Assembly (NCBI GenBank): GCA_022826945.1
Contig: JAJDTY010000042.1
Coordinates: 1 to 64,000, forward strand
Origin: Candidatus Binatia bacterium
GTDB lineage: Bacteria > Desulfobacterota > Binatia > Bin18
Reading direction: 5' to 3'
Length of the DNA stretch: 64,000 nucleotides
Positions within the stretch are counted from its first letter, which is position 1; every line of letters begins with the position of its first letter. A program made the translations under genes and the position numbers. Shown one piece after another: positions 1 to 64,000 of the stretch. The notes beneath the pieces were generated by a model. The model saw nothing but the letters and a program-made list of their open reading frames with translations. It made no database searches and was not told the origin of the DNA.

Positions 1-369
1 TACGACCTGCCGGCCTACTACGATGTGTGTGAAGTCGCCCCGGACGCGTCGGCCCCGACACCCGACCCGGATTACTGTCGGGACTATGGGCCGTGCGGGG
101 TGGGCCAGGGAGACTGTGACCCCGGCGAGTGTGGCGCGGGGTTGGTCTGTGCCCCGGATGTGGGGGCGCAGTACGGCTTACCGGCGCACTATGATGTGTG
201 TGAAGTGTCCAGTGACGGGCCCGTCATCGACCCGGACTACTGTCGGGACTATGGGCCGTGTAGCGCGGGGCAGGGGGACTGTGACCCGGGGCAGTGTGCA
301 ACGGGGCTGGTCTGTGCGGCGGATGTGGGGGCGCAGTACGGCCTGCCCGCTCACTACGATGTGTGTGAA
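1..369 (+). repeat. 165-bp tandem repeat encoding Cys-rich modules
   Basis: DNA starting at 70 (GATTACTGTCGGGACTATGG) recurs nearly unchanged at 235, a period of 165 bp or 55 codons. The ends of the units (the YDVCE codons near 22-33, 190-201 and 355-369) also repeat, so at least one more unit lies upstream. The near identity points to recent expansion or homogenisation by recombination. Confidence 0.8.
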
Positions 370-387
370 GGGGTGTCGGGCGGGTGA
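1..387 (+). CDS. Cys-rich tandem-repeat protein, 3' part only
   Basis: The reading frame is open from the first base of the window, so the start lies upstream. The visible 128 residues are about two units of a 55-residue repeat plus the end of a preceding unit. Each unit runs DYCRDYGPC, then GQGDCDPG, then a GLVC segment, and ends YGLPAHYDVCE. The cysteine spacing is strictly kept, which suggests small disulfide-bonded modules in an exported protein. I do not know a named function for this repeat; similar GDCD/GLxC modules occur in secreted or surface proteins of environmental bacteria (from memory, unchecked). The frame stops at 385-387. A plausible continuation lies in the next frame (see 388-676), so the natural protein may be longer and this copy frameshifted. 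Confidence 0.6.
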   Translation, partial: YDLPAYYDVCEVAPDASAPTPDPDYCRDYGPCGVGQGDCDPGECGAGLVCAPDVGAQYGLPAHYDVCEVSSDGPVIDPDYCRDYGPCSAGQGDCDPGQCATGLVCAADVGAQYGLPAHYDVCEGVSGG

Positions 388-676
388 GGGCGCGGTGCCC
401 GGCGTCCCGACACAGGTCGGGACGCCGGGGGTGGGGTGCTTGGGGAATCCGGCGCCCAATTCCTTTCAGAGTGGCGTGGGGGGCGAGGGGGAATGTGTGG
501 TGGCGGACTTTCCGGGGCCGGGCGAGACGGTGACGTTACAGTGGCAGCAGACGAGTCAGGATTTCGTAATTGTCGGGCATGCCGTGAGGGGGGGCGAGGG
601 GCACCCACCCCGCCGCTACGCGGCACCCCTCCGAGGAGGGGATGGCTCCAATTTTGTGATTGTCGGGCGGGAGTGA
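388..676 (+). pseudogene. Frameshifted C-terminal tail of the Cys-rich protein
   Basis: Frame 2 stays open across the frame-1 stop at 385-387 and ends at 674-676. From about 400 it reads like an ordinary domain tail: VGTPGVGCLGNPAPNSFQSG, then ETVTLQWQQTSQDFVIVG, and finally NFVIVGRE. The simplest reading is that the Cys-rich protein of frame 1 once continued here and a frameshift near 370-395, in a G-rich stretch, separated the parts. The text between the two FVIVG segments is translated interspersed-repeat DNA (597-643). A sequencing error cannot be excluded. No function can be assigned. Confidence 0.45.
597..643 (+). repeat. Interspersed GC-rich element, copy A
   Basis: The core reads ACCCACCCCGCCGCTACGCG and then a self-complementary CCCCTCCGAGGAGGGG that can fold into a hairpin. 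It sits between two near-identical 18-bp segments (561-578 and 651-668, 16 of 18 identical). Related copies occur at 749-811, 893-919 (inverted, partial) and 42165-42206. Confidence 0.7.
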
Positions 677-686
677 GGGGTGCTCC

Positions 687-734
687 GGGAGTGCGGGCTT
701 TCAGCCCGCATGCGGCCAGGATGGCCGCGCTCCC
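687..734. repeat. REP-like element with two adjacent hairpins
   Basis: Two perfect 7-bp stems with 3-nt loops lie side by side: GCGGGCT-TTC-AGCCCGC (693-709) and GCGGCCA-GGA-TGGCCGC (712-728). An outer pairing GGGAG (687-691) with CTCCC (730-734) closes them into a cruciform-like unit. This layout is typical of short REP/MITE-like elements. No transposase (RAYT) gene is visible in the window. Confidence 0.6.
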
Positions 735-748
735 AGGAGGGGAGGGGA

Positions 749-811
749 ATCCACCCCGCCCCTTCGACAAGCTCAGGACAGGCCCTACGCGGCACCCCTC
801 CGAGGAGGGGA
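749..811 (+). repeat. Interspersed GC-rich element, copy B, with nested insert
   Basis: It matches copy A, but CCTTCGACAAGCTCAGGACA plus a few bases (about 761-783) interrupts the element between CCACCCCGCC and CTACGCGGCACC. Copy A has the two halves directly joined, so copy B looks like an element with a second short repeat inserted into it. The 3' part again ends in CCCCTCCGAGGAGGGG. Confidence 0.65.
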
Positions 812-837
812 GCAGCACACATCCCCTCTTGGGAGGG

Positions 838-891
838 AAAGAGGAAACGCGTCAACATCTACCTGTCTGTTGAAGGACACGTTTCCTCTTT
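838..891. repeat. 12-bp inverted repeat with 30-nt spacer
   Basis: AAAGAGGAAACG (838-849) is exactly complementary to CGTTTCCTCTTT (880-891). An inner CAAC/GTTG pair (853-856, 869-872) extends the possible structure. It could be a repeat terminus or an RNA hairpin; there is no T-tract, so a rho-independent terminator is unlikely. Confidence 0.55.
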
Positions 892-892
892 G

Positions 893-919
893 TGCCGCGC
901 CAGCGGCGGGGTGGGTTCC
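893..919 (-). repeat. Inverted partial copy of the interspersed element
   Basis: Read on the minus strand it gives GGAACCCACCCCGCCGCT then GCGCGGCA, nearly the same as the 5' half of copy A. The CCCCTCC hairpin half is missing. With copy B it brackets 812-892 in inverted orientation. Confidence 0.5.
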
Positions 920-1050
920 TTGTAGCCCTTTACTCTTGTCGCAGAAGCGTTTATCTTCCCCGCGTACCGTTTCGGGTGTGGCCTTCGTGCGCCGACCCTG
1001 CGGGGGGCAGCCATTCAATATTCCCAGAGGCGAGGAGGATAAACGAAAAC

Positions 1051-3123
1051 ATGGACATCAACTCTGATGCGGTGTCTCTCTACGCAATGATTCTTGGCGC
1101 GATCGGGCTCATCGTAGCGTTTATTATTTTCAAGTCCGTTTCCAGCCAGCCCGACGGCAATGATCGAATGCAGGAGATTGCCGGCTCTATCTATGAAGGA
1201 GCCATGGCTTTTCTCAGACGTGAATATCGAATCCTGATCATTTTTGTGCTGGTTGTCTTCGGCCTGCTGGCCTGGAAGGTCGCGCTTGAGACCGGTATCG
1301 CCTTTCTGACCGGCGCGATCTGTTCCGCACTGGCCGGCTATCTCGGGATGCAGTCGGCCACCAAGGCGAACGTTCGCACCTCTGAGGCAGCCAGGGCAGA
1401 GGGCGAGGGAGCCGCGCTGCTGGTGGCTTTTAATGGCGGGGCGGTCATGGGCCTGTCGGTCGCCAGCCTCGGCCTGCTCGGGGTCGGCGCTTTTCTCGGC
1501 CTGTACTCTGACCCGGAAACCTCAAAATACATCAGTGGTTTTGCCATGGGAGCGAGTTCCATCGCCCTGTTTGCACGGGTCGGGGGCGGCATTTATACCA
1601 AGGCTGCGGACGTCGGTAGCGATCTGGTCGGCAAGGTTGAGGCCGGCATCCCCGAGGATGACCCCCGCAATCCCGGTGTGATTGCCGATAACGTCGGGGA
1701 TAATGTCGGCGATGTCGCCGGTATGGGCGCGGACATTTTCGAGTCCTATGTGGGCTCCATCATTGCGACGATTGCGATCGGCGCGACGGTCCTCGTAGGA
1801 AGCGATGTCTGGAATAAACTGGGCGATGCGGGAGTTGAAGAAGCCGTGTTGCGCAATGCCCTCATGGCCCTGCCACTCAGCATGGCTGTCGTCGGCCTAC
1901 TGGCCTCCTTTCTGGGCATCTTCTCGATGAAGGCGCTCAAGAACGCCGGGCCGCAGAACGCGCTGCGCTATTCTGGGTTCATTGCTGCGGGTGTGTTCAT
2001 TATTGCGGCGCTCGTTCTGGTGAATGTCCTTCCCGTGGCGACTGGTATTTTCTGGGCGGTGGCGTCGGGTTGCGTGGTCGGTGTCGGAATCGGCCTGATC
2101 ACCGAGTACTACACCTCGGCCTCGCCCGTAGCAAGAGTGGCAGAAGCCAGCAAGACGGGCTATGCCACCAACATCATTCACGGCCTGGCGGTCGGTCTGG
2201 AAAGCTGTGCGCTGCCCGTCCTGGCCATTTGCGCTGCCATTTTTATTGCCAACCACTTTGCCGGTCTGTACGGCATTGGGATTGCCGGAGTCGGTATGCT
2301 GGCGACTGTAGGCGTTACCATGTCCGTCGACGCCTACGGCCCTGTGGCAGACAACGCGGGCGGTATTTCCGAGATGGCCGAACTCGGCCCGGACGTCCGT
2401 AAGATTACCGACGGCCTGGACGCTCTGGGCAATACCACGGCGGCAATGGGCAAAGGCTTTGCCATCGGCTCTGCCGCCCTGACTGCCCTGGCCCTGTTTT
2501 CTGCATTCACCCAAGCGGTTGATCAAAATCGACTGGCGGCGGGAATGGAACCGCTGCTCATCGTGGTAACCGATCCGGTTGTGGTCATTGGTCTGCTTCT
2601 GGGCGGGATTCTGCCGTTCTTTATCGGAGCCCTGACCATGACCGCGGTGGGCCGGGCTGCCGGTCAGATGGTGGATGAAATCCGGCGGCAGTTCCGCGAA
2701 ATCCCCGGTCTGCTCGAAGGCAAGGAAGGCGCTCGGCCGGACGCGGCCCGCTGCGTGGATATTTCAACCGCGGCGGCACTCAAGGAAATGATCCTGCCCG
2801 GCCTGACCGCGGTGGTGGCTCCGGTGGTGGTCGGTCTGGCTCTGGGCGCGGCGGCCCTGGGTGGCATGCTGGCCGGGGCGACCGTGACCGGTGTGTTGCT
2901 AGCTCTGTTTATGGCCAACGCGGGCGGCGCCTGGGACAACGCCAAAAAATCGATCGAAAAGGGTGAGGTCGAGGGTGAGGCCAAAGGCTCGGAAGCCCAC
3001 AAGGCCACCGTCGTGGGCGACACGGTCGGCGATCCGCTGAAAGACACCTCGGGCCCCTCGCTCAACATCCTGATCAAGCTGATGGCGGTCGTGGCTCTGG
3101 TGATTGCACCGCTGCTGGTATAG
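1051..3123 (+). CDS. hppA: Membrane-bound ion-pumping pyrophosphatase
   Basis: The 690-residue protein hydrolyses pyrophosphate and pumps H+ (or Na+) across the inner membrane. It shows the family's many hydrophobic helices and the substrate/Mg loop [13 protein letters not shown] (from residue 187) followed by [20 protein letters not shown] second signature loop near the C-terminus reads [17 protein letters not shown]. At residues 460-465 it has GNTTAA; alanine where the K+-independent class has lysine indicates the K+-dependent class. H+ versus Na+ specificity cannot be decided by eye. ATG 1051 was chosen because a GAGGAGG ribosome site lies 12-18 nt upstream and the mature family starts there; the frame is open further upstream, into repeat DNA. 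It is a single gene, closed by the terminator at 3148-3180. Confidence 0.96.
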
Positions 3124-3147
3124 CCAGCGTTTTCACTGTGAAGCATG

Positions 3148-3180
3148 AAGGGCGGGTCTTGGTACCCGCCCTTTTTGTTT
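3148..3180 (+). terminator. Rho-independent terminator after hppA
   Basis: AAGGGCGGGT (3148-3157) pairs with ACCCGCCCTT (3164-3173) over a 6-nt loop, and a T-rich tract (3172-3180) follows. This is a textbook intrinsic terminator 25 bp past the hppA stop. Confidence 0.9.
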
Positions 3181-3356
3181 GGAGCGTCACCGAGTAGGCT
3201 TGAAGCTCAAAAAGTAGAGGGAAAAGAATACGAACTCCCTGCCTCTTGACAGAGCAGGCCAATCATATAGCGATGAGACAGTCCGGGAAGGGGGAGTATA
3301 ATTCCAAGAACGTCTCAGTAGCGAAAATAAAGCGAAAGTGTTAGGCTGTCCGCCGG

Positions 3357-4454
3357 ATGGACAGCCCTATGCAACACCCCACCGCCCGGCTCAAAGGGCG
3401 CGGCACGCCCCGCAATCCGACGAATCGCTTTGAGATCATCGCCTATGAGCCTGATCCTGATATGCTGGATTCAGCCCCAGACCAGCCCGGCCCGAAAACC
3501 CGTCTTTTGCGCGACCCCTCGCGAACCATTCTCAGCTATAATACCAGCCCGGATGTCGGCTTTCGGGTCAGCCTCAACCCCTACCGTGGGTGTGAGCACG
3601 GCTGCATCTACTGTTATGCCCGCCCGACCCATGAGTGGCTCGGATTCTCGGCCGGCCTGGACTTTGAAACGAATCTGATGGTCAAACAGGACGCCCCCCA
3701 ACTGCTGGACAAAGCGCTGGCCGCGTCGTCCTGGCAGCCCCAGCCGATCTTTTTCAGCGGTATCACCGACGCCTACCAGCCGGTTGAGCGTCAGCTTGAG
3801 CTGACCCGTGACTGTCTCAGGGTGCTGACCGCCTATCACAACCCGGTCTGCATTGTGACCAAGAGTGCTTTGGTGACCCGTGATTGTGACCTGCTGGCTC
3901 AACTGGCCGAAGACCGGGCTGCCTGGGTGAGTGTTTCGTTGACCACGCTGAACGCCGAGTTGGCCCGTTGTCTCGAACCGCGGACCTCGACTCCGGCGCG
4001 GCGCTTGGCCGCTATTGCCGCCCTGGCTGAGGCAGGTATTCCGGTTGGCGTGATGATCGCCCCCATCATCCCCGGACTGACCGACCACGAGATCCCGGCT
4101 CTGCTCAAGGCTGCCGCCCAGGCGGGCGCGCAGTTTGCCGGCCATACTATTGTACGGCTGCCATATGGCGTGTCCGAACTCTTCAGTCAGTGGCTGGAAG
4201 ACCACTATCCCGAACGAAAAAACAAGGTCCTGAACCGGATTCGCTCAATGCGGCAGGGAAAGCTGAACGACGCGCGGTGGAAGACGCGAATGCGGGGGGA
4301 GGGAGTGTTTGCCGAGTCGATTCATGCCCTGTTTGCCACGATGAACCGCAAAGTCGGGCTGGATAAGCCCTTCCCCCAGCTATCAACCGCAGCCTTTCGG
4401 CGGCCAGGCCAGGCGCGACAGCTGGCTCTGTTCACGGTCACGGACAGCGCCTGA
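3357..4454 (+). CDS. PA0069/Rv2578c-family radical SAM protein (SplB-like)
   Basis: The 365-residue protein carries the radical SAM 4Fe-4S motif C79-x3-C83-x2-C86 in NPYRGCEHGCIYCYARP, which is characteristic of the PA0069/Rv2578c branch related to spore photoproduct lyase. The N-terminal KGRG segment and the FSGITDAYQP, VTKS and APIIPGLTD segments also fit this branch. The substrate of the branch is not established, so the reaction is unknown. ATG 3357 and ATG 3369 are both possible; neither has a good ribosome site. An inverted repeat (3344-3351/3359-3366) overlaps the first start. The gene stands alone, convergent with the glycosyltransferase pair. Confidence 0.88.
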   Translation: MDSPMQHPTARLKGRGTPRNPTNRFEIIAYEPDPDMLDSAPDQPGPKTRLLRDPSRTILSYNTSPDVGFRVSLNPYRGCEHGCIYCYARPTHEWLGFSAGLDFETNLMVKQDAPQLLDKALAASSWQPQPIFFSGITDAYQPVERQLELTRDCLRVLTAYHNPVCIVTKSALVTRDCDLLAQLAEDRAAWVSVSLTTLNAELARCLEPRTSTPARRLAAIAALAEAGIPVGVMIAPIIPGLTDHEIPALLKAAAQAGAQFAGHTIVRLPYGVSELFSQWLEDHYPERKNKVLNRIRSMRQGKLNDARWKTRMRGEGVFAESIHALFATMNRKVGLDKPFPQLSTAAFRRPGQARQLALFTVTDSA

Positions 4455-4508
4455 GCAAATTCAGGGCTCAAAGTCTACCGGCGTCAGGCTCTCGGCTTCT
4501 AACACCGG

Positions 4509-6302
4509 TCACATCGCATCCTTGCGAATCAACCCCTTCAGGTCGTCTTCCCAGGGCGGCAGTTCGAGGCTGGCCGGGACTTCAACCAGATGGAGCCGGT
4601 GATTACCCTTGGGTCCGGTACCTTCGCTGGTATCAATGATACGAAGTTGATCCGCCAAACCATCGGCCTGAAGGCGCTCCCATTCTTCTTCCCAGAGCAG
4701 GATGAAATAGCCGGTCTTCGGAGTGGTAGGTGGGAAATAGAAGGGGATGCGCCGGTCGGCATAATACAGAGCTCCGCTGTCAAAACTCCGAAAAAAGAAG
4801 AGGGGCTGCTCCCCTACCCGCTCGACAACGCGACCCATAAAGGGCCGAAAGGTCCGTGCGGCGGCAAGAGTGGGCTGAATCACATGGTTGATGAGCAGGA
4901 AGATGCTCGTCGTGAACACCACCAGTCCGCCGAAAACGCGATCCCAGGACTGGCGGCGCAGTCCCCAGACCAACAAGACCAGGGCGCTACCGACACCTAA
5001 GAACCAGATGGCAAACGCGCCGGGATGGTCGGCAACAATACCCGTGAACATGGGCAGATTGCTCTGGTCTTTTGGATGCAGAAACGGTCGGATCAGACCC
5101 AGCGGATCAAACCCGCCGGCCTGGGCAATCACGCCGAGCATGGCCAGACCGATCACCCCGCAGCAGACAGCACCGGCGGCCTTCAGCAACGCGAGAAAAC
5201 CGGGGGGTAGATCGATCTCTCCTCGACGGAGTTCCTGCCACCAAGCTCCCAGCAGCAGGGCAATTGCCGGATAGATAGGCAGAATATATACCGTGCGCTT
5301 ACTGCTCGAAGCCGAATAGAACAGAAAAATCGCGACGATCCAGACAATCAGATAGGTAAAATTCTTCTCGGCCCAGTCCTGTCGACATTGGTATAAAAAA
5401 TAGAGTAGCGGCAGAAAGAAAAAACTCCACGGGGCCATGCCCAAAAACAGGTTGGGAATAAAATAATAGAAGGGATGGACGTGCCCGGCGCCGGCCGACC
5501 CGCTCGACACAAATCGCAGCACGTTCTCTTTCATAATCTGCTTGTCAAAAAACGCCTCACCGCCGTACCACAGGGCTAGTGCGTACCATGACCCGGCAAC
5601 GAGGAGGAATAGCAGGCCGCCCGTGACGAGATGCAGATGACGGACAAACAGCAGGTCGCGTTTGACGCACAGGAATACGCCGATAACCAGCCCCGGCAGC
5701 ACCGCGCCAATCGGTCCTTTGGCCAGGGTTGCCAGACCGAGGAGACAGAAAAAGACAAGTGCCTCAAGCCACCCCACCCGTTGCTTGCGATACATGGACC
5801 AAAAGGAAAAGAAGGCCGCGACCATAAAAAAGGTCAGCGTCATATCCACCCGGGCCGTTGTCGCAGCCCGAACCCACTCAAAGCTGGTGGCCAGGGTCAG
5901 GCCGGCAATCAGCCCGGCCTCGACACCCCACAGGACGACACCGACCCTGTAGGTCAGGAGCACCCCAATCAGAGCCAATAACGCGGAAGGGAAGCGAATC
6001 GAGAACTCGCTCAACTGACCTAAGGCGAGCGCAGCCGACGTTCCAAGCCAGTGAAAGAGCGGCGGTTTGGACGGAATGATCTGGCCGTTCCGCAAAGGCA
6101 GAACCCAGTCCCCGTTGTGATAGATCTCCCAGACAACGGTCGCCTCACGCGGTTGTCCCTTGGTGTAAAAAGGGATATCACCCAGGCCCCAGATGAATAT
6201 CAGGCCACAGAAAAGGCCGAGAAACACGCCAAAGAAGAGAACACGGGATTGCAACAGCTTTTCCTCGACAGTATGAACAGCACACACAGGGCGGCGGTTC
6301 AC
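4509..6302 (-). CDS. GT39-like membrane glycosyltransferase, downstream paralogue
   Basis: This 597-residue integral membrane protein of the ArnT/PMT fold (GT39, GT-C superfamily) would normally transfer a sugar from a polyprenyl-phosphate donor on the periplasmic side. It has a first helix near residues 22-40, then the loop FYTKGQPREA and GDWVLPLRNGQIIPSKPPLFHW, and RVDMTLTFF at the position of the second conserved aspartate. In the first loop the ArnT acidic pair (Asp-Glu of DETRYA) is replaced by G49-Q50, whereas the upstream paralogue keeps E35-E36. It overlaps the stop of that paralogue by 4 nt (ATGA), so the two are translationally coupled. Acceptor and sugar are unknown. Confidence 0.85.
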   Translation of the reverse strand: MNRRPVCAVHTVEEKLLQSRVLFFGVFLGLFCGLIFIWGLGDIPFYTKGQPREATVVWEIYHNGDWVLPLRNGQIIPSKPPLFHWLGTSAALALGQLSEFSIRFPSALLALIGVLLTYRVGVVLWGVEAGLIAGLTLATSFEWVRAATTARVDMTLTFFMVAAFFSFWSMYRKQRVGWLEALVFFCLLGLATLAKGPIGAVLPGLVIGVFLCVKRDLLFVRHLHLVTGGLLFLLVAGSWYALALWYGGEAFFDKQIMKENVLRFVSSGSAGAGHVHPFYYFIPNLFLGMAPWSFFFLPLLYFLYQCRQDWAEKNFTYLIVWIVAIFLFYSASSSKRTVYILPIYPAIALLLGAWWQELRRGEIDLPPGFLALLKAAGAVCCGVIGLAMLGVIAQAGGFDPLGLIRPFLHPKDQSNLPMFTGIVADHPGAFAIWFLGVGSALVLLVWGLRRQSWDRVFGGLVVFTTSIFLLINHVIQPTLAAARTFRPFMGRVVERVGEQPLFFFRSFDSGALYYADRRIPFYFPPTTPKTGYFILLWEEEWERLQADGLADQLRIIDTSEGTGPKGNHRLHLVEVPASLELPPWEDDLKGLIRKDAM

Positions 6303-8173
6303 GACGCAGAGTTCTCGTCTACGGTTTCATCTGATATTTCAGGCGCTGCTCGCCCCTCGGATTCGGGCGGAGCGGGTAAGACGGTTGTCCCCGTTTCCCC
6401 ATTTTGCTCAGGCTGAGTGAGCAACGCGGCAAGCACCAGACGATGTTTCTTGTCCGGTCCCTTGCCCTCACTCGTGACCAGCCGCTCAAGGTGAGGCTGG
6501 CTCTCTGAGAGCTCAGGCCAGTCCGTCTCACGGACGAGTAAATACAGCGCTGCCTCGGTCTGTGACGCGTCTCCCTGTCTGACTGCCGGGTAAGATGAGT
6601 AAATACGCTCGGCATCCGAGGGCTGTTGGAGGGCACGTTGATTCATTTCAGGAATACGGCGATCAGCGTAAAAAATGGCCCCATAGTCAGAGGCGGGGTG
6701 ATAAAAATACAGTGGCGCGTCCTGTACCATGGAACGTACGCCCAGCATAAAGGGTTTATACGTTCGCTCTTGGGCCAGGAGCGGATGGAACAAGGCGTTT
6801 GCAAAGTATAACGACGCAGAGATCGAAACTGTCAGCGCGGCAAAGACCGGTACCCAGCGGTCCCGGATCAATCCCCAGATATACCAGCCGGTTGCTCCGG
6901 CGAGCAGCGTAATCCAGATACAGATGAGAGGAAACTGACCTTGTAAACTCTGCGCAATAGTGGGCAGATTCGCCCGATCCCGAGGATGCAGGAAAGGGGA
7001 AACCAGATGATCCAGATCAAAGCCGAGGCCGTGAGTGATCAGCACAATAAGGATGAGCGCCCCAGCACTGCCCAGAGCGAGCGCGCAGCCTCGGACGATC
7101 CGTTTGATCGCGGGCGCTGATAACACTCGCGACCCTTCTATCAATTCCTGCCACCACCACCCGAGCAATAAGGCCAGAGCCGGATAGAGTGGTAGAATAT
7201 AATTACTGCGTTTCCCGGACGCCAGAGTAAAAAAGAGAAACTCAATCCCTACCCAGAGCACCAGATAGAGCTGTTTCTTCTCCCGCCATATGTCGCCTGA
7301 CCGGTAGAGCGTAAACCCAAGCGCAGGCAAGAAAAGGCTCCAGGGCAGCATCCCGACAAAGAGAGTTGGTAAATAATACAGCAGGGTGTGCTCTCGGCTC
7401 GGTCCGCCTTTCTCACTGGCGAAAAATCGAAACACATTCTCGTCCAGAATCTGGCGTTGGAAAAACTCTCCGCCGCCTTGGAAGAGGGCCAACACGTACC
7501 ATGACACGGCAATCCCGCCCGCTATCAGCAACCCTTGGCCGAGACGCAGGCGGCGGAGAAATGCGAGTTCTCTGGTCCACCACAAAAAGGTGCCCACAAC
7601 CAGGACGGGCAGCAGCAGCCCCAGCGGTCCTTTGGCCAGGACAGCAAAACCGATACTGGCATAGAAGAGGAACAGCGTCCGTCGTTGCGTTGCCCGTTCC
7701 TGGAAGGCCCAGAAAAAGAAAAACTGCGCGGCTGTCAGGAAAAACAGCAGAACCATATCGCTGCGCGCATTGATTGACCAACGTGCCCATTCCGGGCAGG
7801 TGGCCAGGATCAAAGCGGCCAGCAGCCCGACGCGCCAGTTCCAGAGCGCGCGTCCGAAGAAAAACGTAGCCAGGACTGTCGCCGTGGCAAACAGGGCGGA
7901 GGGGAAACGGACTGCCAACTCGCTCACCTGGCCGGTGAGCAAGGAGACTACAGCACCAATCCAGTGAAACAGCGGTGGCTTGAGCGGCTGTTCTACCCCG
8001 TTCCGAAGGGGAAGAATCCACCCCCCGCCGTTCACCATTTCCCAGACGATCAGGGCTTCCTTTGACTCTTCGTAATTGTAAAAAGGGATGCGACCGAGAT
8101 CTAAAAAATAGAGGAGAAAACAGAGAAAGAGGAGACCGGCAACAATCTGGCGGGTGCGCTGCGGTTCGTTCAT
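6299..8173 (-). CDS. GT39-like membrane glycosyltransferase, upstream paralogue
   Basis: A 624-residue relative of ArnT-type glycosyltransferases and first gene of a two-gene operon. The first periplasmic loop has FYNYEESKEA, with acidic residues E35-E36 where ArnT has Asp-Glu, followed by WILPLRNGVEQPLKPPLFHW. NARSDMVLLFF supplies the second conserved aspartate. Some ten further hydrophobic segments and a soluble C-terminal periplasmic tail follow. The last about 40 residues are acidic and polar and look disordered. With the downstream paralogue it may decorate lipid A, LPS core or another envelope glycan; this is inferred from the family only. Confidence 0.86.
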   Translation of the reverse strand: MNEPQRTRQIVAGLLFLCFLLYFLDLGRIPFYNYEESKEALIVWEMVNGGGWILPLRNGVEQPLKPPLFHWIGAVVSLLTGQVSELAVRFPSALFATATVLATFFFGRALWNWRVGLLAALILATCPEWARWSINARSDMVLLFFLTAAQFFFFWAFQERATQRRTLFLFYASIGFAVLAKGPLGLLLPVLVVGTFLWWTRELAFLRRLRLGQGLLIAGGIAVSWYVLALFQGGGEFFQRQILDENVFRFFASEKGGPSREHTLLYYLPTLFVGMLPWSLFLPALGFTLYRSGDIWREKKQLYLVLWVGIEFLFFTLASGKRSNYILPLYPALALLLGWWWQELIEGSRVLSAPAIKRIVRGCALALGSAGALILIVLITHGLGFDLDHLVSPFLHPRDRANLPTIAQSLQGQFPLICIWITLLAGATGWYIWGLIRDRWVPVFAALTVSISASLYFANALFHPLLAQERTYKPFMLGVRSMVQDAPLYFYHPASDYGAIFYADRRIPEMNQRALQQPSDAERIYSSYPAVRQGDASQTEAALYLLVRETDWPELSESQPHLERLVTSEGKGPDKKHRLVLAALLTQPEQNGETGTTVLPAPPESEGRAAPEISDETVDENSAS

Positions 8174-8316
8174 GCACTACCTCAGATACCGAAGGCACTA
8201 TCTGCAGGATGAGGGGCTGTCAAATCCCTCGGTACACCTCTTTTGCTCAAACAGCGGGGCAACGAACGGCGTGGAACAGACCGGCAACCGGAGCAGGGTT
8301 CTGCGAAAAACCAGCG

Positions 8317-8586
8317 CTAGGAGGCGGCTCCGTTCCGTCTCAGCACCCGGTAATGGGTGAGGAGTTGACCAACGCGCTCCTGCTCAGAAGTATGTCGTCT
8401 CAACTCCAGGAAGAGTTTGACCAGTTCATCTTCCCCTGCTTCGTCGGCAGGCTGTAAGACTTTGAGCAATTCTTCTACTAAATTGGGGAATTTCTCGCTG
8501 GGAATGTAGTAGTGCGCCCAGCCAAACTCACAGTGGCGATGAAGGATCTTTGCAATCATTTTTTCTAAGTTTTCCTGGCCCGTCAT
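8317..8586 (-). CDS. Small protein of unknown function (89 aa)
   Basis: I do not recognise this gene. The product is 89 residues, mostly predicted helix, with no membrane segment or metal motif. A GGGAG sequence about 12 nt before the ATG is an acceptable ribosome site. It lies upstream of the glycosyltransferase operon on the same strand with a 143-bp gap, and diverges from mutY. It might be a small cytosolic adaptor; there is no direct evidence. Confidence 0.5.
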   Translation of the reverse strand: MTGQENLEKMIAKILHRHCEFGWAHYYIPSEKFPNLVEELLKVLQPADEAGEDELVKLFLELRRHTSEQERVGQLLTHYRVLRRNGAAS

Positions 8587-8754
8587 GACTGCCTTGCCTC
8601 CCCCGTACAGCGCGCCGATACCTTAGTGACTCTCCCTGTCAGAGTCAAGACGAAAAAGGAGCGAACGTGCCCTTCCAGCAGGTATACAAATAGTGGCACG
8701 TTTACTCCTTTCCCCCTTTCCCCAGCGCCCGGTTTCTGTCACAAGAGGTCCACA

Positions 8755-9474
8755 GTGTTACGCACGCCAAAACCCAAGCCCGACCGAACAAAGCAGAGAA
8801 AGGACCCGCCGATTGCCCATCAGGCAACCATCCGGGCGTTTCAACGCCGCCTGATTGCCTGGTATCGCAAGCATGGACGGGACCTGCCCTGGCGCCGGAC
8901 GCGCGATCCCTATGCCATTCTGGTGTCTGAGGTCATGCTGCAGCAAACCCAGGTCCAACGGGCCTTGCTGTATTACGAGAAATTCTTGCAGCAATACCCC
9001 ACGGCAGAGGACCTGGCGCAAGCGCAGGAACCCCAGGTGCGCGAAGCCTGGGACGGTCTGGGGTATTATGCGCGGGCCCGGAATCTGCACAAAGCGACCC
9101 AACAGATTGTCACCCAACATCGGGGTAAATTTCCACGCAACCCGGAAGAACTGACCAAACTGCCCGGCATCGGCCCGTATACCGCGGGGGCAGTCTCGAG
9201 CTTCGCTTTTCACAAAGACGCCGCCATTCTGGATACCAATGCGGCCCGGGTCCTGCGGCGATTTTTTGGCCTTACCTCCCGGCAGCGTACACCTCGTTTT
9301 CTCTGGACGGTTGCCCGGCAGGTCACCCCCAAGGGGCAGGCTCACATCTTTAATCAGGCCATTATGGATGTGGGCGCGACCATTTGTGTTGCGCGCACCC
9401 CTCGGTGCCGGCAGTGCCCGCTTCGGCCGGTGTGTCGGATGGGAAAGACCACCATCCCGGCGGGTTCGGTTTGA
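8755..9474 (+). CDS. mutY: Short MutY-type A/G-specific adenine glycosylase
   Basis: The enzyme removes adenine mispaired with guanine or 8-oxoguanine. Visible features are the N-terminal PWR and EVMLQQTQV segment with the catalytic glutamate, the helix-hairpin-helix LPGIGPYTAGA followed by the catalytic aspartate in ILDTN, and a C-x6-C-x2-C-x5-C iron-sulfur loop (CVARTPRCRQCPLRPVC). GTG 8755, preceded by AGAGG, gives 239 residues; the frame is open back to 8626 but that part looks non-coding. The chain ends right after the Fe-S loop and has no C-terminal NUDIX-like domain, which classical MutY uses to recognise 8-oxoguanine. It could therefore be a MutY-like variant with different preference. 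Confidence 0.85.
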   Translation: MLRTPKPKPDRTKQRKDPPIAHQATIRAFQRRLIAWYRKHGRDLPWRRTRDPYAILVSEVMLQQTQVQRALLYYEKFLQQYPTAEDLAQAQEPQVREAWDGLGYYARARNLHKATQQIVTQHRGKFPRNPEELTKLPGIGPYTAGAVSSFAFHKDAAILDTNAARVLRRFFGLTSRQRTPRFLWTVARQVTPKGQAHIFNQAIMDVGATICVARTPRCRQCPLRPVCRMGKTTIPAGSV

Positions 9475-9499
9475 CGCTACTGTGGTTCTCCCGTATAGT
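9471..9499 (+). promoter_or_regulatory. Sigma70-like promoter for the kdsB operon
   Basis: TTGACG (9471-9476), a 17-nt spacer and TATAGT (9494-9499) form a near-consensus promoter. The -35 box contains the mutY stop codon (TGA 9472-9474). Predicted start about 9506, giving a leader of about 40 nt before the GTG of kdsB. Confidence 0.65.
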
Positions 9500-9547
9500 G
9501 ATCCCCCGACGGCCCGGCGATGCGGCTGGTCCTGAGGTCTTCCAAGC

Positions 9548-12803
<3,256 letters not shown>

Positions 12804-12912
12804 CAATCGTCCTAGTCATACCGTCCCCATTCGGCGTTTCGTCCTTCAGTGTGCTCTTCTTTGATTCGTTCAGGAGAGGTGATAGGCTGTCCACGGTCGC
12901 TGGAACACGGTC

Positions 12913-13503
12913 ATGAGTCGTCATCAAATCCGCTTCATACTGGGCATTACGGTGCTCGGGATCATCCTTATTCTGGGTTATCTCAGCTCTCAGGTGGGAA
13001 AAGATCCGGCGACCACGCGTCTCATCGACGAACTCTCGACCCCGGGCGTGACCGAAGAGACGATGGTCCAACGCATGACGGAGTTCCGACGGGTCAAGAT
13101 GGAGGACGGCAAAAAAGTGTGGGAAATTGTGGCCCGGCAGGCGCGCTATTTTGCCGACACCAATGCCGTCGTCATTGACACTCCCGAGGTTTCGCTCTAT
13201 TTCGGCGATGGCGAAACGCTCGCATTACGCTGTCAGGAAGGCACAGTCCACCTGGATGGGGAATCAGATTTACTCCACATCGAGCTCCGGGGCAACCTGG
13301 AGATACAGATGGGCGATGTTTCCCTAAAAACCGACCAGGCAACCTACGACCATCAGCAAAACACCATATCCTCGGACGGGGTTATTCACGTTGTTGGTCA
13401 AGGATTTACGCTTGAAGGCAAAGGCTATACGGTCGCCGTTGATACCAAGCAACTGACCCTGAATGCAGAAGTCTATACGACGGTGACACGGGAGTCCGGA
13501 TAA
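12913..13503 (+). CDS. lptC: LPS export protein LptC
   Basis: A 196-residue bitopic inner-membrane protein with one N-terminal helix (about residues 7-27) and a periplasmic beta-jellyroll. It takes LPS from LptBFG and passes it to LptA. The FRRVKMEDGKKVWEIVARQARYF segment at the start of the fold is typical, and sequence similarity otherwise is low, as usual for LptC. A 109-bp gap separates it from kdsA, where kdsC would commonly be found. The stop and the lptA start share one base (TAATG). Confidence 0.85.
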   Translation: MSRHQIRFILGITVLGIILILGYLSSQVGKDPATTRLIDELSTPGVTEETMVQRMTEFRRVKMEDGKKVWEIVARQARYFADTNAVVIDTPEVSLYFGDGETLALRCQEGTVHLDGESDLLHIELRGNLEIQMGDVSLKTDQATYDHQQNTISSDGVIHVVGQGFTLEGKGYTVAVDTKQLTLNAEVYTTVTRESG

Positions 13504-14096
13504 TGCGCTCAACATTGGTGGGGACTGGCTGGGTGGTCTTTCCCTCAATCCTTGTCATCCCCTTGTTCTTGTCTCCGTTGACGCTGGCAGCCGAAGACTC
13601 TCAACAAGGCTCGACCGACCGCACGGTTCAAGATTCGGCCGCGACCTTTGCAGATTCCCTGTCACTCACCTCGCGGAAAGACCCCATTCATATTCGCTCG
13701 CATGACCTCGAATTCTTCTATGAAGAGAAGCGTATCCAGTATCGCGGGAATGTGGTGGTGACCCAGGGTGATATGACATTAAAGAGCGATCGGCTGACTG
13801 TGCTGTATGAAGACCCCGCACCGGCAGCCGAAAATACCTCGGCTCAGCAACGGCTCAAACATATTGTTGCCGAGGGGAGGGTCGAAATTACCTCCGGCGA
13901 ACGACGCGCCACAAGCCGTAAAGCGGTTTTTAATCAGAAAAAACGCACGGTCACGCTCAGGGGAAACGCGGTTCTTCAGGAGGGCTCCAACCAAGTCAAG
14001 GGAGATATCGTGACCGTTTTTCTGGACGAGAATCGCAGCATTGTGAAGGGCGGAAAGGGAAAGCGGCAGGCCCATATGGTCCTTATTCCCGACTAG
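13503..14096 (+). CDS. lptA: Periplasmic LPS-binding bridge protein LptA
   Basis: A 197-residue OstA/LptA-fold protein with an N-terminal signal peptide (hydrophobic to about residue 30, ending near LTLAAED). The repeated beta-strand pattern is clear: IHIRSHDLEFFYEEKRIQYRGNV, MTLKSDRLTVLY, and VEITSGERRATSRKAVF. It oligomerises to form the periplasmic bridge carrying LPS from LptC to LptD. It lies between lptC and lptB, as expected. Confidence 0.88.
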   Translation: MRSTLVGTGWVVFPSILVIPLFLSPLTLAAEDSQQGSTDRTVQDSAATFADSLSLTSRKDPIHIRSHDLEFFYEEKRIQYRGNVVVTQGDMTLKSDRLTVLYEDPAPAAENTSAQQRLKHIVAEGRVEITSGERRATSRKAVFNQKKRTVTLRGNAVLQEGSNQVKGDIVTVFLDENRSIVKGGKGKRQAHMVLIPD

Positions 14097-14158
14097 GGCG
14101 CTAGGGGAGCCGCTGCCGCCAGACCGGCCAGAAAGACGTGCAAGGAGAGCACAACGGA

Positions 14159-14890
14159 GTGAGTGAGACGCCAGTCCTCCAAGCCGAAGGCTTGTGGAAA
14201 ACCTATGGGAAACGCGCGGTTCTACGCGACGTCAGCGTGCGCGTCAAAGGTGGCGAGGTAGTAGGCTTACTCGGTCCCAACGGTGCCGGAAAGACAACGA
14301 CCTTTTCGATCATCGTCGGGATTATTCGCCCCGATAAGGGTGAAGTCTACTATAATGATGACGAGATTACGACCTTACCCATGCATAAGCGGGCACGCCG
14401 GGGGGTGACCTATCTGCCCCAAGAGCCGTCGGTTTTCCGAAAATTGACCGTTGCGGAAAATGTGATGGCTATTCTGGAGACCACATCGCTGAACAAGGCG
14501 CAGCGGGAAGAACGCTTGGCTGAGCTACTGGCAGAGTTGGGGATTAGCCACTTGGCGGCCAATCGGGCGGATTCACTCTCTGGAGGAGAGCGACGTCGGG
14601 TCGAGATTTCTCGCGCACTGGTCATGTCGCCGGCCTTTATGCTCCTCGACGAACCCTTTGCCGGAATCGATCCGCTTTCGGTTGTTGATATCCAAGAAAT
14701 CATCATGCAATTACGCGAACGCGGGATCGGAATTCTAGTCACCGATCACAATGTTCGAGAGACGCTAAGCATCTGTGATCGCGCCTATATTCTGAGCGAT
14801 GGCAGTGTGTTTGAGGAAGGAACGCCCCAGGCAATCATGGCGAGCAGCCGGGCCCGAGAGGTCTACCTGGGAGAGCGCTTCCGCCTCTAG
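14159..14890 (+). CDS. lptB: LPS export ABC transporter ATPase LptB
   Basis: The cytosolic ATPase that drives LPS extraction with LptF/LptG. It has Walker A GPNGAGKTT (G39-T47 region), the Q-loop in YLPQEPSVFRKLTV, signature LSGGERRRVEISRAL, Walker B MLLDEPFAGIDP and the switch His in VTDHNV, all typical of LptB. GTG 14159 was preferred because AAGGAG lies 11 nt upstream; GTG 14138 in the same frame is possible but has no ribosome site. lptF/lptG are not in this window. Confidence 0.94.
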   Translation: MSETPVLQAEGLWKTYGKRAVLRDVSVRVKGGEVVGLLGPNGAGKTTTFSIIVGIIRPDKGEVYYNDDEITTLPMHKRARRGVTYLPQEPSVFRKLTVAENVMAILETTSLNKAQREERLAELLAELGISHLAANRADSLSGGERRRVEISRALVMSPAFMLLDEPFAGIDPLSVVDIQEIIMQLRERGIGILVTDHNVRETLSICDRAYILSDGSVFEEGTPQAIMASSRAREVYLGERFRL

Positions 14891-14915
14891 CGACTGAAGA
14901 CAAAGGTAGAGCTGT

Positions 14916-16373
14916 ATGGGGTTAGACCTCAGACTGACTCAAAAATTAACCCAAAAACTGGTAATGACGCCCCAGTTGCGTCAAGCCATCAAAATTCTGC
15001 AACTGCCCCGTGGAGAGTTGGATACGCTTATTGATGAAGAGTTGACGGAGAATCCGGTCATTGAGCGCGTGACCGAGGACGAGGCTATTTTTAACGACGG
15101 CCGCAGCCATGGCGAAGCCCCCCTCCAAACCGCCACCCAAGACGCGAACACGGAAAAGGACCAGATTGACTGGCAGACCTATCTCAGCACCTATAATAAC
15201 AATAATGATATACCGGCTTCTCCTCCGACTGGAGAAGAAGACGCGGATGGTGAGCGTCAAAATGCTCCGGAGGATCGTTTGCCCCGCCCGGAGTCGCTGG
15301 CTGAACATCTCACTTGGCAGCTACGCTTTCACACCCTGACAGCAACAGACGAATATCTCGCCTCTCTGATCATCGGGAATCTGGACGTTGACGGCTATCT
15401 GGAGGCCGATGTCGAGGAGCTCGCAGATAGTGCAGACGCTCGTCCCGAGGCGGTTGAACGGGTGTTGCGGATTGTTCAGTCGTGCGACCCGATTGGAGTC
15501 GGCGCACGAGACCTCCAGGAATGCCTGCTGTTACAACTGCACGCTGCTCAGCACGAGGGAGAGGCGGTTGAAGCATCCTTGCTGCGTTTAACGACAACGA
15601 TCATCCAACACCATCTTCAGACTCTTGAAGGACGGCGGTATGATCGTCTGGCAAAAGCACTCAACGTCCCGACGGAAGAAATTCAGCGGGCGATCAAGCT
15701 CATTACGGCCCTTGAACCCAAACCCGGCCGCAATTACGGTGACGGAGATATCCGCTACGTCACCCCGGATGTGTATGTCCATAAGATCGGAGATGAGTAT
15801 CGGGTGACGCTCAACGAAGAGGGTCTACCGCGTCTCAAGGTGAGTAATGCGTACCGCCATTTACTCGCCCAAGACGGCGAGGCAAAAGAATATGTCCAGG
15901 AGAAACTGCGGGCCGCCGCCTGGCTGATTAAGAGCATTCACCAACGCCAGCGGACCTTGCTCATGGTGGCCGAGAGTCTGGTAAAATTTCAGCAGGATTT
16001 TCTGAATCATGGTATTTCCCATATGCGCCCGCTGGTGTTACGCGATGTTGCGGATGACATCGGCGCGCATGAGTCAACGGTCAGTCGGGCCATCGCGGGG
16101 AAGTATATTGCTACGCCACGTGGGTTGTATCCGCTCAAAAAATTCTTCACCACCGGGCTGAAGAGCCGCTATGGACAAGACGTTTCGGCAGAAAGCGTAA
16201 AGGCCCAAATTCGAGTCCTGATTGAGCAGGAAGATCCGTGCAAACCCCTGAGTGATGAAGAAATTGCAAAAATGCTGTCCCGCAGCCATATCAAGATTGC
16301 CCGCCGGACCGTTGCCAAGTATAGAGAGGGTCTCAATATTCTTTCCTCGGCCAAGCGGAAGTACGCTCGCTAG
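14916..16373 (+). CDS. rpoN: RNA polymerase sigma-54 factor
   Basis: Sigma-54 directs polymerase to -24/-12 promoters that need an enhancer-binding ATPase. The 485-residue protein has the Gln/Leu-rich region I at the N-terminus (LTQKLVMTPQLRQAIKILQL), an acidic middle region II (about 60-125), the core-binding and helix-turn-helix part (STVSRAIAGKYIATPRGLYPLK) and the RpoN box ARRTVAKYRE near the C-terminus. It lies 25 bp after lptB, a very common linkage. Normally hpf follows; here ptsN follows directly. Confidence 0.97.
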   Translation: MGLDLRLTQKLTQKLVMTPQLRQAIKILQLPRGELDTLIDEELTENPVIERVTEDEAIFNDGRSHGEAPLQTATQDANTEKDQIDWQTYLSTYNNNNDIPASPPTGEEDADGERQNAPEDRLPRPESLAEHLTWQLRFHTLTATDEYLASLIIGNLDVDGYLEADVEELADSADARPEAVERVLRIVQSCDPIGVGARDLQECLLLQLHAAQHEGEAVEASLLRLTTTIIQHHLQTLEGRRYDRLAKALNVPTEEIQRAIKLITALEPKPGRNYGDGDIRYVTPDVYVHKIGDEYRVTLNEEGLPRLKVSNAYRHLLAQDGEAKEYVQEKLRAAAWLIKSIHQRQRTLLMVAESLVKFQQDFLNHGISHMRPLVLRDVADDIGAHESTVSRAIAGKYIATPRGLYPLKKFFTTGLKSRYGQDVSAESVKAQIRVLIEQEDPCKPLSDEEIAKMLSRSHIKIARRTVAKYREGLNILSSAKRKYAR

Positions 16374-16406
16374 GCGGCAGTCCCATTTGCAACAAGGAAT
16401 ACTCCC

Positions 16407-16868
16407 ATGCGTGTCGTTGATATCCTCAGCCAAAAATCCATTCTCCCCCAGCTCCAGGGTCGCACAAAGACCGATGTCTTACGTGAACTCGCTCACCACC
16501 TCGCCCAGCACACGCCCGGTGTCGACGCCGAACAGCTAGTCACCGTTCTCCTGGACCGTGAACGTCTCGGCACAACGGCCATTGGTGAAGGCATTGCCAT
16601 CCCGCACGGGAAGTTGTCCGGACTTAAAGATGTCGTCGCCGTTTTTGGCCTAAGTCCGCACGGGGTGGATTGCAGTTCCCTTGATGGCGGGCTGACCCGG
16701 CTGTTCTTTTTGCTGGTTGCGCCAGAGGATTCTGCCGGCGTCCACCTCAAAGCCCTGGCTCGGGTCTCTCGCCTGTTGAAAGACAAGGCGTTTCGAGAGC
16801 GCTTGCTCCAAGGCGGCAGCCAAGCGGATTTACACCGGATGATCTGTGAGGAAGATAACAATCTTTAG
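16407..16868 (+). CDS. ptsN: Nitrogen PTS EIIA component (PtsN)
   Basis: A 153-residue EIIA domain of the mannitol/fructose type with the phosphorylatable H67 in GIAIPHGK and ERLGTTAIGEG before it. The nitrogen PTS relays phosphate from EI-Ntr through an HPr-like protein to PtsN, which regulates K+ transport and other targets. The neighbouring HPr (17767) is the likely donor. It sits between rpoN and rapZ, as in many proteobacteria. Confidence 0.93.
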   Translation: MRVVDILSQKSILPQLQGRTKTDVLRELAHHLAQHTPGVDAEQLVTVLLDRERLGTTAIGEGIAIPHGKLSGLKDVVAVFGLSPHGVDCSSLDGGLTRLFFLLVAPEDSAGVHLKALARVSRLLKDKAFRERLLQGGSQADLHRMICEEDNNL

Positions 16869-16897
16869 TGGGGAGGCAGCACCCGACACGTATAGCC

Positions 16898-17770
16898 ATG
16901 CAGGTCGTTATCGTTACGGGCTTATCAGGCTCGGGAAAAAGTACCGCAATCCGTGTCCTTGAGGATCGTGGGTTCTACTGCATCGATAATCTCCCAGTCA
17001 CCCTCATCCCCCGATTTCTTGAGCTCAGCGAAAATAATCAGGAACACATTGGTCGAGTGGCCCTGGGGATTGATCTGCGCGAGCGTATTTTTCTGCACGA
17101 ATATCCGACAGTCCTCGAAGGGCTGCGCAAGCAGGGCCACCAGATCAAGATTCTGTACTTTGAAGCCAGTGCCGACGTTCTCGTGCGACGTTTTAGCGAA
17201 ACCCGCCGCCCCCACCCTGCTGCCGGAGACGGGGGAGTCCTCCAAGGGATTCGGACCGAAGAGGAACAGCTCGCCGGGCTGCGTGCAGCGGCCGACGTGG
17301 TTATGGACACGTCTTCGTATACTGTGCACGAACTCCGGGAAGCCCTCCTTCAGCAGCTCGAACGCTACCCCCACTCTCAACAGCCCTTGCTCATTACCGT
17401 TGAGTCGTTTGGCTATAAATACGGCATACCCATCGATGCCGATATTATGCTGGACGTCCGTTTTCTGCCCAATCCGTTTTTTGTTGATGCCCTCCGACAC
17501 AAGACCGGCACGGAGCGCGCCATCATCGAATTCGTCCTCGGCCAGAAGGAAACCGTTCTCTTTTTGAGCCAGCTGTCGGCCTTACTTAAATCGACTCTCC
17601 CGCTGTATGCCAGAGAAGGCAAAAGCTATCTCACGCTGGCCATTGGATGTACGGGCGGCCAGCACCGCTCGGTCGTCATCGCCGAAGAAGTGGGCAGACA
17701 GCTCCAAGCGTGGGACTATACCGTTCGTGTTCAGCATCGCGACAGGCAGCGGCAAAGTGCATCGGTATGA
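16898..17770 (+). CDS. rapZ: RapZ-type P-loop nucleotide-binding protein
   Basis: A 290-residue RapZ/YvcJ family protein with Walker A GLSGSGKS (residues 8-15), the DNLP segment, a Walker B-like region, and the C-terminal RNA-binding domain with FLPNPFF and the GCTGGQHRSV motif. In E. coli RapZ guides RNase E to the small RNA GlmZ and controls glucosamine-6-phosphate synthesis; whether that holds here is not known. ATG 16898 gives the usual start; GTG 16868, overlapping the ptsN stop, is an in-frame alternative with 10 more residues. Confidence 0.93.
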   Translation: MQVVIVTGLSGSGKSTAIRVLEDRGFYCIDNLPVTLIPRFLELSENNQEHIGRVALGIDLRERIFLHEYPTVLEGLRKQGHQIKILYFEASADVLVRRFSETRRPHPAAGDGGVLQGIRTEEEQLAGLRAAADVVMDTSSYTVHELREALLQQLERYPHSQQPLLITVESFGYKYGIPIDADIMLDVRFLPNPFFVDALRHKTGTERAIIEFVLGQKETVLFLSQLSALLKSTLPLYAREGKSYLTLAIGCTGGQHRSVVIAEEVGRQLQAWDYTVRVQHRDRQRQSASV

Positions 17771-18042
17771 CATCCCATATCCAAACCCGGCTCACCCTGC
17801 TCAACGCAATGGGCCTACATGCCCGCGCGGCGGCAGCCTTCGTCAAGGCCCTCAAAGGTCTCGAGGTGGAAGTCACCGTCAGCTGGGAAGGACAAACGGC
17901 GAATGGACGCAGCGTCCTCGATCTACTGACCCTGGGCGCCCCGCAGGGCAGCGTCCTTGAGATCCAGATTCAGGGCGACGATGCAGAGAAAGCGCTCTCG
18001 ACCCTCACCCGCCTCGTCGCCGATCGTTTTGACGAAGAGTAA
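17767..18042 (+). CDS. HPr-family phosphocarrier protein
   Basis: A 91-residue HPr with the active-site H18 in MGLHARAAAAFV and a GRSVLDLLTLGA segment at the regulatory Ser region. It carries phosphate from enzyme I to EIIA components, here most likely PtsN. The start overlaps the rapZ stop by 4 nt (ATGA). It could be called ptsH or ptsO (NPr); sequence alone does not decide. No enzyme I gene is found in the window. Confidence 0.9.
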   Translation: MTSHIQTRLTLLNAMGLHARAAAAFVKALKGLEVEVTVSWEGQTANGRSVLDLLTLGAPQGSVLEIQIQGDDAEKALSTLTRLVADRFDEE

Positions 18043-18074
18043 ACGCGCTCTTCCAGACAGCCGATTTCTACCCC

Positions 18075-18103
18075 TTGACGCTCAGAAGGGGATTCTATTA
18101 TAT
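18075..18103 (+). promoter_or_regulatory. Candidate sigma70 promoter for metK
   Basis: TTGACG (18075-18080) is followed after 17 nt by TTATAT (18098-18103), or after 15 nt by TATTAT. It would give a leader of about 40 nt before metK. I looked for a SAM/SAH riboswitch in 18043-18152 and did not find a convincing fold. Confidence 0.45.
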
Positions 18104-18152
18104 GCGCCCAGCCGTTTAGGGGACGGGCAGTATCACGCCAAGGAGAAAGACT

Positions 18153-20638
<2,486 letters not shown>

Positions 20639-20647
20639 GTTCTACCC

Positions 20648-21853
20648 ATGGTCGGTGGGGTGTTTCGGTGGGGACTAGGGGTGGTTCTGCTTGCGAGTGT
20701 GGCCCCTTTCGCCCTTGCCCTCTCCCCGCCCCGTCCCGCTCTTGAAGAAATACGACATACCTCGGTCCCGGATTACACCCGGGTCATTATTACCCTCTCG
20801 GCCCAAGCGGACTATAACCACTTCAGAGTTGCGGCCGACCGGGCGCATGACCGCCCGCCCCGGATTGTCATCGATTTCTCCTCAACGCGCATTGCTCCGC
20901 GCCTGCGGGCGCCCATTCCCGTGGATGACGGCCTGCTCAGACGCATCCGGACGGGCCAGTTTTCGCCAACAACCGCCCGGGTCGTACTCGATCTGGAACA
21001 GATTGAGAGCTATACCGCTTTTCCGCTCTACTCGCCGTATCGCCTCATTATCGATGTCAAAGGCAAGAGTAAGGAAACCGAGGTAGACCAACCATCCGAG
21101 CAAGTCGAAGCGCCCCAGCCATATCGGATTATGATTGACCCCGGGCACGGCGGGCGTGATCCGGGTGCTATCGGCGTTGGCGGCCTCAAGGAGAAAACCG
21201 TAGTCCTGGCCATCAGCAAAAGACTCGGCAAAAAGCTGGAGTCCCGCCTCAAGCTGGAGCCCCGCCGCCCGGTAAAAGTACTCTATACGCGAGAGCGGGA
21301 CGTCTTTATTCCCCTGCCGGAACGCACGGCCAAAGCTAATGCTATGAAGGCCGACCTTTTTATTTCGATTCACGCCAATGCCAGTGAAAATCCTCGCCTC
21401 CAAGGAGTGGAGACTTATTATCTGAACAATACCAATGATCGGGCTACCGAACGACTGGCGAGGCGTGAAAATGGCCTGACGCCACCAGGAGTGGCAAGTC
21501 TTGAAAATGGCTTGGCGCCGGGAAGCGACTTATACTTCATTTTGAGCGACCTCCATCATACCGGGAACGAACCAGAGTCAATTGCCCTTGCTCATGCCCT
21601 CCAGACCTCTATGATGGCCCAGGTTGCCAAACGTCATTCGAAGGTCCGTAACCTTGGGGTAAAAAAAGGACCGTTCTACGTGCTCGTTGGAGCGCATATG
21701 CCGTGCGTATTGGCCGAAGTATCCTTTCTGACGCACCGCGTCCAGGGTCGGCTGCTGCGCTCCTCGGCTTATCGGGAAGCCATAGCGGAAGGACTTTTTC
21801 AAGGGATTGCCCGATTTATCAAAGAAGAGTTGCCACGTATGGAGAGCCTGTGA
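20648..21853 (+). CDS. AMIN-domain N-acetylmuramoyl-L-alanine amidase (AmiC-like)
   Basis: A secreted 401-residue murein hydrolase that cleaves the lactyl-amide bond and helps cell separation. It has a signal peptide (hydrophobic to about residue 25, ALAL), an AMIN domain (about 35-135; RVIITLSAQADYNHF, RIVIDFSSTRI) that targets the septum, and an Amidase_3 domain from about 160. The zinc site is visible: IDPGHGGRDPG, then LKEK, SIHANA, and the catalytic Glu in VLAEVSFLTH. It starts 9 nt after ahcY. Confidence 0.93.
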   Translation: MVGGVFRWGLGVVLLASVAPFALALSPPRPALEEIRHTSVPDYTRVIITLSAQADYNHFRVAADRAHDRPPRIVIDFSSTRIAPRLRAPIPVDDGLLRRIRTGQFSPTTARVVLDLEQIESYTAFPLYSPYRLIIDVKGKSKETEVDQPSEQVEAPQPYRIMIDPGHGGRDPGAIGVGGLKEKTVVLAISKRLGKKLESRLKLEPRRPVKVLYTRERDVFIPLPERTAKANAMKADLFISIHANASENPRLQGVETYYLNNTNDRATERLARRENGLTPPGVASLENGLAPGSDLYFILSDLHHTGNEPESIALAHALQTSMMAQVAKRHSKVRNLGVKKGPFYVLVGAHMPCVLAEVSFLTHRVQGRLLRSSAYREAIAEGLFQGIARFIKEELPRMESL

Positions 21854-21882
21854 GCCCGCCTCGCCAGGAAAGATAGCGTATC

Positions 21883-24591
21883 ATGGACGCCGACCAGCAA
21901 CACTTGACCTCCGCCCTCATTGAGTTGCCACCCCTCCCCTCGTCAGACCCGGACGTGGAACTTGATCCCGATTGGAACCTGAGTCAGATTGCCAGCACCT
22001 ATCGCACCCAGGTCCACGAGTTACTGATACGGTATCAGGCGGAGGGCCAGAGTGGACGCTCCGTGGTTGAGTTCCATACTGCGCTGATCGATCAACTCGT
22101 ACAGTATGTCTTTACCGCCGCGACCCGTCTCTACACACGTCGCTATACCAGCCTCAGCCAACGCTGTAGTCTGTTTGCCCTGGGCGGCTATGGCCGTGGA
22201 GAGCTGAATCCGCATTCTGACATTGATTTGCTCTTCCTCTACCACTGGAAAATCACCCCCTATGCCGAGACGGTGTGGGAAACCCTGTATTACAGTCTAA
22301 TGGACGCGGGCTGGACGGTCGGCCATGCGGTTCGCAACATTCGGGAATGCCTCCGGCATGCGAGTCGGGATCTCGAAATTAAAACCTCTCTGCTCGATAA
22401 TCGCTATCTGTGTGGAGAAGAGTCCCTGGCTCGTGAGTTTCAGACCGCCGTTCATCGCGACCTAGTGGAGAAACGATCCGAACAGTTTTTTCAGGCAAAA
22501 GCCGAAGAGAGTCGCGCCCGCCACCAGCGCCAGGGCGATTCACTCTATCTGCTCGAACCAAATTTGAAAGAGGGTTGTGGCGGGTTGCGCGATTTACATA
22601 CCGCCTGGTGGTTGGCCAAAGTAAAATTCAAGCTCACCAACTGGCGTGAACTCATCGTCAAGGGTGTTGTCTCGGAATCGACCCTCGCCGCAGTAGAAGC
22701 GGCCCAAGATTTCTTGTGGCGGGTGCGGAACGGACTCCATCTTCTGGATCGGACAGAACAGGATAAACTGACCTTTGAACATCAAGATCAGCTCGCTCCG
22801 GCGTGTGGCTTCTCGGACGCTACCCAGTTCATGCGAACCTACTACCAGCACGTCACGACCATTCATGATTTTACCCGGCTCATGTTTGAGCGCTGTGTCA
22901 CACCGTCTCGACTCTTCAACTTTTTAGGCCGCCCGCGGGGTCGGGACATCCGTGAGGGCATTCGTATTGTTGACCAGACCCTGCATGTGACCAAGCCCGA
23001 AATGCTCACCCAGGAGCCGCTCAATCTCGTGACCCTCTTCCATGATGCTCAACGTCACGACGTCACGTGTAGCCGTGAAACCAAGCAGGTGATTCGTCAG
23101 GCGCTGACCAAGCTTCCACCGGAATCGGCCAGCCGCCCCGAGGTGCGGGATGCCTTTCTCGCCCTTTTATCCTGGAAGCAGCGGGTTGCCTCGACCCTGC
23201 AAGCGATGCACGAAGTCGGTCTGCTCGAATGGCTGTTACCCGAGTTCGGTCACTTACGCTGGCGAACGCAGCGCGACCTATACCATATCTATGCCATCGA
23301 CGAGCATACCTTGCATGGCGTGGCAGAACTCGAACGCTTGCGCGACGGCGAATATAAAGACAGTCTACCGCTCCTGACTCAAGTCATGCGCGAGATTGAT
23401 CGGGTGGACCTCTTATTCCTGTCTATGCTCTTCCACGATGTCGGTAAGGGGTTTGGCGTTGAACATTCCGCCCGGAGCGCCGAAATGGTGAACACGGCCG
23501 CCAGACGCTGGCAACTGCCGCCGGATGAGGCGCACGAGTGGCAGGTCCTCGTCCTCCAACATCTCTTTATGTCTCATATTGCCCAACGGCGCGACCTTTC
23601 AGACGACGCGCAAATTGCTGATTTTGCCCGAACGGTAGAGAATCCCGGCTGCTTGAAAAGGCTCTATCTGCTGACGTTTGCCGATATGAAGGCCGTTGGC
23701 CCCAAGGTCTGGAATAGCTGGAAGGGGGGGCTCCTCAACGAGCTCTATCTACGCACCTTGGAGCGCCTGGAAACGGGAGCGCTTGTTGAGGAGGATCAAG
23801 ACGCGCGCCTCCAGCGCCGGAAAGAGCGTATCCGCCACCATCTGGCCGAAGAAGAAGCCGCCGACCAGCTCGCCCAGTTCCTGGCCGCCATGCCGGACAG
23901 TTATTTCCTGACGACCCCGGAGGACGCGGTCCCAGAGCATTTTCAACTCATGAGCCGTTTTATCCAGGCAGAGGCTGAAGCTCCCTACCGCGCCAGCCTG
24001 CACCACTTTCCAGAGCAGGAGTATAGTGAATTCACCCTGGTCACCCGTGATCGCCCAGGGCTTTTTTCCATGCTCGCCGGCGTTCTCACCGTCAGCAGCC
24101 TCAGTATTTCCGGAGCACGCATTGCCACCAGCCAGCAAGGCATTGCTTTAGATGTCTTCCGGCTGTCACATCTGGATCGTCAGGACATGCTACTCTCGGA
24201 AGATACCTGGGCGCGATTTTATACGCGGCTGAACGCGGTGTTACACGGAGAGCGAACGGTTGAGGACCTACTTCAGGCAGCCAGGCCGCCGGCATTTCTG
24301 CAACGCTCCCGCCCACGCCTGCGGACCGAGATTACGATTGATAACACCACATCGCCAACCTACACCCTGGTCGATGTCACGGCGCTGGACCGGATCGGAC
24401 TCTTATTCGAGGTGACCCACGCCCTGTTCCAACTCGGCCTCGTGATCCACTTGGCGAAGATCACAACCAATGTCGATCAGGTCCTCGATGTCTTCTACGT
24501 GACTGATGTGACAGGCGCGAAGGTTGGGAATCCCGATCAGGTGCTGGCAGAGTTGCAAGGCCGGCTGCGGAGCCATGAGGAGGCAGCATGA
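21883..24591 (+). CDS. glnD: PII uridylyltransferase / uridylyl-removing enzyme
   Basis: The glutamine sensor that uridylylates or deuridylylates PII proteins. The 902-residue chain has the usual order: nucleotidyltransferase domain with GGYGRGELNPHSDIDLL (about 103-120), the LKEGCGGLRDLHTAWW segment, an HD domain with LFLSMLFHDVGKG (about 515-530) for removal of UMP, and two C-terminal ACT domains (about 710-790 and 820-895). Together with rpoN and ptsN it ties this block to nitrogen control. It overlaps the xerD-like gene by 4 nt. Confidence 0.96.
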   Translation: MDADQQHLTSALIELPPLPSSDPDVELDPDWNLSQIASTYRTQVHELLIRYQAEGQSGRSVVEFHTALIDQLVQYVFTAATRLYTRRYTSLSQRCSLFALGGYGRGELNPHSDIDLLFLYHWKITPYAETVWETLYYSLMDAGWTVGHAVRNIRECLRHASRDLEIKTSLLDNRYLCGEESLAREFQTAVHRDLVEKRSEQFFQAKAEESRARHQRQGDSLYLLEPNLKEGCGGLRDLHTAWWLAKVKFKLTNWRELIVKGVVSESTLAAVEAAQDFLWRVRNGLHLLDRTEQDKLTFEHQDQLAPACGFSDATQFMRTYYQHVTTIHDFTRLMFERCVTPSRLFNFLGRPRGRDIREGIRIVDQTLHVTKPEMLTQEPLNLVTLFHDAQRHDVTCSRETKQVIRQALTKLPPESASRPEVRDAFLALLSWKQRVASTLQAMHEVGLLEWLLPEFGHLRWRTQRDLYHIYAIDEHTLHGVAELERLRDGEYKDSLPLLTQVMREIDRVDLLFLSMLFHDVGKGFGVEHSARSAEMVNTAARRWQLPPDEAHEWQVLVLQHLFMSHIAQRRDLSDDAQIADFARTVENPGCLKRLYLLTFADMKAVGPKVWNSWKGGLLNELYLRTLERLETGALVEEDQDARLQRRKERIRHHLAEEEAADQLAQFLAAMPDSYFLTTPEDAVPEHFQLMSRFIQAEAEAPYRASLHHFPEQEYSEFTLVTRDRPGLFSMLAGVLTVSSLSISGARIATSQQGIALDVFRLSHLDRQDMLLSEDTWARFYTRLNAVLHGERTVEDLLQAARPPAFLQRSRPRLRTEITIDNTTSPTYTLVDVTALDRIGLLFEVTHALFQLGLVIHLAKITTNVDQVLDVFYVTDVTGAKVGNPDQVLAELQGRLRSHEEAA

Positions 24592-25535
24592 CTCAGCCCA
24601 CCATTGCGCACCACCCCCCCCCCTCTCACCAAAATAGCGCCCAGAGTGACGCCCTGCTTGATACTTTTCTGGGACATCTCACCGTAGAAAAGGGCTTAAC
24701 GCCGCGCACGGTAGAGGTCTACAGTCGGGACCTCCACCGGTTCTGCGCCTATTTATCGACCCAGGATATGGCGGATGTCAGACAAGTCGGTTCGCGCCAT
24801 ATCGTCGGCTTTCTCAGCGCTCTGCACGAGCAGGGCGTATCAACCCGGACCCAATCCCGAGTCTTAACCGCGCTACGTGGCTTGTACCGCTTCCTCCAAC
24901 GGGAAAATGAACTGCCCGGGAAGAACCCAACCGCCCTGCTCCATCTGCCCAAGTTCGGCCGCTCCCTGCCCCACGTCCCTTCCCAGGAACAGGTAGACGC
25001 CCTCATCTCGCTACCAGATGCGGCGACTCCGCTCGGCATGCGGAATCAGACCATGCTCGAAGTGTTGTACGCGACTGGCCTGCGCGTCTCCGAACTGGTT
25101 CAGTTAACAGTCTCTCAGGTCAATCGGGAAGCGGGATTCGTCCGGGTACGGGGCAAGGGCAATCGGGAACGCCTCGTCCCCCTGGGGACTCGGGCGCTCT
25201 CGCAGTTCCAGCGCTATCTCGACACTGTCCGCCCGGTCTTGTTGAAGCAGCGCAGCAGCGATTATATTTTCCTGACCCGCTCCGGGAAGCCGCTCACCCG
25301 TCAGGCATTCTGGGCGATGATCAAAAGCTACGCCAAGCGTAATCCTGAGAGCGGTCCCGTCTATCCCCACTCCTTGCGACACGCCTTTGCGACGCATCTC
25401 CTGGAGGGGGGGGCAGACCTGCGGGCGGTCCAGTCCATGCTGGGTCACGTCGATATTGCCACAACGCAAATTTACACCCACCTAGCGAGCGCACGCTTAC
25501 GCGAGGTGCACCGGAAGTATCATCCACGCGGTTGA
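24588..25535 (+). CDS. xerD: XerC/XerD-type tyrosine recombinase
   Basis: A 315-residue recombinase for chromosome dimer resolution. The N-terminal SAM-like domain (about 25-115) is followed by the catalytic domain with the complete R-K-H-R-H-Y set: TGLRVSEL, VRGKGNRERLVPLG, HSLRHAFATHLLEGG, LGHVDIATTQIYTH. It starts inside the glnD stop (ATGA). No att sites or phage genes surround it, so it is taken as the cellular enzyme; xerC versus xerD is not certain. Confidence 0.9.
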   Translation: MTQPTIAHHPPPSHQNSAQSDALLDTFLGHLTVEKGLTPRTVEVYSRDLHRFCAYLSTQDMADVRQVGSRHIVGFLSALHEQGVSTRTQSRVLTALRGLYRFLQRENELPGKNPTALLHLPKFGRSLPHVPSQEQVDALISLPDAATPLGMRNQTMLEVLYATGLRVSELVQLTVSQVNREAGFVRVRGKGNRERLVPLGTRALSQFQRYLDTVRPVLLKQRSSDYIFLTRSGKPLTRQAFWAMIKSYAKRNPESGPVYPHSLRHAFATHLLEGGADLRAVQSMLGHVDIATTQIYTHLASARLREVHRKYHPRG

Positions 25536-25554
25536 AGGTTCGGGCTCAAAGGCG

Positions 25555-25594
25555 AAGGCAAAGAAAACGGCCCTCTTCTTCAGTGCCTTTTTTA
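25555..25594 (+). terminator. Probable rho-independent terminator after xerD
   Basis: AAGGCA-AAGAA (25555-25565) pairs with TTCTT and TGCCTT (25576-25589, with a CAG bulge), followed by a run of T. It lies between the convergent xerD and alcohol dehydrogenase genes and overlaps the stop of the latter. Confidence 0.5.
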
Positions 25595-26686
25595 CATCAC
25601 GACCACGCTCCGGGCGACTTCGCCTTTCTCCAGCGCGGTCATGGCATCGTTGACTTCATCCAGAGCGTAGGTCCGGGTCACCAGTTCATCGAGCTTGAGC
25701 TTGTCGTTCATATACAGCTCAATCAAGCGCGGCATATCGACGTGCGGACGGGAGGAACCGTACACCGAACCCTGAATCTTTTTCTCGTTGAGCAGACTGA
25801 ACGCGGGGATCGTCACCGTCTCTTCACGCGCCGGGGCGCCAACAACAATCGTACTGCCCCCCTGTCTGGTGCAGGCATAGGCCTGTTCGATGGTCTTGCC
25901 CAGACCGATCACTTCAAAAGCGTAATCCGAGCCGCGCCCGTCGGTCAGGCCCCGCACGGTCTTGGTCAGGTCGTCTCGGGACGGATTCACGGTGTGGGTC
26001 GCGCCAAACTCTTTGGCGTACTCAAGCTTATTGTCCATCAGGTCCACCGCAATAATGACGCTCGCCCCGGCCAGCGCGCAGCCTTGGATCACGTTCAGCC
26101 CCACCCCTCCACAGCCGATGACTACAGCGCTCGTGCCGGGCCTGACCGCGGCGGTATTAATAGCCGCTCCGACTCCGGTCATGACGCCGCAGCCGACCAG
26201 ACAGGCTTTGTCGAGCGGCACCTCGTCCGGGATTTTGACGCAGGCGATTTCGGGCACCACCGCGTGTTCCGCATAGCTCGATAGACCAGCGGCATGATGG
26301 ATCTTCTGGCCGTTTTTACTGAGCCGACAAGTACCATCAAGGAGGGCACCTTTACCCATAATCGTCCGCATATTCACGCACAGGACCGGGCTACCCTGGG
26401 CGCAGTAGTAGCAGTGTCCACAGTAGGGAGCGAAGGACAGAACCACATGGTCGCCGGGCTTGACCATCGTCACGTCCGGCCCGACTTCTTCGACAATGCC
26501 AGCGCCCTCATGACCGGGCACGACCGGCAGCGGAGAGCGAATCACGCCGTGGATGATGGAATAGTCACTATGACACACGCCATTCGCGGCAATCTTGACC
26601 CGTACTTCTTTTGATTTGGGGTTGTCGAGGTCAACCTCTTCTACTTGGAGTGGGGTGCTGAGTTCGTATAGGACTGCGGCTTTCAT
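25592..26686 (-). CDS. Zinc-dependent medium-chain alcohol dehydrogenase
   Basis: A 364-residue class III-like MDR enzyme. Catalytic zinc ligands are C38 and H59-E60 (GHE); the structural zinc loop has C89, C92, C95 and C103. The NAD fold is GCGGVGLNVIQG with an acidic residue (AVDLMDNK) after the second strand, indicating NAD. Related mycobacterial and environmental enzymes oxidise alcohols or S-hydroxymethyl thiol adducts; the substrate here is unknown. It lies 11 bp downstream of meaB on the same strand and is probably cotranscribed. An AGGAGG ribosome site precedes the ATG. Confidence 0.88.
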   Translation of the reverse strand: MKAAVLYELSTPLQVEEVDLDNPKSKEVRVKIAANGVCHSDYSIIHGVIRSPLPVVPGHEGAGIVEEVGPDVTMVKPGDHVVLSFAPYCGHCYYCAQGSPVLCVNMRTIMGKGALLDGTCRLSKNGQKIHHAAGLSSYAEHAVVPEIACVKIPDEVPLDKACLVGCGVMTGVGAAINTAAVRPGTSAVVIGCGGVGLNVIQGCALAGASVIIAVDLMDNKLEYAKEFGATHTVNPSRDDLTKTVRGLTDGRGSDYAFEVIGLGKTIEQAYACTRQGGSTIVVGAPAREETVTIPAFSLLNEKKIQGSVYGSSRPHVDMPRLIELYMNDKLKLDELVTRTYALDEVNDAMTALEKGEVARSVVVM

Positions 26687-26697
26687 AACTTCCTCCT

Positions 26698-27702
26698 TTA
26701 TGTGCTGGACCCGGCTTCATCTCGAAGCGCGGCGCTTTCCAGAATTTGATGCGACGCGGTATGGGGATCGAGCGTTCCAGCACCAACCGCATCGAAATAA
26801 CGCGACAGCTCGGGATCGGTCTGGGCTCCGGCAGTCAAGCGTTTACGGACTTCATATTCGACTCGGGTAATGAGTTCCTCACGCCGACGCTCCGAGCGCC
26901 GCCGCGCCAGCTCTCCAGATGCAAGCGACGACTGATGATGATCCCGGATGGCTTGCAACAGCTCCGGCAGACCCGTTCCGTTAATCGCCTGCGTCGCCAG
27001 CACGGGAATGCGCCAGGACGACTGCGCCGACTCCTTTGCCGGACGATTACTGTATTTCAGCTCCAGCATCAGGCTGAGTTCAGTCATCATCCGCTGTGCT
27101 CCGTCCCGGTCCGCCTTATTGACGACGAAGATATCCGCAATCTCCATCAACCCGGCTTTCATGACCTGAACGCCGTCACCGGCTTCCGGCACGAGCGTTA
27201 CCAGGACGGTATCGGTCGTGCCCATGACGTCCAATTCCGTCTGCCCGACACCGACCGTCTCAACCAGAATATAGTCCAGGCTGGCCGCATCCATCAGCTT
27301 AATGACGTCCTTGGTCGCACGGGACAGCCCACCGTGACTCCCGCGCGTCGCCATACTCCGAATAAAGACGCCGCTGTCAAGATAATGTTTCGTCATCCGA
27401 ATCCGGTCGCCCAGCAGCGCACCGCCGGTAAAGGGGCTCGACGGGTCAATGGCAACAATCCCAACCGTTTCTCCGGCCTGACGCATCAGCGTCGTCAGCC
27501 CGTCTACCAGACTCGACTTGCCGGCACCCGGAGGACCGGTAACCCCTATCGTGCAGGCGTGCCCTTGCCTGGGCCCGATGGCCTCCAGAATACGACCCAG
27601 CCGTCCATCTTCTCGTTCTACCAGCGTCATCAGACGAGCCAGCGCGCGGCTATCTCCGGACGACATTCTTTTGAGTAGTTGATCCAGTGTGTGCTTTGCC
27701 AT
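26698..27702 (-). CDS. meaB: MeaB/ArgK family GTPase, B12-mutase chaperone
   Basis: A 334-residue SIMIBI GTPase that protects and loads cobalamin-dependent acyl-CoA mutases. It has Walker A TGPPGAGKSS, AIDPSSPFTGGALLGDRIRM, the ETVGVGQTE switch and base-recognition NKAD. No mutase gene is visible in the window, so its partner is elsewhere. AAGGAG lies upstream of ATG 27702. It diverges from the crotonase gene at 27818 across a short region with a promoter-like sequence. Confidence 0.93.
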   Translation of the reverse strand: MAKHTLDQLLKRMSSGDSRALARLMTLVEREDGRLGRILEAIGPRQGHACTIGVTGPPGAGKSSLVDGLTTLMRQAGETVGIVAIDPSSPFTGGALLGDRIRMTKHYLDSGVFIRSMATRGSHGGLSRATKDVIKLMDAASLDYILVETVGVGQTELDVMGTTDTVLVTLVPEAGDGVQVMKAGLMEIADIFVVNKADRDGAQRMMTELSLMLELKYSNRPAKESAQSSWRIPVLATQAINGTGLPELLQAIRDHHQSSLASGELARRRSERRREELITRVEYEVRKRLTAGAQTDPELSRYFDAVGAGTLDPHTASHQILESAALRDEAGSST

Positions 27703-27730
27703 GGGTGCGCTTCTTTCTCCTTGAGCGGTC

Positions 27731-27759
27731 TATATACCGGAAGCTGCTGGTAAAGTCAG
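27731..27759 (-). promoter_or_regulatory. Candidate promoter for meaB
   Basis: On the minus strand CTGACT, a 17-nt spacer and TATATA lie about 30 nt before the meaB ATG. The -10 box is good and the -35 box is moderate. Confidence 0.4.
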
Positions 27760-27817
27760 TGGAGCTTGGTATGCTGTGGAAGAAAAAATACGCAGACTGC
27801 ACAGCGCGGAGGAAAGC

Positions 27818-28594
27818 ATGGAATGGGACACGCTCTATATTGAAAAAAAGGAGGCGGTGGCCTTTCTGACCCTGGATCGTTCGGCGTCCTTAAATGCGGT
27901 GAACGACCAACTCACGGCTGACCTCGAAGCGGCATGTCAAACGCTTGAGGCGGATGTCGACCTCCAAGTGGTCGTGCTGAGGGGTGAAGGCCGCGCCTTT
28001 TGTTCCGGTATGGACCTCAAGGCGGCCGCCATGCGCCCCTCAACGAACGCTGCCATTGATGAGGTGTGGGCTCCCTGGCAACGCGCGTTAGATATTCTGG
28101 AGCACCTCAACGCTCTTACGATTGCTTCCATCCACGGCGCCTGTCTTGGAGCTGGCTGTGAGTTGGTCTTAGCTTGTGACTTTCGGATTGCGGCCAATAC
28201 TGCCTTCTTCTCCCTGCCCCAAGTACTCTACGGCTCACCGCCCGATGCCAGCCAGAGCTATAAACTCGTGCAGCTCATCGGTCTCGCCAAAGCCAAAGAA
28301 ATCCTTATTCTCGGGGAACGCTTTGATGCCTCCCAAGCCGAGCGTTGGGGACTGCTGACAAAAGTCATTGAAGCCGAAAATCTCAAGGAGGAAACCGAGC
28401 ACCTCGTCGCCCGTTGCCAAAAAGTCGGCAGCCGGGCTGCGACCGTCGCCAAGCATCTGCTGCATCAGTCCTGGACGATGGGCCAGGAGACCTGGTCGTC
28501 GGAGATATCCCATGCCCGTGCGACCGCGCTTGAGACCAAGGACTTTGCCGATGCCATGCGCATCTACCGCGAGCAGCGCAAGCCGCAGGTGTAG
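27818..28594 (+). CDS. Enoyl-CoA hydratase/isomerase family protein
   Basis: A 258-residue crotonase-fold enzyme acting on a CoA thioester. The oxyanion-hole segments are AFCSGMDLKAA and IHGACLGAGCELVLACD, where E115 matches the first catalytic Glu of rat enoyl-CoA hydratase. At the second Glu position (PE in hydratases) it has P134-Q135, so classic hydration is doubtful; isomerase, hydrolase or another crotonase reaction is possible. ATG 27818 with GGAGG 6 nt upstream is the clear start, although the frame is open back to GTG 27776. It is divergent from meaB. Confidence 0.85.
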   Translation: MEWDTLYIEKKEAVAFLTLDRSASLNAVNDQLTADLEAACQTLEADVDLQVVVLRGEGRAFCSGMDLKAAAMRPSTNAAIDEVWAPWQRALDILEHLNALTIASIHGACLGAGCELVLACDFRIAANTAFFSLPQVLYGSPPDASQSYKLVQLIGLAKAKEILILGERFDASQAERWGLLTKVIEAENLKEETEHLVARCQKVGSRAATVAKHLLHQSWTMGQETWSSEISHARATALETKDFADAMRIYREQRKPQV

Positions 28595-28634
28595 GGGTTA
28601 GGGATTGGGGCGAACCCCCAGCCCCTAATCCCCA
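28594..28634. repeat. Imperfect GC-rich hairpin after the crotonase gene
   Basis: GGGGTTAGGGATTGGGG (28594-28610) can pair imperfectly with CCCCCAGCCCCTAATCCCC (28615-28633). It begins at the stop codon. No T-tract follows, so it may be a repeat element or a rho-dependent end rather than an intrinsic terminator. Confidence 0.5.
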
Positions 28635-28762
28635 ATCTCACGCTCTCTGTCACGCTCAACTTTATTCAGGAACTCCGTGCTGCCGGGCTGCGCATCGTGT
28701 TGCGCGAGAGCTTGAACACGCTGTCTTTTCAAGGGACGGTGGAACTGAAAAATCCCCCTCCT

Positions 28763-29023
28763 TCACTTCGTTTGGGACAATCGTTTTTTCACCCACCCCT
28801 TCGTTTCCTTCTCCAGGCGCTCGGCAATCCAGGTCTTAATGACAGATTGTCGCGTCACGCCTAAACGGCTCGCCTGTCGGTCCAGTGAGTCTATCATCCA
28901 GTTCGGGAAATCGACATTCACCCGTCGCTGCTCGTGTCCCGGCCTGCGAGCTTTCGTCAGATCAAGGTAGGGCGTAATATCTTCACCCTTATCAAACAAC
29001 CGATCTAATTCTTTAGCCTTCAT
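28763..29023 (-). CDS. brnA: BrnA-type antitoxin (ribbon-helix-helix)
   Basis: An 86-residue protein whose C-terminal half (RVNVDFPNWMIDSLDRQASRLGVTRQSVIKTWIAERL region) is a ribbon-helix-helix DNA-binding domain, as in BrnA antitoxins that bind BrnT and repress the operon. ATG 29023 lies 11 nt inside the toxin gene, giving the usual toxin-first overlap. The longer open frame back to 29134 is the toxin gene in another frame and was rejected. Confidence 0.85.
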   Translation of the reverse strand: MKAKELDRLFDKGEDITPYLDLTKARRPGHEQRRVNVDFPNWMIDSLDRQASRLGVTRQSVIKTWIAERLEKETKGWVKKRLSQTK

Positions 29024-29279
29024 AATACAATCGCTCTTCTTTCTCTCTCGCCCGTCGGACAGAAATAAGTCGGACACGCTGATCCCCCCGATACGTAAAA
29101 AAAGCTGACCATAGTTTTCCTTCGGCCATGGCAATCAAGGCGAGGCGGGGTTCATCGTCACTTCGTGCTTCGATTTCCAACCGATCTTCATCTTCCCAGA
29201 GTTTCTGGGCTTCGACAAAATCAATCCCGTGTTTTTCTTTATTCTTCTTGCTTTTCCTGGGATCAAATTCAAACTGCAT
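29013..29279 (-). CDS. brnT: BrnT-type ribonuclease toxin
   Basis: An 88-residue BrnT family toxin, a small RelE-fold ribonuclease. The N-terminal FEFDPRKSKKNKEKHGIDF motif, the central AEGKLWSAFFTYRGD strand and the C-terminal VRLISVRRAREKEERLYYEG are characteristic. It is first in a two-gene operon with brnA. The predicted promoter (29292-29319) would leave a leader of only about 6 nt and no room for a ribosome site. Confidence 0.88.
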   Translation of the reverse strand: MQFEFDPRKSKKNKEKHGIDFVEAQKLWEDEDRLEIEARSDDEPRLALIAMAEGKLWSAFFTYRGDQRVRLISVRRAREKEERLYYEG

Positions 29280-29283
29280 AAAA

Positions 29284-29298
29284 GTATAGAAATTATAC
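29284..29298. promoter_or_regulatory. Palindromic operator candidate for brnTA
   Basis: GTATA-GAAAT-TATAC is a perfect 5-bp inverted repeat with a 5-nt centre, overlapping the -10 box and the predicted start of transcription. That is the expected place for binding by the BrnT-BrnA complex; binding is inferred. Confidence 0.5.
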
Positions 29299-29319
29299 CT
29301 CTTCTGCTCCTGTCTTCAA
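29292..29319 (-). promoter_or_regulatory. Sigma70 promoter of brnTA
   Basis: On the minus strand TTGAAG (29319-29314), a 16-nt spacer and a perfect TATAAT (29297-29292) precede the brnT ATG (29279). Transcription should start near 29285. Confidence 0.7.
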
Positions 29320-29403
29320 CCAATTATGATTTTCCCTCTATCACTGTGTATCCTCTCTCCCGACTCCTCAAGAACGGTGACAGACGGATACGGCCCACAT
29401 CGT

Positions 29404-29817
29404 CTACTTGCCGCTCAGCGCCTGACTGAGCGCGGCGCGATAGGGATGGGTGTCCATATAGATGCGCAACACCTTGAACTTGCCGTTCTCAAACGTCCAG
29501 AAGTTCAGATTGTCCATCACCAGCGGCTTGCCGTCTGTCGTCTTGCCTTCGAGGTGGAGTGGGGCGATCAGCTTATTGCCCTCAATAATGATGTCCGTAG
29601 CCGCAGCGGTATAGTCAACGAGGCTGGTCGTCAGTTTTTCGTAGAACACGCGCAGGGCCGCCTTACCCTGAATCCCGGCGGCACCGGTAACGGGGTTGAT
29701 GAGCTTGGCATCGTCGGCGAATAGTTCGAGAATGCCATCCACATCGCCGTTCGTGACCCGTTCAAAATACGTATGAGCGGCGCTCTCCATCTGCTGTTCA
29801 GTCTGTCCGCGCGCCAT
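29404..29817 (-). CDS. NTF2-like/SnoaL-type protein
   Basis: A 137-residue single-domain protein of the NTF2-like fold (SnoaL, ketosteroid-isomerase group). The N-terminal helix with YFERVTNGDVDGILELFADDAKLINP and the later NFWTFENGKFKVLRIYMDTHPY strand are typical. These proteins include isomerases, cyclases and ligand-binding proteins, so the function is open. The strong GGAGGG ribosome site 5 nt before ATG 29817 lies inside the end of uvrA, which it overlaps by 20 nt. Confidence 0.8.
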   Translation of the reverse strand: MARGQTEQQMESAAHTYFERVTNGDVDGILELFADDAKLINPVTGAAGIQGKAALRVFYEKLTTSLVDYTAAATDIIIEGNKLIAPLHLEGKTTDGKPLVMDNLNFWTFENGKFKVLRIYMDTHPYRAALSQALSGK

Positions 29818-32800
29818 GATTCCCTCCGTTCAGATAGGCTTTCAAGCACTGTGCCGTATAGGACTGCTGGTCCTGCCGCATGAGTTGCTGCGGTGGGCCG
29901 CTGGCCACAATATTACCGCCGGCGGCACCGCCCTCGGGTCCCAGGTCGATGATGTAGTCCGCTTCTTTGAGAATGTCGAGATTGTGTTCAATCGTTACAA
30001 CCGTATTACCCTTATCAATCAGACGATGAAGCGTATGGATCAGCTTTTCAATGTCGGCAAAATGGAGGCCAGTTGTTGGCTCGTCCAAGACATAGAGCGT
30101 TTTCCCGCGCGAGCGTTTAGCCAGCTCGTAGGCCAGTTTGATGCGCTGGGCTTCGCCCCCGGACAGCGTATTGCTGGCCTGTCCAAGTTTGATATAGCCC
30201 ATGCCGATATCGTTCAGCAGCTTCAGAGGCTGGGCGATCTTCGGCACCCCAATAAAAAACGTCGCCGCCTCTTCAATGGTCATGTCCAGCACATCGGCGA
30301 TGTTCTTGCCGTTATAGGCGATTTCCAGGGTCTCCTCGTTATAGCGTCTGCCACCACACACATCACAGGTGACGTAGACATCGGGCAGGAAGCTCATCTC
30401 CATTTTAATGCGTCCCTGTCCGGTACAGGTCTCGCAGCGCCCCCCTTTCACGTTAAAAGAGAACCGACCGGGTTTATAACCACGCAGCCGCGCATCGGGC
30501 AACAGCGAAAAGAGCTTGCGCACCTCGTCCCAGAAGCCCACATAGGACGCCGGGACCGAACGCGGGGTTTTCCCGATGGGCGATTGATCGACTTCGACCA
30601 CGCGCTCGATCCCCTCAGCATTGTCGATGCTGTCATGTAGACCGACCCGTCCGGCGTACAGCCCGAGTTTGCGTCGCAGCCCGTTGACCAGAACTTCCTG
30701 GACCAAGGAACTCTTGCCCGACCCGGACACCCCTGACACGCCCACCCACGTCCCGAGTGGAATATCAATGTCAATATTCTTCAGATTATTCTCGCGTACG
30801 CCCCGCAGATGCAGCCGCGGCCGGTCCTTAAGAGACCGGACCGGACCGAGCCGCGGGTGGGCCGAGGAGAGAAACTGTCCGGTGAGGGAGTCCGTGTTCC
30901 GGCGCAACTGTTGGGGTGAGCCGATGGCGACAACCTGGCCGCCATGCACCCCGGCACCTGGCCCCAGGTCGATCACTACGTCCGCATTCTCGATGGTCTG
31001 CTCGTCGTGTTCAACGACCAGCACGGTGTTGCCGCGCTCTTGCAAATTCCGCAGGGTATCAATCAGGCGGGCATTATCGCGCGGGTGCAGCCCAATGGTC
31101 GGTTCGTCCAGGATATAACACACCCCACACAGATTGGAGCCGAGCTGGGCGGCCAGACGAATACGCTGCGCCTCTCCGCCGGACAAGGTATCCGCGCGGC
31201 GGTCCAGGGACAGATAGGACAGGCCAACCTGATTAAGAAAGCTGAGTCTGGGGACGATTTCTTTGAGGATCGGTCGTCCGACGAGCGTGTCACGCTCGGA
31301 TAGAGTCAGGTCCTGCAGATGACTGAGGCAATCTGCTGCCGACAGACGCATCAGAGCCGGTAGCGACTGGTCACAGACCTGTACGGCCCGTGCGCGTGGA
31401 TTCAGACGCTCGCCTTGACACTCGGGACAGGCAGACTCACCCAGAAACTGCGACAGCGCATAGGATGAGCCCGTATCCTCGCCGTATTCGAGCGCTTCAT
31501 TCAGGATATCGAACGTCCCCTGTAGACCCTGATCGTTCCCGGAAAAGACCAGTTGGCGCTGCTCCGCGTTCAGTTCGCCAAACGGTCGTTCAACCGGAAC
31601 CCCCAGCTTCTTGAGTCCACGCAGGAGCTTGTTCTTCGCGCGTTTTAGCTCAGAACGTGCGAGCGGCAGCAGCGCGTCTTGTTTGAGGGACTTAGTCTCA
31701 TCCGGGACGACCAGTTCAGGGTCAAACTCCCATAAGAAGCCGGCGCCGGTGCACTCCGGACAGGCTCCCTGGCGGCTGTTAAAGGAAAACAGGCGAGGGT
31801 CGGGTTCCTCAAACCCGAGGCCGCAGGCGGCACAGAAGAGATGCTCGCTATAGGTCCGCTCGTCTTCGCCGCGCACATGCACCGCACCACTCCCAACCCG
31901 GAGGGCCGATTGGAGCAAAGCCTCGGTATCGCGTCGATTGCCGTTCGCACCATTCACCCGCGTTTGGCCAATCACAATATCGATGTCGTGCTCTTTATAG
32001 CGCTGCAAACTCAGACCCGGCTCAATAGTCGCCGTACGGCCGTCGATCCGCGCCTGCTTGAAGCCCAGTTTGCGCGCCCCGGCTAAAATATCCTTGTGAA
32101 AGCCCTTCCGACCCCGTACCACCGGAGCAAAAAATGTTGTTTCCTGGTCGTGAAAATCAGTCTGAATACGGGCCAGTATTTGACTTCGGCTCTGGGCCGC
32201 CAGCGGCGCGCCGCACTGCGTACAATGCTGGACACCGATCTTGGCGTACAGCAGCCGCAAGTAGTGCGACAGCTCGGTTACGGTGGCAACGGTCGAATTC
32301 CGCCCACCCCGACTCATGCGCTGCTCAATGGCAACCGTGGGTGGAATACCGGTCAGCAGATCAACATTGGGCCGGGCGAGGACTTTAATGAATTGCCGCG
32401 AGTAGGCGGACAGGCTGTCAATATAGCGCCGTTGGCCTTCTGCGTAGACCAGATCAAACACCAGCGTCGACTTGCCTGAGCCGGACAGGCCCGTCACCAC
32501 CACCATCTGGTCACGCGGAATATCAACCGAAATATCTTGCAGGTTGTGTTCCTTGGCTCCAATAATGGCAATGGACCTGCCGCTCCCCACCTCGGCGATA
32601 AGCGGCCGGGCCGGGGTCTTCGCTTTCCGCCGTTTGGGCCGCAGGCGTCGTCCTGCGGCGCCTGAACCTAAGACTTCCTTCAGATAGCGTCCGGTATGCG
32701 AGGCCCGAACCTGGGCGACCTCCTCCGGCGTTCCCGTGGCCACAATCGTCCCGCCCCCATCTCCCCCTTCGGGCCCGAGGTCTATCAGATAGTCGGCGTA

Positions 32801-35464
32801 TTTAATGACCTCCAGGTTGTGCTCAATGATCAGGACCGAATGGCCGCATTCAACGAGTTGATCAAACGCATTGAGCAGTTTCTGTATATCGGCAAAATGC
32901 AGACCGGTTGTTGGTTCATCAAAGATGAACAGCGTGCCGTGGTCAGCGGAGTCTTTGGAGCGCTCCTTCGCAATATGCGTTGCCAGCTTCAGCCGCTGGG
33001 CCTCACCACCGGACAGCGTAGTCAGCGCCTGGCCCAGACGCATATACTCCAGCCCGACCGCGGCCAGCGAAGACAGCCGGCGCTTGAGATCCTTTTGCTC
33101 GCCAAAAAATTCCAGGGCTTCGGCAACGGTAAAATTCAAAATATCGGCCAGACTCTTGCCCTTATAGCGGACCTCCAACACCTCGTCCCGAAAACGTCTG
33201 CCCTGACACTCGGGACAGGGGACGTAGACGTCCGAGAGAAACTGCATCTCGACCTTTTCAAAGCCCTCGCCTTTGCACGACTCGCAGCGTCCGCCCTCAA
33301 CATTGAACGAGAAGGTACTCGGCGTATAACCACGGACCCGCGCCAACTCGGTTTGCGACAAGAGCCGCCGCACCGTGTCAAACGCCTTGGTGTAGGTGAG
33401 CAGGTTGGCGCGCGGCGTCGTGCCAATGGCCGACTGATCGACAAAAATAATGTCGGCCAACTGGTCGCCGCCCAGGATGGCACGACACGCACCCGGGATA
33501 CCGACCGGCTCCCCGCGCTGCTTTTTGAGGCCACGATACAGCACGTCTTCCACCAGCGTCGATTTGCCCGAGCCGGACACGCCGGTCATACACACCAGAC
33601 AGCCAAGCGGAATGGGAACATCGATATCCTGGAGATTATGCGCGCTTGCCCCTTGGACGGTCAGCCTAGATTTTTTCTTGATAGGCCGGCGTTTCTGCGG
33701 AAGCGGAATGGCCAGCCGTCCAGACAGGTATTGACCGGTCAACGACTGCTTGTCTTTGAGCAGCTTGGCATACGGCCCGTTGAATACGATCTCACCGCCT
33801 TTTTCACCGGCCAGGGGTCCCAGGTCGATGACATTATCGGTCTCGCGAATAATCTCCGGATCGTGCTCGACCACAACGACAGTATTCCCGTTGTCGCGCA
33901 GGTCTTGCAGAATACGAACCAGACGCTGGCTATCGCGCGGATGCAACCCGATTGACGGTTCGTCCAGGATATAGAGGGTGTTGACCAGAGCGGAACCAAT
34001 CGCCGTAGTAAGATCCACGCGTTCCAGCTCACCGCCGGACAGGGTGCGGGATTGCCGGTCCAGGGTCAGGTATTCCACGCCGACCTCAACCAGATAGCGC
34101 AGGCGTTTCCGAATCTCATCCAGCATGAGTTGGGCGACCTGCTCCTGGTAGGCGGTCAGCTTGAGGGCGGCAAAGAATCCCGCGCACGCCCCGATGCTCA
34201 TCAGGTTGATGTCGGCCAGGGTTTTGCCCCCAACCCGATACAGCAAGCTCTCCGGTTTGAGGCGCGCGCCCTGACAGTCTTCGCACGGGAAGTAGCCCCG
34301 GTAGCGGGCCAGAAAAACGCGCACATGCATTTTATACGTTTTGGTTTCCAGCCACTTGAACCAGCCCCGGACGCCGTAGTAGTCATCATCGCCTTCCATG
34401 ATGGCCTGCTGTTGCTCCTGGCTGAGCGCCTGCCAGGCCACATCGGTCGGGATGTCATGTTGCTCACAAAAGGAAAACAGCTCGCGCCGCTCCCACTGTG
34501 CCGCCTTGATCCGCCAGGGCTTAATAGCTCCCAGTTTCAGCGTCAGGGTCGGATCGGGGACGATCAGCTCCGGATCAATATCGATCGTGCGGCCAAACCC
34601 ACGGCAGGTATCACACGCGCCGAGCGGGCTATTGAACGAGAACATGTTCGGCACGGGCTCTTGATAGGCGATACCACACGCCGCGCACTCAAGCTGGTCC
34701 GAGAACGGCACAGCGGCATTGTCCTCGTCGGGAAAAATCAGCGTCAGGCGGCCCTTGCCATACTGAAAGGCTTGTTCGCATGAATCGTGGATACGCTTTT
34801 TGGAACGAGTGGTTAGGGTCAGACGATCAACCAGAACGGTGCAGGTTTCCGGCTCCGTCTCGGGTCGGTCTGCCAATTCCTGAATATCGACCGGCTTACC
34901 AGCCACAACGATCCGATGGAAACCGGACTGCAACAGACCATTGCGGACTTCTTCCCAGGGCAGGCTGGCCGGCGTTGACACGCTGAACGTGACGAGAAAG
35001 CGGCAGCCGTCCGGCTTTTCTCTGCGTAGCTTTTTATACACCGATTCGGCCGAATCGCGCTCCACCGGCTGGCCGCATTCCCGGCAGTACAAGCTGCCTA
35101 TTTTGGCAAACAGAAGCTTGAGGTGATCATGCAGCTCGGTCATGGTCCCGACGGTTGAACGCGAGGTTCGCACCGGCCGGTTCTGGTCAATGGCAATGGC
35201 CGGCAGAATACCGTCAATACGCTCGACCTGGGGCTTGTCCATCCGGTCGAGAAACTGCCGCGCATAGGCCGAGAAGCTCTCAACGTAGCGACGCTGGCCC
35301 TCGGCGTACAAGATATCGAAAGCCAGACTCGACTTGCCCGACCCACTGACTCCGGTCACCACCGTCAGTTGGTGCAGGGGAATCTGCACATCGATGTTTT
35401 TGAGATTGTTCTGGCGCGCACCAGTTACCCGAATCGAGCCACCACCCGTCCCGTTGGTTTCCAA
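29798..35464 (-). CDS. uvrA: Double-length UvrA (two UvrA units fused)
   Basis: UvrA finds bulky DNA lesions and loads UvrB in excision repair; it normally works as a dimer of about 940 residues. This chain is 1888 residues and holds two complete, diverged UvrA units (about 1-945 and 958-1888). It has four Walker A motifs of GxSGSGKS type (first K44), four LSGGE signatures, four DEPxxGLH Walker B regions and the CxxC zinc modules of both halves ([31 protein letters not shown]). TTG 35464 is the likely start, with GGAGGG 5 nt upstream. The fused form is known in some bacteria. No uvrB or uvrC is nearby. Confidence 0.95.
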
Positions 35465-35720
35465 TCCTGCCCTCCACGTATAGCAATCAGTGGCCAGGTC
35501 GAGATGTGGGGTCCACCTCTACCGCCGGACCGTTGCCTCCTTCATACTGAGCCGAGCCGGTTCCGTCTAGTCAGGCCGACAATTTCTCATTATTAATGGC
35601 GCGAATAGGTATCTTCCTAGCCGAGCTAGCAGACTATAGTCTCTCATATGTTTGGTGTTTTACCTCACGGCGAGGAAACAATATTGAGATCGAGAAGAGA
35701 AGCCAGAGAGGAGACATATA
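35465..35720. other. Divergent intergenic region, uvrA / TPR gene
   Basis: It holds the upstream regions of both genes. A perfect 12-bp palindrome AGACTATAGTCT (35631-35642) and a CTAG-CCGAG-CTAG repeat (35617-35629) sit close together and could be an operator. I found no clear promoter and no CTGT-N8-ACAG SOS box. Confidence 0.4.
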
Positions 35721-37385
35721 GTGAGACAATCATATATTTGGATTTGGTTAACGTTTTTCTACCTGTTTATTTTAGCGGAGCCTGTTTACTCCGAAGAGCA
35801 GAATACGGCGGCTACAGCGGGTGATGCACCAGTCCCTTTGTTCGAGGACCTGGGCACCTACCACCATCCTATCACTACAAAGTCAGAACTGGCTCAGCGT
35901 TATTTTAATCAGGGCTTTCGATTAGTGTATGGCTTCAACCATAATGAAGCGATTCGGGCCTTTAAGGAAGTCATTCGGCTCGACCCGAACTGTGCTATGG
36001 GCTATTGGGGGATGGCGCTCGCGCTAGGCCCGAACATCAATGATCCAATGCCAGCGGAGCGCGGCAAACAGGCTTTTGAGGCTATTCAGCAGGCCATCGC
36101 CCGAGCGCGTTACGCTGGAGACCACGAGCGCGCCTATATTGAGGCACTGGCCACACGCTATGTCTCTGATCCAGAAAAAGCAGATCGGAAAGAACTGGAC
36201 CGGGCCTATGCAGAATCCATGCGTGGCTTGCACCAACGCTACCCCAACGATCTCGATGCTGCCACTTTGTTTGTAGCGTCCCTCATGAACGTTCGCCCCT
36301 GGGATTACTGGGCAGCTGATAGTCAACCGAAAGAGGGCACCCTGGAACTCGTTGCCGCGCTCGAAAGTGTGCTGGAACGCGACCCGGATCATATTGGGGC
36401 TATTCATTACTACATCCATGCGGTTGAAGCTTCCTCGCAGCCAGAGCGCGCGCTCCCCTACGCACGACGGCTAGCGGCCCAGATTCCAGGCGCAGGCCAC
36501 CTTGTCCACATGCCTTCCCATATCTACAACCGGGTCGGGCTGTACGAAGAGGCAGGCGATAGCAATGTGCGGGCGGTTGAGGTGGATGAAGCCTATATCG
36601 AGCAAGAACAGCCGCAGGGCATCTACCCGCTGATGTATTATCCGCACAATATAGACTTCCTGTGGTCAGCGCGGCAAATGTCAGGCCGCAGTGCAGAAGC
36701 GATTGATGCGGCCCGCAAGTTGGCCGCTCGTACCACACCAGAAGTGGCCCGCATGGTCCCGCCGTTAGAAGGCTGGACCGCTATGCCGCTATGTGCCCTC
36801 GTCCGGTTTGGCAAATGGGCCGATATTCTCAATGAGCCACAACCCCCGGAAGACCTCCTGTATATGACAGCACTCTGGCATTATGCCCGCGCTCTGGCTT
36901 TTACGGCAAAAGACAAAATTGAAGACGCGCAAAAAGAACAGGGAAAGTTAGCGGCTATCGCTCAGGATATCCCTGAAGATCACATGATGATGGGCCGGAA
37001 TGCCGCCACCAAGCTCCTCTCTATTGCATCGCATGTGGTAGCTGGCGAGTTGGCGGCCAAGCAGGGTCGAACCGACCAGGCAGTCAGCCACCTCGAATCC
37101 GCCGTTCGCGTGCAGGATACGCTGGCTTATAACGAGCCGCCGGCCTGGTATTACCCGGTCCGCCAGAACTTGGGCGCCGTCCTGCTCACTGCGGGGAGGT
37201 CCGCCGAAGCAGAGCAAGTGTATCGTAAAGACCTTGAACAGTATCCTGACAATGGCTGGTCGCTATACGGCTTGTCCCGGAGTTTGCAGGCCCAAGGTCG
37301 GAAGAAAGACGCCGAAGCCGCCACCGAACGGTTCAAAAAATCCTGGAGTAAAGCAGATGTGGAACTGACGGCCTCTCGATTTTGA
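35721..37385 (+). CDS. Secreted tetratricopeptide-repeat protein
   Basis: A 554-residue protein with a signal peptide (hydrophobic residues 7-22, cleavage likely after VYS) and TPR-like helical repeats across the chain. FNHNEAIRAFKEVIRLDPNC is a clear TPR unit; further ones lie near 215-250 and 480-540. HYYIHAVEASSQPERAL and HLVHMPSHIYNRVGLYEEA recall a TPR family common in environmental bacteria, whose function is not known to me. GTG 35721 is preceded by GAGGAGA. It is divergent from uvrA and probably periplasmic. Confidence 0.8.
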   Translation: MRQSYIWIWLTFFYLFILAEPVYSEEQNTAATAGDAPVPLFEDLGTYHHPITTKSELAQRYFNQGFRLVYGFNHNEAIRAFKEVIRLDPNCAMGYWGMALALGPNINDPMPAERGKQAFEAIQQAIARARYAGDHERAYIEALATRYVSDPEKADRKELDRAYAESMRGLHQRYPNDLDAATLFVASLMNVRPWDYWAADSQPKEGTLELVAALESVLERDPDHIGAIHYYIHAVEASSQPERALPYARRLAAQIPGAGHLVHMPSHIYNRVGLYEEAGDSNVRAVEVDEAYIEQEQPQGIYPLMYYPHNIDFLWSARQMSGRSAEAIDAARKLAARTTPEVARMVPPLEGWTAMPLCALVRFGKWADILNEPQPPEDLLYMTALWHYARALAFTAKDKIEDAQKEQGKLAAIAQDIPEDHMMMGRNAATKLLSIASHVVAGELAAKQGRTDQAVSHLESAVRVQDTLAYNEPPAWYYPVRQNLGAVLLTAGRSAEAEQVYRKDLEQYPDNGWSLYGLSRSLQAQGRKKDAEAATERFKKSWSKADVELTASRF

Positions 37386-37507
37386 TCAGCAAAACCAACG
37401 GCAATCTTCCAGAAATCCCCATAACAATCTCTCCTCACCCACGCCTTGACATACCGCCAGGAGTGAGGGGAGTTTCATCTTATCCATCTATTCTCCTCTC
37501 CACCTCC

Positions 37508-38845
37508 ATGTCACACTCACCTCAACGCCTCCTCTTTGTTACCGAGCCGGGCATGGGCCATGTCCATCCGTTACTGCCGGTGATGCAGACCCTCCAGGCC
37601 AAGGGCCACGCCGTTGCCTTGGCCACCAGTCGGCTGTATCAGGAGCGCATCGAGCGCGAGGGCCTGCCATTCTATCCCCTCGGCCCCCACTACTCCGAAG
37701 AACGTTTAGAGGAATTTTTTCCGCCCATTCGCTATCTACGCGTCCATTATCTGCGCGTGAGCTACGACTTTTTACGCATCTTCATGGCCTCAATCCCCAT
37801 GCGTATCCCGGAACTCCAGCAGATCGCTCGGGTCTTTCAGCCCAGCGTTGTGGTGGCCGGGCCGTTGACCTTTGCCGCCCAGCTTTTTTGCGAGCGGCAG
37901 GCACTGCCGTGGGCCGTGCTGAGCCCCATGACCCACTTCATGTCCCCGAGCCTGCACGCCCCTCCGGCCGGCTTTCCGCGCGTTAAGACCATACCTGCGG
38001 CCCTCCGCGTTCCCTATCTGCTCGGACTCAAAGGCGCGCTGAGCGCGGCCACAGCACTAATGGCTCCGTGGCGCTTTACCTTGAATCGCTATCGCCGCCA
38101 GCTGAGTCTCCCTTCCCATGCTGATCCCCTCTCCCCACACGTCGTCGCTCCATACTTACTCATCCATACCTGTAGTCGGGAATACGATTACAACCGGCCC
38201 GACCTGCCGCCCCAGGTGCATTACGTTGGTCCGTCGGTATGGGACCGGCCGATTGACTGGCAAACGCCGAGTTGGCTGGCGGAGGTACCACAGGGAAGGC
38301 CGTTAGTGTACGTCAGCCTTGGTACGGTTTTTAATACGCGCCTGAGCATCTTCCGGAAAATTATTCGCGCCCTCGGTCAGCTCGACGTCTTCGGGCTGGT
38401 TGTTACCGGCCCCGGTTGCCCACCCGATCTTTTTTCGGCGGCTCCATCCAACGTGCGCATCGAGTCGTATATCCCGCAGACGGTGCTTCAAGCAGAGCCG
38501 AAAACCCGCCCGGCCCTGATCATTTCACACGGTGGGGTGAACACCGTACTGACCGCATTGTCCGACGGGATTCCGCTGCTGTGCATCCCCCTCGGCGCAG
38601 ACCAGCCCGATAATGCCCAGCGCTGCGTAGATGCCAGCGCCGGTCTGCGGCTGGACCGGCGCCTGTTGACGACCGCCCGCCTCAAACGCGCCATCCGCAC
38701 CCTGCTCAGCCAGCCCGCTTTCACCCGCCGGGCAGAGCAGATGCAACACACCCTGCGTCGGCACAACGGGCCCGAGGAAGCCGCAGACCTTATTCTTCGC
38801 CTGGCTGAAACTAGGACAGCAGTCCACCGCACCTCCCTTGACTAG
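37508..38845 (+). CDS. GT1-family (YjiC/MGT-like) glycosyltransferase
   Basis: A 445-residue GT-B enzyme of the UDP-glycosyltransferase type that adds sugars to small lipophilic acceptors such as macrolides or terpenoids. The N-terminal domain starts LLFVTEPGMGHVHPLLPV with the catalytic-type His in GMGHVHP. The C-terminal donor domain has LVYVSLGTVF and IISHGGVNTVLTALSDGIPLLCIPLGADQPDNA, the MGT signature. ATG 37508 was chosen; the open frame back to 37382 lacks similarity. The acceptor is unknown. No biosynthetic cluster is evident around it. Confidence 0.88.
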   Translation: MSHSPQRLLFVTEPGMGHVHPLLPVMQTLQAKGHAVALATSRLYQERIEREGLPFYPLGPHYSEERLEEFFPPIRYLRVHYLRVSYDFLRIFMASIPMRIPELQQIARVFQPSVVVAGPLTFAAQLFCERQALPWAVLSPMTHFMSPSLHAPPAGFPRVKTIPAALRVPYLLGLKGALSAATALMAPWRFTLNRYRRQLSLPSHADPLSPHVVAPYLLIHTCSREYDYNRPDLPPQVHYVGPSVWDRPIDWQTPSWLAEVPQGRPLVYVSLGTVFNTRLSIFRKIIRALGQLDVFGLVVTGPGCPPDLFSAAPSNVRIESYIPQTVLQAEPKTRPALIISHGGVNTVLTALSDGIPLLCIPLGADQPDNAQRCVDASAGLRLDRRLLTTARLKRAIRTLLSQPAFTRRAEQMQHTLRRHNGPEEAADLILRLAETRTAVHRTSLD

Positions 38846-38907
38846 GGAGCAGTGGTTCTCTTTCGGTACGCGACGGGGTATAGCAAGGGAAAGAAGAAGG
38901 AGTACCC

Positions 38908-39495
38908 ATGACCACACTGCTCGGTATTTCAGGCAGTCTCACGGCCGGCGGCAGTACTCGGACCGTTGTCGATGCCGCGCTGGCAGCCGCGCAAGCACAC
39001 GCCCCGGATATCACGACCGACGTGATCGATCTGCGTGACGTGACCATCTCTTTTTGTGACGGACGACCACCCGAAGACTACCCGGACGATACACCCCAGG
39101 TGCTGGCGCGTATCCAAGACGCCGACGCCTACATCATCGGCACGCCTATCTATCGGGGTTCCTACACCGGAACCCTCAAGAATCTGCTTGACCATATTCC
39201 GGTTGAAGCCTTTATGGGTAAGGTCGTGGGTTTGATCGGGAATGCCTATACCGACCATCACTACCTCAGCATCGACCAGGAGTTGAAGCCGGTATTGGCC
39301 TGGTTCAATATGCACATCGTCCCTGGGAGCGTGTATGTTCGAGCCGATCAGATGAAGGGCGGAGAGATTACCGATGAGCGCGTGCGGGACCACCTGCGTC
39401 AGCTCGGAGAGGCCGTCATCAGCCTGTGCCACAGCCTGAAAGACAGCCCCCAAGGCCCCCCGCCATTGGTCTTATGGCCTCGAAAGAAATCCTGA
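38908..39495 (+). CDS. NAD(P)H-dependent FMN reductase (SsuE/MsuE-like)
   Basis: A 195-residue flavodoxin-fold protein. GISGSLTAGGSTRTVVDAAL is the phosphate-binding loop for FMN, and GTPIYRGSYTGTLKNLLDHI is the conserved second loop. Such reductases supply reduced FMN to two-component monooxygenases for sulfonates or other substrates. No monooxygenase is adjacent. AGAAGGAG lies a few bases before ATG. Confidence 0.88.
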   Translation: MTTLLGISGSLTAGGSTRTVVDAALAAAQAHAPDITTDVIDLRDVTISFCDGRPPEDYPDDTPQVLARIQDADAYIIGTPIYRGSYTGTLKNLLDHIPVEAFMGKVVGLIGNAYTDHHYLSIDQELKPVLAWFNMHIVPGSVYVRADQMKGGEITDERVRDHLRQLGEAVISLCHSLKDSPQGPPPLVLWPRKKS

Positions 39496-39520
39496 ATTCT
39501 TCGATGTTGTGAAATCTAGG

Positions 39521-39558
39521 AGCGGGGGAGCACATACGCCTCCCCTGCCCGCTTTTCT
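39521..39558 (+). terminator. Probable terminator after the FMN reductase gene
   Basis: GCGGGGGAG (39522-39530) pairs with CTCCCC and CCCGC (39540-39552) with a small bulge, followed by a short T-rich tail TTTTCTT. Confidence 0.5.
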
Positions 39559-39612
39559 TGACGCCTGTCCGCTGGCGGCATACCTTAGCGCCCGACACAG
39601 GAGGAAGACCGG

Positions 39613-40611
39613 ATGCGGTTTGTGATCTTCGGGGCGGGCGCGGTCGGCAGTACGGTCGGGGCCCATCTCTCAAAAGCCGGAACGGATGTCCTGCTTATCG
39701 GGGACCCGCCTCATATTGAGAAAATCCAGACGAATGGACTGAAAATGTCGGGCAAGTACGGCGAGTTTGTGACCACGCCCCCAGCCTGTTCCGCTCTGAA
39801 CGATTGGCAGTTCCAACCTGACGATATCGTTTTCCTGTGTGTCAAAACCTATGACACTCCGGTTGCCCTTGAGCAGATGCGCGCCAAGGTCTCGCCCGAT
39901 ACTCCTATTTTCTGTCTCCAGAATACCATGACCAATGAAGAGTTGGCGGTCGAACATTTCAGCCATGTCTATGGCGCGGCTTTACATCTGGGGGCCCGTT
40001 TCATCTTTCCTGGTGAGGTTGGCCACCTGGGTGGCAATTCGTTGGTGATTGGCCGCTACCCCAACGGGCTCGACGAGACTGCGGAACAAGTCGTGACCGC
40101 CCTGCAAGCCGCCAACATGGGCGGGACGCTGACGGACGATATTCTGGCCTGCAAGTGGGCGAAATTCTGTATCAATCTGATGAACGCGCCGGCCGCAATT
40201 CTCGACCGCTCCGGGCCGGAGTTGCTGAACGACCCGGACTCGCGCCGCTTGTGCGGCGCCATGTTGGCAGAAGCCCAGCACGTCCTGGCCCGGGCCGAGA
40301 TCAAACTCAAAACCCTGCCCGGTGACCAGCCCCTGCCGGATATGGTCACAAACCTGGGTCGGACCGACTTTACCCCGCAGTCGTTGCCCGACCGCTCGAC
40401 CCATGTTTTCCCGTCCATGTGGCAGGATGTGTTCTGCCGACGGGGCAGAACGGAGGCATGTTATCTGAACGGTCGGGTTCACGAGATGGGCCAACAACTC
40501 GGAATCGCTACCCCGATCAACACCCTCCTCGCCCAAGTGGCTGACACGATGGCAGAGCGACGGGAACTGCCGGGCACGTATACGCTGTCTGATTTGCGCC
40601 ACATGCTGTAG
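39613..40611 (+). CDS. Ketopantoate reductase family protein
   Basis: A 332-residue protein of the PanE/ApbA family, which reduces 2-dehydropantoate to pantoate with NADPH. The N-terminal Rossmann motif is FGAGAVGSTVGAHL, and the catalytic Lys lies in DILACKWAKFCINLMNAP. An ILDRSGPELL segment and C-terminal helical domain follow. Its place among stand-alone oxidoreductases, with no panB/panC, leaves open a paralogous role. An AGGAGGA ribosome site precedes ATG. Confidence 0.82.
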   Translation: MRFVIFGAGAVGSTVGAHLSKAGTDVLLIGDPPHIEKIQTNGLKMSGKYGEFVTTPPACSALNDWQFQPDDIVFLCVKTYDTPVALEQMRAKVSPDTPIFCLQNTMTNEELAVEHFSHVYGAALHLGARFIFPGEVGHLGGNSLVIGRYPNGLDETAEQVVTALQAANMGGTLTDDILACKWAKFCINLMNAPAAILDRSGPELLNDPDSRRLCGAMLAEAQHVLARAEIKLKTLPGDQPLPDMVTNLGRTDFTPQSLPDRSTHVFPSMWQDVFCRRGRTEACYLNGRVHEMGQQLGIATPINTLLAQVADTMAERRELPGTYTLSDLRHML

Positions 40612-40639
40612 CCCACCGGTCACGCATCAGGATAGAGCC

Positions 40640-41059
40640 ATGCCACACCTGCCCTTTCATCTTGCCCTCCCGGTTCATGACCTGGAGGCTGCCCGGACAT
40701 TTTATGTTGACCTGCTGGGCTGTTCGGTTGGCCGCGAGAGCGCGACCTGGATTGATTTCAATTTTTTCGGACACCAAGTCACCACGCATCTTTCTCCTGA
40801 AGCACCCCAACCCGCGGCTACCAATCCGGTCGACGGCAAGCAGGTTCCGGTTCGGCATTTTGGGGTGATTCTCGACTGGAACGCCTGGCAGGCATTGGCT
40901 GAGCAATTGACGCAGGCCAGTGTCTCGTTCCTGGTCGAACCCGGTATTCGCTTTCGCGGCCAAGTGGGCGAGCAGGCCACCATGTTTCTACTGGACCCCA
41001 GCCAGAACGGACTGGAGTTCAAGGCGTTCCGAGATCAGGAACAAATTTTCGCTCGATAG
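40640..41059 (+). CDS. VOC-family (glyoxalase/dioxygenase-like) protein
   Basis: A 139-residue single vicinal-oxygen-chelate protein with paired beta-alpha-beta-beta-beta modules. Possible metal ligands are the His of FHLALPV, the His of VRHFGVIL and the Glu of NGLEFKAF. The length and the DLEAARTFYVDLLG helix are typical. It begins 28 bp after the ketopantoate-reductase-like gene and precedes the dehydrogenase, so the three may be cotranscribed. The substrate is unknown. Confidence 0.82.
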   Translation: MPHLPFHLALPVHDLEAARTFYVDLLGCSVGRESATWIDFNFFGHQVTTHLSPEAPQPAATNPVDGKQVPVRHFGVILDWNAWQALAEQLTQASVSFLVEPGIRFRGQVGEQATMFLLDPSQNGLEFKAFRDQEQIFAR

Positions 41060-41085
41060 GAACCAGTGAATAACAGGAGGACGCT

Positions 41086-42138
41086 ATGAAAGCGCTGGCA
41101 TTTTTAGGCATAGACAAAGTCGGCATTATCGACAAACCCATTCCTGATCCCGGTCCGAACGATGCGGTGATTAGAACAACGGCTTCGCTGATCTGCACTT
41201 CGGATGTGCATACCGTGCGGGGCGTCATCCAGATTCCCGAGGGCCGAGTCCTCGGGCATGAGAGCGTTGGCGTCGTCCATCAAGCCGGCGCCAATGTCAC
41301 CACCTGTAAAGAGGGCGACCGGGTGGTGGTGAACGCTATCACGCCGTGCGGCAAGTGTGACCCCTGCCAGCGCGGCATTACCTCGCAGTGCGGCGGCATG
41401 CTGGGCGGCTATAAATTCACCACCCAGCGCGACGGCAATATGGCCGAATACTTTTTTGTCAACGACGCCGACTACAACGTGGTTGCCATCCCGGATGAGC
41501 TGACGGACGAGCAGGCGCTGTACACTACGGACATGATGTCCACCGGCTTGGTGGGGGCCGAGAACGCGGAGATTCCGGCTGGCGGGACGGCTGCGGTCTT
41601 CGCCCAAGGTCCGGTCGGGCTGTGCGCCACGGCCAGCGCACGGCTGCTAGGCGCCGGGTTGGTCATCGCCGTTGACTCCAAGCCGGACCGCAAGGAACTC
41701 GCCAAAAAGATGGGCGCCGATATTGTAGTCGATCCAACCGAAGGAGACGCGGTCGAGCAGATTATGCAACTCACGAACGGCCTCGGCGTCGATTCCGCCA
41801 TTGAGGCGCTGGGCTCTCCGACTACCTTTGAGAACTGTGTGAAAGCGACCAAGCCGGGCGGAGTGATCTCGAACATCGGCTATCATGGGGAAGCCGGCGA
41901 TGCGTTGAGCATTCCGCTGCCGGATTTCGGTCTGGGTATGGGCGACAAGAAAATTCACACGGCGCTGTGTCCGGGCGGGCGGGAGCAGGTCACGCGGCTG
42001 TTGCGGCTGATTCAGAACGGGCGGATTGACCCCACGCCACTGACCACCCATCGGTTTCCCTTTACAGAGGTCGAGACGGCGTTCACTATGATGACGACCA
42101 AGGCGGACAATATCGTCAAGCCGCTCATTACGTTTTAG
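41086..42138 (+). CDS. Zinc-dependent dehydrogenase, TbADH-like
   Basis: A 350-residue medium-chain dehydrogenase close to the secondary alcohol dehydrogenase type of Thermoanaerobacter and clostridia. The catalytic zinc set C37, H58-E59 and D149 (TTDMMSTG) matches that type. It also keeps the structural-zinc cysteines C88, C91, C94 and C102. The coenzyme loop reads AVDSKPDR; aspartate after the second strand favours NAD rather than the NADP of TbADH. An AGGAGG ribosome site precedes ATG. The substrate is probably a secondary alcohol or ketone, by family. Confidence 0.86.
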   Translation: MKALAFLGIDKVGIIDKPIPDPGPNDAVIRTTASLICTSDVHTVRGVIQIPEGRVLGHESVGVVHQAGANVTTCKEGDRVVVNAITPCGKCDPCQRGITSQCGGMLGGYKFTTQRDGNMAEYFFVNDADYNVVAIPDELTDEQALYTTDMMSTGLVGAENAEIPAGGTAAVFAQGPVGLCATASARLLGAGLVIAVDSKPDRKELAKKMGADIVVDPTEGDAVEQIMQLTNGLGVDSAIEALGSPTTFENCVKATKPGGVISNIGYHGEAGDALSIPLPDFGLGMGDKKIHTALCPGGREQVTRLLRLIQNGRIDPTPLTTHRFPFTEVETAFTMMTTKADNIVKPLITF

Positions 42139-42164
42139 GGGCAGGTGAGGAGTGAGGAGCGAGG

Positions 42165-42206
42165 AACCCACCCCGGCCCTTTGGGCCACCCCTCCAAGGA
42201 GGGGAT
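42165..42206 (+). repeat. Interspersed GC-rich element, copy C
   Basis: AACCCACCCCGGCCCTTTGG followed by GCCACCCCTCCAAGGAGGGG repeats the design of the copies at 597-643 and 749-811: a CCCACCCCG head, a short variable palindromic middle and a self-complementary CCCCTCC-GGAGGGG tail. It lies between two genes, like the others. Confidence 0.65.
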
Positions 42207-42279
42207 TGCATAGGGGAAAGGGCAACCACAGGGGGTGGCCCCGACAGATTTCATCCCCTCTCCCCTGGAGAGAGCTAGG

Positions 42280-42876
42280 ATGAGGGGATTTTCTGCCTTT
42301 GGTCACCCGCCGGTCCAGTGCGTCTATCTGGTCCTGCTGTTTCTCTTCTTAGGCCCGGCGGCTTTCGCTCAAAACGATCTCCAAACCGGGGTCCAACTCT
42401 TTGAGTCCGGCCAGTTGGCCGAAGCGCGTCAATTTTTTGAGGCCCTGCACCAACAGCAGCCGACCAATACAAGTGCGCCCTTTTATTTGGGACGGATTGC
42501 CTATGCCGAGAAAAACTATGAACAGGCCATCCCCTGGTTCGAGGAGGCTGTGGACGGCGAACAATGCAATGCCGACTATCATGTGTGGCTGGGACGCGCC
42601 TACGGACGTCACGTCGAGCAGATGAGCTCGTTCCGCATGTTCCGCAGGCTCTCTCTCGTCAGAAACGTCCGTACTCACTTTGAAAAAGCGGTCGGCTGCG
42701 ACCCCACCCACATGGCGGCCCACTGGGGCCTGATGAGGTACTATATAGAGGCTCCAGGTTTCGTGGGCGGCAGCCGAAAAAAAGCCGAGGAACAGGTCAC
42801 CATCATCACCCGCCTTGATCCCACCGAAGGCCGGAAGGCGCGGCAGTTTATTACGCAGTGGACAACAAAAAAGTAG
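42280..42876 (+). CDS. Small exported TPR protein
   Basis: A 198-residue protein with a signal peptide (hydrophobic residues 13-27, likely cleavage after AFA) and at least two TPR units, LQTGVQLFESGQLAEARQFF and APFYLGRIAYAEKNYEQAIP. The rest (RNVRTHFEKAVGCDPTHMAA) continues the helical pattern. ATG 42280 has GGAGAG upstream; an earlier ATG at 42235 lies in repeat-flanking DNA. It probably acts as a periplasmic scaffold; there is no partner in sight. Confidence 0.75.
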   Translation: MRGFSAFGHPPVQCVYLVLLFLFLGPAAFAQNDLQTGVQLFESGQLAEARQFFEALHQQQPTNTSAPFYLGRIAYAEKNYEQAIPWFEEAVDGEQCNADYHVWLGRAYGRHVEQMSSFRMFRRLSLVRNVRTHFEKAVGCDPTHMAAHWGLMRYYIEAPGFVGGSRKKAEEQVTIITRLDPTEGRKARQFITQWTTKK

Positions 42877-42895
42877 CTGGGCGGGTTCTGACTGC

Positions 42896-43960
42896 ATGCG
42901 TCTCTCCTGGAATGAAATCCGAGCCCGCGCCGCCACATTTGCCGAAGAGTGACAGGACGCAGCCTACGAGAAAGGCGAGACGCAGAGCTTCTATAACGAC
43001 TTCTTTGACATCTTCGGTGTCAAGCGGCGCACCGTCGCCCGCTATGAGGAGTACGTCAAACGCCTCGACAACTCGTCCGGCTACATTGACCTGTTCTGGC
43101 TCGGTATCCTCCTGGTTGAACAAAAGAGCGCCGGCCGCGACCTGACCAAAGCCTACGGACAAGCCGGCGACTACTTCGACGCCCTGCTCGAGCAAGACCG
43201 CCCACGCTACATCCTATCCTGGTCAGCGACTTTCAGACCTTTGAGTTGTACGCCCTGGACGAGCGGGAGCACACGTTTTTCGCCCTGGCTGACTTGCCTC
43301 AGCAGGTGGAGAAGTTCGGCTTTATCCTGGGCATACAAAAGCGCACCTTCAAGGATCAGGACCCGGTCAACATTCAGGCGTCCGAACTCATGGGCGACCT
43401 GCACGACGCGATTGAACAGCCCGGCTACACCGGCCACGACCTCGAACGCTTCTCGTCCGTACCGTATTCTGTCTGTTTGCCGATGATACTGGCATCTTCG
43501 AGCCACGCGACATTTTTCTTGATTTCCTGGAAACGCGTACCCGCGAGTACGGTTCCGACTTGGGTTTATGGCTCTCACGTCTCTTTCAAGTGCTCAATAC
43601 GCCGGAGGACACACGCCAAAAGAAGCTAGACGAAGACTTGGCTCGTTTCCCGTATGTGAATGGCGACCTTTTCCGTGGCCCACTGCACATTCCCGACTTT
43701 GACGCCCCCATGCGACAGGCACTGCTCGATGCCTGCCGGTTCGACTGGACGGCCATCTCTCCGGCAATTTTCGGCGCACTGTTCCAATCGGTCATGGAAC
43801 CCGCTCAGCGCCGCTCTCAGGGCGCGCACTACATCACCGAGCAGAACATCCTGAAGGTAATCGAGCCGCTGTTTCTAGATGACCTGCGGGCGGAGTTCGC
43901 CCGGTTGCAAGCCCGCAAGGACACGCATCGACGGCTGGAACTGCATCGTTTTCAACGCGG
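42896..43960 (+). pseudogene. Decayed type IIG/IIL-like DNA methyltransferase-nuclease
   Basis: The segment reads as the N-terminal part of a large class I SAM-dependent DNA methyltransferase with fused nuclease (opening MRLSWNEIRARAA, then SFYNDFFDIFGVKRR, LLVEQKSAGRDLTKAYGQA, LFRGPLHIPDFD and GAHYITEQNILKVIEPLF). Three lesions are visible: TGA at 42950-42952 where Trp is expected, a 5-bp insertion near 43213 that shifts the frame, and a 1-bp loss near 43453 that shifts it again. The open remainder ends near 43950, before the FDPACGSG and NPPY methyltransferase motifs, where the next gene abuts. It is therefore a truncated relic of a restriction system. Confidence 0.85.
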
Positions 43961-43964
43961 ACGC

Positions 43965-44300
43965 TTACTCCCCATCCCCAGCCAAGACACGCCCCTGAAA
44001 GCGGCGGATGAGGTCGCGGGCGATCTGGCCGGAGTGGTGCATGGCGGCTAGCCCTTCGACAATGACCTGTTCAATCTCTTCGGCGCAGACCGTGTCGTGA
44101 GATGCGGGCTTTTCTTCGGTTGGACCGATAACCAGTTGGGCGGGGATACGCTCTTTTGACCGCCTGAATTTGTCGGCAATGGCGCGCAGTTGCGTCAGGG
44201 TGTCGACCTCGGCTTTAATGCTCACCCGACACGGTTTGTCCTCGTTTTCAATAGTCACCCTGACAATTTTCAAGCCCACGCGTTCCGCCATGTCCGCCAT
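43965..44300 (-). CDS. Small protein of unknown function (111 aa)
   Basis: I do not recognise this protein. It is 111 residues, with a beta-rich first half (KIVRVTIENEDKPCRVSIKAEV) and a charged helix (LRAIADKFRRSKERIP), followed by an acidic/His-containing second half. It has no signal peptide or membrane helix. It is the last of three same-strand small genes (44896 to 43965), 3 bp after the middle one, and abuts the eroded end of the methyltransferase pseudogene. Confidence 0.55.
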   Translation of the reverse strand: MADMAERVGLKIVRVTIENEDKPCRVSIKAEVDTLTQLRAIADKFRRSKERIPAQLVIGPTEEKPASHDTVCAEEIEQVIVEGLAAMHHSGQIARDLIRRFQGRVLAGDGE

Positions 44301-44303
44301 CCC

Positions 44304-44510
44304 CTATGAAGACTCGGCCTCGGTCGGCCTTTCATATACCCGAATCGGGATAATACGCAGACAGGAGGGACAGGGAATGTCTTTGATTACCGGGAAGGAG
44401 AGATAGGTCTCAGTAATCTGTTTAAGTTGGATTTGCAGTTCCTTTTCACAACACGCTTGGAGTGCATCGGCCATGCCTTGTGCACTAGCCAACCGGCCTG
44501 AGGAAGTCAA
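44304..44510 (-). CDS. Small protein of unknown function (68 aa or shorter)
   Basis: A short open frame between two other small minus-strand genes. It contains a single CPSC motif (DIPCPSCLRIIPIRVYE), which could bind zinc as a dimer or be structural. The longest start is TTG 44510; ATG 44474 would give 56 residues. Support comes mainly from tight packing (3 bp to the next gene, 23 bp from the previous one). Confidence 0.4.
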   Translation of the reverse strand: MTSSGRLASAQGMADALQACCEKELQIQLKQITETYLSFPVIKDIPCPSCLRIIPIRVYERPTEAESS

Positions 44511-44533
44511 GGACGCAGCGTTTCGGGCGCTGT

Positions 44534-44896
44534 CTAGGGCTTCTTCTTTTTGATGGTCGCCCCGGAACGTTTGCGCATTACATCCGAGACCCGCTGAGTC
44601 TCACTCATATCGCCCATCGTCAGCGCCTGTCTGAACTGGGCGGACAGCATCCGCATGAGCGCGGCCTCCTGCGGGTCGAGCCCATCGGCCAACTGCGATA
44701 GGGTGTCCATTGCCGTTCCGATTTTTGAGGTAGCCTTGGGCACATCGCCGTCAGCACGAGCGGCAACCGCCTCCTGGAGCAGCTTTTGGACCATGAGTAA
44801 GCCTGGCTTGGATTGCGGACCCAGCACGATTTCCAATTCCGGCAGCCGGGTCAACAGGGCGTTTAAGGACTCTGGATACGAATGCTCGTGTGCCAT
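44534..44896 (-). CDS. Helical protein of unknown function (120 aa)
   Basis: A 120-residue, mostly helical protein ending in a basic KKKKP tail. No catalytic motif is recognisable. It begins the three-gene minus-strand group and is divergent from the aminopeptidase gene. Nothing in the sequence shows its role. Confidence 0.55.
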   Translation of the reverse strand: MAHEHSYPESLNALLTRLPELEIVLGPQSKPGLLMVQKLLQEAVAARADGDVPKATSKIGTAMDTLSQLADGLDPQEAALMRMLSAQFRQALTMGDMSETQRVSDVMRKRSGATIKKKKP

Positions 44897-44962
44897 ATAG
44901 TACCAAGCGTCTTTAATTGTTGGGCGAAAGTCAAGTCAACACGAAGCGGACGACACGGTAGC

Positions 44963-46279
44963 ATGCCAATGAACGGAAATCTTTCGACCTATACAGCCCG
45001 CCGGCAGGCGTTTCTGAAACAGATGGGCGATGGGGTTGCCCTCTTTCCGGCCGCCCCGACTTCTATTCGCTCCCAGGATGTTGAGTATCGCTATCGCCAG
45101 GACAACGACCTGTACTACCTGACCGGTTTTCCAGAACCGGAATCCCTGTGCCTGCTTTCGCCCAATCACGACAAGGAACAGTTCATCCTGTTTGTCCGTC
45201 CGCGCGACAGGGAAAAAGAGACCTGGACAGGAAAACGGTTCGGCGTTGAGGGCGCACAGGAACACTTTGGCGTGGATGCGGCCTACACGATCGATCAACT
45301 CGACAAGGTGCTGCCCGAACACCTGCTCACCGCAGAAAAAATCTACTACGGACTTGGTCGTGACGAACGCCTCAACGCAAAGATTCTGGACTTTGTGAAT
45401 CAGGGCCGACTGCAACGCCCGCGCATCGGACATGGTCCGGTCTCGCTTGTTGATCCCGGCGACCTGCTGCACGAAATGCGCTTGTTCAAAAACCCGGAGG
45501 AAATCGACCTGATGCGCTGTGCGGTCAAGGCGTCTGCCGCAGCCCACCACGCGGCCCTGCACGAGACGCGACCGGACATGTACGAATACGAAATCGAAGC
45601 CCTGCTCGAATATCATTTCCGCCGTAACGGAGCGGACGGACCGGCCTACCCTTCCATTGTTGCCTCAGGCGCAAACGCCACGATCCTGCATTACATCTCC
45701 AACGATCAACAAATGCGGGACGGCGATCTTTTACTGATCGACGCCGGTTCGGAGTACGCCTGCTACTGCTCGGATGTGACACGTACATTTCCGGTTGGCC
45801 GCGCGTTCTCGGCTCAGCAGAAAGAAATCTACAGCCTGGTTTTGACCGCGCAAAAACACGCGATTGCCATGATCCGGCCCGGCGTGGGATTTGACGACGT
45901 ACACCAACGCGCCACGGAAATACTGATTGACGGGCTGTGCGACCTCGGCCTGCTATCCGGCGGTACGGAGGACCTTCTTGAGAAGGGCGACTATCGCCAG
46001 TTTTATATGCATCGCACAAGCCACTGGCTGGGCATGGATGTCCACGATGTGGGCAAATACCGAGTTGGTGAAGAATCCCGGACGCTCGAACCCGGCATGG
46101 TCCTGACGGTTGAACCCGGCCTGTATATCGCCGCAGATGCCGATGTGCCAGCCGCCTACCAGGGTATTGGGGTCCGCATCGAGGACGACGTTCTCGTGAC
46201 AGCCGACGGCCACGACGTGCTGACCAGTGCAATCCCGAAAGAACTGGACGATATCGAAGCTGCCCGACGGGAGGCATAA
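44963..46279 (+). CDS. pepP: Xaa-Pro aminopeptidase (aminopeptidase P)
   Basis: A 438-residue M24 metallopeptidase that removes an N-terminal residue preceding proline. The N-terminal creatinase-like domain has YYLTGFPEPES, and the pita-bread domain carries the dinuclear metal ligands: Asp in LIDAGSEYACYCSDVTR (two), His in HRTSHWLGMDVHD, Glu in LTVEPGLYI and Glu in GVRIEDDVLVT. ATG 44963 (or 44969) begins the similarity; the frame is open back to 44882. It stands alone on the plus strand. Confidence 0.93.
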   Translation: MPMNGNLSTYTARRQAFLKQMGDGVALFPAAPTSIRSQDVEYRYRQDNDLYYLTGFPEPESLCLLSPNHDKEQFILFVRPRDREKETWTGKRFGVEGAQEHFGVDAAYTIDQLDKVLPEHLLTAEKIYYGLGRDERLNAKILDFVNQGRLQRPRIGHGPVSLVDPGDLLHEMRLFKNPEEIDLMRCAVKASAAAHHAALHETRPDMYEYEIEALLEYHFRRNGADGPAYPSIVASGANATILHYISNDQQMRDGDLLLIDAGSEYACYCSDVTRTFPVGRAFSAQQKEIYSLVLTAQKHAIAMIRPGVGFDDVHQRATEILIDGLCDLGLLSGGTEDLLEKGDYRQFYMHRTSHWLGMDVHDVGKYRVGEESRTLEPGMVLTVEPGLYIAADADVPAAYQGIGVRIEDDVLVTADGHDVLTSAIPKELDDIEAARREA

Positions 46280-46311
46280 AAATCCTCCTAAATCCAGGGC
46301 TCCGACCGTCC

Positions 46312-46602
46312 TTAGCCGACCGGCCGCTGAGCGTGGGCGTTCAGGTAGTCGAAGATGATACGACGCTCGGTTTCGGACAAGGCCGGCCGGCCGAGTCGTA
46401 GAAACTCCACGTCCATGCGCGCCAGCATGAACTGCCACATCTCCGGTGTGAGCAGGCCGGGCTGATAGAGGCGGTGACAGCCGGAGCAGCGCTGCCGGTA
46501 GAGTCGCGCGCCCTCGGAGTCGGGCTCGGGCAAGGTTGTTTCACACGCTGTTACGCTGGCGCACAGCAGCCCCAGGATCACACGTCGCACCCCTCGAGCC
46601 AT
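46312..46602 (-). CDS. Small monohaem c-type cytochrome lipoprotein
   Basis: A 96-residue protein with a hydrophobic leader and lipobox ending in SVTAC (C20), then one haem-binding motif C39-S-G-C42-H43. Methionines in PEMWQFMLARM could supply the sixth ligand. This predicts a membrane-anchored periplasmic electron carrier or haem sensor. ATG 46602 is 8 nt after the stop of the upstream pterin gene; an in-frame longer start exists but would overlap it. It is the last gene of a four-gene operon (49021 to 46312). Confidence 0.75.
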   Translation of the reverse strand: MARGVRRVILGLLCASVTACETTLPEPDSEGARLYRQRCSGCHRLYQPGLLTPEMWQFMLARMDVEFLRLGRPALSETERRIIFDYLNAHAQRPVG

Positions 46603-46609
46603 TCCGATC

Positions 46610-47101
46610 TCACACCCGAAACGGCTCGCTACAGACCGCCACCTGGCCAGGGATGTCCTCAATCAAAACCTCGATCGTTTCAATGCTGTTCCCACGGGCT
46701 TCCGCCAGACGGGCGCGCAAGCGCGCAATCAGATACTGGGCAATCTCTTCCGATGAGGAGTGCACGATGGGCAGCAGGCAGACATCCTGCCGCGGAAAGC
46801 TGAACTGGGTGCCGTCTTCACACTCCACCCGAACGATCTCAGTGTCCGCGGTAATGCGCAGGCAGTCGCTGTGTTCGGGCAGCAGGGTCGTAAAATGCAG
46901 CTGCTGGCACTCTTCCTCGGCGATCTTTTTTAGCACCAGAAAATCCACGACATAGCCGTCCGGCCCAACCGGTCCGCTCACCTTCACCTCAGCCTGATAG
47001 GTATGACCGTGTAGAGGCTCTCGGAAGCCTTTGAAGGCAATGAAATGCGCCGCGGTAAAACATAGCTGTTCCTTGCCGATTGATACCGAGAAGATACTCA
47101 T
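46610..47101 (-). CDS. PTPS-III-type 6-pyruvoyltetrahydropterin synthase homologue
   Basis: A 163-residue member of the PTPS/QueD family (COG0720). Zinc ligands are H19 (TAAHF) and H31, H33 (HGH). QueD carries CxxxHGH; here the motif is E28-x2-H31-G-H33 with no cysteine. An ExxHGH motif is the signature reported for PTPS-III, which converts dihydroneopterin triphosphate to 6-hydroxymethyl-dihydropterin and can replace FolB in folate synthesis. A folate role is thus more likely than queuosine, by motif only. The C-terminal half (LPIVHSSSEEIAQYLI) fits the family. It is third gene of the 49021-46312 operon. Confidence 0.8.
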   Translation of the reverse strand: MSIFSVSIGKEQLCFTAAHFIAFKGFREPLHGHTYQAEVKVSGPVGPDGYVVDFLVLKKIAEEECQQLHFTTLLPEHSDCLRITADTEIVRVECEDGTQFSFPRQDVCLLPIVHSSSEEIAQYLIARLRARLAEARGNSIETIEVLIEDIPGQVAVCSEPFRV

Positions 47102-47113
47102 CTGTCTGCCCTC

Positions 47114-47986
47114 TTAGCTGTCGAAGCCCTCAAGAAAGTCTCCCAGACCGCTGCGGCGCAGGGCGGCTTCAGGGCTGCCGAACGCCTGCGTATACTGTTC
47201 CGGTTTCAAGCTCGTTGTCTGGAGAAAACACTCGACTTCTTCGGCCAACACGGTCCGGATACGCTGAGACAGCGCTTCTGCCAAGCCGCGATTATCCACC
47301 ACGCTTGCCAGAAAATCCCGCACGTTGATCCCATGCATACCACCCAGCAGACAGGAGAGAAAATAAGCCATCTGATCCTCGTTCGGCTTGCGCCGCCAAG
47401 TCTCAGCTGTATTCAGGATGGTGTTGATCCCCGTCTGCTGGCGAATGGAGACAACATCCGGCGTACCGGTTCCGAGCGACCCCGGTGCGAGAAAAATCAA
47501 GGCATAGCCTGTTTCCGCCAGTCGAACCGGATGAGGGATGTAATGGGGTGAGGTATAGCCCGTTATCAGGAAAAGCTGACGCCGATAGGCCGCGAGATCA
47601 TGCGTCTGCTCGGTCGCAATCTGCCACAGCCACTCGGCCACCCCAAGGCCATATTTTCTTGCCTGCTCAACCAGGGTCAGCATAGCCTCCGGCCGATACC
47701 CTTCTCGTTTGACTAGGCGGCCACAGTCTTCCAGCGAAACACTCAGCCCCAGGGCCTCGACCCTTCCGTCGGGTGCAGTTTGCGGCGAAACGATGACGCC
47801 TTCCAATGCGGGCTGCTCAAGCTCCAGGTCGGTGGCAAGGCGGTCGCCGTATTTGGAGAGTTTGGCAAAGCCGCGGCGGCAGTTATCCAAGGACACAATG
47901 TAGGCCGTCCGCATCTGAAACGTGCCGGAAAACGACAGGCCCCGACCGCTCATCAACGAACCATGACCGATAACGGTGACTTCCAT
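47114..47986 (-). CDS. GGCT-like (gamma-glutamylcyclotransferase fold) protein
   Basis: A 290-residue protein whose start VIGHGSLMSGRGLSF, followed by a VSLDNCRRGFAKLS segment, resembles the YGSLM opening of gamma-glutamylcyclotransferase/ChaC-like folds. The catalytic Glu of that family cannot be placed with certainty. The second half (about 150-290) is not recognised. It sits 12 nt from each neighbour in the operon. Activity on a glutamyl or amide substrate is only a possibility. Confidence 0.5.
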   Translation of the reverse strand: MEVTVIGHGSLMSGRGLSFSGTFQMRTAYIVSLDNCRRGFAKLSKYGDRLATDLELEQPALEGVIVSPQTAPDGRVEALGLSVSLEDCGRLVKREGYRPEAMLTLVEQARKYGLGVAEWLWQIATEQTHDLAAYRRQLFLITGYTSPHYIPHPVRLAETGYALIFLAPGSLGTGTPDVVSIRQQTGINTILNTAETWRRKPNEDQMAYFLSCLLGGMHGINVRDFLASVVDNRGLAEALSQRIRTVLAEEVECFLQTTSLKPEQYTQAFGSPEAALRRSGLGDFLEGFDS

Positions 47987-47998
47987 GTCTCTCCTACC

Positions 47999-49021
47999 CT
48001 AGCGGGTCCTAACGGACCGGAAAAGTCGAGCTGCCGGAGATGTATCTTTCTCGTCTTCTTCGGTGGGAGAAAACTCATGCACAGTGATATCTACGGCTTC
48101 GACCTTGCGGATCGCGTCCCAATCATGGTCGGGTAGGATGAGGAGTTCCGGAACGAGGTCCTTGAATTTTTTGAGACGCCAAATTTTTTCCCACCACAGC
48201 TCGCGCCGAAAGGCCAGACCGGGCAGCCAGGCATAGCGCGCCTGACTATATGTCCAGGCCAGATTGCCGCACAGGAGAACGGGCTGACCGGACAAGCGGA
48301 CGAGGACGGCCAGCCCGCCGGCGGTTGCACCGGCAACGTCAATCAGCTCGATACTGCCGTCCCCAAAGAGGTCATAACTCCTGGCAAAAGTCCCAAGTGG
48401 TGTAGCAGTAGAAAAATCAACGAATTGCCATTTCTCAACTTGATCAAATTCGTCCGCCATATACAGGCCGAGCGTACTGCTGCTCAGCGCGGTAGCGTGT
48501 TCCTCGCGGGTCACCACAGCAGCCGCTTGAGACAGGCTCTCCAACTCGCCGCTATGATCGAGCCGCAGATCGGGCAGAATCACAAATTTTACCTTTTCCA
48601 CTGAGAGCTTGGCAGCCTTGAGTTGGGAGAGAATATCCTGACCGGGCTGCATGTCCGCCTGGCCAAAGATCGAGCGGACTGGCCCCAAGTAGCGCGGCGC
48701 ATCGTCCGCCAGTCCCCGGTTCAACCCGGTGCCAACCAGGACCAGTCCCTGCTCGGGATGCTCAATGCCAAACACCAGGATATCGAGGGTGTGCTGCTGG
48801 GGGAGGCTACCGTCTCGGTAGACGATCCGGCCGGACACCGCTATCGAGCCCGTTTGAAAGACGTGCAGTTTCATCCCTCTCAGGCCTCGGTACTGTTCCG
48901 GCCAGTTATGTAGAATCGGCTCAATATAAGGCAGCCGGAGCGGCTCTTCACAGGCTACACCCAATATCAATACACAAGCAATGAACAGGCGAATAACAGA
49001 GAGGGAAGACAGCATCATCAT
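47999..49021 (-). CDS. MBL-fold lipoprotein with degenerate metal site
   Basis: A 340-residue lipoprotein (lipobox LGVAC, C24) with the metallo-beta-lactamase fold of the AHL-lactonase type. The metal site is eroded: the HxHxDH motif reads D151-L-R153-L-D155-H156, the later PGHTPG His is A232 (GATAGG), and the bridging Asp is N253 (LLCGNLA). Only D155, H156 and H299 remain, so a two-metal hydrolase is unlikely and a binding or sensor role is plausible. It is the first gene of the four-gene operon. Confidence 0.7.
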   Translation of the reverse strand: MMMLSSLSVIRLFIACVLILGVACEEPLRLPYIEPILHNWPEQYRGLRGMKLHVFQTGSIAVSGRIVYRDGSLPQQHTLDILVFGIEHPEQGLVLVGTGLNRGLADDAPRYLGPVRSIFGQADMQPGQDILSQLKAAKLSVEKVKFVILPDLRLDHSGELESLSQAAAVVTREEHATALSSSTLGLYMADEFDQVEKWQFVDFSTATPLGTFARSYDLFGDGSIELIDVAGATAGGLAVLVRLSGQPVLLCGNLAWTYSQARYAWLPGLAFRRELWWEKIWRLKKFKDLVPELLILPDHDWDAIRKVEAVDITVHEFSPTEEDEKDTSPAARLFRSVRTR

Positions 49022-49239
49022 GAGGCCGTGGCTGAGAACCTTTCGGCCAGCAAGCTCTCAGACCTGGACTATCCACTAGCACTAGCAGTTCGCACGCAGT
49101 CTTGCACCTCCGTAAAGTCAGGAGAGGCCGCCGCTCTCAAACGGAAAGTTTCGCCTACCCTTGTGAGTTGACCTGGGAAAGGCTCTCAACTATGGTGTGA
49201 GCGCCTTTTTCAAGGAGTACGGGGACTAAGGAATCTCGG
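49022..49239. other. Divergent control region, lipoprotein operon / Bat operon
   Basis: 218 bp without a gene. It contains the promoter at 49168-49196 for the plus-strand operon. An AGTTGA/TCAACT inverted repeat (49166-49171, 49186-49191) spans the spacer. A CACTAGCACTAGCAG stretch (about 49076-49089) is a short tandem repeat. No clear promoter was found for the minus-strand operon. Confidence 0.5.
49168..49196 (+). promoter_or_regulatory. Sigma70-like promoter of the MoxR/vWA operon
   Basis: TTGACC (49168-49173), a 17-nt spacer and TATGGT (49191-49196). Predicted start near 49203, leader about 37 nt before the first gene. Confidence 0.6.
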
Positions 49240-50646
49240 ATGGACTGGCCACCAGGCACCGAGGAGCGGAGTGCACTCACTGAGGTCGAAGCGAGACTGC
49301 ACAAGCTTCAGGCGCGTTTTAACCTCTATACCGCCCAACACCGCTTCTACGGTATTGGGACGGTGTTCGCCCTCGGGTTTGCGCTTTTTACTTTCTTGGC
49401 CTTCTCACTCTCTTCGTTCTGGTTCGTCCTGGCAGCTTGGCCGCTTCTCGCCCTGGCTGGTTATGTCTGTTTTCGGTTGCTCCGCCGGGGGTTAGCGGAC
49501 TGGACCAATCTGCACACTGCCGCCCGTCGGGTCGACCTCCAGGCTGGGCTCAAACAGCGCCTGTCGACGCTGACAGCCCAGATTCTGGCCAACCCCTCCA
49601 ATGGACCTCCTGCTTCCCGTTTATGGACCTATCTTCTCCGCGATAATCTGGACCGGTTGTCGCTGTGGGAGGTCAAAAAGGTCGCGCCGCGGCGTATACC
49701 CTGGAGCGTCCTGCCTTTTCTTGCCGCCCTGATGTTCGCCTTCCTGGTGGCCTCCATCCCGTTGCTGTCACCTGCGTCCGAACCCGAACCCTTCTCACTG
49801 ACCAATCTTGAGCTTGTTTCTTCCGAGTTGCCCGAACGCGCAGGCCAGTTGGTGGACAAACGTCTGTCCACACGACCGGAAGACTTCACCGCTCGGCCAC
49901 TGGACCCGCTCCCTGTTGGTGAGACATTGTCTGAGCAAGCGGACAGCCAGATAAGTTTGCAGGATCACGCAGCAGACGAAGAAGGTCTGGGGCAAGAACT
50001 CCTGGACTTGGCATCGCTGCCTGAAGACCTCCAACAAGCTCTGCGGACGGCGCTGCAAGGGCTCCAGGAGTCTCAGTCGTCTCTTGACGAACAGAACGCT
50101 GCCGAGGGACGTCACCTCCTCAACGAAGAACAAACACAGGATGTACACGCTGAGCAGCAGGCGGGAGATGCGAGCCAGCAAGCTCTTGGTGAGGGCCAGA
50201 CCGGGCAGGGTGCCGAGCGGACTGTACCAGGTAGTCAGCAAGCTCCCGAACAGGGCAGCGGCCTCCAAAAGCTCAAACAAGCGCGTCTTGATCGACGGAA
50301 AGCGGTGGGAGCCTTTCAGTCCGCCAACCCCCAGCTCCCCCGCAGGGGAGGTCAGGCCGGGCGGGGTGGTATGGGGGCGGGGTCTGGTACAGACCGACGC
50401 CTGTACGGCAACGAGACCAATCTTGAGGGTACGCCGCAGACCTTCAGGCTGTCTCTTGATGCCAGTTTTGAGAAGAGCCATACCGGTCACGAGATTGTCA
50501 AAGATGAGGGCGGCGGGGTGATTATCAAGTCCACCAGCCAGCTCAGCGCAAACCAGGCTTTGGACGATGCCATCCGGAATGCTCAGATTCCGCCTGAATA
50601 TGAAGATATTGTGAAGCAGCTATTTTCTCGGGGGACGGTGCAGTGA
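49240..50646 (+). CDS. Membrane protein of the MoxR/vWA operon
   Basis: A 468-residue protein with two membrane helices near residues 40-85, a third near 150-172, and a long Gln/Glu-rich, probably unstructured extracytoplasmic part (about 220-400). It ends in a helical segment IPPEYEDIVKQLFSRG. The arrangement recalls DUF4175-like proteins that precede moxR in envelope vWA operons, but I cannot name it firmly. The stop overlaps the moxR start (GTGA). A GC-rich stretch at 50330-50380 (PRRGGQAGRGG) is low complexity. Confidence 0.7.
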   Translation: MDWPPGTEERSALTEVEARLHKLQARFNLYTAQHRFYGIGTVFALGFALFTFLAFSLSSFWFVLAAWPLLALAGYVCFRLLRRGLADWTNLHTAARRVDLQAGLKQRLSTLTAQILANPSNGPPASRLWTYLLRDNLDRLSLWEVKKVAPRRIPWSVLPFLAALMFAFLVASIPLLSPASEPEPFSLTNLELVSSELPERAGQLVDKRLSTRPEDFTARPLDPLPVGETLSEQADSQISLQDHAADEEGLGQELLDLASLPEDLQQALRTALQGLQESQSSLDEQNAAEGRHLLNEEQTQDVHAEQQAGDASQQALGEGQTGQGAERTVPGSQQAPEQGSGLQKLKQARLDRRKAVGAFQSANPQLPRRGGQAGRGGMGAGSGTDRRLYGNETNLEGTPQTFRLSLDASFEKSHTGHEIVKDEGGGVIIKSTSQLSANQALDDAIRNAQIPPEYEDIVKQLFSRGTVQ

Positions 50647-51746
50647 GTGAAACGCCAAAAGGAGTCAGCGTATCAACATCCCAGGATGTATTGGAGGATA
50701 CGCTTACTCCTTCGACAGAGCTTGTTCTTGAATTTCAGGATACCTTTCAACGGATTCAGTCCGAACTGGCCAAGGTCATTATCGGTCATGAGGAGTTGAT
50801 CAAAGACATTCTCATCGCCTTTTTTGCCGGCGGCCATGTGCTGATTGAGGGCGTCCCAGGCACGGGCAAAACGCTTCTGGTACGTTCGCTTGCCCGCGTT
50901 CTGAATCTCAGCTTTAGTCGGATTCAGTTCACCGTGGACCTGATGCCCGCAGACGTGACCGGCACTCGTATGGTCGTCGATCAAGACGACGGTCGGCGCG
51001 ATTTCGTCTTTGTTGAAGGGCCGATTTTTTCCCATGTGCTGCTGGCGGATGAGATCAACCGCTCCACTCCCAAAACTCAGGCCGCGCTGCTCGAAGCCAT
51101 GGCCGAACTCCAGGTCACGGTGGCCGGCACCACCTACCAACTCCACCCACCCTTTTTTGTGCTGGCGACGCTCAACCCGATCGAAATGGAGGGGACCTAT
51201 CCACTACCCGAAGCCCAGCTTGACCGCTTCTTTTTTAAGGTCCGCCTGACCTATCCCACCCATCACGAGGTCCGACGTATCATCAGTTCAACGACCACGA
51301 CCGCTGAACCGGATATTCAGCCCGTCTTTTCCGAAGCAGAAGCGGCCGAAAAAATTATGGCGTTTCGGCATCTGGTCCGCGATGTTCTGGTTGCTCCCAA
51401 TATTGAAGAGTATATCGCGGCCCTGATTCATGCCACGCTGCCAGCGGACGCGCTGTATATGAATCAGACCGATACGGCCGCAGTGACATTGCCGAAAGAC
51501 GACTTGGTGAGCCGCTATGTCAATTTTGGCTCCAGTCCGCGAGGTGGCCAAACCCTGATGCTAGGCGCGAAAGTCGCCGCCCTACTCGATGGGCGGGCTA
51601 ATGTCAGTTACGACGACGTTGACCAAGTGATGCTGCCGGCCCTCAATCATCGGTTGGTGCTCAATTTTGCCGCCGAAGCAGAAAATATCGATCCGGCCTC
51701 GATCATTGAGCGTATTCTGCAGTCCGCCAAAAAAATCCAACGATAG
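50643..51746 (+). CDS. MoxR-family AAA+ ATPase
   Basis: A 367-residue AAA+ chaperone-like ATPase with Walker A EGVPGTGKTLLVRSLA, Walker B VLLADEINR, and sensor 1 ATLNPIEMEGTYPLPEAQLDRF. MoxR proteins pair with vWA proteins to insert metals or assemble and activate complexes. The C-terminal lid region (NFGSSPRGGQTL) is typical. Start GTG 50643. It is followed by the DUF58 and vWA genes, the standard MoxR-DUF58-vWA order. Confidence 0.95.
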   Translation: MSETPKGVSVSTSQDVLEDTLTPSTELVLEFQDTFQRIQSELAKVIIGHEELIKDILIAFFAGGHVLIEGVPGTGKTLLVRSLARVLNLSFSRIQFTVDLMPADVTGTRMVVDQDDGRRDFVFVEGPIFSHVLLADEINRSTPKTQAALLEAMAELQVTVAGTTYQLHPPFFVLATLNPIEMEGTYPLPEAQLDRFFFKVRLTYPTHHEVRRIISSTTTTAEPDIQPVFSEAEAAEKIMAFRHLVRDVLVAPNIEEYIAALIHATLPADALYMNQTDTAAVTLPKDDLVSRYVNFGSSPRGGQTLMLGAKVAALLDGRANVSYDDVDQVMLPALNHRLVLNFAAEAENIDPASIIERILQSAKKIQR

Positions 51747-51760
51747 GAATAGAGCCGCGC

Positions 51761-52660
51761 GTGAGTCTGACCGATCCCGCCTTTTTCAAGCAGCTTGACC
51801 GTCTGCGTATGCGTGTTCGCGCGGCACGCGGCCACCGTCCTGGGGAGACGCCCATTCCGCGCACGAGCCAAGCCTGGGGCGTAGAATTCGAGTCCTACAA
51901 AGACTATTCGCCTGGGGATGATTTTCGCTATTTAGACTGGAATGCCGCCGGACGACTCGATCAACTGGTGGTCAAGACGTTTACAGCAGAGCGGGAGATC
52001 CCGTTCCATCTCATTCTCGACACCAGTGCGTCGATGGGCGCCCCTGTCGTAGACGAGAAATTTACCCATGCCGTGGACCTGATCACGGCGCTGAGTTATA
52101 TCGTGCTCTCCAGTAATAATACGCTCCGGATCGCTGCCCTATCCACGCCTCCGCGCCCCTTTCTGGCAACACCCTTTCTACGTCATCGCAACCGTTTTCT
52201 TCGCGTCCCCCCCTTTTTGGAGACACTGACACCGAGCGGGAAGACTTATCTCAGGGAGTCTGTCCAGTCCTATATTCGGCAGACCAAAGAGCCCGGTGTG
52301 GTCATCCTGGTTTCGGACTTTCTGACCCGACCCACGCAGTATGAAGCCGCCCTGCTCTTTCTGATTGCACGGGGTTATGAAGTCAAAGCCATTCAGGTGC
52401 TGGGCGAGAGCGAACTTCGCCCGGAACATCTTTTTCGGCGCGGCAAGCTCTACGACGTCGAAGAGCAGACCGAACGCTGGGTCACCCTCAGCCGGGCCAA
52501 CCTTGAGAAATATCATCACGCCCTGTCGGTCCATTGTGATGCGCTCCAACAGTTCTGTCATAGACATCGGGTACTCTATACGCGTCTCTCCAGCGCACAG
52601 CCCATCACCGAGACGGTGACAGAGACGCTCGCCCAGGTGGGACTCGTCACCCTTCACTGA
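51761..52660 (+). CDS. DUF58 domain protein (Bat operon)
   Basis: A 299-residue DUF58 protein. GVEFESYKDYSPGDDFRYLDWNAAGR is the family signature, followed by a vWA-like segment ILDTSASMG with the metal-site DxSxS pattern. DUF58 proteins are regular partners of MoxR ATPases and are thought to be adaptors. GTG start 14 nt after the moxR stop. Confidence 0.93.
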   Translation: MSLTDPAFFKQLDRLRMRVRAARGHRPGETPIPRTSQAWGVEFESYKDYSPGDDFRYLDWNAAGRLDQLVVKTFTAEREIPFHLILDTSASMGAPVVDEKFTHAVDLITALSYIVLSSNNTLRIAALSTPPRPFLATPFLRHRNRFLRVPPFLETLTPSGKTYLRESVQSYIRQTKEPGVVILVSDFLTRPTQYEAALLFLIARGYEVKAIQVLGESELRPEHLFRRGKLYDVEEQTERWVTLSRANLEKYHHALSVHCDALQQFCHRHRVLYTRLSSAQPITETVTETLAQVGLVTLH

Positions 52661-52676
52661 GCATCTTCTACGGCGT

Positions 52677-54560
52677 ATGGGTATCCTCAATCCAGCGGCC
52701 TTACCGTTCGTTTCCCTGCTCGGCGTTCTGATCCTGATCTATCTGCGCCAACGGACTCGCACCCGCATTGAAGTCCCCAGCCTCCTGTTCTGGACAGACG
52801 TTCCGGAAGATCGCGTGCGGTCCAGACGCTTCCGGCCCGACCTCCTCTTTCTCCTTCAGATCCTGCTCCTCCTTTTGCTGATTGGGGGTTTACTACATCC
52901 GTACTGGTCGCGCACAGTGACCGAAACGCGCGGAGACCGGCAGATTCTCGTCTTCGATTTATCGGCGAGCATGCAGGCACGCGAAAACGGTGTGCGCCGC
53001 TTTGATCTGGCCCTGGACCAAGCCAAAGATGTGCTCCATGATCTGGCGCCTCTTGACGAAGTCATGCTCATCGGCATTGCCGCCCGGCCCCAGGTCATCA
53101 GCGGTTTTACGACAGACCATCGTTTGGTGTTGCACCGTCTTGAGAGCCTCCGACCGCAAGATACGGGTACCCAGTTGGAACTGGGTATCGAACTCGCCCT
53201 CGTCCAGCGTGACCGGGCCGGACGGCAAGCCCAGATTCATGTTTTTACCGATCTGCCGGCCAACCAGTTGAGCCTGTCAGAGACACAGCAACAGGTATTG
53301 ACCTATCATCGCGTGGGTGAGACCGACGACAATATGGCGTTGGCCTCGGTCCACGTCTACCAGAATCCCTTCCAGGATTACTCCCAGGCCCAGGCCTATA
53401 TCCTCGTTCGGAATTACGCCAATCGGACAAAAACGGCGACGTTGCGCGTCGAACTCAACGGCCAGGCGGTCTTTCAAGAAGCGTTCAGCCTCTCGGCCAA
53501 TAACACCCGCTCGTTCTCTTTAGGGGGTTTTACCGGGCCGGGACAGCTTGCCGTGCATCTGGAGTCCGAAGATGCCTTAGCTGTCGACAATCACGCCCTG
53601 AACTGGGTGGCTGAACGCCGTTCGTGGCAATTGGTCCTGGTCTCTCCGGCTGCTCACCTGCACCGGGAGCTCCAGCAGCTCAGTCAGGCGTTACCCGGTG
53701 TGACCCTGCGGAGCACTAGGCCCGAGGACTTTTCGCCCGCTCAGGTGAGCGAACAGGATGTGGTCCTTTTCCACCAATTTGTTCCTGACGAGGCCGTTCC
53801 CGCCAATAGCCTCTATGTCTTTCCACCAGTTGAAAACTCACTTTTTCCCGTGTTGACCGAGGCCGCGGACCTGACTATTCTGGACTGGGACGACGAGCAT
53901 GAAATTTTGCACAACCTGCAATATGTTGAGGCCCTGCCGTTTAAGCAGGCCCGTATTCTCGCCCTTCCTTCCTGGGCTCAGGTGCTGATCTCCTCAAAGA
54001 CCAGCTACGGCGAGATCCCGCTTGCTCTGACGGGAGAGAGGGATGGCCGTCGTATTGTCTGTTTAGCCTTTGATCTCGGTGCGGGAAATCTGACCGACTC
54101 GGACAATCTGACCCTGCTCGTCCTCTTTCTCAATGCCCTGCGCTGGCTGCGCCCGCCCAACCCGCTTGACCCTCATCTGCTGCCCGCCGGAGACGTGTTC
54201 TTTCTCCCCACAGATATTCCCCTTGACGGCGCACGCCTCTCCACGCCTCAAACCGAAGTGCAGCTCCTTGAAGCCGACACCGTGCCGCTCGATCGGGTGG
54301 GCATCTACCGGGTTGAGGCTGATACCTATCGTGCGGAGATGTACGCCAATCTCTTTGACGAAGCCGAGTCCAACATTGGCCGACAGATTGCGAACGAGAT
54401 ACCACCATCCGTGTCGTCGGGAGTCCGCACCTCGCCCGAAGCCGTACAGCGCGAAATTCCGGTCGAATTTGGCCAGAGTCTGTACTGGCTGGCCGTACTG
54501 CTGCTCTTTGGCGAGTGGCTCTACGCCTTGTGGCGCTCCCCGTTGGAGGGTGTGTCATGA
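52677..54560 (+). CDS. BatA-like vWA membrane protein
   Basis: A 627-residue protein with the N-terminal BatA/aerotolerance segment (two hydrophobic stretches, about 8-24 and 58-78), a vWA domain from about 88 with the metal-site VFDLSASMQ, and a long extracytoplasmic region. A last membrane helix lies near 605-620 (LYWLAVLLLFGEWLYALW). It probably works with MoxR and the next vWA protein on envelope assembly or stress. It overlaps the following start by 4 nt. Confidence 0.88.
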   Translation: MGILNPAALPFVSLLGVLILIYLRQRTRTRIEVPSLLFWTDVPEDRVRSRRFRPDLLFLLQILLLLLLIGGLLHPYWSRTVTETRGDRQILVFDLSASMQARENGVRRFDLALDQAKDVLHDLAPLDEVMLIGIAARPQVISGFTTDHRLVLHRLESLRPQDTGTQLELGIELALVQRDRAGRQAQIHVFTDLPANQLSLSETQQQVLTYHRVGETDDNMALASVHVYQNPFQDYSQAQAYILVRNYANRTKTATLRVELNGQAVFQEAFSLSANNTRSFSLGGFTGPGQLAVHLESEDALAVDNHALNWVAERRSWQLVLVSPAAHLHRELQQLSQALPGVTLRSTRPEDFSPAQVSEQDVVLFHQFVPDEAVPANSLYVFPPVENSLFPVLTEAADLTILDWDDEHEILHNLQYVEALPFKQARILALPSWAQVLISSKTSYGEIPLALTGERDGRRIVCLAFDLGAGNLTDSDNLTLLVLFLNALRWLRPPNPLDPHLLPAGDVFFLPTDIPLDGARLSTPQTEVQLLEADTVPLDRVGIYRVEADTYRAEMYANLFDEAESNIGRQIANEIPPSVSSGVRTSPEAVQREIPVEFGQSLYWLAVLLLFGEWLYALWRSPLEGVS

Positions 54561-57208
54561 CCGCGGAGATTTTTGGCCAAGCGTACACCATCCTGACGCC
54601 CAAATTCTTGTGGCTGCTGCTGCTGCTGCCCCTGCTGTGGCTGCCGTTACGCAGACGCTCCCAACGGCGTGTACTCCTGGGCGCAATGCTACTGAGAACG
54701 ATAGCCGCTCTCCTGATTATCCTGGCTCTGGCCGGTCTGAGCCATCAGACTATTCTATCCGACCAGCGCCTAGCCATTGTGGCGGCTGTTGATACCTCAG
54801 ACAGCATTGTGACAGAAGCCCGGACCTGGATGCAGACCTATCTGGATCAACTCAAAGAGGCGCTCTCGGCACAAGATGAGTTTGCCATTCTCTCGTTTGC
54901 AGCTGATACCCAGCTCGTTCTCGCCCCCGGTCCAGCAGCCCAGGCGATCCTGCCCGAGTCACTGCCGTTGTCTGACCGCGCAACCAGTACTAATATCGCG
55001 CAAGCGCTTGAGCGCTCCTTTGCCCTGTATCCCGAGGGAGCGGAGAAACGCCTCCTCCTCCTGACCGACGGCAATGAGACAATGGGCATGGCCCGTCAGA
55101 CCGTCGCCGCAGCACGCCAAATGGGCATTGCCATTTATCCGGTCATTCCCCCCAGCGGCCAACAGGCCGAGGTCTCCCTGGAAAAATTTGTAGTTCCGCC
55201 GTTGACCCGTGAGGGCAGCGTGTTTGATATACGCCTCGTTGTCCGCAACGGGCACGGCCAGCCGGTTCCAGGTAGGGCGGACATTTATGCCGACGAGCGG
55301 CTCCTGACCCGTCAGGCGGTGAGCCTGGAGCCCGGCCTGTCGGTTCTGGAAATTCCCGCTCAAATCCTTCAGCGTGGGAACTATCTGCTACGAGCCGAAG
55401 TGCAGACGGACGCCGATACGATCACCGGGAACAACAGCCAGAGCACAAGTCTGGCGGTTGCCGGGAAAACGCGCGCCCTGGTCATTACCGACAACCCCAA
55501 GACCCACCTAGCCCGCGCCCTGCACCTCAAGGAAGTGGATATTGAGTTCCGACGCCCCGAGGGTCTGCCAACCAGTCTGCCCCAGCTGCTCGACTATAAT
55601 AGCGTAGTCTTTGACGACATCGGCCGCAAAGACGTAACACAGCGCCAGATGACCGCCATTGAACGCTATGTCCGCGACTTTGGGGGAGGCTTTCTCATGG
55701 CCGGCGGGGCGCGAACGTTTGGGACGCTCGACTATCAAAACTCCGCCATAGAACGGCTCTTGCCGGTCTCCTTTCACGAGCAGCGTCCGCAAAAAAAGAA
55801 GCGGATTCCGATCGCCCTCTTTTTATTGATCGACCGCTCGAACAGTATGGGCTATAACAGCCGCGTACGTGGCCTGCACGACGGCCAAAAGATGGAGTAT
55901 GCGCAGAAGGCGGCCGTCGCCGTCCTGGGCCAACTCAAAAATACCGATTTAGCGGGTGCCATTGCCTTTGACTCAGAAGCTTATGCCCTGTCTGCATTAA
56001 AGCGGCTGTCACAGAATCGTTCGACGCTGCGGAGTCGCATCGGGCGTCTCCGATATGGCGGCGGAACGGATTTCTATAATGCCCTGGAAGCCGCAGCCGA
56101 CCAATTAAGTCGGAGTCGGCGGTCCATTCGGCATATTATTCTCCTCACTGATGGCGATACCAACCGCAGTCCGACCGATCATTATCCTTTGATTAAAACC
56201 ATTGCCCAGCGCCAGATCTCGATTACAACCATTCGGATTGGGAGCGACACCGTCAACCTGCAGCTCCTGTCGTATATGTCGGAGAAAACGGGCGGACGCT
56301 TCTACCATGTTGAAGACGCCACCATGCTGCCCCAACTCCTGGTACGGGACACCCGTCAGACCCTGCGCCAGCAAGGTCAGGAAGACGAAGGCCCTAAGGA
56401 TATCGTCCCCCAGGTCGGCGTCCGGGGGCAGATTTTACGCGGCCTGTCCGACTTCCCGGCTCTGGACGAATATATGCTGACCAAACCCAAGAAGCGGGCG
56501 AACGTTCAGCTCTATACCGACATCCATGGCGAACAGGACCCGCTCCTGGCCACCTGGCAGTACGGTCTGGGCAAGGTCGTCGTCGTGCCGTTTGATCCGA
56601 GTGGCTCCGGCTCAGGGGATTGGATACGTTGGGAACGCTTCGGGAAATTCTGGTCTCAGGCGGTTCGCTGGGCCATGCGAAATGAAACACCGCTGGATTA
56701 TCGACTGAGCGCGACCAAACGCGGCGAGCGCACGATCCTCCGGGTCGAATCCTTTGACAATACGGAGGACAGTATCCTCCAGGCCCGACTGGCCAGCGGA
56801 ACCCGGAGCGAGACCCTGACCCTCATGCCGGTCGCCCCGCGTATCTCCGAAGCCGTCCTGCCCGCCCGCTACACTGGCAACGTTCCCGTCACCATTGTCA
56901 AACGAAGAGGCAATACCATTCTGAATCAGAGGAGCCAGACGGTTCTGGTTGGACAAGAAGTGGACGGTGCGCTGAGGGAATATCGCCAACAACAGCCCAA
57001 TCGGCCGTTGCTACACGCCCTGGCCGAAGGAACGGGCGGCAGCCTCAACCCGACGTTTGACGAACTCACCTCCCACATCCGGGGTGGCCAGAAAGTCCTC
57101 CTCTACCCACTCGAAAACGCCCTCATTATCATCGCTCTCTTCTTTCTCTTGGCCGACATCGCCCTGCGTGTTTTGTTCGGGCCGCCGCCCGAGACCTCAC
57201 CGCTCTGA
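54557..57208 (+). CDS. Large membrane protein with two vWA domains and GATase-like domain
   Basis: An 883-residue protein. Two N-terminal helices (about 17-55) are followed by a vWA-like domain with DTSDS and a beta-sandwich. Next comes a glutamine-amidotransferase-like fold without catalytic residues (RDFGGGFLMAGGARTFG), then a second vWA domain with the intact metal-site motif LLIDRSNSMG and TDGDTN, and a final membrane helix near 860-878. Such proteins close vWA/MoxR operons in planctomycetes and proteobacteria. ATG 54557 overlaps the previous stop. Confidence 0.88.
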   Translation: MTAEIFGQAYTILTPKFLWLLLLLPLLWLPLRRRSQRRVLLGAMLLRTIAALLIILALAGLSHQTILSDQRLAIVAAVDTSDSIVTEARTWMQTYLDQLKEALSAQDEFAILSFAADTQLVLAPGPAAQAILPESLPLSDRATSTNIAQALERSFALYPEGAEKRLLLLTDGNETMGMARQTVAAARQMGIAIYPVIPPSGQQAEVSLEKFVVPPLTREGSVFDIRLVVRNGHGQPVPGRADIYADERLLTRQAVSLEPGLSVLEIPAQILQRGNYLLRAEVQTDADTITGNNSQSTSLAVAGKTRALVITDNPKTHLARALHLKEVDIEFRRPEGLPTSLPQLLDYNSVVFDDIGRKDVTQRQMTAIERYVRDFGGGFLMAGGARTFGTLDYQNSAIERLLPVSFHEQRPQKKKRIPIALFLLIDRSNSMGYNSRVRGLHDGQKMEYAQKAAVAVLGQLKNTDLAGAIAFDSEAYALSALKRLSQNRSTLRSRIGRLRYGGGTDFYNALEAAADQLSRSRRSIRHIILLTDGDTNRSPTDHYPLIKTIAQRQISITTIRIGSDTVNLQLLSYMSEKTGGRFYHVEDATMLPQLLVRDTRQTLRQQGQEDEGPKDIVPQVGVRGQILRGLSDFPALDEYMLTKPKKRANVQLYTDIHGEQDPLLATWQYGLGKVVVVPFDPSGSGSGDWIRWERFGKFWSQAVRWAMRNETPLDYRLSATKRGERTILRVESFDNTEDSILQARLASGTRSETLTLMPVAPRISEAVLPARYTGNVPVTIVKRRGNTILNQRSQTVLVGQEVDGALREYRQQQPNRPLLHALAEGTGGSLNPTFDELTSHIRGGQKVLLYPLENALIIIALFFLLADIALRVLFGPPPETSPL

Positions 57209-57322
57209 TCTTCTTGATAAGAAAGCATCCAGGGAAAGAATGTGCTTGCGGTGTGGTAGTGGCCGGGGAGTTTTCCAGCTATGTATAACCGCCGTGAGAC
57301 CACAACCTAGCGAAAGCCGTCT

Positions 57323-57661
57323 ATGCCGATTGCCAGAAACAATATGACCACGACCCCTGCGGTTCCGGGTCGCACCATTCAGGAAGCGCTTGGCATTGTC
57401 AGCGCTGAGTGCGTTTTGGGCATCAACGTCTTTCGGGATATGCTGGGCGGCCTGCGGGACTTTTTTGGAGGCCGTAGCGGGACCCACCAAAAGGCACTGC
57501 GGGAAGCCAAGGAGACCTGCCTAGAAGAACTCGCGGAGCAGGCCACGCAGCTCGGTGCCGATGCGGTTGTCGGCGTCGATATGGACTACAGCGAAATCAG
57601 CGGCGGAGGAAAAGGCATGTTACTGCTGGTCGCAACTGGAACGGCAGTTCGGCTGAAATAA
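57323..57661 (+). CDS. YbjQ/UPF0145 family protein
   Basis: A 112-residue protein closely resembling E. coli YbjQ: GINVFRDMLGGLRDFFGGRSG, ADAVVGVDMDY and GTAVRLK are conserved. The family forms a pentameric fold; a heavy-metal-binding role was proposed but the function is unknown. ATG 57323 or ATG 57344 could be the start. It lies 114 bp after the Bat operon. Confidence 0.88.
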   Translation: MPIARNNMTTTPAVPGRTIQEALGIVSAECVLGINVFRDMLGGLRDFFGGRSGTHQKALREAKETCLEELAEQATQLGADAVVGVDMDYSEISGGGKGMLLLVATGTAVRLK

Positions 57662-57719
57662 CGACTGAGAGGTCCCCTGCCAAAACCCAAGAGAGAACCG
57701 TACTGGAAAAGATTGTACA

Positions 57720-58082
57720 GTGAGCCACTTCCCGAATTTTCGTAGTGTGAAAGCGCCAAGCCCGTATATCCACGCGGTCTTGTGCGCGAGCCTGATCGTG
57801 TTCGGAGCGTCCTGCTCCTGGCTGCCGTTTAGCAGAGGGTGCTGTGATGAGGACCGCGACCTGGGTATTACCTATCTCCAGGAGTCGGGACAATTTCCAG
57901 CTGCCACGCCAACGTATGGCAGAGCCCGTGACATTGACCCTGGGGCGGGAGAAACCATTACCAAGCCAGGCTTGCTCTCGAAGTATAATCCGTTCAAGGG
58001 CTTTATGGACGAGGACGAAGACGAGCCGGTCGCCTCAAGCGACGACGACGAGGGATTTTTCGGGAATTTATTCCCGTTTTAA
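57720..58082 (+). CDS. Small acidic lipoprotein of unknown function
   Basis: A 120-residue product with a hydrophobic leader and a lipobox ending VFGASC (C32), so a lipid-anchored protein. The tail is very acidic (DEDEDEPVASSDDDEG) and ends GFFGNLFPF. No domain is recognised. GTG start 58 bp after the ybjQ-like gene; convergent with the FIST gene. Confidence 0.6.
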   Translation: MSHFPNFRSVKAPSPYIHAVLCASLIVFGASCSWLPFSRGCCDEDRDLGITYLQESGQFPAATPTYGRARDIDPGAGETITKPGLLSKYNPFKGFMDEDEDEPVASSDDDEGFFGNLFPF

Positions 58083-58090
58083 CCCCTGCC

Positions 58091-59284
58091 CTAGTGCAGC
58101 GGCTTCTCGCCAACGAGGACGAGGACACCGGAATACTGGTGGACGATAGCCTGGCGCTGCACAGGGGCGATCTCGCAGCCGGTAAAAAACCCGATAACCG
58201 GCACATCGGCCAGGTATTGGTTGATGTAGGAAGAGTCAATATCGGGAATCCCGTAGAGTCCGCTTCCACGTCCGACACAGTTGAAGTACAGACCGAACGC
58301 CGGACGGCCGTGTTGCCAGCTCTGGTCCTGCGCTTCCAGCTCTCGTTTCAGGTCGGTCCGCGCGCCGTTCCCGTCACGTAAGGTGAAGACCAGATTCTGG
58401 CCTTCGACGATCTGGTCCGCCACCGCAATAATCCCGCGCTCCGGATCAAAGCCCACGAGATTCCGCACGACGTATTCGCCGGGGGCAATATGCTGGCGTT
58501 CGGCGTCGACCGGCAGGCCAACGAAGATATAGGCTGCGGCACGACGCAGATCCTCGCGAAGTTGGGGACTCACACGTTCGGCAAAGACCTCAAACGCCGG
58601 CCTGCCGTCAAGCTCAAGGATGAGATTGTTATGGGCTTTCGTCACCCGATGCACGGGACTCACCGGTTGGCAGGCCTGGGTGATGCCAATGGTATAGGTG
58701 AACTGACCGCTCAGCAGCGCCCCACTGACTGCATCACTGCTGACCGTGTCTCCACACAACTGGAAGGTCTCGCCAACACTCCCGTCCTCAGAAGCCCCGC
58801 CACCAACAAAAGGCACGTCCGAGAGCCCGCCTTCTGCAATTCCGTCAAAAAACGCATGGGAGTCAAAATTATACGTATCGGGGAAGACAAGGGCGAGATT
58901 GTCGGGACCGAGGTGAGGGGTGACGCTGGACACGACCTCCTGGCCAACCGTACGTGCCCGACCGCGTAGTTGGGGAACAAAGAAACGATGGGCGGAGAGC
59001 GTGTCCGACCGCACAGCTAACACCGCAACACCCGGCGCGCGTTCCACTTCTCCAGCCGTGGTCAGCACGCCACCGGCACTACAGCCGACAACCTGACTGG
59101 CTTGCGTTTCAGTGCGAACCGTGCGCAGGACGCGCCCGTACCCGGCCCCGTGGTGCGCAGTGGCAAAGACCAGGGCAAAGTCAGCGCGGTCGCCACCTGC
59201 CTGACGCAAGGCCGCCTGGGACGCTTCCTGGGTGGCCTGTTCGGTGTCGTGTTGTTTTGAGAGACCCACTCCAGCGCTGAGCAT
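58091..59284 (-). CDS. FIST-domain sensor protein
   Basis: A 397-residue protein made of FIST_N and FIST_C domains, thought to bind small ligands, possibly amino acids. VVGCSAGGVLT near residue 85 and the C-terminal GIPDIDSSYINQYLADVPVIGFFTGCEIAPV are typical. No kinase, GGDEF or methyl-acceptor output domain is fused, so it may act as a separate sensor subunit. It follows the unknown gene at 59305-59988 with a 20-nt gap. Confidence 0.88.
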   Translation of the reverse strand: MLSAGVGLSKQHDTEQATQEASQAALRQAGGDRADFALVFATAHHGAGYGRVLRTVRTETQASQVVGCSAGGVLTTAGEVERAPGVAVLAVRSDTLSAHRFFVPQLRGRARTVGQEVVSSVTPHLGPDNLALVFPDTYNFDSHAFFDGIAEGGLSDVPFVGGGASEDGSVGETFQLCGDTVSSDAVSGALLSGQFTYTIGITQACQPVSPVHRVTKAHNNLILELDGRPAFEVFAERVSPQLREDLRRAAAYIFVGLPVDAERQHIAPGEYVVRNLVGFDPERGIIAVADQIVEGQNLVFTLRDGNGARTDLKRELEAQDQSWQHGRPAFGLYFNCVGRGSGLYGIPDIDSSYINQYLADVPVIGFFTGCEIAPVQRQAIVHQYSGVLVLVGEKPLH

Positions 59285-59304
59285 ACGTGCTCCTCACAAC
59301 CGGC

Positions 59305-59988
59305 CTAGTCCGGCTTCTTAAGGCCGAGCCGTTCGTAATATTTCTCCGGAACTTTGTCTGGATCTTTATAAATAATAAAAGAACAGTGCTCTTTTCCGAG
59401 GACAGCGGCCGGCTCGACCACAACAAAAGGTTTCCCGTTTTTTTCGATGTCAACCAACTCCATGGGCGGCTCGTGTGCACAGTACACGGGAAAGTCGGCA
59501 CGGTTATAGGTCATCCGCTGCGGTTTTTCCACGGTATGAAAGGCGTCGGGTCCGTCGTATTTGCCTTCGAGAACCATGCGTCCGCCACTGCCGCAGGGAC
59601 GCATCTGAATAACGACCTTTTCCTCATCCTCTTCAATATGCATGGGTTGGAGATGGCCTCGCAAACCGGCAACAAACATTTTGATCTTCCGGGGCAGTTC
59701 TTGGGGATCCTGCGGCATCTTTTCCAAATTCGGCAGCCACCAGGCTTTCACACCGGCCATCATGATCTCTTCCAGCACTTCATCGCCAAAGCGTTTTCCC
59801 ACCTCACTCAGTGTCGCGGTTGTCCAGTTCCGGTATAGGTCGTGCATCCCGAGGAATTCATTATACATGCGATGCGCGATCTTCTTGGCTTGCTCTGCAT
59901 CTCCGGCGTCAATGGCTTCCGTTAAACGGTCCACCGTTCGCTTTCCCATCTCACGGACTTCTTCTTCGGAAAAAAGGCGTTCACTCAT
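59305..59988 (-). CDS. Conserved-looking protein of unknown function (227 aa)
   Basis: I do not recognise this gene with confidence. The 227-residue soluble protein has a helical first half and a conserved-looking MRPCGSGGRM motif near residue 128, then HEPPMELVDIEKNGKPFVVV. The Cys-containing PCGSGGR loop and nearby His could form a ligand or metal site. ATG 59988 with GGAGGGG upstream is clear; the open frame to 60135 lacks a ribosome site. It appears to form an operon with the FIST gene. Confidence 0.65.
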   Translation of the reverse strand: MSERLFSEEEVREMGKRTVDRLTEAIDAGDAEQAKKIAHRMYNEFLGMHDLYRNWTTATLSEVGKRFGDEVLEEIMMAGVKAWWLPNLEKMPQDPQELPRKIKMFVAGLRGHLQPMHIEEDEEKVVIQMRPCGSGGRMVLEGKYDGPDAFHTVEKPQRMTYNRADFPVYCAHEPPMELVDIEKNGKPFVVVEPAAVLGKEHCSFIIYKDPDKVPEKYYERLGLKKPD

Positions 59989-60023
59989 ACGATCCCCTCC
60001 TATCGTGACTCGGCCTGTTCCGG

Positions 60024-60053
60024 GATATATCCCAATCATCCACTCCATTGCAA
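60024..60053 (-). promoter_or_regulatory. Candidate promoter of the PCGSGGR-protein/FIST operon
   Basis: On the minus strand TTGCAA, an 18-nt spacer and TATATC precede ATG 59988 by 36 nt. Moderate match to sigma70. Confidence 0.4.
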
Positions 60054-60111
60054 AGCCCCGAGAGCCTGGATACCGTACCGCTGACAATAGGCTGAAAGGA
60101 ACGGACTGATT

Positions 60112-62172
60112 GTGGCTCGCGGAGGTGGGGGGCAAAGACGATTATTTGCGCGTACGGCCGACGTCAAGCTGTCGCCGATTAAGGCGATGGAACTGGCTGC
60201 CAGTCGGGTGCCGGACGTGGTCTCTCTGGCCCAAGGCATCCCCAGCTTTGATACGCCCGAACCGATCAAATCTTTTGTCCAACAAAAAATCGCCGAGGGC
60301 GAGTGCGCCACCTACTCGCTGACCCCAGGCTTACCCCAGTTGCGCGAATGCATTGCCGAGTCGTTGCTGCAAGAAGGCATGCACTACGACCCGGACCAGG
60401 AGATTATTGTTTCCAGCGGCTCGATTGAGGCCATTGCCGCGACGCTACTGACCCTTACCCGTCCTGGAGATGAGATCATTCTGCCCTCTCCCAGCTATGC
60501 CTCCTACCAGGAGGTCGTTCGCATCGCCGGCTGTACCCCGCGCTTCGCCCCGCTCCGCGAGGAGCAGAATTTTGCCTTTGACGAAGAGACGTTCGAGGCC
60601 TGTCTGTCGCCACACACGAGAGCGATCTTGTACTGTAACCCGAACAATCCGACCGGGACGGTCTTCTCAGGAGCGGAAACGCGCGCCCTGATTACGCTGG
60701 CCGAACGGCATAATCTCTTTCTTATTATTGATGAGGCATATAAGGATTTTGTGTATACACCAGAAGCCTATTTCAGCCCGGCTCAGGTCGCCGATGTCCG
60801 GCACCGCATTGTACGGATTTTCACCTTCTCCAAAGCCTATGGGATGACGGGCTGGCGGGTCGGCTACCTCCATTCCGATGCCCGGAACGTCCAGGAAATC
60901 CTCAAAGTGCACGACGCCTTGGTGACTTGCGCACCGGTTGTCTCACAATATGCCGCCTTAGCCGCGCTCGAATACGGACAGGACCATATCATTTCCTTCC
61001 GACAGGCGTTTAAGCAGCGCCGCGACCTGATACTCACGCATCTCGATCAACTCTCCCATGTGTTTGACTACCAGAAACCCGAAGGTGCCTACTTTGTCTT
61101 TCCCCGGATGAAAGACGTGGTTGTCCACGCCCGCGACTCGCATGCCCTCGCCTACGACCTGCTGGAAAAGGCAAAAGTTGCCGTTGTCCCTGGCATTGCC
61201 TTTGGACCCAGCGGCGAGGCCCATATCCGACTGAACTTCGGACGCAGGCCGGACGATATTACCGCCGCCTTCGAGCGTCTCAGCGCGTACTTCAGTCCGG
61301 CAGTTGTGCATCGAGTTCGCCCTGATCAGCTCCACGCAAGCCGACCGACGGTCTCGGCGGCAGAGCATAGCCCGCTGCCTACCACCCCACGTCTTTCGCG
61401 TGACCTTTTTTTCTACCAGCGTCTGCGTGGCTTCGCCGTCCTGATATTGCGAACACTTGCCCACCTGAGACTCTGGCGAAAAAATCCTCGCGTTATTGCT
61501 ATCGCCGGCAGCCACGGTAAGACCGTTATCAAGCGCATTGTGACCGAGCTCTTAGCCCGGCAGTACCGGGTTCAGCCCAATCTCCGCTCCTACAATACCG
61601 ATATTGGCCTGCCCCTTGCCATCCTCAATATTGAATTGGCTTCAGCCCGTCTACGAGACCTCGCGCGTGGCTTCGTCCGGGCGGTCTGGACCGCGCTCTT
61701 CAATACCGAGGCGCCCGACATCCTCGTGCTCGAATTCGGCGTCCGTCACGGGGGCGATATGCAGCAATTGATCAGAACGGTGATCCCCGACATTGCCATC
61801 CTGACCACCCTGACGCCGAGTTATAGTACCGATGTCGAGGAGTTACACACGCTCCAGGATGAAATGCGAGCGTTATGCCACGCGGCCGGAGCCAACTGTC
61901 AGTTTGTGATCGATGGGGATGATCCTCTGCTCCAGGATGTCATCGCGTCCTTACCCACACCGCCGCTGCTCCTGCATCGTTCTGCCTGGAGAGCAGAAGA
62001 GAGCGGCCTTCAACTCCAGAGCCCCGTCCGGTGTTATCCGGTGACACGGGAAATCATTGGTGAGAATGAGCGTTTTTCGGTCCAGGCGGCCGTAGCCGTG
62101 GCCGAGCGCTGGACCAATCTGTCCCCCGCCGAGATTCAGCGTTTTCTCAGTGAAAACACAGCCGTGCACTAA
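60112..62172 (+). CDS. PLP aminotransferase fused to a Mur ligase-like domain
   Basis: A 686-residue two-part protein. Residues about 15-400 are a class I/II aminotransferase: NPNNPTG, IIDEAYKDF, and PLP-binding K241 in FTFSKAYGMTGWRVGY, with the C-terminal Arg region HIRLNFGRR. Residues about 450-686 match the central ATPase domain of MurF-type ligases: P-loop G466-SHGK470-T, YNTDIGLPLAILN, and EFGVRHGGD (E541). The UDP-substrate N-domain and the C-terminal Mur domain are missing. The frame is unbroken across the join (about 400-450), so this is one gene. GTG 60112 with AAAGGA upstream. The function is unknown; coupling of an amino donor to an amide-forming step is a guess. Confidence 0.85.
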   Translation: MARGGGGQRRLFARTADVKLSPIKAMELAASRVPDVVSLAQGIPSFDTPEPIKSFVQQKIAEGECATYSLTPGLPQLRECIAESLLQEGMHYDPDQEIIVSSGSIEAIAATLLTLTRPGDEIILPSPSYASYQEVVRIAGCTPRFAPLREEQNFAFDEETFEACLSPHTRAILYCNPNNPTGTVFSGAETRALITLAERHNLFLIIDEAYKDFVYTPEAYFSPAQVADVRHRIVRIFTFSKAYGMTGWRVGYLHSDARNVQEILKVHDALVTCAPVVSQYAALAALEYGQDHIISFRQAFKQRRDLILTHLDQLSHVFDYQKPEGAYFVFPRMKDVVVHARDSHALAYDLLEKAKVAVVPGIAFGPSGEAHIRLNFGRRPDDITAAFERLSAYFSPAVVHRVRPDQLHASRPTVSAAEHSPLPTTPRLSRDLFFYQRLRGFAVLILRTLAHLRLWRKNPRVIAIAGSHGKTVIKRIVTELLARQYRVQPNLRSYNTDIGLPLAILNIELASARLRDLARGFVRAVWTALFNTEAPDILVLEFGVRHGGDMQQLIRTVIPDIAILTTLTPSYSTDVEELHTLQDEMRALCHAAGANCQFVIDGDDPLLQDVIASLPTPPLLLHRSAWRAEESGLQLQSPVRCYPVTREIIGENERFSVQAAVAVAERWTNLSPAEIQRFLSENTAVH

Positions 62173-62190
62173 AACCGACCCGATTCCTAC

Positions 62191-62219
62191 TTGCAATACG
62201 GGGCCGACTCGTATTATGC
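62191..62219 (+). promoter_or_regulatory. Candidate promoter of the CorC/HlyC gene
   Basis: TTGCAA (62191-62196) and TTATGC (62214-62219) are 17 nt apart; TATTAT (62212-62217) is an alternative -10 with a shorter spacer. It lies in the gap after the fusion gene. Confidence 0.35.
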
Positions 62220-62314
62220 TTTATCCCTGTATGGACGACCCTCCATCTGATGATCCGTGGTCAGAGACTCAACTGCGGCTTCTCCGAGTCAGCCGGGAGG
62301 TGTGAAGCGCACGC

Positions 62315-63664
62315 ATGGAGAGTCCCGTCCTCGGTCTGCTCATCACACTCCTGCTGGTCTTGGTCAACGCCTTTTTTGTCGCGGCAGAGTTTGCAATCGT
62401 CAAGGTTCGCGCGTCCCAGATCGAACTCCTGGTTCAGGCGGGCAGCCGAACGGCCAAGATGGGCCAGTATCTCATCTCCCACCTTGATGCCTCCCTGTCG
62501 ACGATCCAACTTGGCATTACCCTGGCTTCTCTGGGGTTGGGCTGGATCGGGGAGCCGATTGTGGCCAAGCTCATTCTTGAAGTGATGCATCTGGTTGGCC
62601 TGGAAGCCGACCCGGATTTGGCGCACAGTATCGCCCTGCCGACTGCCTTTATCCTGCTCACATTTCTTCTTATTGTCTTTGGTGAACTGGCCCCCAAAGC
62701 GCTCGCCATCCAGCATTCCCAGTCAACAACGCTCGCCGTCGCCTTTCCGCTGTGGTTTTTTTACCGCATCTTTTCTCCGGCGATTGTTGCGCTCAACTGG
62801 ACCGCCAACCAAGTGCTGCGGCTCTTTGGCATTCGACCGGCGAGCGAGGCGGAGCACTATCACTCGGGCGAAGAACTGCGCTTCCTGCTTGAGCAGGGCC
62901 GCGAGGGCGGCACGATCGAGGAGGAGGAACACGAGTTGATTGAGAACGTCTTTGAGTTTGGGGAGACCAGCGTGCGGGAAATCATGGTTCCCCGGACCAC
63001 TATCGCCGCCATTGAGGTCACTTCCTCTCGCAGTGACCTCGTCAACCTCCTGGTTGAAGGCGGCTATAGCCGCATACCGGTGTATGAAGATTCACTCGAC
63101 AATATTATTGGGGTTGTACACGCCAAGGATCTCATTACCCTCATGGAACATCGGGATCTGATCATTCTCCGCGACCTCCTCCGGCCCGCGTTCTTTGTTC
63201 CGGAGACAAAACCGATCGACGATCTGTTGCGGGAGTTTCAACGTCGCAAGGTGCATATTGCCATGGTGGTGGATGAATTTGGCAGTACGGCCGGCCTCGT
63301 CACTATGGAAGATATTCTTGAGGAGTTGGTCGGAGAAATTCAGGACGAACACGACAGCGAGAACCACGATATCGAAAAGGTCTCCAATCAGACCTATATC
63401 GTCAACGCGGCCCTTTCTATTGCCGATGTCAACGATCACATTGACGAGTTTGAGCTTCCCGAGGGGAGTGACTATACCAGCGTGGGTGGCTTCATCAATA
63501 AATGGCTCGGACGTATCCCCGAGGTCAACGAAATGTTTGAGTACGACGCGCTACGCATGACCGTCCTCAAAACCGACAACCACCATGTCACCCAGGTCAA
63601 AATAGAAAATTTGTCAGACCTTAAGCTCACACCAGCCACCTCCCTGATAAAAGAGGAAGCATGA
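62315..63664 (+). CDS. HlyC/CorC-family (CNNM) transporter
   Basis: A 449-residue membrane protein with the DUF21/CNNM membrane domain (about 1-190), two CBS domains (about 205-335; SRIPVYEDSLDNIIGVVHAKDL is typical) and a CorC_HlyC domain (about 350-435). Members take part in Mg2+ or other divalent ion efflux. A GGGAGGTG ribosome site lies upstream of ATG. It overlaps the next gene by 4 nt (ATGA), and cutA follows, so a metal-homeostasis operon is likely. Confidence 0.92.
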   Translation: MESPVLGLLITLLLVLVNAFFVAAEFAIVKVRASQIELLVQAGSRTAKMGQYLISHLDASLSTIQLGITLASLGLGWIGEPIVAKLILEVMHLVGLEADPDLAHSIALPTAFILLTFLLIVFGELAPKALAIQHSQSTTLAVAFPLWFFYRIFSPAIVALNWTANQVLRLFGIRPASEAEHYHSGEELRFLLEQGREGGTIEEEEHELIENVFEFGETSVREIMVPRTTIAAIEVTSSRSDLVNLLVEGGYSRIPVYEDSLDNIIGVVHAKDLITLMEHRDLIILRDLLRPAFFVPETKPIDDLLREFQRRKVHIAMVVDEFGSTAGLVTMEDILEELVGEIQDEHDSENHDIEKVSNQTYIVNAALSIADVNDHIDEFELPEGSDYTSVGGFINKWLGRIPEVNEMFEYDALRMTVLKTDNHHVTQVKIENLSDLKLTPATSLIKEEA

Positions 63665-63927
63665 TAACCGCAGTGACATTATATTCTCGTCCGGGCTGCT
63701 GCTTATGTGACGACATGAAAGCGATTGTGGCCGAGGTACAGGCCGACATGGCTTTCACCGTAGCGGAAATCGATATTTCCACTCAGCCGGAACTCGAAGC
63801 CCGTTTTGGCCAGGACATTCCCGTGCTGTTTATCAATAACCGTAAGGCGTTCAAATATCGCGTCACCGCCGGAGCGCTACGCCGACGTCTGCACCGCTCT
63901 GGGGCGGAGGCGAGGGCGATGCCATGA
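63661..63927 (+). CDS. Glutaredoxin-like protein (DUF836 type)
   Basis: An 88-residue thioredoxin-fold protein with the redox motif C13-C-L-C16 after YSRPG, and the cis-Pro segment DIPVLFINN. It belongs to the small glutaredoxin-like DUF836 group; partners are unknown. It overlaps both neighbours by 4 nt (ATGA at each end). Confidence 0.85.
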   Translation: MITAVTLYSRPGCCLCDDMKAIVAEVQADMAFTVAEIDISTQPELEARFGQDIPVLFINNRKAFKYRVTAGALRRRLHRSGAEARAMP

Positions 63928-64000
63928 CGTCGGCCATCGTTGTCCTAGTCACGGTCGGCTCCGAGCAGGAAGCCGAGAGCATTGCCACGGCCCTGCTAGA
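63924..64000 (+). CDS. cutA: CutA-type divalent-cation tolerance protein, 5' end only
   Basis: The 25 visible residues (AIVVLVTVGSEQEAESIATALL) match the N-terminus of CutA, a trimeric ferredoxin-like protein linked to copper and other metal tolerance. The gene runs off the window. It starts within the stop of the glutaredoxin-like gene and extends the CorC/HlyC operon. Confidence 0.8.
   Translation, partial: MTSAIVVLVTVGSEQEAESIATALL

Follow-up and report, generated by a model that had tools for sequence, protein, structure and literature searches.

A conserved protein family joining an aminotransferase to a MurF-type central domain in Binatia, and its possible role in D-alanine supply

Ordinary peptidoglycan requires D-alanine, for which alanine racemase (Alr) is the textbook source. 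A MurF module and a PLP enzyme are already combined in one chain in the bifunctional MurF/alanine racemase (NF008897, PRK11930), carried, as we take it, by Bacteroidetes; that protein pairs a complete MurF with Alr, whereas the fusion analysed here pairs a MurF relic with an aminotransferase. Further wall-enzyme fusions, MurB/MurC and MurC/Ddl, are described in PMC4803751. Non-Alr PLP enzymes can also supply D-alanine for peptidoglycan: PMC5814848 gives E. coli MetC and Chlamydia pneumoniae GlyA as alternative alanine racemases. These belong to other PLP families than the present aminotransferase, and that source describes neither of them as a Mur fusion. MurF itself has N- and C-terminal domains, a metal-binding His and a carbamylated Lys, all four of which are missing from the Mur part described below, and the nearest known relative of that part is MurF of the Patescibacteria type, in which the reading frame starts only shortly ahead of the central domain. 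MurT differs in having no aminotransferase joined to it, and so does the MurE-like subunit of plastid RNA polymerase. GntC, PRK07683 and the Thermus/Pyrococcus AspAT share fold, catalytic residues and a full-length match with the aminotransferase half, but GntC and other class I/II aminotransferases are families without a Mur domain. Wall-enzyme fusions are thus already known, and the pairing of an aminotransferase with a reduced Mur domain is new within the open-licence PubMed Central literature searched, where no description of it was found, in keeping with the original prediction, which knew of no described family of this architecture.

The window, a stretch of 64,000 nucleotides from a Candidatus Binatia bacterium (contig JAJDTY010000042.1 of GCA_022826945.1), contains a 686-codon frame in which a complete aminotransferase of class I/II (AT) is followed by the central domain of a Mur ligase, here termed mini-Mur (Table 1). 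Pfam confirmed this reading of a single frame, matching PF00155 (Aminotran_1_2) at residues 35–390, over profile positions 2–361 of 361 (3.9e-67), and PF08245 (Mur_ligase_M) at residues 464–613 (2.4e-7; 31.3 bits, above the cut-off of 24). At E ≤ 0.001 it gave no match to a Mur family of the N- or C-terminal domain, which agrees with the predicted loss of both the UDP-substrate and the C-terminal domains. The residues named in that prediction (K241, the P-loop G466–T471 and E541) were also correct: K241, G466, G469, T471 and E541 do not vary in an alignment of 16 fused proteins, and K470 hardly does. A structure model of the whole fusion, built with 16 sequences, was poor (mean pLDDT 63.1, pTM 0.48); in a Foldseek search with it, the best 50 of 1702 matches were all PLP-enzyme chains, assigned by title except for one integrative GpsB-DapX model, assigned by its position among the listed matches.

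Table 1. Positions in the window of the fusion gene, its two halves and the residues discussed in the text.
Feature	Position	Strand	Basis
Whole fusion gene, 686 aa, GTG start, stop included	60112..62172	+	open frame, Pfam, relatives
Aminotransferase half, residues 1-393	60112..61290	+	PF00155 Aminotran_1_2 at 35-390
K241, PLP lysine	60832..60834	+	invariant, 16 sequences
Variable linker, about residues 394-433	61291..61410	+	weak conservation, varying length in alignment; pLDDT < 50 at 397-433
Mini-Mur half, residues 434-686, MurF-type central domain only	61411..62169	+	
P-loop GSHGKT, residues 466-471	61507..61524	+	GxxGK[ST] intact in 12/20 mini-Murs
SYNT motif, residues 493-496, MurF Y/N-N-N counterpart	61588..61599	+	invariant in 16 fused proteins; first N in 20/20 mini-Murs
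E541, counterpart of MurF LELG/LEMG glutamate	61732..61734	+	present in 20/20 mini-Murs
Y571 replacing MurF metal-binding His	61822..61824	+	His lost 20/20 mini-Murs, kept 7/7 MurFs
M585 replacing MurF carbamylated Lys	61864..61866	+	Lys lost 20/20 mini-Murs, kept 7/7 MurFs

A conserved AT–mini-Mur protein family exists. The Mur half was matched strongly (E ≤ 1.3e-34) in 18 of 58 Binatia-class genomes, that of the window included, and these yielded 16 full-length fused frames (again counting the window) of 669–1129 aa without internal stops, together with two fragments truncated at contig ends. A search with the AT half at E ≤ 1e-75 hit 19 of the 58 genomes: all 18 just mentioned, plus G008, whose contig breaks off within the AT; in this sample, therefore, no complete AT of this subfamily was seen without its Mur half. 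Orthologues with the same join, a check named in the original prediction, were found in the Binatia class, and the fused form is present in SAR324 genomes too. A public scan with the Mur half returned 24 loci: 15 with a full fused frame, two cut by a contig end, L064 with an interrupted frame, L068 with a truncated one and five with the halves split. Several of them come from genomes already among those sampled; the taxa were Candidatus Binatia/Binatota, SAR324 and Lambdaproteobacteria, with the split cases in Moraniibacteriota, Uhrbacteria and a Parcubacteria-group bacterium. A plasmid search with the fusion protein gave 2310 matching records, none of which spanned 80% of the protein. In the truncated locus, in a record titled Bacillota bacterium HOT.CON.150 (L068:2-2680), the AT and an initial portion of the mini-Mur continue in frame into a complete FAD-dependent oxidoreductase domain (PF01266, DAO), a family with D-amino-acid oxidases among its members; the contig ends before the frame does.

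The two halves also occur as separate genes, which the original prediction had held to count against it. In a sample of 286 genomes from the phylum to which the Uhrbacteria genome G060 belongs, assumed to be Patescibacteria, short mini-Mur frames of 221–255 aa were found in at least five (G060, G080, G106, G138 and G312), and four further genomes from the public scan bring the split form to nine. In all nine an AT gene lies directly upstream of the mini-Mur on the same strand, with spacing from a 17 bp overlap to a 9 bp gap (reckoned for L072 from the ATG at 5992), although in L117 the AT gene is broken by stop codons and in L073 the mini-Mur includes a masked run of 10 X. As the halves are directly adjacent and co-directional, their separation supports a partnership and does not refute it; that the pair occurs as adjoining genes in one phylum-level group and as a single gene in two others is strong evidence for joint function. 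An ftsQ-like gene comes next in five of the nine loci, called by Pfam POTRA/FtsQ matches in L069, L074 and L075 and by blastp in L116 and L072, while two D-Ala-D-Ala ligase (ddl) genes follow the mini-Mur in L073, an HD-domain gene follows it in L117, and the next gene is convergent in L118 and L119. In another genome, G114, a sister AT of 50% identity, without a mini-Mur at that place, overlaps by 4 bp a ddl gene scoring 291.5 bits (cut-off 243), and no Alr match was found there. Three genomes with AT matches at E ≤ 1e-60 but only 37–42% identity (G072, G123 and G165) were left out of the AT-positive Patescibacteria set as more distant; all three have Alr, and the ATs of G123 and G165 look to sit among likely histidine-biosynthesis genes.

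The cell-wall genes of the window genome frame the question of what such a pair might do. A cluster holds murE, mraY, murD, ftsW, murG, murC, ddl, ftsQ, ftsA and ftsZ; Ddl scores 343 bits (cut-off 243), a MurF match above cut-off lies elsewhere in the genome, and MurI is also present. Since it encodes Ddl and MurF, this genome is predicted to need D-Ala-D-Ala, and a search of it for PF00842 (Ala_racemase_C) returned no match. As a detail of gene order, mraY stands directly after murE (L135:7335-9973), and murF is on contig C67, outside the division and cell-wall cluster.

Across the 58 Binatia-class genomes, Alr (PF00842) was found in 4/19 AT carriers and 37/39 non-carriers (Fisher p 1.5e-8, counting genomes), and among those at least 95% complete in 2/9 carriers against 30/31 non-carriers. 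G001 and G006, each a near-complete genome in one contig, gave no Alr match, nor did G021 (98% complete, six contigs). Incompleteness does not explain the absence, because MurI, which served as a control, is not similarly depleted (13/19 carriers against 32/39 non-carriers, p 0.32); G014 and G015, which are Alr-positive, gave no MurI match. In the phylum of a SAR324 genome Alr is present in one of five carriers and 39 of 47 non-carriers (p 0.008), and in the Patescibacteria sample in 1/6 AT genomes against 93/280, which is not significant (p 0.67). The correlation is partly phylogenetic: a single family, with 16 of the 58 genomes, dominates the Binatia signal, and collapsing to families leaves Alr in two of five against nine of ten (p 0.08). 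Of the possible D-alanine sources, the survey covered Alr. As most carriers were found without Alr, the AT family may be a supplier of D-alanine.

We therefore favour, with a probability of roughly 0.4, a reading in which the AT would supply D-alanine in place of Alr and the MurF relic would serve as a docking or control domain. The AT half, a fold-type I PLP enzyme, could form D-alanine either by alanine racemisation or by stereo-inverting transamination of pyruvate, its product replacing that of Alr. The mini-Mur, its ligase chemistry lost, might bind, for example, the MurF substrate, MurF/Ddl or a division complex, so that D-alanine would reach the site at which Ddl and MurF consume it; the reaction, its stereochemistry and the docking role are what we infer. 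This reading draws support from the company the AT keeps, with a MurF relic as partner, ddl and ftsQ neighbours in the split form, and an Alr that is usually gone. The partner descends from MurF, whose substrate is D-Ala-D-Ala; NF008897 couples MurF to an ordinary racemase; and MetC and GlyA show that PLP enzymes other than Alr have been reported to racemise alanine. In its broader form, which we hold only tentatively, the proposal is that in Binatia, and in part of SAR324 and Patescibacteria, the place of the missing alanine racemase may be taken by an undescribed AT family, which fusion or translational coupling ties to a MurF domain no longer acting as a ligase and used for targeting. If so, uncultured groups that seem unable to make D-alanine would do so through an enzyme whose annotation says no more than aminotransferase, the metabolism reconstructed for Binatia, SAR324 and Patescibacteria would need correction, and a Mur ligase would have been turned into a non-catalytic partner or targeting subunit. 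The bivalve-type aspartate racemase was considered as a precedent and dropped, as it belongs to fold type II according to PMC6424897.

Several observations weaken the D-alanine proposal. AT and Alr occur together in 4/19 Binatia-class carriers (G014, G015, G040 and G047), in 1/5 SAR324 carriers and in G060, while G013 and G036 have neither Alr nor an AT of the fusion type; the family-level p of 0.08 and the non-significant Patescibacteria result count against it too. By every sequence test made, moreover, the AT half comes out as an aminotransferase, and its sequence alone gives no racemase assignment. The features of class I/II aminotransferases are present, with a full-length PF00155 match and with K241, N179, D207 and R373 invariant, which we take to be the PLP Lys, the Asn of NPTG, the Asp and the carboxylate-binding Arg, respectively; 31 active-site columns (N178–G182, D207, Y210, S240–K241, R249 and R373 among them) are invariant in 16 relatives, possible exceptions aside. 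The Alr domains PF00842 and PF01168 are absent among the Pfam families of the fusion protein at E ≤ 0.001. The nearest models are GntC and generic aminotransferases, and none of the NCBIfam models listed is matched by the AT half above its cut-off.

These results bring in the chief rival, which we regard as possible though doubtful: the AT may be an ordinary L-amino-acid aminotransferase for wall supply (of L-Ala, L-Glu or a diaminopimelate intermediate), with the mini-Mur again docking, the loss of Alr a coincidence of ancestry and D-alanine made by another enzyme. The second-best NCBIfam models of the AT half, PRK07683 (aminotransferase A) and PRK07682, fit such a role, as do its PDB relatives by sequence (aromatic, aspartate and prephenate aminotransferases) and the scores of LL-diaminopimelate aminotransferase models, TIGR03540 reaching 188.3 against a cut-off of 593.25; the family-level link with Alr loss, at only p 0.08, favours it as well. 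Against this rival stand the recurrence of the Alr association in a second phylum-level group, SAR324, and the sister AT that overlaps ddl in G114.

It is improbable that the AT is instead a cyclising PLP enzyme of the GntC/capreomycidine-synthase type working in a secondary-metabolite pathway. Among the NCBIfam models GntC (NF041364) scores best on the window AT (312.2 bits for the whole protein, 314.5 for the AT half) and on several relatives, but these scores lie under the 415-bit cut-off, for which reason a secondary-metabolite role was rejected as first choice, and the ATs of L116 and L069 prefer other models. No biosynthetic cluster was recognised among the annotated neighbouring genes, and Patescibacteria genomes of about 1 Mb would be unlikely hosts for such a pathway.

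Less probable still is a bifunctional synthetase, in which the AT would make an amino acid that the Mur part activates or ligates with ATP, as the original prediction had suggested. The window half has the central-domain fold of MurF and keeps the P-loop and the Mg-binding Glu, and the P-loop is intact in 10 of 11 fused relatives. Against this, the catalytic His and carbamylated Lys are lost in all 20 mini-Murs compared with seven MurFs (the window genome's own MurF, L077, being left out), and the frame stops where the central domain ends, so that the C-terminal, amino-acid domain is absent; the P-loop is broken in 8/20, with the Lys itself replaced in G021, G106 and G138. ATP ligase activity was rejected on the loss of His and Lys, and these losses, with a P-loop intact in only 12/20, make the mini-Mur probably not a ligase. 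The alternative put forward with it, an ATP-driven regulatory module, fares better in part: an accessory module is favoured, but ATP-driven regulation is doubtful where the P-loop is broken.

The descent of the mini-Mur can be traced in some detail. On the window protein TIGR01143 (MurF) scores 78.4 bits against a cut-off of 288.6, and NF008897 scores 53 bits on the Mur half against a cut-off of 804. In a FastTree phylogeny of 20 mini-Murs and 34 MurFs all mini-Murs fall in a single clade (support 0.961) within the Patescibacteria MurFs (enclosing nodes 0.846–0.933), and the mini-Mur appears closest to, and descended from, a MurF of that type. The MurF-like genes of the sampled Patescibacteria (L080–L084 and relatives) start just before the central domain and seem to lack the N-terminal UDP-substrate domain. 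A separate MurF-like gene is retained elsewhere by the genomes examined for it, with a TIGR01143 match in 9/9, over cut-off in five. In an AT tree of 38 tips the fused Binatia and SAR324 ATs form a clade (support 1.0), joined by the split Patescibacteria ATs at 0.968 and then by the ddl-adjacent AT at 0.896; the split ATs are united as a clade of their own at only 0.233. The simplest story would have the AT first associated with ddl, then coupled to the MurF relic in Patescibacteria, transferred to other phyla and fused. That the fusion is an assembly or annotation artefact, such as a frameshift or chimeric join at 61300–61450 as the original prediction had cautioned, is as good as excluded, because the same join stands in 16 full-length frames from separate assemblies, in the single-contig genomes G001 and G006 among others, and in SAR324.

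Around the fusion gene no cell-wall neighbours could be named with confidence in the Binatia loci, a further point against the D-alanine proposal. A gene for a FIST-domain protein (58091–59284, minus strand) and one at 59305–60135 (minus strand), divergent from the fusion and with a weak, sub-cut-off B12-binding_2 match, stay beside it in 12 loci of the window's family. In some Binatia loci (L062:2552-3913, L071:1870-4043) genes for a FAD_binding_4 oxidase and a short-chain dehydrogenase lie upstream of the fusion, and, as a guess, they may resemble the DprE1/DprE2 pair. Elsewhere in the window, overlapping tandem genes for PMT_2-type glycosyltransferases occupy 4509–6302 and 6299–8173 (minus strand), and a frame of 1888 codons at 29798–35464 (minus strand) encodes a tandem double UvrA, in which UvrA_inter and UvrA_DNA-bind are each matched in two stretches.
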